This document shows positions 1-25,843 of a stretch of 25,843 nucleotides of DNA, piece by piece (the stretch's first letter is position 1; the number at the start of each line of letters is the position of its first letter). The notes beneath the pieces are model-generated. The model was not told the origin of the DNA. It saw nothing but the letters and a program-made list of their open reading frames with translations, and ran no database searches. The position numbers were made by a program, and so were the translations under genes. The stretch covers positions 1 through 25,843 of IMG/VR virus record IMGVR_UViG_3300044941_000237; one strand, written 5' to 3'. This DNA comes from a virus.

Positions 1-1
1 A

Positions 2-161
2 GGTCATGGTCAAATAAATGGTCAAAATGATGGTCGGCCAATCATTTTTGACCTGGGCCCCCGGTCAGCAAAAAGGGCGGGCGTGCCTGGCAGCGAGCGG
101 GCGCGCGGGCTAGGGCGGGCCAGGCGAAACTGGGCGGGCCAGGGCGCGGGCCGCGCAGGCG
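2..161. repeat. Intergenic module, copy 1
   Basis: This about 160 bp unit recurs at 481-640. It begins with a GGTCA cluster: GGTCA at 2-6, 8-12 and 20-24, GGTCG at 32-36 and inverted TGACC at 49-53, the middle ones set on a 12 bp period. A very GC-rich block follows, and 75-121 is identical base for base to 553-599. The block holds four GGG runs (99-101, 107-109, 113-115, 117-119) that fit a G-quadruplex motif on the plus strand. By analogy with copy 2 it would be the promoter-side region of a leftward gene lying beyond the left edge. That role is inferred. Confidence 0.8.
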
Positions 162-192
162 GGCTGGTCGGTCCGCCCTAACAGATGGATAA

Positions 193-219
193 GAGGGTGG
201 GTCTTATCGACCCACCCTC
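193..219 (-). terminator. Hairpin terminator of leftward gene 230-415
   Basis: A perfect 11 bp stem (GAGGGTGGGTC pairing with GACCCACCCTC) closes a 5-base TTATC loop just past the stop of the leftward gene. The tract after the stem on the minus strand is T-containing but not a clean U-run, so termination may be imperfect or factor-assisted. Confidence 0.6.
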
Positions 220-229
220 CCTGGTAGTG

Positions 230-415
230 TCAGGCCGCCCGCCCGCACACGTACCGGATCTCCCAGGCCAGCTCCTGGAGGGTCGAGTAGTTGTTGGTGT
301 CCGGCCACTGCCCGGTGCGGATCAGTTCCAGATACTGGTCGATCATCTCGGGAGTGCAGCCCAGGGAGATCAGGGTTGCCCGCCACTTGCGGACGCGGTG
401 AATGGTCTTGGCCAT
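230..415 (-). CDS. Short leftward protein, function unknown (61 aa)
   Basis: A 61-residue protein beginning MAKTIHRVRKW, with a basic N-terminus and a mixed helical body containing several Trp and Tyr residues (WPDTNNY, LAWEIRYVC near the C-terminus). No family is recognised. The start is supported by AAGGAG eight bases before the ATG on the minus strand. The stop is followed at once by a strong hairpin, and an AT-rich promoter-like region with an inverted repeat lies upstream, so the gene looks like an independent transcription unit. It sits beside a helix-turn-helix gene read in the same direction, suggesting a regulatory or early phage module. A small DNA-binding or accessory protein is possible, but nothing in the sequence proves it. 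Confidence 0.7.
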   Translation of the reverse strand: MAKTIHRVRKWRATLISLGCTPEMIDQYLELIRTGQWPDTNNYSTLQELAWEIRYVCGRAA

Positions 416-440
416 AGCCAGCTCCTTGGTTGGTGTGTGT

Positions 441-461
441 GTAAGGTCTTATCAACCTTAC
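441..461. promoter_or_regulatory. Inverted repeat in leader of leftward gene 230-415
   Basis: GTAAGGT and ACCTTAC form a perfect 7 bp inverted repeat around a 7-base centre. It lies just downstream of, and touches, the candidate -10 element of the leftward promoter, so it covers the expected transcription start. This placement suits a repressor operator or a 5' leader hairpin. Function is inferred from position only. Confidence 0.45.
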
Positions 462-491
462 ATATAAAATATAAAATAAAGGTCATGGTCA
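459..491 (-). promoter_or_regulatory. Candidate leftward promoter
   Basis: On the minus strand the GGTCA cluster of module copy 2 supplies TTGACC and overlapping ATGACC hexamers, followed by a long AT tract and TATGTA (plus-strand TACATA at 459-464). ATGACC to TATGTA is 16 bp; TTGACC gives a poorer spacing. The same TATGTA hexamer appears in the promoter proposed for the neighbouring leftward gene. Confidence 0.4.
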
Positions 492-640
492 AATAAATGG
501 CCGAAATGATTGGCCGACCGTCATTTTTGACCTGGGCCCCTGGACCACAAAGGGGCGGGCGTGCCTGGCAGCGAGCGGGCGCGCGGGCTAGGGCGGGCCG
601 GCCAGAACCGCCCGGACCCGGGCGCGGGCCGCGCTGGCGG
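481..640. repeat. Intergenic module, copy 2
   Basis: Second copy of the unit at 2-161. The GGTCA cluster is partly decayed: two GGTCA remain at 481-485 and 487-491, while the next two positions read GGCCG. The GC-rich block 553-599 is identical to copy 1 and keeps the four GGG runs (577-579, 585-587, 591-593, 595-597). Similarity fades after about 640. The copy lies between the terminator of the HTH gene and the promoter region of gene 230-415. Confidence 0.8.
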
Positions 641-666
641 CCGCCCCGCCCCTTTAATTAGAGGTT

Positions 667-690
667 GGGGAGAGCTCGAAAGCTCTCCCC
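667..690 (-). terminator. Hairpin terminator of leftward HTH gene
   Basis: A perfect 10 bp stem (GGGGAGAGCT with AGCTCTCCCC) closes a CGAA tetraloop directly past the stop of the leftward gene 701-883. The minus-strand sequence after it (AACCTCTAATTA) has only a poor T-tract. Confidence 0.6.
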
Positions 691-700
691 TTCGCTCCTC

Positions 701-883
701 TTAGCCCTGCCTCTTCAGAGGCTGCGTGAGGACATTCCGGACGTGCTGGTACCGGATACCAAGGATCCTCGAGATATCTCCCCGAGAGACCCCCTGGCTC
801 GCCAGGTAGCGGATCACCGCGCTCTTCGTACCGTGCTGCTTCAGCAGCTCCTCCGCGTTCCACTTCGGATCGGGCTTCTTCAT
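701..883 (-). CDS. Small helix-turn-helix protein (60 aa)
   Basis: A 60-residue protein with a clear helix-turn-helix at about residues 21-52: first helix SAVIRYLASQG, second helix SRGDISRILG, recognition helix YQHVRNVL. The pattern (aliphatic helix, Gly turn, I/L-G-I-x-Y-Q-x-V-R-N) is typical of small phage and plasmid DNA-binding proteins. The start is well supported: AGGAGG lies upstream of the ATG on the minus strand. The gene is divergent from the packaging operon and shares with it a 300 bp region full of inverted repeats, so it is a natural candidate to regulate either promoter. An alternative is a role in packaging-site recognition, since small terminases also carry HTH domains, but a putative small terminase lies next door. 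Confidence 0.8.
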   Translation of the reverse strand: MKKPDPKWNAEELLKQHGTKSAVIRYLASQGVSRGDISRILGIRYQHVRNVLTQPLKRQG

Positions 884-901
884 TTTGGACCTCCTCTATT
901 T

Positions 902-922
902 ATGGGGCATCCCTATCCCCAT
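902..922. promoter_or_regulatory. Inverted repeat ATGGGG/CCCCAT
   Basis: ATGGGG (902-907) and CCCCAT (917-922) form a perfect 6 bp inverted repeat around nine bases. It falls at the expected start point of the leftward HTH-gene promoter, a common place for an autorepressor operator. Confidence 0.4.
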
Positions 923-928
923 GGTTTA

Positions 929-957
929 TACATAAGGGACTTTGGGGGCTTCATCAA
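929..957 (-). promoter_or_regulatory. Candidate promoter of the HTH gene
   Basis: On the minus strand TTGATG (plus 952-957) and TATGTA (plus 929-934) are separated by exactly 17 bp, a fair sigma-70 match. An inverted repeat TTTGGGG/CCCCAAA (941-947 and 958-964) spans the spacer and the -35, and ATGGGG/CCCCAT lies at the start point. Confidence 0.5.
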
Positions 958-997
958 CCCCAAAATCCCCAATGTTTTCAACGGGTTATTAATTTTC

Positions 998-1039
998 GGG
1001 GACGTCCCAGCGGTCCCCCGGGACCCCTGGGAAGTCCCC
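998..1039. promoter_or_regulatory. 42 bp imperfect palindrome between divergent promoters
   Basis: Arms 998-1017 and 1020-1039 match as inverted repeats at 18 of 20 positions around a CC centre. Each arm is built from GGGAC/GTCCC half-sites (GGGGAC at the outside, GGTCCC at the inside). It lies between the leftward HTH-gene promoter and the rightward packaging promoter. It may be an operator array for a dimeric regulator, or a large cruciform or RNA hairpin. It is not followed by a T-tract, so a simple terminator is less likely. Confidence 0.6.
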
Positions 1040-1058
1040 TTCGTACAAAATTATGTTC

Positions 1059-1088
1059 TATAAACCCCTGCCCCAGGCATATAAACCC
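1059..1088. repeat. TATAAACCC direct repeat
   Basis: TATAAACCC occurs at 1059-1067 and 1080-1088, two helical turns (21 bp) apart, just upstream of the packaging promoter. An inverted partial copy (GGTTTATA) is at 923-930 in the leftward promoter. Possible shared regulator sites; function unproven. Confidence 0.35.
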
Positions 1089-1115
1089 GACCCAAACAAT
1101 TAAACAGATTCCCTC

Positions 1116-1144
1116 TTGACATGCTCGAGAGTCTGTAATATACT
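1116..1144 (+). promoter_or_regulatory. Strong sigma-70-type promoter of the packaging genes
   Basis: TTGACA (1116-1121), a 17 bp spacer and TATACT (1139-1144): a perfect -35 and a -10 with five of six consensus bases. The predicted start near 1151 leaves a leader of about 34 bases before the ATG at 1185. Confidence 0.75.
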
Positions 1145-1184
1145 ATACTATATAGAAAAACCCTGCCCACCAGGTCCTCCCCCA

Positions 1185-2123
1185 ATGAACCTGCCTGTTT
1201 ACACGCCCGCCGCAAGAGATATCAGCAAGGTGTCAAGGTTGTCGACATTTCGCGACATCTCCCGCACCTTGCCGACGAACGAATATGGGCTGCCCAAGTT
1301 CTTCTATCGTGCGGATTTGATCCCTGAGGATCTGTTTCTCCGAACGTCCGAAGAGCAGACCAGCCTCCTCGAAGCTGCAGCCATCGACATCAACTACCTG
1401 GAAGGCTTTCCGGCATATGATAACCAAGCTGCCATCTGGTCTCAGATGGAGTTCGAGCCGGATGACGCCTACGCAGCATTCAAGCAATATCTCGCCCAGG
1501 GTCAGTACCAGGGTGTTCGGCGCCTAGAGATCCTGCTCCAGAACAACGAATACCTTCAGCACATCCCCCAGCACTACCGCAGTCTGACCAAGCTCACCGA
1601 GCTGCACACCTACTACTACTGGGCCCCCCGCACAAAGGCCGCCGACCTCTTCGAGCAAGCTGCTCACGCCAAGCTGCGCGAGCGTCGGATCCTCTCGATC
1701 CAGGACAAGCACTTCCTGGAATGTGAGCGCCTGCTTCAAACTCTGAAAAACAAATACTTCGATCGGATCGACCCCGAAACCGGCGAATACATCTGGATCG
1801 AAGAGATGACCCCGAAGGTGGCTCTGGAGTTCCTGGACAAACTGGTCAAAATCCAGCGGATCTCCCTTGGACTGCCGGCCCATGGACTTTCCAATCCTGA
1901 AGACGATGGCATCCAGCGCCATGCGAGTGTGGAAGTCACTCTCAAACAGATCGCCCGCCGGGCAACTGATCCCGAAGCTGCCAACGCGCTAAATGGCGCT
2001 TCTGGCTTCGACATGCTCCTGGCCGATCCCGAAACCGCAATGCTCGCCCAGCAGCTGATCGTCCGCATCAGCTCCGGCGGAGGCAGCAGCGACGGCAGCA
2101 GCGGCGGAGACCGCAACGAATGA
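1185..2123 (+). CDS. Putative terminase small subunit
   Basis: A 312-residue protein placed directly before the large terminase and overlapping it by four bases (ATGA), the usual place for a small terminase. Residues around 70-150 show WSQMEFEPDDAYAAFKQYL, then a basic segment and YYWAPRTKAAD. This resembles the pattern W..E....AY.AF..Y....R...L....W..R...D seen in phage proteins thought to recognise DNA for packaging, though in a divergent form. The C-terminus is a Gly/Ser-rich tail (ISSGGGSSDGSSGG). The reading frame extends upstream to a TTG at 1116, but that TTG is the -35 hexamer of the promoter, so ATG 1185 is preferred; no strong ribosome site precedes it. Assignment rests mainly on position. 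Confidence 0.65.
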   Translation: MNLPVYTPAARDISKVSRLSTFRDISRTLPTNEYGLPKFFYRADLIPEDLFLRTSEEQTSLLEAAAIDINYLEGFPAYDNQAAIWSQMEFEPDDAYAAFKQYLAQGQYQGVRRLEILLQNNEYLQHIPQHYRSLTKLTELHTYYYWAPRTKAADLFEQAAHAKLRERRILSIQDKHFLECERLLQTLKNKYFDRIDPETGEYIWIEEMTPKVALEFLDKLVKIQRISLGLPAHGLSNPEDDGIQRHASVEVTLKQIARRATDPEAANALNGASGFDMLLADPETAMLAQQLIVRISSGGGSSDGSSGGDRNE

Positions 2124-3664
2124 CCACGTTACAGCCCCCTCACACCCGCGACATCGCCCACCCGAGCAAGCTCTCCCCCTTGGCTCGGCATGCAGCAGAG
2201 ACGCTGGCACAGAACTACAAGCTCACGCCCGCAACCCTCTACAGCAAGCTCGACCCCCAGTGGATTGCCAAGGACTTCTTGCTGCGTGCATCTCTCAAGA
2301 TCGCACAGACGATCATCAAGCCGAACGGACGGCTGATTATTAGCTGGCCCCCGCGCCATGGCAAGAGCCGTTTGGCTACTATTGCCACTCCCATCTGGTG
2401 CTTGGAGAACTTCCCCGATCGAGAAATTATCCTGTCGACCTACGGCGACTCCCTCTCGACCGACTTTGGTCGAGAGGTGCGCGATATTTTCAGCGCCAAC
2501 CCGCATCTGCTGAATGAGCGTATCCGCAAAGATGTGAAGTCTGTCGGCAAATTCATGACTACTAAGGGCGGCGGGATGCTCAGTGTTGGTCTGGGAGGGC
2601 CTATCACCGGTAAGGGTGCAGATATCTTCCTGATCGACGACTACATCAAAACTATGGCCGAAGCCCTCTCGAAGACCAAGAGGGATTCTGACTGGGAATG
2701 GTTTACTGGCACGGCATATCACCGTTTGGAGCCGGGCGGATCGATGATTATCATCGCAACCCGTTGGCACCACGACGATCTGGTCGGCCGGATCCTAAAA
2801 CACTTCGGCACTTCAGACGAAGGTGGCGAATGGGATCACATTAAGTTCCAGGCTATTGCGGGCCCGAATGATCCTCTGGGACGTGCTCCGGGCGAACCTC
2901 TGTTCCCGGAACGTTACGACATCGAGCAGCTTGAAGACCGGAAGAAGGTGCTGGGCACACTGTTCTTCAATGCGCTGTTTCAACAGGAGCCTGAATCTGA
3001 CGAAAGCAAGCTTACTGACCGGAACTGGATTGAGATCGTCGATGAAGTTCCGTATTCGGAAGAGCTTGTCTACGCAAGGATCTGGGATTTCGGTGGTGGC
3101 AAAGGCAAAGAAAATGATCCTTCGTGCGGAACTCTGGTGGCTGTCAATCAGAGGACGCAACAAATGTGGGTTCTCGACATCTGGCGCAAGAGAACCACGC
3201 CCGAAACCGTCGAGGCGGCAGTCCAATCGCGAGCAGCAACAGACGGAACCGACACCAAAGTCATCATCGAGCAGGAACCTGGAGCATCGGGCGCTCAAAT
3301 AGTCACACACTATAAGGTAAACGTCCTCCCACAATACAAGGTTGAGGGCGTGACTACGACGACGAATAAGGTGACTCGCGCAATGCCGATGCTGGCGGCG
3401 GCCGAAGCAGGCAAGATCAAGCTCCTGAGGGGGCACTGGAACGAAGAATTTCTGGCAGAATTCGACGGGTTTCCTGCAGGAGACCATGACGATCAGGTCG
3501 ATACAGTCGCAATCGGCTACAACACTCTGCTCAGCAAGAAGCTCCTAAGCCCTGTTTGGGGCCGCAAACCTCCTCGGATCTTCAGCGACAGCACTTCGTC
3601 CACGATCAGAGCTGCAGCTTCTATCCGCGTAACGGGCGCAACCTGGGGCAGAAAATATGGCTAA
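2120..3664 (+). CDS. Terminase large subunit
   Basis: The 514-residue DNA-packaging motor. The ATPase half has Walker A PPRHGKS at 77-83, Walker B DIFLIDD at 168-174 and a coupling motif ATRWHHDD at 213-220. The C-terminal nuclease half has the expected acidic residues: D323 in IWDFGGG, E384 in VIIEQEPG and D455/D457 in GDHDDQVD. PPRHGKS and the overall layout match the Terminase_6 type family of phage large terminases. The length is normal. The start overlaps the stop of the preceding gene (ATGA), implying coupled translation. The enzyme docks on the portal, encoded two genes downstream in most such phages and here next in line after a repeat-filled gap. Confidence 0.95.
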   Translation: MTTLQPPHTRDIAHPSKLSPLARHAAETLAQNYKLTPATLYSKLDPQWIAKDFLLRASLKIAQTIIKPNGRLIISWPPRHGKSRLATIATPIWCLENFPDREIILSTYGDSLSTDFGREVRDIFSANPHLLNERIRKDVKSVGKFMTTKGGGMLSVGLGGPITGKGADIFLIDDYIKTMAEALSKTKRDSDWEWFTGTAYHRLEPGGSMIIIATRWHHDDLVGRILKHFGTSDEGGEWDHIKFQAIAGPNDPLGRAPGEPLFPERYDIEQLEDRKKVLGTLFFNALFQQEPESDESKLTDRNWIEIVDEVPYSEELVYARIWDFGGGKGKENDPSCGTLVAVNQRTQQMWVLDIWRKRTTPETVEAAVQSRAATDGTDTKVIIEQEPGASGAQIVTHYKVNVLPQYKVEGVTTTTNKVTRAMPMLAAAEAGKIKLLRGHWNEEFLAEFDGFPAGDHDDQVDTVAIGYNTLLSKKLLSPVWGRKPPRIFSDSTSSTIRAAASIRVTGATWGRKYG

Positions 3665-3673
3665 AACCACCAA

Positions 3674-3713
3674 AAATCGGCAGAAATCGGCAGAAATCGG
3701 CAGAAATCGGCAG
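3674..3713 (+). repeat. Tandem 10 bp repeat AAATCGGCAG x4
   Basis: Four perfect head-to-tail copies of AAATCGGCAG, a partial fifth unit on the left and AAAA on the right. Together with the adjoining block it fills the non-coding gap between large terminase and portal. The 10 bp period puts short A-tracts nearly in phase with the DNA helix. Confidence 0.9.
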
Positions 3714-3718
3714 AAAAT

Positions 3719-3758
3719 GCGCATTTTTGCGCATTTTTGCGCATTTTTGCGCATTTTC
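3719..3758 (+). repeat. Tandem 10 bp repeat GCGCATTTTT x4
   Basis: Three perfect copies of GCGCATTTTT and a fourth with one change (GCGCATTTTC), directly after the AAATCGGCAG block. AAAATGCGCATTTT at 3714-3727, at the junction, is a perfect palindrome. A fifth GCGCATTTTC lies inside the portal gene at 3808-3817. Phased T5 tracts predict intrinsic bending. Confidence 0.9.
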
Positions 3759-3785
3759 GGCCCGGATTCTATGGAGGTCTGAAAG

Positions 3786-5195
3786 GTGAGTATCATCTCT
3801 CGAATCAGCGCATTTTCTGGCCTATTTGGCACACTTTTTTCAGGAAATCGCGACCTATATGCGACTTTCGGCTATCGAAAAGTCGTCACCTTCATGGATA
3901 TGTACCACAAGTACCTCCGCCAAGACATTGCGGCGAGGGTCGTCGAGGCGGAACCCCATGCGATATGGTCGAATCCTCCTGAGATCGAGTCTTCTACCCA
4001 AGAGTTCGTCATCGAATGGAAGAACCTCCAGCAGCGCCATAATTTGTACACCAGGCTTGCACAGCTGGACAAACTGGTCGGGATCGGCCGATATAGCATC
4101 CTACTGATCGGGCTAGATGATGGTCAGCCACTAGACAAACCCGCTCGCGAGGGGCGCAGACACAGACTCCTCTACCTGCAACCTTATTCCGAAGCTACTG
4201 CAGAGATCCTGCGCTACGAGGAGAATCCGCGCAACCCGCGTTTTGGCAAGCCCACACTATACCGCGTCAGCCCAAACAGAGCCGAAACGATTAACGGTGC
4301 AGCAGTCAGCTCCGTAAGCTCTGTGAGATCGGGCATGCAGATGCTGCCTTTCGAGGTCCACCATTCCAGGGTTCTGCATGTGGCCGAGAACACTCTAGAA
4401 GACGATAGCTTTGGTATCCCGCGCCTGCTGAAAGTCTACAACCTTCTGGACGACATCATCAAGACAGCGGGCGGTTCTGCTGAAACCTTCTGGCTCACAG
4501 CCAATCGTGGAATGCAGGTCGATGTCGACAAGGAGATGGACCTCAAAGCCGACGATGCCGAAGCCCTGAGCGAGGAGATCGACGAATACTTCCACAACCT
4601 GCGTAGGGTGATCCGCACCAAGGGCGTCAAGATCCAGAACCTCGGCTCAGATGTAGCAGACCCCAAAGGAACGTTCAATGTTCTGATCGCTCTGCTGTCT
4701 GGAGCTACCGGCATCCCCCAGCGTATCTTGCTCGGGTCCGAGGCGGGGCAGCTGGCCTCCGAACAAGACCGTGCCAACTGGGCCACGAAGATCGAAGAGC
4801 GCCGGAATTTGTTTGCCGAGCCCATGATCTTGAACCCCTTCGTTCGGAAGATGGTCGAACTGGGCGTCCTTCCTGAGCCTGCAGATCTGACATACAAATG
4901 GCCGGACGCTTTCAAGCAGAACCCGCTAGAGCGCGCTCAGACTTCTGCGCAGCAGGCCCGGAGCCTGGCGAACGTGTCGAAAGCGCTGTCGGACGTCGTC
5001 CCCGTGGTCACCCCCGAAGAGGGGCGTGCAATTATTGGACTCAAAGGAGCCGTTCCAAGCTTCGACGATCGGCGAGACGTCCTTCCGGAGCGCAGAAGGT
5101 CCAGAGACGCCGGTGGAGGCAGCAGAGATAGGCTTGGGGACGGCACCCATCCTGAGCAGAACGCGGAAGATCGGCTCGAGCTCGGAGATAGCTGA
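3786..5195 (+). CDS. Portal protein, DUF1073 family
   Basis: A 469-residue protein resembling the DUF1073 portal family: N-terminal segment TFMDMYHKYLRQDIAARVVE, then LDKLVGIGRYSILLIGLDDG, LLYLQPYSE, a region with GSAETFWLTANRGMQVD, and the clip/stem region GATGIPQRILLGSEAGQLAS. Portals form the dodecameric ring at one capsid vertex through which DNA enters and to which terminase and neck bind. The start is GTG, chosen because GGAGGT lies seven bases upstream and ATG codons further in would remove conserved sequence. The last 45 residues are Arg/Asp-rich and unlike the rest; an alternative frame is also open there. The stop overlaps a possible small gene (TGATG). Confidence 0.88.
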   Translation: MSIISRISAFSGLFGTLFSGNRDLYATFGYRKVVTFMDMYHKYLRQDIAARVVEAEPHAIWSNPPEIESSTQEFVIEWKNLQQRHNLYTRLAQLDKLVGIGRYSILLIGLDDGQPLDKPAREGRRHRLLYLQPYSEATAEILRYEENPRNPRFGKPTLYRVSPNRAETINGAAVSSVSSVRSGMQMLPFEVHHSRVLHVAENTLEDDSFGIPRLLKVYNLLDDIIKTAGGSAETFWLTANRGMQVDVDKEMDLKADDAEALSEEIDEYFHNLRRVIRTKGVKIQNLGSDVADPKGTFNVLIALLSGATGIPQRILLGSEAGQLASEQDRANWATKIEERRNLFAEPMILNPFVRKMVELGVLPEPADLTYKWPDAFKQNPLERAQTSAQQARSLANVSKALSDVVPVVTPEEGRAIIGLKGAVPSFDDRRDVLPERRRSRDAGGGSRDRLGDGTHPEQNAEDRLELGDS

Positions 5196-5356
5196 TGTCA
5201 AATTCCTATCGGCAGGTTAGACATATGCTGCCGGCCAATTGGTCTGGCGGCCAGGCCAACACCCGTAAACGCTGGCACTACTACACTGCGGCCCCCGTTA
5301 AAGGCGGATCCGCAAAAAATCGGAGGCCCATAAAAACCCTCTTGATTTTCTTCTGA
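5195..5356 (+). CDS. Small basic protein coupled to portal (53 aa)
   Basis: An open frame from ATG 5195 that shares one base with the portal stop (TGATG) and has GGAG seven bases upstream, a good arrangement for coupled translation. The product begins MSNSYRQVRHMLPANWSGG and is basic and aromatic (KRWHYY, KNRRPIK), ending in hydrophobic LLIFF. No family is recognised. Its 3' end overlaps the -35 of the promoter for the next gene. It could be a real head protein or a chance ORF. Confidence 0.5.
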   Translation: MSNSYRQVRHMLPANWSGGQANTRKRWHYYTAAPVKGGSAKNRRPIKTLLIFF

Positions 5357-5370
5357 CTCCACTATATAAT
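5342..5370 (+). promoter_or_regulatory. Internal sigma-70-type promoter for head genes
   Basis: TTGATT (5342-5347), a 17 bp spacer and a perfect TATAAT (5365-5370). The predicted start at 5376-5378 falls on or next to the ATG at 5378, so the transcript would be essentially leaderless. It would let the head genes be made independently of packaging genes. Confidence 0.7.
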
Positions 5371-5377
5371 GGTCGCA

Positions 5378-6691
5378 ATGAAACAGGAAGTATTTAATAT
5401 TCGGGCGCAAGCCGTCACGGACCTGGTCCGCACCGAGTCCTTTATGGGACGCGAGTACTTAGTTGTGCCTGCTGTTGCGCTTGTAGAAGGGGTGCTCCAT
5501 TCAGCAAATGCGGAATATCCCGAACTGGCTTTGGCATCTGAATTTGGTCGTTATCCTTCTGCGTGGGACGGCCGGCCGCTGGTGCTGAATCACCCGAGAG
5601 TAGGTGGCCAGTATGTCAGTGCAAACTCTCCCGAGATCCTGCGTGATTGGGCATTCGGGATACTATTCAACACACGGCTGGATGGTCTAAAGCTGAAGAC
5701 TGAGGCCTGGATCGACGTTGTCCGAGCAAATGAGCTGGGCGGTGATTTTGCTGCTACTGTAGACCGCATCAGGAGCGGCCAGGTGGTCGAGCTGTCTACC
5801 GGCCTTTTTGCTACCGTCGAAAGGGTTTCGGGATGGTATCATGGGCAGGAATATAAGGGCATTTGGCGTTCTGTTGCCCCCGATCATCTGGCATTTCTGC
5901 CTGCAGGCACTTTAGGGGCATGTTCGGTCGCCGGCGGCTGTGGTGCTCCAAGGATCAACACGTTTTGGTATGCTAAGTCTGACGAAAGCCGCATCAACAG
6001 CAACAGCAGCTGCGACTGCGGTTGTAATGGGACCTGCAACAAAGGAGAACCTGCAGTGGCTGAAGCAAATTCTCAGTCGACACAAGAGGAGAAGGTCCTC
6101 AAAGACTCCGAAGACTCCGAAGACTCCGAAGCCCCCGAAGCCCCCGAAGCCCCCGAAGCCCCCGAAGTCGTCGGCGAGATGACCTGCTCTGATGGAGGGC
6201 AACTGGCGACCAACGCCTCCACTTCTACTTCCACTTCCACTCTTGATCAAGGAGAACCCGTCATGTCGAAGGACAATGACAACGGGGCGACCGGAGTCAC
6301 GGCCGGTGACGTGACGCCCGAATCGACCCAAACTTCCAGCGAGCTTTCGGCTGTAAACAGCGCACCCAGTGCACCCCGAACGCTGACGGTTGCTGAGTAC
6401 ATCGCTCAGGCTCCGGCAGAAGTGCGTGAGGTCCTGCAGGAGAGTCTGCGACTCCACGCAGAGAAGAAGGCTTCGCTCATCACTAATCTGAAAGCCACCG
6501 AGCGCTGCGACTACACCGAAGACGAGCTGCGTGCGATGTCTGTCCGTGATCTGGAACGGCTGGTCAAACTGGCGAGTGTTCCGGTAGCTTATGCACCGCC
6601 GTCCGCTCCGCGTACCAACGCTGTCGATGATCGTTGGGCTCCGCCGCCGCCTCTGGTCTTCGAAGTGAAGAAGCCTGCGACTATTGTCTGA
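5378..6691 (+). CDS. DUF2213-type prohead protease with C-terminal scaffold
   Basis: A 437-residue protein. Residues 1-180 resemble DUF2213 phage proteins: GREYLVVPAVALVEGVL, RPLVLNHPRVGG with H72, VVELSTGLFATVE with S140, and APDHLAFLPAG. H72 and S140 are candidate catalytic residues of a prohead protease; that is inference. A Cys-rich knot (SCDCGCNGTC) follows, then an acidic repeat linker, a Ser/Thr stretch, and a helical C-terminal domain (TVAEYIAQAPAEVREVLQES) of scaffold type. ATG 5378 is preferred over 5369 because 5369 lies within the -10 box; an in-frame stop just upstream excludes a longer form, and no ribosome site precedes either. Two internal in-frame starts with good ribosome sites (6056 and 6263) suggest nested scaffold products, as with lambda C and Nu3. 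Confidence 0.8.
   Translation: MKQEVFNIRAQAVTDLVRTESFMGREYLVVPAVALVEGVLHSANAEYPELALASEFGRYPSAWDGRPLVLNHPRVGGQYVSANSPEILRDWAFGILFNTRLDGLKLKTEAWIDVVRANELGGDFAATVDRIRSGQVVELSTGLFATVERVSGWYHGQEYKGIWRSVAPDHLAFLPAGTLGACSVAGGCGAPRINTFWYAKSDESRINSNSSCDCGCNGTCNKGEPAVAEANSQSTQEEKVLKDSEDSEDSEAPEAPEAPEAPEVVGEMTCSDGGQLATNASTSTSTSTLDQGEPVMSKDNDNGATGVTAGDVTPESTQTSSELSAVNSAPSAPRTLTVAEYIAQAPAEVREVLQESLRLHAEKKASLITNLKATERCDYTEDELRAMSVRDLERLVKLASVPVAYAPPSAPRTNAVDDRWAPPPPLVFEVKKPATIV
6041..6058 (+). promoter_or_regulatory. Internal ribosome site before GTG 6056
   Basis: AAAGGAG followed by eight bases and an in-frame GTG (6056-6058). The same AAGGAGAACC word recurs before ATG 6263, so the pair looks like a duplicated translation start inside the protease gene. 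A product from here would lack the protease domain but keep the acidic linker and scaffold domain. Confidence 0.4.
6104..6166 (+). repeat. Seven 9 bp repeats encoding an acidic linker
   Basis: Three copies of GACTCCGAA (DSE) followed by four of GCCCCCGAA (APE/EAP) in frame within the protease/scaffold gene. The units differ at two bases, as if one array arose from the other. They encode a flexible, acidic, proline-rich spacer. Confidence 0.9.
6263..6691 (+). CDS. Nested scaffolding protein (in-frame internal start)
   Basis: A 142-residue product from ATG 6263, in the same frame as the DUF2213 gene. AAGGAG lies eight bases upstream, a better ribosome site than the parent gene has. It begins MSKDNDNGATGV, has a Ser/Thr/Pro-rich first third, a helical middle (APAEVREVLQESLRLHAEKK) and a Pro-rich tail (WAPPPPLVF). 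Scaffolds encoded by the 3' part of a protease gene are well known (lambda Nu3 within C); this reading is inferred from the start signal and domain boundary. Expression would give many scaffold copies per protease copy. Confidence 0.5.
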   Translation: MSKDNDNGATGVTAGDVTPESTQTSSELSAVNSAPSAPRTLTVAEYIAQAPAEVREVLQESLRLHAEKKASLITNLKATERCDYTEDELRAMSVRDLERLVKLASVPVAYAPPSAPRTNAVDDRWAPPPPLVFEVKKPATIV

Positions 6692-6733
6692 TACCCCGCG
6701 ATCAGATAAAACAGGATATGAAAGGATTCTCAA

Positions 6734-7186
6734 ATGGCTGCAAATACCGTAGTCGTGAAGGGGAACGGGATCCGCAAGGAGCGTCTTGCTGGTGCTGCGA
6801 TCACCCCCGGCCACGTGCTGAAACTGCAATCCGGCAATACCGTCGTCCCGCACAACGGTGCTGCTGAAACGACCTCCACGTGGGTGGCGATCGAGAACGA
6901 GATCTTCGGCAAGGATCTGAATACTGCGTATGCGACAAACGACAACGTACTGATCGAAGTTCTCGGCCCGGGATGCGAGTTCTACGCGCTGATTGGTGCT
7001 GGTGCTCCCGCCATCGTCATCGGCGATATTCTGGAGATCGGGTCGGTCGCAGGTACTCTCAGGAAAGTCGTTGCTTCAGGTTCGACCCCGCACACCAGCC
7101 GGATGTCGGCTCGGTTCCGAGCTCTCGAAGCTGTCAACAACTCCGGCGGTAGCTCGTCCGTCCGTTGCCTGGTCGAAGTGATCTGA
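6734..7186 (+). CDS. Head decoration-type protein
   Basis: A 150-residue protein between the protease/scaffold and major capsid genes, where decoration or capsid-stabilising proteins are usual. The sequence is beta-rich and resembles DUF2190-like phage proteins: KERLAGAAITPGHVLKL, an Ala/Gly-rich middle (AGAPAIVIGDILEIGS) and a final VRCLVEVI. AAAGGA precedes the ATG. A weak promoter-like pair (TTGTCT 6684-6689, TAAAAC 6707-6712) lies upstream but is not convincing. The product would sit on the outside of the capsid lattice; the assignment rests on position and fold impression. Confidence 0.65.
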   Translation: MAANTVVVKGNGIRKERLAGAAITPGHVLKLQSGNTVVPHNGAAETTSTWVAIENEIFGKDLNTAYATNDNVLIEVLGPGCEFYALIGAGAPAIVIGDILEIGSVAGTLRKVVASGSTPHTSRMSARFRALEAVNNSGGSSSVRCLVEVI

Positions 7187-7226
7187 CGCCGGCGGCAGAC
7201 TCCAGACACAGAAAGGATCTGAAATC

Positions 7227-8225
7227 ATGTCTCAGAAAGTGGATATGGACGTCATTGCCGGCAATGGCTCCGGCGGGACGATCGGTGTAGGGGCGGTGGC
7301 ACAGCGGCTGCTGGCCAACGGCTTCCGCGTGGAATCACTCCGAACAAACGACGTCCTTCGTAAGGAAGAATGGGTCGCCTACGACACGGCGATTGTTGAA
7401 GTCGCTCGCGAACGCCTGATTGCAGTCGGCGATCTGGTATCGCGTGGGCTGACTTTCAACCTTCCGAACGCTCTCGGTACGACCAGGCTCGAATGGGAGA
7501 AAATCTCCGATATGGGCACTGCCGAGGTCAACATGGCTGGTATCACGGATGCAAGCCGTGATCGGGTGCTGTTCGATCTCGATTCGATGCCCATCCCGAT
7601 CGTCCACAAGGACTTCCAGATCAACGTGCGCGTGCTGGAAGCCAGCCGGACTACCGGGCAGCCCTTGGATGTGACTCAAGCGCAGTTGTGTGCTCGAATC
7701 GTGTCGGAGAAGATCGAGTCGATCCTGTTCTCCGGGGTGACTGTTGGCGGCACAAACGGCACGGTCTACGGCTATACGAACGTGCCTAACCGTAACACCG
7801 GTTCGGTGACTACCAACTGGGCAACTGCGACAGGTGCTCAGATCATCGGCGACGTGCTGAGCATGATCAATTTGGCCGTTGGGGACCGTATGTACGGACC
7901 GTACATGATTTACGTCCCCTATCCCGTTTACGTCCACATGGCGGATGACTTCAAGGCCAACTCGGACCGCACCATCCTCGAGCGCGTCAAAGCCATTCCG
8001 AACATCATCGATGTCCGTCCGACTTCGAACCTCACGGGCACGAACGTTCTCATGGTGCAGATGACTCGAGATGTGGTCGACATCGTCAACGGCATCCAGC
8101 CGACCATGGTGATGTGGGAATCGCACGGAGGTATGCAGATGAACTTCAAGATCATGGCGATCATGGTTCCTCGTGTGCGTACTGGCGATTACAACGGCCG
8201 GTCCGGTATCGTCCACTTCTCGTAA
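7227..8225 (+). CDS. Major capsid protein, HK97 fold, encapsulin-like
   Basis: A 332-residue protein. The layout resembles the encapsulin/linocin-type branch of the HK97 fold: a central segment with MPIPIVHKDFQINVRVLEAS, TQAQLCARIVSEKIESILFSG, GPYMIYVPYPVYVHM, ERVKAIPNIIDVRP and a C-terminal beta region. In encapsulins the equivalent segments form the E-loop/spine helix and A-domain. It lacks an obvious long N-terminal delta domain, consistent with a separate scaffold. AAAGGA precedes the ATG. As the shell protein it should be the most highly made product of the region; a hairpin follows the gene. Confidence 0.85.
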   Translation: MSQKVDMDVIAGNGSGGTIGVGAVAQRLLANGFRVESLRTNDVLRKEEWVAYDTAIVEVARERLIAVGDLVSRGLTFNLPNALGTTRLEWEKISDMGTAEVNMAGITDASRDRVLFDLDSMPIPIVHKDFQINVRVLEASRTTGQPLDVTQAQLCARIVSEKIESILFSGVTVGGTNGTVYGYTNVPNRNTGSVTTNWATATGAQIIGDVLSMINLAVGDRMYGPYMIYVPYPVYVHMADDFKANSDRTILERVKAIPNIIDVRPTSNLTGTNVLMVQMTRDVVDIVNGIQPTMVMWESHGGMQMNFKIMAIMVPRVRTGDYNGRSGIVHFS

Positions 8226-8252
8226 GCTGGCAAGTTGTATGCTACTACTTAG

Positions 8253-8270
8253 GAGGGCCTTTGGGCCCTC
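8253..8270 (+). terminator. Hairpin after the capsid gene
   Basis: A 7 bp GC-rich stem (GAGGGCC/GGCCCTC) with a TTTG loop, 28 bases after the capsid stop. It has no U-run, so it may act as a partial terminator or an mRNA 3'-end stabiliser that keeps capsid mRNA in excess over connector genes. Confidence 0.45.
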
Positions 8271-8303
8271 TATCAGATCAAATCGAGCTGGGAAATACAT
8301 GAA

Positions 8304-8495
8304 ATGGCAGACGTGGTGAAGGCGAAGTTGGTGCGGGGCAAGCACCAGGTGATCGATCGTGACGGTTCCAGGCACATGGTGGAACTGGGCCAGATAGTAG
8401 AGCTGACTCCCGAGCAGGCCGAAGCGTTCAGGGACAAGTTTGAACTTGTGTCTGAAGCTAAGTCTGAAGCTAAGTCTGAAGACGCCAAGAAGTAG
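8304..8495 (+). CDS. Small head-region protein, unknown (63 aa)
   Basis: A 63-residue charged protein: VVKAKLVRGKHQVIDRDGS, a short beta hairpin-like part, then LTPEQAEAFRDKF and a lysine/glutamate tail with the repeated SEAK. Small proteins of this kind commonly lie between capsid and connector genes of siphoviruses, but no function is assigned. The ribosome site is weak. The next gene starts four bases after the stop. Confidence 0.7.
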   Translation: MADVVKAKLVRGKHQVIDRDGSRHMVELGQIVELTPEQAEAFRDKFELVSEAKSEAKSEDAKK

Positions 8496-8498
8496 GCC

Positions 8499-8879
8499 AT
8501 GGCAACCGACATCACCTCCAGTGAAGTGCATGCACTGATCAACAGCAGCGAGACTAGCATCAGTCTTGCTGCCCAGATCGATCATGCCGATCTGCTGGTG
8601 ACGGAAAATCTGGCCAATGCGGGGCTGTCAGCAGCTCGTCAGCGTATGATCACGCTGTACTTGGCGGCCCACTTCGCGACGCTCACCCTCGAAAAGGGCG
8701 GGCTTACGTACAAAGAGGTGGGCGAGTCAGTGGAGAAGTATGCCACCATCAACAGCACAAAAAACAGTCAGGGGTTGGGCGCGACGTTGTGGGGGCAACA
8801 GGCTATCGCTTTCGACACCAGCGGAACTCTTGCTTCGATGGCGGCCCCCATACAGCAGGCGGAACTGAGAGTCGTATGA
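8499..8879 (+). CDS. Head-tail connector (adaptor), DUF4054-like
   Basis: A 126-residue protein. The helical N-terminus with AARQRMITLYLAAHFATL and the following GGLTYKEVGESVEKYAT, GLGATLWGQQAIAFDTSG resemble DUF4054/gp6-like adaptor proteins that bind below the portal ring. It overlaps the next gene by four bases (ATGA), and lies at the first connector position after the capsid genes. Part of the set of neck genes 8499-10096. Confidence 0.75.
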   Translation: MATDITSSEVHALINSSETSISLAAQIDHADLLVTENLANAGLSAARQRMITLYLAAHFATLTLEKGGLTYKEVGESVEKYATINSTKNSQGLGATLWGQQAIAFDTSGTLASMAAPIQQAELRVV

Positions 8880-9202
8880 TCGGCAAGGGGTACAAACAGA
8901 CAGCCACGTACTGGGGAGCTCCCATGCCAAACGGTACTGGGGGCTATACCTATGCCGCGCCCATCACAATGCAGGTTCGGTGGGAAGACCGCCAGGAGCA
9001 GTTTACCAATGAGCAAGGCGAAATCCTGGTGAGCAGGGCTGTTGTGTTTGTGCCTCAGGATGTTGTCGTTGGGGGCTATCTCTATCTAGGCACTTCCGCA
9101 GCAGCCGACCCCACCTCAGTAGACGGTGCTTACGAAATCAGGCGGATGATCAAGATCCCGGATCTTCGGAATGCCGTCGCCGAGCGGAGGGCATTCCTAT
9201 GA
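8876..9202 (+). CDS. Head closure (stopper) protein
   Basis: A 108-residue beta-rich protein: YKQTATYWGAPMPNGTGGYTY, then PITMQVRWEDRQEQFTNEQGE and a final IPDLRNAVAERRAFL. The size, composition and position fit the small beta-barrel stoppers (SPP1 gp16/HK97 gp7 type) that close the head and join the neck. The open frame extends upstream to 8789, but ATG 8876 overlaps the previous stop (ATGA) and is the coupled start used elsewhere in this cluster. Confidence 0.7.
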   Translation: MIGKGYKQTATYWGAPMPNGTGGYTYAAPITMQVRWEDRQEQFTNEQGEILVSRAVVFVPQDVVVGGYLYLGTSAAADPTSVDGAYEIRRMIKIPDLRNAVAERRAFL

Positions 9203-9678
9203 GGCGTGAGGAGGTTAAACGTTTTATCCCGCTCAGAGTGAATATCGGACCCAAGCGGCTTAGCGACCGCATGAGCGACGACTACATGCTGGCCGTTCTC
9301 GATGTGCGGGAACAATTCAAGCGCGTGCTTAGGAATTTCGAAGCTTGGATTGTGCATATGGAGGGCGAGACCGTCAAGATCCTGAAGGAAGCTTTGCGGC
9401 CTACCTTCGACAGATCCCAGATCTTCGTGCCCAGAAAGACCGGAGCCCTCAAAGAGTCTGGCTATCTAGAAGTGCGTACTTTCCGCGGCAAGGTGGTCGC
9501 CGAGATGGGATATGGCAGAGGCGGACAGCCCAAGTACGCCATCATCCAGCATGAAAACCTGGAGTACTACCACGACCCTCCTGCCCAGGCCAAGTTTCTA
9601 GAACGGCCGCTGCTTGAAGACGCTGACGAAATTCGACGCCGCTGCATAGCTCTGTACAAGGAGGCTTCTGGTGTCTAG
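9199..9678 (+). CDS. Neck / HK97 gp10-like tail completion protein
   Basis: A 159-residue protein with an N-terminal helical half (DVREQFKRVLRNFEAWIVHM) and a C-terminal half with VPRKTGALKESGYLEVR, GYGRGGQPKYAIIQHENLEYYHDP and KFLERPLLED. The motif R.TG.L..S..... with YA..qHE.....HP..A.FL..p matches the HK97 gp10-like family of neck proteins. The ATG overlaps the stop of the previous gene by four bases. Confidence 0.8.
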   Translation: MRREEVKRFIPLRVNIGPKRLSDRMSDDYMLAVLDVREQFKRVLRNFEAWIVHMEGETVKILKEALRPTFDRSQIFVPRKTGALKESGYLEVRTFRGKVVAEMGYGRGGQPKYAIIQHENLEYYHDPPAQAKFLERPLLEDADEIRRRCIALYKEASGV

Positions 9679-10096
9679 TCCTTCTGAAGGCATCCGCGAT
9701 CTTCTTGTTGCTGCGAACGTCGGCGTGTTCAACGCTACTTCAGGATGGTCTATCCACATCTCCAGGATGCCTAATAAGCCTGATACCTGCATTACGATCT
9801 ACGATTCAGGAGGTGCGCCATCCAACCCCAAGTGGCTACTGGACTTTCCTACTGTTCAAGTGCGCGTACGTGGAAGTGAGAATGGGTATCTGGCAGCGCA
9901 AGCAAAATGCAAAGATATCGTCGACGCACTGCTCGGACTGCCGAGTCAGGATGTTAACGGCGATCGTTGGGTGATGATCACCCAGCTCTCAGCCCCCACA
10001 TTCCTGGGGTATGAGGACAACAAGAGGCCGCAGTTCAGCATCAACTTTCAGCTGACAATCGAACCGGCTTCAGGAACAAACCGGGAACCGCTTTAA
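9671..10096 (+). CDS. Tail terminator-like minor protein
   Basis: A 141-residue protein: IRDLLVAANVGVFNATSGWSIHISRMP, PDTCITIYDSGG, FPTVQVRVRGSENGYLAAQAKCKDIVDAL and QFSINFQLTIEP. Alternating beta strands and helices with this length fit the tail terminator/minor capsid family (gpU-like) that caps the tail tube. The start is GTG with GGAGG nearby; it overlaps the previous gene by eight bases. The tube gene follows. Confidence 0.75.
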   Translation: MSSPSEGIRDLLVAANVGVFNATSGWSIHISRMPNKPDTCITIYDSGGAPSNPKWLLDFPTVQVRVRGSENGYLAAQAKCKDIVDALLGLPSQDVNGDRWVMITQLSAPTFLGYEDNKRPQFSINFQLTIEPASGTNREPL

Positions 10097-10108
10097 GGAG
10101 AAGGATCC

Positions 10109-11149
10109 ATGGCTGCAAAACGCGTCAGGCTTTCCAGCGACAACGGCACCACCTGGTATACCTTGCCGGGCAACAGCGCTGAGTTGCGGAATGAAGCCGG
10201 TGAAATCGTAGACACCATCTTCGGTCAGGAATACCAGTCGAATGAGTCTGGACTGATCGGATGGTCTATTACGGCCAACGCTCTGTACAAAGGCTTTGCG
10301 GGCTATGTCTGCAAGCTCAGGATCGTCGGCACGTCGACAGCTGCTACGGGCGAAGCGATGTCGCTCGTGTCGGGCAAAACTTACCAGGTGACCAACGTCT
10401 CCCGACGTATCTGGAACCGGTCGGCGACTGTGACAGTGTACGATAACGGCACTGCCGTTGCTGCCAGCAATATCGAGTCGTACGACTACCTCTTCGGGAG
10501 GGTGACTTTCGTGCAATCGTATACCGTGACTGGTCCGGTAACGGTTGACATGAGCTGGTACGCAACGACGGCGATTGGCGGCGCTAGAGGATTCACCCTC
10601 ACACAGACGGCCGAAGCTGTCGACAACACCGACTATGCGGTCGCCCAAGGAAACTCGGGGCACCGCACCTATCAGTACGGCCTGCGAAGGGTTAGCTTGG
10701 AGACGAACGGCATCTACGTGGCCGCGAACGCCAACCTCACCAAGCTACTCGACCGCGACGAGTTCATCATCGAGATCAACCCTGAAGGCAACAGCGACAG
10801 CTTCTGCAGAGGCTTTTTCCGACTGACATCCCAGGGCCAATCGGGAGGAGTCGGTGAGCTCGAGGAAGAATCCCTCTCGTGGATGCTGAACGTCCCCGAT
10901 GTCAATAAACTGGCGAGGCCGTTCGGCTGGCTGCATACGACGAACACCAAGCTCAATCAGGGTGTCCGGAACGCTCTCACTGCCTGGCAAAACGGCGACA
11001 TCATCAAAGCTCGATACCTGCCTGATGGGACGGCAGGCCGGCAGGGAGATGTGTTGGTGTCCGAGATCTCGTTGAGCGGCGGGCTCGAAGCCATGAACGA
11101 GTTCAGCATTACCCTGCAGGGGACGGGTGCCACCTCTGTGGTGACCTAA
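10109..11149 (+). CDS. Major tail tube protein
   Basis: A 346-residue protein preceded by a strong TAAGGAG site. It has two tube-like parts: residues 1-~160 (LSSDNGTTWYTLPGNSAE, LIGWSITANALYKGFAGY) and residues ~165-346 (GFTLTQTAEAVDNTDYAV, FIIEINPEGNSDSFCRGFFRL, GGLEAMNEFSITLQGTG). Long tube proteins with an extra domain are known in siphoviruses; whether both halves are tube folds is inference. Its place between tail terminator and tail chaperone is diagnostic. Monomers stack as hexameric rings along the tape measure. Confidence 0.82.
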   Translation: MAAKRVRLSSDNGTTWYTLPGNSAELRNEAGEIVDTIFGQEYQSNESGLIGWSITANALYKGFAGYVCKLRIVGTSTAATGEAMSLVSGKTYQVTNVSRRIWNRSATVTVYDNGTAVAASNIESYDYLFGRVTFVQSYTVTGPVTVDMSWYATTAIGGARGFTLTQTAEAVDNTDYAVAQGNSGHRTYQYGLRRVSLETNGIYVAANANLTKLLDRDEFIIEINPEGNSDSFCRGFFRLTSQGQSGGVGELEEESLSWMLNVPDVNKLARPFGWLHTTNTKLNQGVRNALTAWQNGDIIKARYLPDGTAGRQGDVLVSEISLSGGLEAMNEFSITLQGTGATSVVT

Positions 11150-11197
11150 CCGTTGACAGTCTGCAACCTCTAACTGAGCCATAAGGAGGCACAAACT

Positions 11198-11560
11198 ATG
11201 GCGACACGTGACGAACTCCGGAAGACCATCTTCAAGAACTCCAAGCCTCTGTCGAAGAGGGTGGTGTTCTTCGGCGCAGAGATTGAGATGCGTCAGCCCC
11301 CAATGAAGACGGTACTCGAACTGCAGCAGCTCGAAGATAAGGCTGCTGCAGCCGCCCAGATGATTGTGGGTTACGCATTCGTGCCGGGCACAGACGATCG
11401 GGTGTTCGACGAAGCTGACATCGACGTAATCACGCAGATGCCGTTCGGCGGCGATCTCGCGCGGATCAACAAAGTCATCTCCGAGCTGACCGATATCGAC
11501 ATCCTGGGTGAGGAGGGAAACTCCGAAGAAACCCTCGGCAGCTCGACGTCCTCTTCGTAG
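11198..11560 (+). CDS. Tail assembly chaperone, short form
   Basis: A 120-residue acidic protein with the tail-chaperone position between tube and tape measure and an AAGGAGG site. It begins MATRDELRKTIFKNSK, has a helical middle and an acidic end (ILGEEGNSEE). It is the gpG-like product. Near its end lies a GGGAAAC slippery heptamer, so a part of the ribosomes should shift to the long form. Confidence 0.85.
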   Translation: MATRDELRKTIFKNSKPLSKRVVFFGAEIEMRQPPMKTVLELQQLEDKAAAAAQMIVGYAFVPGTDDRVFDEADIDVITQMPFGGDLARINKVISELTDIDILGEEGNSEETLGSSTSSS

Positions 11561-11745
11561 CAGAGCAGCTGGGGAAGTTTGAGCACGAAGTTCTGGAACT
11601 CACTCCCAGCGAATTTGCCCGGTGGTTGGCATATTTCAGGATAAAGGAGAAGGAACAGGCTCGGGCTTACAAGTCCGCACGTAGTAAGACGGCGGCAACA
11701 GCTGCTGGAGGGCAGGGGTCTCCGGGGAGGCGAAGGTGGCGTTAA
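11198..11745 (+). CDS. Tail assembly chaperone, frameshifted long form
   Basis: The gpGT-like product: frame 0 through codon AAC 11519-11521, then -1 frame to TAA 11743-11745, about 182 residues. The -1 part (LFVAEQLGKFEHEVL, LTPSEFARWLAYFRIKEKEQ, then an Arg-rich tail) has the look of the conserved second domain of siphovirus tail chaperones. The -1 frame is closed by TGA at 11509-11511 and open from there on, so the shift must happen after it; the slippery site is the only good one. The end overlaps the start of the tape measure gene. In lambda this ratio is needed for tail assembly. Confidence 0.75.
11515..11521 (+). other. Programmed -1 ribosomal frameshift site GGGAAAC
   Basis: G GGA AAC in the zero frame fits X XXY YYZ, closely related to lambda's GGGAAAG. 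It lies three codons after the last -1 stop. A possible 6 bp stem (CGAAGA 11524-11529 with TCTTCG 11552-11557) lies downstream. Confidence 0.8.
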
Positions 11746-14700
11746 ATATCGGCAGTATCAACTTCGGGCTGGGAGTAAACACCCGGGGGCTCACCAAGTC
11801 TCTCATCGAGATCGTCAAGTTCGGGCATGCAGTAGAACAGGCCTCGCGCCGTACCGGTAAAGGCGTCAAAACTGTTGCAGCCGATTTGCGCCGGCAGGAA
11901 AAGGCAGCTCTTAACGCCGTCCAGCAAATCCTCCAACTCCAGCATCAGCTGAGTAAGGCAAACGCCCCTCCGGCAATGTTTGCAAGCTCAGCCCGCGCTC
12001 TGCGGGAACTGACCCAAGAACTGACCAAAGGGCGTCTAACTGCTCTGGAGTATCAGCGGGCTCTGGAGAAATTCCAGGCAGATTTGGGGAGAAGCAGACG
12101 AGAGCTAGATAACTATATTCGGTCAGCTAAGGAGGGGGTGACACCTACCGAACGACTTGCTGTCAAACTGCGCAATCTGTCGAGCTCTGCTACAATTGCG
12201 CTCGGACCTCTCAGTGGGCTGGGCTCTCGCATCAATGCTTTTGCTAGCATTGCGACTCGCACAAACGTTGCTGTGGCGGGCATGGTTGGGGGGATCATAG
12301 CAGGTTCGGTTGCACTTGCGCGGATGGGGCAGAATGCAGTTACTACTGCTCAAGAGCTCAATCATATCCGTGCAAGGTTCGACATCGTTTCGGGGCCTGC
12401 ATTTGCGACTGCAGATTTCGAACGTGTTCGTCAGATTGCCGAAGCTGCTGGGGCAGAATTTGTTTCTACGGCCAACGCCTTCACCCGCCTGCAGGCTGCT
12501 GCACAAGGCACCGCGCTGCAGGGTGAAGAAGTCGCCCGGATTTTCGAGGATATCGTATTTGGGGCTGCTCGCTTCCAGCTCACAGCGGATGAGCTGGCCG
12601 GTACCCTCAAAGCCTTTGAGCAGATGATATCTAAGGGGATCGTGCAGGCAGAAGAACTCCGTGGGCAATTGGGCGACCGCCTTGTGGGTGCGTTCAACAT
12701 CGCAGCCCAGGCGATGGGGGTTACTACGCGAGAGCTCAACGATATGCTCCGGGCAGGTGATGTTGTTACGGCAGACTTCTTGCCCAAGTTTGCTGCAGCC
12801 TTCCGGGAGGCTCTCGGCACTGATCAGATCGAGCGGGTCGAGACATTCCGCGCGACAATGAACCGGCTGACAAATGCTCAGGCGCACTTTTTTGACCAGC
12901 TGGATAGGACTTTCGGCATCAGCCGTGCATATCAAGCGGCCGTCCAGTCGCTGACCAGCACCTTGAACTTCCTCGCCGATAACATGGAAACCGTCGCAAC
13001 GGCAGCGGCCATGGTATCGGGAGCTCTGCTTGCTCTTGTAGCCCCCACGATTTTGCAGGGACTTGTTCTGCTCGCAGGTCTGATCAAGAAGGTTGGGCTT
13101 GCAGTGGCGGGCTTGAACGCTGTTGCTATGGCCAATCCTATAGGGGCTCTTGCGACTGTACTGGCGCGCCTGGCTCTCATGGCTGGCGGGGCGGCTGCTG
13201 GCTACTATATGATGTCTAAGGGCGCGGAGGCCGCAGCAACAGAGACCGGCGAGCTTATAGACCGTATCAACGAGTTCATAGAGGCTGACCGGAGAGCTTC
13301 GGTTACCCGCAGGCAGCAAGCTCGAGCTTTGATTGACGAACTGCAGGCTCAAATGAACGCCGTTGAAGCGCGGATGCAGAGGCTGCAGAACTTCAATGTA
13401 TTCGGGATGCCACATCTTGATACTGACAGTCTTTCCACTTCACAGGGATTTTTCGAAACGCTCGTCAATGAGGCACGCCGGATCTGGGCTTTGACGACCG
13501 GGAACGCAGTCTCTGTCGAGACGTCACGTGTACTAGAGATAAACAACCTGCGAGAGGAATACGAAGCTCTGGTTCAAGCGATGGAAGCACTTCTGGCACT
13601 CGAAGAGAGACTTCGAGCGGAAGAAGAGGCACAGCAGGCAGCGGGCCAAGAGGCTGCTAATAGGCGGGTGCTTGGAGCGCAGCGGCAAATTGCGCGTATT
13701 CTGGCTGAAGCAACTGCCACTAGAGGTCTTGCAGGAGAGGTTGAACGCCTTCAAGCTATATATAGAGATGTTGACGCCATTAAGCAGTTCCGTGAAGGCC
13801 TGCGCGAGCTGACGGAGGATCAAAGAACTATCAATGAATTGACTGCGCAATATGCGGCAGCACTGAGTGCTCTGCGACAGGCGAACGCTCAGACTGCTGT
13901 CGATGATGCTAATAAACAAATTGATCGTATGCGTTTGACGTATGCGGCTATGGCAGAAGGGCCAGAAGCTGTCGAAGCTCTGAACAAAGCTTTTCAGGAT
14001 GCAGATGCCGTCGAAGAATTTGGTGCCCGCCTTCGGGCCAGAGGAGTAGATTTGGCAAGAGTTGCAGTTCTAACTGAGCTCTTTGCTTTCTGGCAACAAA
14101 AGCTGAATGAACAGCAGGAAGAAGCTATTCGGCTTGCACGCGATCAGAATGTTACTAAAGCCTTCGAGAATGCTAATCGTGAAATAGCCTCTATGCAGCG
14201 CCTACTCGATGCTTTCGATGCCGGCGGTCTGATCGGCTTGGAAAAACAACAAGACATAGAATCAATTACTCGTCAGGTGGAGGCTCTGAGGCAGAGTTTT
14301 ATTGATGCAGGGGCTGCAGCCGACGACCCGAGAATTGCCGCTACTCTAGAGCAGTACGCCAACCTGCTGGAAACCCTCGCCCGAACGCGTGAGCCGGCGG
14401 CTCTGGCTGAAGCGCAGCGGCAAATTGAACGTATCTCAGCTGAAGCAGCTGCTACCAGGGGCCTTGCAGGAGAGGTCGAACGCCTCCAAGCCCAGTTCAG
14501 AGATGTCGATGCCATTGAACAGTTCCGCGAAAGGCTGAGCAGCGTGGTGCAAAACCAGGAAGTTGTCAATGAACTGGTTAGCCAATTTGCATCGGCATTG
14601 GGTGCTCTGCAGCAGGCGAATGCCCAGAATGCTGTCGACGATATAACCAGACAGATTGACCGCATGCGTTTGACGTATGAGGCTATGAAAGAGGGTCCAG

Positions 14701-17684
14701 AAGCTGTCGAAGCTCTTAACAGAGCCTTTCAGGATGCGGACGCTATCGAGCAGCATCGTGCTCGCCTCGTGGCTGCAGGAGTATCTCTGGAAGAAGCCAT
14801 AAATCTAACCGAGCTCCTTACTTTCTGGCAGCAAAAGCTGAATGAACAGCAGGAAGAAGCTAATCGACTCGCCCGCAAGCAGAATATTGCCAAAGCCTTC
14901 AAGGACGCTAATCGTGAAATAGCCTCTATGCAGCGTCTGCTTGATGCTTTCAATGTGGGTGGTTTGGCGGGCTTGGAAAAGCAACAAGACATAGAATCAA
15001 TTACTCGCCAGGTAGAGGCTCTGAGGCAGAGTTTTATTAGTGCAGGGGCTGCTGCTGACGATCCCAGAATTGCCGCTGCCCTAGAGCAGTACGCCAACCT
15101 GCTGGAAGCTTTAGAAAATGCTCGACGGCAAGCTGCTCTGGAGCAGGCTCTGAACGATTACGCCCGTGAAATGGATAACCTGGGCCGCAGAATCGCTGCC
15201 GCTCGTATCAGTGCAGAAGCCCTAGCTAATGTCGATGCCGCCATCGCCATTGAAGAGCAGGTTGAACAGATGCGTCAGGCGCTTGTGGCGGCAGGTAATG
15301 AGGCCGAAGTTGCTGCTGAAAAGGCTCGCGCGTATGGCGAGGCCCTTGCCCTTCTGCACAGGCTAATGGAGAGATTCAACACTTCGGCAGATTCGACGCC
15401 GGCAAGGCTGCAGGATATTCAGCAGGCACTTGCAGAAGTTCAGGCACAGGCACTCGCGTCGAGCCTGGATCGTAACATCGACCGTCAGACGCGTATGATT
15501 CAGGCAGTTGCCTCCTTTACTAGGCTTGTAGCCGAATCGGGCATCAAAGGGGCTAGGGCGTCCCAAATGATTCGGGCGTACGCCGAAGCCCTCGTCCAGA
15601 TTGATACTGCTGAAGCCCGCAGGCAAATCGATGACATTCTAGACACTCTCCGGGAGTATCAAGACGAGCTGGCCGCCATGCAGCAAGGGCCAGATTTCTA
15701 CAAGGCTTTCACTGAGTCGCGGGGGGCTATCTCCGCGATAATCCAGTTCCGCGATAGCCTACGTGCTGCAGGCGTCAGCATTTCTGACACCAACAGACTT
15801 ACCCGCGAATTGGTGCGGACCCTAAATGAACTGGAACGCCAGCGCGCTGCCAACCGCCTGCAAGAAGCGTTTGCGGATGCTGACAAAGAGCTAGAAGTCA
15901 TGCAACGGCGTATCGACGCAATGCGCCGAGGACCGCAGGCTCTCGCACGCCTGGATGCCCAGCTGGACATCGAGCGCCGGGTAGAAGAGTTCCGCCGTAG
16001 GCTGCAGGAAGCAGCCGCAAGTCAACAGCTCTTGGAAAACGCGTTCGATCTGCCTGAAACCATTGCCACGACTGAGGCAGCAGCCGACAAACTGCGGATT
16101 GCCCTCGAACGTATTGGCCATCTGTCTGGACTCGATGCCGGCGTGCTCGAACTGATTACCAGCCTTGATGAGGCAATCGAACGGGTCGGCATTCTCAGCG
16201 GAGACCTTTCAAATATGGGCGCAGTTTCTGTCGCCCCAGCCAATCTCACCGCGACTCCTCAGGCTGCGACATCTGCACTGACGTCTTTGACTGGAGAGCA
16301 ATCGCGTCTGGTAACCCCAGATGCTGGTAGAAATATGAGCGCGCTGCTGGACAATCAGTTCCGGCGGATGCAAGAGATTTTTGGGCAGCCAATCACGATT
16401 ACGGACGCCATCGCGAGAGCTGGAACATCCCGTGAGATCCAAACTCCCAATTCCCAGCATTTTTACGGCCGTGCACTGGATCTCAGCCTTCAAGGCATGG
16501 ATAACGCTACCCGTATCAGACTGGTGCAGGCTGCACTGGCTGCCGGCTTTACCGGATTTGGATTCGGCGAGAACATCCTGCATGTGGATATCGGCCCGCG
16601 CCGGTCTTGGGCTTATGGCAACACCGAATTCGCTGGCCGCCCTGTGGCCGAAATGCGGCAGATGGTTTCTGGGGCAGGTGCGGCAAGTTCCTCCAACATA
16701 GCGGTTGTCCCAACAGCCCTCAGCCCCGAAGAGATCGATCGCAGGGTTGCGGCTTATCGTGCGGGCCTGGAAGCCATGGCGGCTGCCGAAAGGGCCTATA
16801 CTCAGGGCACGGCTCTGGCCTCTGCTCAAGAGCGTATCGACCGTCTGCGCGCCGAAGTCGAAGCCTACAGGCAGGGAGCCGCTGCTGTAGAAGCTTTGCA
16901 GGCACAATACGCGCGTCTGGACGAAATCCGTGATTTCCGGAAGAGCCTGGAAGAAGCTGGGATTGCGCAAGAAGTCGTCAATGAAAAGGTTCGTGAATTT
17001 CAGGCCCTGCTAGAGGAGCGGGATGCTCTCCGAAATCGTATAGACGCTTTCAAAGAGTTCATCGACGTCGTCGACAATCAGCTGGTATCGGCACTCGATG
17101 GTGTTTCGAAAGCTTTTGCTGACGTTGTCGTTTCAGGAGAGGGTTTGTCGTCGCTGGCCGATTTGGGACGCCAGGTTGCTAGTGAGATCCTTTCAGCCTT
17201 CTTGAAGCTGTACGTACTGAAGCCCTTGCTGGAAGATATCTTCCCAGGAACGTACGGAGCCGCTAATACAAATGCTGCTCCTGGACAGGTAACGACGTCT
17301 GGAGGAGGCGGATTTTTCGGAGTTATTACGAACGCTCTCGCAGGACTGTTCGGCACAATTTTCTCGCGCAAGGGGAACGTGTTCCGAGAAGGCATCCTCC
17401 AGGATGTCAGGATGTATCGGAGGGGCGGGATCCTATCTGGGCCCACTCTCTTCACCACTGCCGGCGGCCCCGCTATAGGCGGGGAGGCGGGTGATGAAGC
17501 CATTGTGCCTTTGGTGAGGGATTCAAGCGGTAATCTGGGTATCCGAGCTATTGGGGCGTCGAGAACGACCGTTGTAAACTTCAACTTCCCGCCCGGCACT
17601 GATGTTACGGCGTTCAGGAAGTCAGAAGCCCAGCTGGCAGCAATGGCAAGCAGAGTTGTGAGTAGGGGGATCGGTTCTCTATGA
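11736..17684 (+). CDS. Tape measure protein with embedded M15 peptidase
   Basis: A 1982-residue tail length ruler. Residues ~190-390 resemble the tape measure N-terminal domain (VQAEELRGQLGDRLVGAF). Hydrophobic segments lie near 174-197, 420-455 and 470-494, as expected for a protein that enters the host envelope. Residues ~640-1450 are helical repeats, including an exact 245-residue tandem unit. Residues ~1545-1640 carry an M15-type D-Ala-D-Ala peptidase motif: S1573-x-H1575-x2-G1578-x-A1580-x-D1582 and H1616-V-D1618, the zinc ligands being H1575, D1582 and H1616. The C-terminus (RRGGILSGPTLFTTAGG, GGEAGDEAIVPL) is typical of tape measures. GTG is taken as start, with GGAGG five bases upstream. 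It would cut peptidoglycan during DNA entry. Confidence 0.92.
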   Translation: MALNIGSINFGLGVNTRGLTKSLIEIVKFGHAVEQASRRTGKGVKTVAADLRRQEKAALNAVQQILQLQHQLSKANAPPAMFASSARALRELTQELTKGRLTALEYQRALEKFQADLGRSRRELDNYIRSAKEGVTPTERLAVKLRNLSSSATIALGPLSGLGSRINAFASIATRTNVAVAGMVGGIIAGSVALARMGQNAVTTAQELNHIRARFDIVSGPAFATADFERVRQIAEAAGAEFVSTANAFTRLQAAAQGTALQGEEVARIFEDIVFGAARFQLTADELAGTLKAFEQMISKGIVQAEELRGQLGDRLVGAFNIAAQAMGVTTRELNDMLRAGDVVTADFLPKFAAAFREALGTDQIERVETFRATMNRLTNAQAHFFDQLDRTFGISRAYQAAVQSLTSTLNFLADNMETVATAAAMVSGALLALVAPTILQGLVLLAGLIKKVGLAVAGLNAVAMANPIGALATVLARLALMAGGAAAGYYMMSKGAEAAATETGELIDRINEFIEADRRASVTRRQQARALIDELQAQMNAVEARMQRLQNFNVFGMPHLDTDSLSTSQGFFETLVNEARRIWALTTGNAVSVETSRVLEINNLREEYEALVQAMEALLALEERLRAEEEAQQAAGQEAANRRVLGAQRQIARILAEATATRGLAGEVERLQAIYRDVDAIKQFREGLRELTEDQRTINELTAQYAAALSALRQANAQTAVDDANKQIDRMRLTYAAMAEGPEAVEALNKAFQDADAVEEFGARLRARGVDLARVAVLTELFAFWQQKLNEQQEEAIRLARDQNVTKAFENANREIASMQRLLDAFDAGGLIGLEKQQDIESITRQVEALRQSFIDAGAAADDPRIAATLEQYANLLETLARTREPAALAEAQRQIERISAEAAATRGLAGEVERLQAQFRDVDAIEQFRERLSSVVQNQEVVNELVSQFASALGALQQANAQNAVDDITRQIDRMRLTYEAMKEGPEAVEALNRAFQDADAIEQHRARLVAAGVSLEEAINLTELLTFWQQKLNEQQEEANRLARKQNIAKAFKDANREIASMQRLLDAFNVGGLAGLEKQQDIESITRQVEALRQSFISAGAAADDPRIAAALEQYANLLEALENARRQAALEQALNDYAREMDNLGRRIAAARISAEALANVDAAIAIEEQVEQMRQALVAAGNEAEVAAEKARAYGEALALLHRLMERFNTSADSTPARLQDIQQALAEVQAQALASSLDRNIDRQTRMIQAVASFTRLVAESGIKGARASQMIRAYAEALVQIDTAEARRQIDDILDTLREYQDELAAMQQGPDFYKAFTESRGAISAIIQFRDSLRAAGVSISDTNRLTRELVRTLNELERQRAANRLQEAFADADKELEVMQRRIDAMRRGPQALARLDAQLDIERRVEEFRRRLQEAAASQQLLENAFDLPETIATTEAAADKLRIALERIGHLSGLDAGVLELITSLDEAIERVGILSGDLSNMGAVSVAPANLTATPQAATSALTSLTGEQSRLVTPDAGRNMSALLDNQFRRMQEIFGQPITITDAIARAGTSREIQTPNSQHFYGRALDLSLQGMDNATRIRLVQAALAAGFTGFGFGENILHVDIGPRRSWAYGNTEFAGRPVAEMRQMVSGAGAASSSNIAVVPTALSPEEIDRRVAAYRAGLEAMAAAERAYTQGTALASAQERIDRLRAEVEAYRQGAAAVEALQAQYARLDEIRDFRKSLEEAGIAQEVVNEKVREFQALLEERDALRNRIDAFKEFIDVVDNQLVSALDGVSKAFADVVVSGEGLSSLADLGRQVASEILSAFLKLYVLKPLLEDIFPGTYGAANTNAAPGQVTTSGGGGFFGVITNALAGLFGTIFSRKGNVFREGILQDVRMYRRGGILSGPTLFTTAGGPAIGGEAGDEAIVPLVRDSSGNLGIRAIGASRTTVVNFNFPPGTDVTAFRKSEAQLAAMASRVVSRGIGSL
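13677..14411 (+). repeat. Tape measure 735 bp tandem unit, copy 1
   Basis: In-frame unit of 735 bp (245 residues) starting GCGCAGCGGCAAATT. The next copy starts at 14412. Encoded marks in order: RGLAGEVERLQA, QIDRMRLTY, FWQQKLNEQQEEA, NREIASMQRLLDAF, EKQQDIESITRQVEALRQSF, LEQYANLLE. Confidence 0.85.
14412..15146 (+). repeat. Tape measure 735 bp tandem unit, copy 2
   Basis: Second copy of the unit at 13677, most alike in its last third. The right boundary is approximate; similarity fades near ALENARRQAALEQA. More degenerate ~80-residue relatives continue to about 16050. Confidence 0.8.
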
Positions 17685-18316
17685 GCGACTTCCACGAAGT
17701 AAGATTTCCCGAAAAGATCTCCTACGGCTCTACCGGCGGTCCGATGCGCAGGGTCGATATAGTCACTCTCGCCAGCGGCTTTGAGGAGCGTAACAGCCCT
17801 TGGGCACATGCTCGACATAAATATAATGTCGGCTATGGGATTCGGAATCTATCTCAGGCCTACGAGGTTGTGGAGTTTTTCCAGGCCCGTGAAGGAAAGC
17901 TTTACGGGTTTAGGTACAAAGATTGGGCCGATTACAAATCTTGCCCTGTACACCAGGTTCCTACCAAAGACGATCAGGTTCTGGGTACGGGCAACGGCAC
18001 CATAACGCAATTCCAGTTGCGGAAGGCCTATACTGATACCGGCAACACCTACTACAGAACAATCACCAAGCCTGTGGCAGGCACTGTATTGGTGTCCCTC
18101 AACGGCACTCTCCAAACTCCGGGAACGCACTACACTATCAACAACAATACCGGCGTTATCACGTTCATGACAGCGCCAGGTAACGGCGTGATTGTGAGAG
18201 CTGGATTTGAATTTGACGTTCCTGTGCGCTTCGATACTGATTGGTTGCCTATCAATCTGGCTAACTATGAAGCTGGGGAGTTTTCGGATATCCCGCTGAT
18301 CGAGGTGAGAGTCTAG
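17681..18316 (+). CDS. Distal tail protein, DUF2460 (GTA gp12-like)
   Basis: A 211-residue protein starting with ATGA overlapping the tape measure stop. FHEVRFPEKISYGSTGGP, RVDIVTLASGFEERNSPWAHARHKYNVGYG and FFQAREGKLYGFRYKDWADY are hallmarks of DUF2460. The C-terminal half has strands GTVLVSLNGTLQ, GVITFMTAPG and FDVPVRFDTDWL. In R. capsulatus GTA the homologue (gp12) is the distal tail ring joining tube to hub; the same order of genes follows here. Confidence 0.93.
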   Translation: MSDFHEVRFPEKISYGSTGGPMRRVDIVTLASGFEERNSPWAHARHKYNVGYGIRNLSQAYEVVEFFQAREGKLYGFRYKDWADYKSCPVHQVPTKDDQVLGTGNGTITQFQLRKAYTDTGNTYYRTITKPVAGTVLVSLNGTLQTPGTHYTINNNTGVITFMTAPGNGVIVRAGFEFDVPVRFDTDWLPINLANYEAGEFSDIPLIEVRV

Positions 18317-18317
18317 A

Positions 18318-19226
18318 ATGAAGACGATTCCTGCACAAATGCAAGCCGATCTGGATGGCCGTGCTACAAAGCACTGCTACTGCTGGCGCCTCGACCTCAA
18401 GAACGGCACCACCCTCGGATTTACCGACCACGATCGGGATCTGGTTTTCGACTCCGTCACCTACAAGGCTCTGACGGGCATGGACGCTTCTGCCATCAGC
18501 AATAGCCGGAATCTGAATGTCGATGACATGGACGTTATTGGCAGGCTGAGCGATACTAGTATCAAGGACTCCGACATTGCTGCGGGTGTGTATGATGGTG
18601 CCATGGTTACAATCTATAAGGTAGATTGGCAGGCTGTAACCAATCGTGTCATTTTGATGCGTGGACCTTTAGGGAAAATCTCACGTGGGCAAATTGCTTA
18701 CAAGGCACAGATAAAGAGTTTGACGGCATATGCCAGCCAGAATATCGGCAGTACATACTCTCCCAAATGCCGCTGGACCTTGGGTGAAGGCATTTGCGGG
18801 CTGGGAGTCAACCTGAATACGAGTGCCTATAGAGACACTGGCCTGGTAGTTTCGGCCGCCCTCAGCAAGAGGGTATTCCAGACTCAGAGCCCCGGGGCGC
18901 TCGCTCGTGAAGAAGACTTCTACATGAACGGCAAAGTTGTCTGGACTTCGGGAGACAATAACACCTACAAGATGTGGGTAAGGTACAACAAAATCACGTC
19001 GACAGAAGCGCACTTCGAGCTGTTTGAGAACATGCCCAACGACATCCAGGTGGGAGATGTCTTTACAGCGTATGCAGGATGCCAAAAGACGATCGAAATC
19101 TGCCATACGAAGTTTTCGAACGTGGTCAACTTTGGTGGATTTCCGCGCATTCCCGGACCAGATTTTATTCTGAGTCATGCGGCCAGCACGGAGGATAACA
19201 ATGGCGGATCTCTTTATCAATCCTGA
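18318..19226 (+). CDS. Tail hub protein, DUF2163 (GTA gp13-like)
   Basis: A 302-residue protein. The N-terminus (CYCWRLDLKNGTTLGFTDHDRDL) and DDMDVIGRLSD are typical of DUF2163. The C-terminal half has four Cys, C151 and C160 (SPKCRWTLGEGICG) and C255 and C262 (AGCQKTIEICHTKFSN), then NFGGFPRIPGPDF. The layout matches lambda gpL and the GTA hub, where such cysteines hold an iron-sulfur cluster; a cluster here is therefore likely but inferred. The gene starts one base after the previous stop and ends inside the next gene's 5' end. Confidence 0.93.
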   Translation: MKTIPAQMQADLDGRATKHCYCWRLDLKNGTTLGFTDHDRDLVFDSVTYKALTGMDASAISNSRNLNVDDMDVIGRLSDTSIKDSDIAAGVYDGAMVTIYKVDWQAVTNRVILMRGPLGKISRGQIAYKAQIKSLTAYASQNIGSTYSPKCRWTLGEGICGLGVNLNTSAYRDTGLVVSAALSKRVFQTQSPGALAREEDFYMNGKVVWTSGDNNTYKMWVRYNKITSTEAHFELFENMPNDIQVGDVFTAYAGCQKTIEICHTKFSNVVNFGGFPRIPGPDFILSHAASTEDNNGGSLYQS

Positions 19227-19698
19227 TCGTATCCTCGAAATCGCACGATCGTGGATCGGCACACCTTATCGGCACCAGCACTCGTTAAAGGGGGTTGGTG
19301 CCGATTGTCTCGGGCTGCTCCGAGGCGTTTGGAAAGAGCTGTATGGGGTTGAGGCTGAAGTTCCTCCGCCTTATACGCGGGATTGGGCAGAGCTCCGCAG
19401 TGGGACGGGCGGGGAACCTATGCTGGAAGCCGCCGAGCGCAATCTGCATAGGATCGAGCTTGCAGAAGTCTCCCCAGGAGATGTAGTTTTGATACGGGTG
19501 CGTCCTACCGCACTAATCAAGCATTGCGGTATCATCTCGGAGACCGCCCCGATTAAAAACATTCGCGACTGTCCAGTACATCGTCTCATTCATGCATATT
19601 CTCTGCACGCCGTGACAGAAGACTACATGCACAGCAACTGGCTGGACAAAGAGATGCACTTTTTCCGATTCAAAGAGATTTCGGAGGTCGTACGCTAA
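19201..19698 (+). CDS. NlpC/P60 tail peptidase (GTA gp14-like)
   Basis: A 165-residue cell-wall peptidase. The catalytic Cys is C36 in GADCLGLLRGVWKEL, the His is H108 in LIKHCGII, and H131 in LIHAYSLHAV is the likely third residue. The conserved start (FINPDRILEIARSWIGTPYRHQ) and PPPYTRDWAE match phage NlpC/P60 proteins of the GTA gp14 type. The frame extends to an upstream ATG at 19177, but GGAGG six bases before ATG 19201 favours the shorter form. The 3' end overlaps the next start by one base. It should cleave cross-link peptides at the site of attachment. Confidence 0.92.
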   Translation: MADLFINPDRILEIARSWIGTPYRHQHSLKGVGADCLGLLRGVWKELYGVEAEVPPPYTRDWAELRSGTGGEPMLEAAERNLHRIELAEVSPGDVVLIRVRPTALIKHCGIISETAPIKNIRDCPVHRLIHAYSLHAVTEDYMHSNWLDKEMHFFRFKEISEVVR

Positions 19699-22600
19699 TG
19701 GCTACGCTCTTCCTTGTGGCAGGTGCGAAGTACGTCGCAACCAGCTTTGCGCTGAACTCTTTTGCGTCGGCCGCGCTTATCACCGGAGCATCGCTGATAG
19801 GTTCCTACATTGACAGTAAGCTCTTCGGCCAGACAGTCAGTCAAGAAGGCCCACGTCTAGATGAAGTCCGGTTTACAGGATCTTCTCATACTGCCCCCAT
19901 AGCACGTGTGGGAGGGCGCTTCCGTATTGCAGGAAATATTATCTGGTCGACTCGCTACCGGGAAGAGGTTGTGACTGAGACAGGGTCTTCCGGGGGAAAG
20001 GGCCTGAGCAGAACGAGAACTAAATCTACCACCTACAATTATTATGTCTCTTTTGCAGTTGGGCTGTGTGAAGGGCCTATCTACGACATCGGGCGCATTT
20101 GGGCCGACAACAGACTGCTGGACGGAGAGGATTATACGATTCGCAAATATTATGGCACAAACACGCAAATGCCCGATCCCAAGATCGTCGCCGTTGAAGG
20201 TGCGGCATTTACCCCTGCTTATCGCGGGCTGGCCTATATCGTTTTTGAAGAGCTTCACCTGGAGGAGTTCGGCAACCGCATTCCGCAGATTAATGTGGAA
20301 GTCATTGCGTCTAATGCCGATAGCATGGAGAAGTACGAAGATCGTCTTGCTGCTGTCGACATGATTCCGGCGGCAGGAGAATTTTGTTACGGGACAACTC
20401 CTGTCTATACGGGGAAGGGAGATGCTAAAGTCTATGAAAATCGCCACTCCTACGGCACGGAATCTGACTTGCAGCAGTCGGTCGGAAAGCTACTCCGCAC
20501 CGCTCCCAACTGCTCGCGAGTAGCTCTTGTCGTAGCTTGGCACGGAACCGATTTGCGCTGTAATCACTGCCAACTGCAGCCTCGAGTAGAGGCAGACGCA
20601 ACTACAGACAAGAAGGTTACTAGGCCCTATGCTTGGAAGGTATCGGGAATCGGTCGAGCCGGGGCGACAAAAGTCTCAGTTGATGCCGATGGGGCTATTT
20701 ACTTGGGTGGAGCCCCCGCCGACCGAGCCGTCTACGAGGCTATAGTCTACTTGAAAAGCAAGGGGCTTGACGTAGTCTTTTACCCGTTCATCTTGATGGA
20801 TATCCCGCCAGGCAATACTCTTACAGATCCGTATTCCAACACCTCGGGGCAGCCCGCTTTTCCGTGGCGCGGCCGTATCACGCTGAGTCTTGCGCCTGGT
20901 GTAGCAGGATCTCCCAACCGTACTTCTACTGCCCGGACGCAGGTGGAAACCTTCTTTGGAACTTGTCTGCCGTCACATTTCGCGGCGTACGGGGGTAACG
21001 CAAACGATACGGCCAACGAGAACGATTCGAACACCTTCAAAGAAGGCACTATCAGCAACACTCCTATTCCGTCGCCGCCTCCAGGAACAGAGCACAACAC
21101 TATCAAGTATACTGGGCCGAATGAGTGGTCGTATAGACGCATGATCCTCCACTATGCCAAATTGTGTGCCAGCGTCCCTGGAGGGGTCTACGGCTTTATT
21201 ATCGGCTCTGAAATGGTCGGTCTGAACAAGATTCAGGACAATGCTGGGGCATTTCCGGCAGTTGACAAGTTCGTAGAACTAGCTGCCGACGTGCGTTCTA
21301 TACTCGGCCCCAACGTAAAGATTACGTATGCGGCCGACTGGAGCGAGTGGTCGAATTATCGGCCAAGCAATGGGTCCGGAGACGTTTACTGGCCGCTGGA
21401 CAAGCTTTGGGCATCTGCCAACATCGATGCGATCGGCATCGACAACTACATGCCTCTATCAGATTGGCGATCTACTGCAGATCATCTGGATGCTGATGAC
21501 TACGATAGCATCTACGACTTGGACTATCTGAAGGGCAATATTGCGGGCGGTGAGGGCTATGATTGGTACTACGCCAGCACAAGCAATCGCGACAACCAGA
21601 TCCGCACGCCCATTACCGATACGGCCTACAACAAGCACTGGGTCTTCCGCTACAAAGACATTGTGAGCTGGTGGCAGAATACCCATATCACGCGCATTCT
21701 GGGTGTAGAAGGCCACCCCATTCTTCAGGGGCGGGTTGCATCTAATTACACCACGGCCTCCGACACCACCGTGACGGCGGATTACGGTGTAGATGCCTTC
21801 GATAACCGCACTGTTCGGGTACAGCACAACAACAATACTACGGCATATTATCGCCGCAGCAACCTATCTGTTACGAACGGGGCTACGTACAGGCTGATCG
21901 TCCGGATGCGTACCGTCGGCGGCGGCGCACAGACTACTTACCTCAACATCCAAGACAGCCAGCACAACCGGCAGCTTATCAACGTCACTGGGTCCTGGCA
22001 AACGTTTGTGCTTCAGCGGACGGTCAACAGCTCGACAGTCCACGTGTATCCGTCGGATCCTCGGGGCGGATCAGGCTCTCCCAACTGCGATCTTGAAATT
22101 GCTGTCGCAGCTTTTGTGCGGGTTGGGGGGACTACTGAGTGGGTTGCGCAGAGCAAGCCGATCTGGTTTACTGAACTTGGATGTCCGGCTGTGCAGTTCG
22201 GGTCGAACCAGCCGAATGTGTTCTATGATCCCAAGTCGTCGGAGAGCTTCTTCCCATACTATTCTAATGGATCCCGCGACGACTACATCCAACGTCAATT
22301 CAATAAGGCACACCTGGAGTATTGGTCAGATAACCAGGGAACAGCCCTGAACCCTACGGGCATGGTTGATCCCAGTCACATCTTCATCTGGACCTGGGAT
22401 GCACGCCCCTTCCCGGAATTTCCTTCCCGCTCGGATGTGTGGGACGACTCTGAAAATTGGCGTTTGGGCCATTGGATAAATGGACGTCTGGCCGTTCCGG
22501 AAATAGGCGACTACATTGTCTCACTATTCGATCAGGCTGGACTGGATTCCCAGTACATAGACGTATCGGAGGTACATGGTCTGATTAGCGGCTTTGCTGT

Positions 22601-24170
22601 TACCCAGACTAACACTGTCCGCGACATGCTGGATCCTATCATGTTTACTAATCTGCTTCAGGCTTATGAGTCCGAAGGTAAATTGAAGTTCCGGCATAAA
22701 GGTAACAAGTCTGTTGGGACTGTAAACTTCGAGAACTTGGTCGCAGATGAAGAAGGTGCTGACAGTCTTGGAGGGCCCGTGACCGTCACCCGCTCGGACG
22801 ATCTTGAGCTACCTCAAGAAGTCCGGATCTCTTTCGTTGATGACAACACCACCTACGAAAGCAGTGTTGCTTACTACAGAAACCCTGTTGGATACAGCAA
22901 CACGGTGTCTGAGTCGAACGTCAACGTTCTTATGGATTTTGCCTACGCTGAAGATTTGTGTGCGCGCCTTCTACAAGAGGTGTACATCGCGCGTGAAAAG
23001 CTGACTTTCAAGATGCCTCCGTCAATGCTGCGGTTTGATCCTACGGACGTCATCGATCTTGATGTTTACGGCCGGACGTATACAGTCACACTTGAATCGA
23101 TCAATGAAGAATATCAACGGGAGGTGACCGCCTCTAAATACGATGCGGACGTGTTTATACCTGTCGCAGCCGAGGCGCCTAAATCTAAAGTACCCGCAGC
23201 GATTGTCGGCCAGGATACCGTGCTGGAGATTCTGAACTTGCCCATACTGCATTCAAGTGCTTCTCCCTCCGGAGTGTACTTTGCGGCAGCCGGCAAGCCT
23301 TGGAATCAGGGCGTAGCTGTTATGCGGAGCCCCAATAACGTTGTTTACCAGCCCGATGTCACAGTTGAAGCTCCTAGTATCATAGGCGTCACCGACTTTG
23401 CTCTTCCTGCCGGGCCCGCCGGCCGCTGGGACAAAGGTACCGAATTGTTCGTAACTGTAAACAGCGCCGGGACCCTCGATACTGTGTCCAACAGTGCCGT
23501 TTTCCAGGGGTTCAACGCAGCGGCGCTGTATAATGCGGCAGCTGGGCAGTGGGAGGTGATCCAATGGAAGACCGCTCAGGCAGTGGCTACTAATAGGTAC
23601 AAGCTGACAAATCTCATCCGGGGACAACTGGGGACTGAAAAAGCGATTGGCAATCCACTTCCGGCAGGAAGCCGCTTCGTCGTGCTCGATCCTACGCGGA
23701 TTGTCCAGTCTACAGGAGGAGCTAATCTTATCGGGCTGACTCTGCACTGGAAGTTCGGCCCTGCACATCTTGCGAGCGATTCCGACAGTTGGAAGACAGC
23801 CACTGCCAAAGTGAAGGGTTTTGGTTATCGGCCTTACAGCCCGTGCAGCCTGAAAGCCACCAAGCAGTTCGGCAATAACGACATCCTGCTAGATTGGAAG
23901 CGGCGCACTCGTTTCAACGGAGACGTGTGGGATGGCTCGGATGTGCCTCTGAATGAAGACTTCGAGAAGTATGAAGTCGATGTCTACAACGGCAACAACG
24001 TCGTACGTACGATTACCGTCACTGGTGAAAGTGCTACCGTATATACTTCGGCGATGCAGATAGCCGACTTCGGAGCAGTGCAAAGCAGTATCAAGTTCGA
24101 GGTTTTCCAGATCTCTGCAATCTTCGGCCGGGGTGTGGGGCGTATGGCAATAATTACGTTCCCCGCATGA
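19698..24170 (+). CDS. GTA TIM-barrel tail-tip protein (gp15-like) with inserted domain
   Basis: A 1490-residue baseplate/host specificity protein. A hydrophobic N-terminus (SFASAALITGASLIGSYID) is followed by RLDEVRFTGSSHTAPIARVGG type strands. The GTA TIM-barrel domain spans ~470-860, with YAADWSEW (E550), IDAIGIDNYMPLSDWR and WFTELGCPAVQFG (E826), the likely glycosidase acids. Between ITRILGVEG and WVAQSKPIWFTELG, where related proteins have a short link, about 140 residues (669-812) are inserted with a beta-sandwich, carbohydrate-binding-like look. The C-terminal half (SEVHGLISGFAVTQ onward) is the phage tail protein region ending in fibronectin-like strands. In GTA this protein forms the tail spike core and contacts the cell. 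Confidence 0.92.
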   Translation: MATLFLVAGAKYVATSFALNSFASAALITGASLIGSYIDSKLFGQTVSQEGPRLDEVRFTGSSHTAPIARVGGRFRIAGNIIWSTRYREEVVTETGSSGGKGLSRTRTKSTTYNYYVSFAVGLCEGPIYDIGRIWADNRLLDGEDYTIRKYYGTNTQMPDPKIVAVEGAAFTPAYRGLAYIVFEELHLEEFGNRIPQINVEVIASNADSMEKYEDRLAAVDMIPAAGEFCYGTTPVYTGKGDAKVYENRHSYGTESDLQQSVGKLLRTAPNCSRVALVVAWHGTDLRCNHCQLQPRVEADATTDKKVTRPYAWKVSGIGRAGATKVSVDADGAIYLGGAPADRAVYEAIVYLKSKGLDVVFYPFILMDIPPGNTLTDPYSNTSGQPAFPWRGRITLSLAPGVAGSPNRTSTARTQVETFFGTCLPSHFAAYGGNANDTANENDSNTFKEGTISNTPIPSPPPGTEHNTIKYTGPNEWSYRRMILHYAKLCASVPGGVYGFIIGSEMVGLNKIQDNAGAFPAVDKFVELAADVRSILGPNVKITYAADWSEWSNYRPSNGSGDVYWPLDKLWASANIDAIGIDNYMPLSDWRSTADHLDADDYDSIYDLDYLKGNIAGGEGYDWYYASTSNRDNQIRTPITDTAYNKHWVFRYKDIVSWWQNTHITRILGVEGHPILQGRVASNYTTASDTTVTADYGVDAFDNRTVRVQHNNNTTAYYRRSNLSVTNGATYRLIVRMRTVGGGAQTTYLNIQDSQHNRQLINVTGSWQTFVLQRTVNSSTVHVYPSDPRGGSGSPNCDLEIAVAAFVRVGGTTEWVAQSKPIWFTELGCPAVQFGSNQPNVFYDPKSSESFFPYYSNGSRDDYIQRQFNKAHLEYWSDNQGTALNPTGMVDPSHIFIWTWDARPFPEFPSRSDVWDDSENWRLGHWINGRLAVPEIGDYIVSLFDQAGLDSQYIDVSEVHGLISGFAVTQTNTVRDMLDPIMFTNLLQAYESEGKLKFRHKGNKSVGTVNFENLVADEEGADSLGGPVTVTRSDDLELPQEVRISFVDDNTTYESSVAYYRNPVGYSNTVSESNVNVLMDFAYAEDLCARLLQEVYIAREKLTFKMPPSMLRFDPTDVIDLDVYGRTYTVTLESINEEYQREVTASKYDADVFIPVAAEAPKSKVPAAIVGQDTVLEILNLPILHSSASPSGVYFAAAGKPWNQGVAVMRSPNNVVYQPDVTVEAPSIIGVTDFALPAGPAGRWDKGTELFVTVNSAGTLDTVSNSAVFQGFNAAALYNAAAGQWEVIQWKTAQAVATNRYKLTNLIRGQLGTEKAIGNPLPAGSRFVVLDPTRIVQSTGGANLIGLTLHWKFGPAHLASDSDSWKTATAKVKGFGYRPYSPCSLKATKQFGNNDILLDWKRRTRFNGDVWDGSDVPLNEDFEKYEVDVYNGNNVVRTITVTGESATVYTSAMQIADFGAVQSSIKFEVFQISAIFGRGVGRMAIITFPA
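21700..22134 (+). other. Inserted beta-rich domain in TIM-barrel protein
   Basis: Codes for ~140 residues breaking the barrel sequence. Features: VRVQHNNNTTAYYRRS, YRLIVRMRTVGGG, GSWQTFVLQRTV, CDLEIAVAAFVRVGG. The order of strands with W..F.L and a final cluster of hydrophobic strands resembles carbohydrate-binding jelly rolls attached to glycosidases. Assignment is inferred from pattern only. Confidence 0.55.
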
Positions 24171-24194
24171 ACAACCTAAGCAGGACGACATGTC

Positions 24195-25843
24195 ATGGCT
24201 ACAAACTCGTTCGATATCACGGTCGCACTGAATCCCCTAGGCGGATTGGGCGTACGCTTCATCGGTGACGACTCCAATAGTGGCAATCCCGAGCTTACTG
24301 TTGCCGGCTATAAAGTCTGGCATGCTGGAAACGACGGAGCTGCTTCTGGCTTGGAGGCTGACCTTCTAGACGGCTATCATGCGTCGGCGTTTGCTCTCCT
24401 TTCAGGAGCATCTTTTACAGGCACCATCACCAATACAGGAGCCTACCGCAGCTCGGACGGAAGTGCTGCTGTTCCCAGCATTTCGTTTTCGGCAGATACT
24501 GATACAGGCCTTTTCCGCATCGGCGCCGATACGCTAGGGTTTTCCGCGGGCGGCGCCGAGCGGGCTCGCATCACCACCAGCGGAATGCAGGTGACGGGAA
24601 CGATCACCGGCACAGCCGTGATCCAGAACGCTACCGACACCACCTCCGGCCGGCTACTCCGCCTGGTCGGCAATACCGGAGCTTTCGGACTAGGTGGTAT
24701 CTACGCTCCTCTACTGCCTGATCTAGACTCGACGTCTATTCCGGCAGGGTTTCACCAATTCAACACCACCGGCGGCACTTCAGGCACGCCGCCGCCGGGG
24801 TTTCAGGTCGGCGGGATACTAGTTCTGTCAGGAACTGGATCGGGTACGCAGACTCCGTTAGTGATTGCCGTACAGCGGTCGTCCGGCAGCGGGCGGGTGG
24901 CGTGGCGCACCAGCCAAGGCGGCACCTGGGGGCCGTGGCAGACCGCTTATAGCACAGCCAACGTAGTGGGTACCGTCTCGCAGTCGGGCGGTGTACCGAC
25001 CGGCGCGGCCTTCGAGCGCAATGCCAATGGCAATGGCCGCTGGTGGAAAACCGCTGACGGGATGATGCAGGTCGCCCGCGACGATTACCTCGTGGCGCCC
25101 GTCTCCACCGCGCTCGGTGGCATCTACCGTTCGGCCACGGTCACCTGGACCTTCCCGCAGGCCTTCGCGGCGCCGCCCATCGTGACCGGGCAGGTGGCCG
25201 ACCCGGACTGCTGGATCAGCGTCGTCGCCACCACCACGACCCAGGTGACCTTCCGCGTCCTGTCCGCGACCTCCCGGTCGTCGGTCAGGGTCAACATCTC
25301 GGCCATCGGGCGCTGGTTCTCGGTCGGTGCGGCAACGCCGCATGCACTATTCCAAGTCTCCGAGCGAGGCTTTTGGTTCGAGTTCTCGGACTTCTCGAAG
25401 CTCTGGCAGGACAGCGCGCGCACGATTCCGGTGACCGCCATCGGCGACCCGGTCGGGTCGGTCGCGGACATCTCGGGAAATGGGCACTACGCCGTGCAGG
25501 CGACCTCCGGCCGGCGGCCGACGCTGCAGGTGGACGATCAGGGCCGCGCCTATCTGCAGTTCGACGGCGTGGACGACGGATTGTCGGTGACGACGCTGAA
25601 CCTCAACGCCGACAGCGCCTTCACCCTGTTCGCAGCTGTGCGGAAGGACACGGATGCCAACATCGCCCGGATCGTCGAGTATTCGCCGGGGGTGGCGACC
25701 AACCCGGGCTTTCTGCTGCAGCAACCGACGGCGGGGACGAACTTTATTCAGGGTATGCACCGCGGCGCCACTACGTCGCAGACCAGCACGCGGTCCGGGA
25801 TTGACGCGCCCGCGACCTTTGTCGCGACCGTCATCTCCGACCT
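24195..25843 (+). CDS. Tail fibre protein (cut by window end)
   Basis: An open frame of at least 549 codons with no stop before the right edge. ATG 24195 is chosen, with AGGA eight bases upstream. Domains in order: fibre motif KVWHAGNDG and ADLLDGYHASAF (40-66); a repeat common in fibres, ADTDTGLFRIGAD and GGAERARITTSG (~80-115); a pyocin-knob-like domain ending in WGPWQTAY (~185-250); a gp53/H-type-lectin-like domain (VTWTFPQAFAAPPIV, ~314-375); and a LamG/concanavalin-like domain (FWFEFSDFSKLWQDS, YLQFDGVDDGLSV, from ~394). These are receptor-binding modules. From about 24840 the base composition becomes markedly richer in G and C than the upstream genes, with third positions mostly G/C, a sign of recombination. 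Confidence 0.85.
   Translation, partial: MATNSFDITVALNPLGGLGVRFIGDDSNSGNPELTVAGYKVWHAGNDGAASGLEADLLDGYHASAFALLSGASFTGTITNTGAYRSSDGSAAVPSISFSADTDTGLFRIGADTLGFSAGGAERARITTSGMQVTGTITGTAVIQNATDTTSGRLLRLVGNTGAFGLGGIYAPLLPDLDSTSIPAGFHQFNTTGGTSGTPPPGFQVGGILVLSGTGSGTQTPLVIAVQRSSGSGRVAWRTSQGGTWGPWQTAYSTANVVGTVSQSGGVPTGAAFERNANGNGRWWKTADGMMQVARDDYLVAPVSTALGGIYRSATVTWTFPQAFAAPPIVTGQVADPDCWISVVATTTTQVTFRVLSATSRSSVRVNISAIGRWFSVGAATPHALFQVSERGFWFEFSDFSKLWQDSARTIPVTAIGDPVGSVADISGNGHYAVQATSGRRPTLQVDDQGRAYLQFDGVDDGLSVTTLNLNADSAFTLFAAVRKDTDANIARIVEYSPGVATNPGFLLQQPTAGTNFIQGMHRGATTSQTSTRSGIDAPATFVATVISD

Follow-up and report, generated by a model that had tools for sequence, protein, structure and literature searches.

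The megatron baseplate protein encoded in the window, that is, in the whole 25.8-kb virus record analysed here, carries inside its TIM barrel an insertion of about 139 aa, called module A (positions 21714 to 22130, + strand, approximately residues 673-811). This module is probably an independently folding CBM4/CBM22-like beta-sandwich, inserted in a loop and serving as an exchangeable cassette for surface recognition. The loop concerned lies between helix alpha6 and strand beta7; at least five insert families occupy it, in phages and in chromosomal gene transfer agent (GTA) clusters that are collinear with that of RcGTA.

The megatron gene and its insertion

The megatron gene (19698 to 24170, + strand) encodes an RcGTA gp15-like protein of 1,490 aa. 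Pfam searches of this ORF returned GTA_TIM (2.9e-129), Phage-tail_3 and Rcc01698_C, in that order, and comparison with the PDB gave full-length matches to RcGTA gp15 (6tba, E=2.8e-265) and to the megatron of phage R4C (8gtc, 4e-204); by domain order and full-length similarity, its sequence is that of an RcGTA-type megatron. The window has head genes of its own, among them terminase and portal, and a tape measure protein of 1,982 aa (11736-17684), with a peptidase- or endolysin-like stretch (phrog_894, phrog_17373) at residues ~1532-1629, precedes the RcGTA-like baseplate genes. Upstream of the megatron (17681 to 19698, + strand) the RcGTA order of distal tail protein, hub and probable peptidase was found. 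Genes 5' of the megatron matched DUF2460 (9.6e-82) and Phage_phiJL001_Gp84_N (9.8e-48) together with BR0599 (1.3e-20), and the gene at 19177-19695, whose sole family match was the minor tail family phrog_329 (4.6e-9), is probably the peptidase by its position. Directly 3' of the megatron, a frame open at the contig end (24195-25841) encodes a tail-fibre-like product of 549 aa which had no match in a Pfam search and whose C-terminal part resembles a lectin-type domain.

In RcGTA, three megatrons and the hub form the baseplate core, and residues 230-744 of the megatron were named the "peripheral" domain (PMC7296036); the function of this TIM-barrel domain has remained unknown according to a 2026 preprint (PMC13420450). 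The window protein and RcGTA gp15 (Rcc01698; 6tba; PMC7296036) are homologous over their whole length and share the same domain order, but RcGTA gp15 lacks the insert. The phmmer alignment of the two proteins placed window residue 671 on RcGTA residue 635 and then window residue 812 on RcGTA residue 639, and the alignment to the R4C megatron broke at the same point. Since the break falls at one point against both proteins, about 140 residues are extra in the window. This confirmed the reading made from the sequence alone, which had seen about 140 residues between neighbouring barrel segments at 21700-22134 and had noted no stop or frame change; the limits were refined to 21714-22130, and the frame is open throughout 19698-24170, with neither stop nor frameshift. 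The same insert is present in the near-identical contig L002/L003 (93-95%).

The spacing of the junction, measured from WW to the tryptophan-containing end preceding the SKPI strand, was exactly 22 aa in 267 of 308 aligned megatrons, while values of 153-184 aa occurred only among insert carriers (159 in the window). The survey of relatives that had been proposed along with the sequence-only reading showed the insert in a minority of them and its absence from most. The converse result, a segment shared by the majority of homologues as part of the barrel, was not obtained since most megatrons lack it. Large inserts were found at the alpha6-beta7 loop in 26 of the 125 rows of the megatron tree, and any other site with at least 60 extra residues was seen in one row each, a concentration at this site that is far beyond chance.

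A plain sequence search of the insert against INPHARED phages gave no match, and comparison with the tail-fibre family phrog_16053 gave E=0.01. The low E-values obtained for polyubiquitin chains of the PDB were rejected because they add up recurring chance matches, each worth about 4 bits.

Predicted fold of module A and its place in the barrel

AlphaFold (AF2) modelling of module A, made from five related module sequences and thus from an alignment of five rows only, gave a confident beta-sandwich of about nine strands (mean pLDDT 83, pTM 0.81), in agreement with the beta-rich character that had been read from the sequence. The Foldseek comparison of this model with the PDB returned 160 matches with E<=1e-3. 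Most of the best-scoring were CBMs (CBM22, CBM4, CBM16, CBM35 and one porphyran-binding CBM), and Cry-toxin and phage tailspike chains of the same fold were also among the matches. The predicted model is a jelly-roll like those of CBM4 and CBM22, as 4xup, 4bj0 and 1gui were matched at E 1e-5 to 1e-6; 4xup (CBM22) reached a TMq of up to 0.72, and 3k4z was also matched. A separate model of 725 aa (residues 216-940) reproduced these CBM matches for the insert. Among viral structure models, the neighbours of module A were CenC-like and tail-fibre proteins.

The predicted fold is thus like that of CBM4 and CBM22 modules, but the window sequence lies below the family cut-offs. The window module had no match to Pfam CBM_4_9, and the module copy of L285 matched this family with E=0.014 and 16.2 bits (curated cut-off, 25.9). 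Comparison of the module A profile with the PDB gave two matches below E=5, 1gui (listed as CBM4) and 4mgq (labelled as a GH10 protein), so that the sequences agree weakly with a CBM-type fold. In known enzymes, modules of the CBM4/CBM22 type are usually beside the barrel and not inside it. The break against RcGTA, the AF2 fold and the CBM matches together bear out the suggestion of a sugar-binding-like domain inside the TIM barrel, and the modelled fold is consistent with glycan binding by module A. Some jelly-roll sandwiches bind proteins, however, and others are purely structural.

The peripheral domain of the window megatron (20343 to 22517, + strand) was predicted by AF2 and Foldseek to be a GH113-like (beta/alpha)8 barrel bearing the insert. 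The model of residues 216-940, made with 70 relatives (pLDDT 89.3, pTM 0.90), matched chain 8gtc_M (4e-29) and the GH113 beta-1,4-mannanases 5ylh, 4cd6 and 7dvj (TMt 0.65-0.69). Glutamates E505 (21210 to 21212, + strand; predicted acid/base) and E826 (22173 to 22175, + strand; predicted nucleophile), at the ends of beta4 and beta7, respectively, align with E151 and E231 of 4cd6, which we take to be the catalytic pair of that enzyme, and both were invariant in the 125 rows, including all 26 insert-bearing ones. The likeness to GH113 is one of modelled fold and of glutamate positions, the sequence match being weak (E=0.017), and it suggests that the barrel may have glycosidase activity.

The strands of the insert are located in the AF2 model between helix alpha6, which ends around IVSWW immediately 5' of the insert (21660 to 21677, + strand; H440-445 of the 216-940 model), and strand beta7, whose motif KPIWFTELGC lies immediately 3' of it (22155 to 22184, + strand; strand E607-612) and is conserved among relatives. 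The helix-to-strand loops of such barrels face away from the catalytic strand ends. By this topology the module should lie on the face opposite the predicted active site, so its supposed position beside the catalytic cleft, part of the sequence-only reading, was not borne out. That reading had led to the idea that the insert widens or lids the cleft and so sets the substrate of the enzyme. Glycosidases are often accompanied by CBM-like domains and the barrel retains both catalytic-type glutamates, as this idea would have it, but we consider it improbable with the insert placed by barrel topology on the opposite face; the inserts of R4C and R5C, in contrast, follow beta4 and beta6.

Insert families, their exchange and gene transfer agents

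L285, L286 and L287, which come from Rhodobacterales genomes, also carry module A, with 23-29% identity to the window module. Family B, of ~160 aa, is carried by L004-L016, L083-L092, L236, L269, L316, L318, L321 and L335-L337, family C by L289, family D, a Gly_rich_2 domain of 277 aa (Pfam, 6.6e-25), by L315 and family E by L317 and L333. A profile of family B detected all the B members tested (E 8e-90 to 1e-5), recognised none of families A, C, D and E, and gave no match beyond chance against solved structures. Homology of families A and B was not supported, as the B profile misses A and the profile comparison gave a probability of 14.5%.

On the megatron tree, which was built without the insert columns, insert presence or absence changed at least 8 times and insert type 13 times, and the well-supported branches alone require 8 changes of presence or absence. 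The window clusters with RcZahn and L018 (low support), both of which are insert-free. Comparison of the megatron genes of the GTA pair L317 and L321 showed DNA identities of 80.0% and 79.2% on either side of the insert, while the inserts themselves are unrelated (family E in L317 and family B in L321) and homology ends at the insert; in sequence terms this is a clean cassette swap. In the family B pairs L007/L009 and L092/L236 the flanks are 84-88% identical and the inserts 28-38%, and the divergence of the insert exceeded that of the flanks in 95-100% of same-type pairs. The GC content of the inserts gave no sign of recent import. In composition they are close to the gene that hosts them, and the majority of homologues have no insert, as might be expected if the inserts were passengers of recombination, neutral and without function. 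We find this explanation the hardest to credit, since the frames are intact, similar classes recur at one site only, and the inserts outpace their flanks in divergence yet retain their family motifs.

Eight insert-bearing 19-kb stretches (L323-L326 and L328-L331) were collinear, gene by gene, with the cluster of an insert-free genome, from the head and tail genes through the megatron. In seven of the eight, two upstream flanking chromosomal genes also matched, which, judging by their sequence starts, we take to be a beta-ketoacyl-ACP synthase gene and an MltG-like gene. The collinearity and the flanking genes indicate that these stretches are chromosomal RcGTA-type clusters and not only prophages. 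Of 76 evenly sampled Rhodobacterales genomes, 73 matched the megatron, and an insert at the alpha6-beta7 site was present in no fewer than eight of these 73 (G001, G019, G022, G023, G035, G056, G069 and G075). G001 had inserts in several megatron copies, some of which are probably prophage copies. An open frame of 32,612 aa in G354 was rejected, as it lies in a stretch reading as N.

We propose that the insert occupies the alpha6-beta7 loop of a trimeric baseplate protein common to RcGTA-like phages and GTAs, and that this loop would be a recurrent cassette site for adhesin-type modules, tolerating foreign domains because it is short, constant in length and across the barrel from the active site. 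By analogy with the RcGTA and R4C structures, three copies of the module would be displayed per baseplate. They may bind a surface polysaccharide of the recipient (capsule, EPS or LPS) and raise adsorption and, once bound, may keep the barrel with its two catalytic-type glutamates near the glycan, perhaps trimming it. Replacement of the module by recombination would alter the surface recognised and leave the rest of the baseplate undisturbed, with a possible effect on host range.

A role as a structural spacer or as a dock for another protein, such as an accessory tailspike or fibre, was weighed against glycan binding. Jelly-rolls commonly serve as protein-contact domains in tails. In RcGTA, the tailspike TspA is docked in part on residues 591-599, in a megatron loop nearby (PMC13420450). 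However, a dock for a single partner should retain one family, whereas at least five families, including Gly_rich_2, are swapped here, and the fold neighbours of module A are largely CBMs; we thus regard a spacer or dock as unlikely. Receptor recognition is the likely role given the fold and the cassette swapping. We give an even chance to a further reading, in which Rhodobacterales phages and domesticated GTAs use the loop as a dedicated cassette site for the exchange of recipient-recognition modules, with a shift in GTA recipient range. If this is so, GTAs would alter their recipient range through the swap of one domain in an otherwise conserved virion cluster. The gathering of adhesin-like domains at one loop in phages and GTAs would suggest a role in recipient recognition for the peripheral domain, and the variation of the inserts represents fast change within the GTA virion cluster, which has been described as conserved compared with ectopic loci (PMC13420450).

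Inserts in other loops of the barrel

R4C provides a known precedent for a CBM-like insert in a megatron, though in another loop. The extra domain in the peripheral domain of the R4C megatron (8gtc), of CBM11-like topology, was called carbohydrate-binding and comprises residues 482-629, after beta4 (PMC10276861). The megatrons of the window and of vB_DshS-R4C belong to the same protein family, share the barrel and both carry a CBM-like insert in the peripheral domain, but the window insert follows alpha6 and no sequence relation between the two inserts was detectable. None of the open-licence papers searched described the alpha6-beta7 site, the number of its insert families, their swapping or their occurrence in GTAs, and these are new relative to that literature.

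Phage R5C (L164) carries a LamG/ConA-like insert of 187 aa (PF13385, 5.9e-5) in the beta6-alpha6 stretch, after the equivalent of window residue 645, on which no remark was found in the literature searched. In L338 (G357) the N-terminal region of the barrel, corresponding to window residues 215-430, is longer by ~170 residues, possibly another inserted domain, and L029, L114 and L250 share an insert of 82-93 aa in a different loop, near the equivalent of window residue 300.
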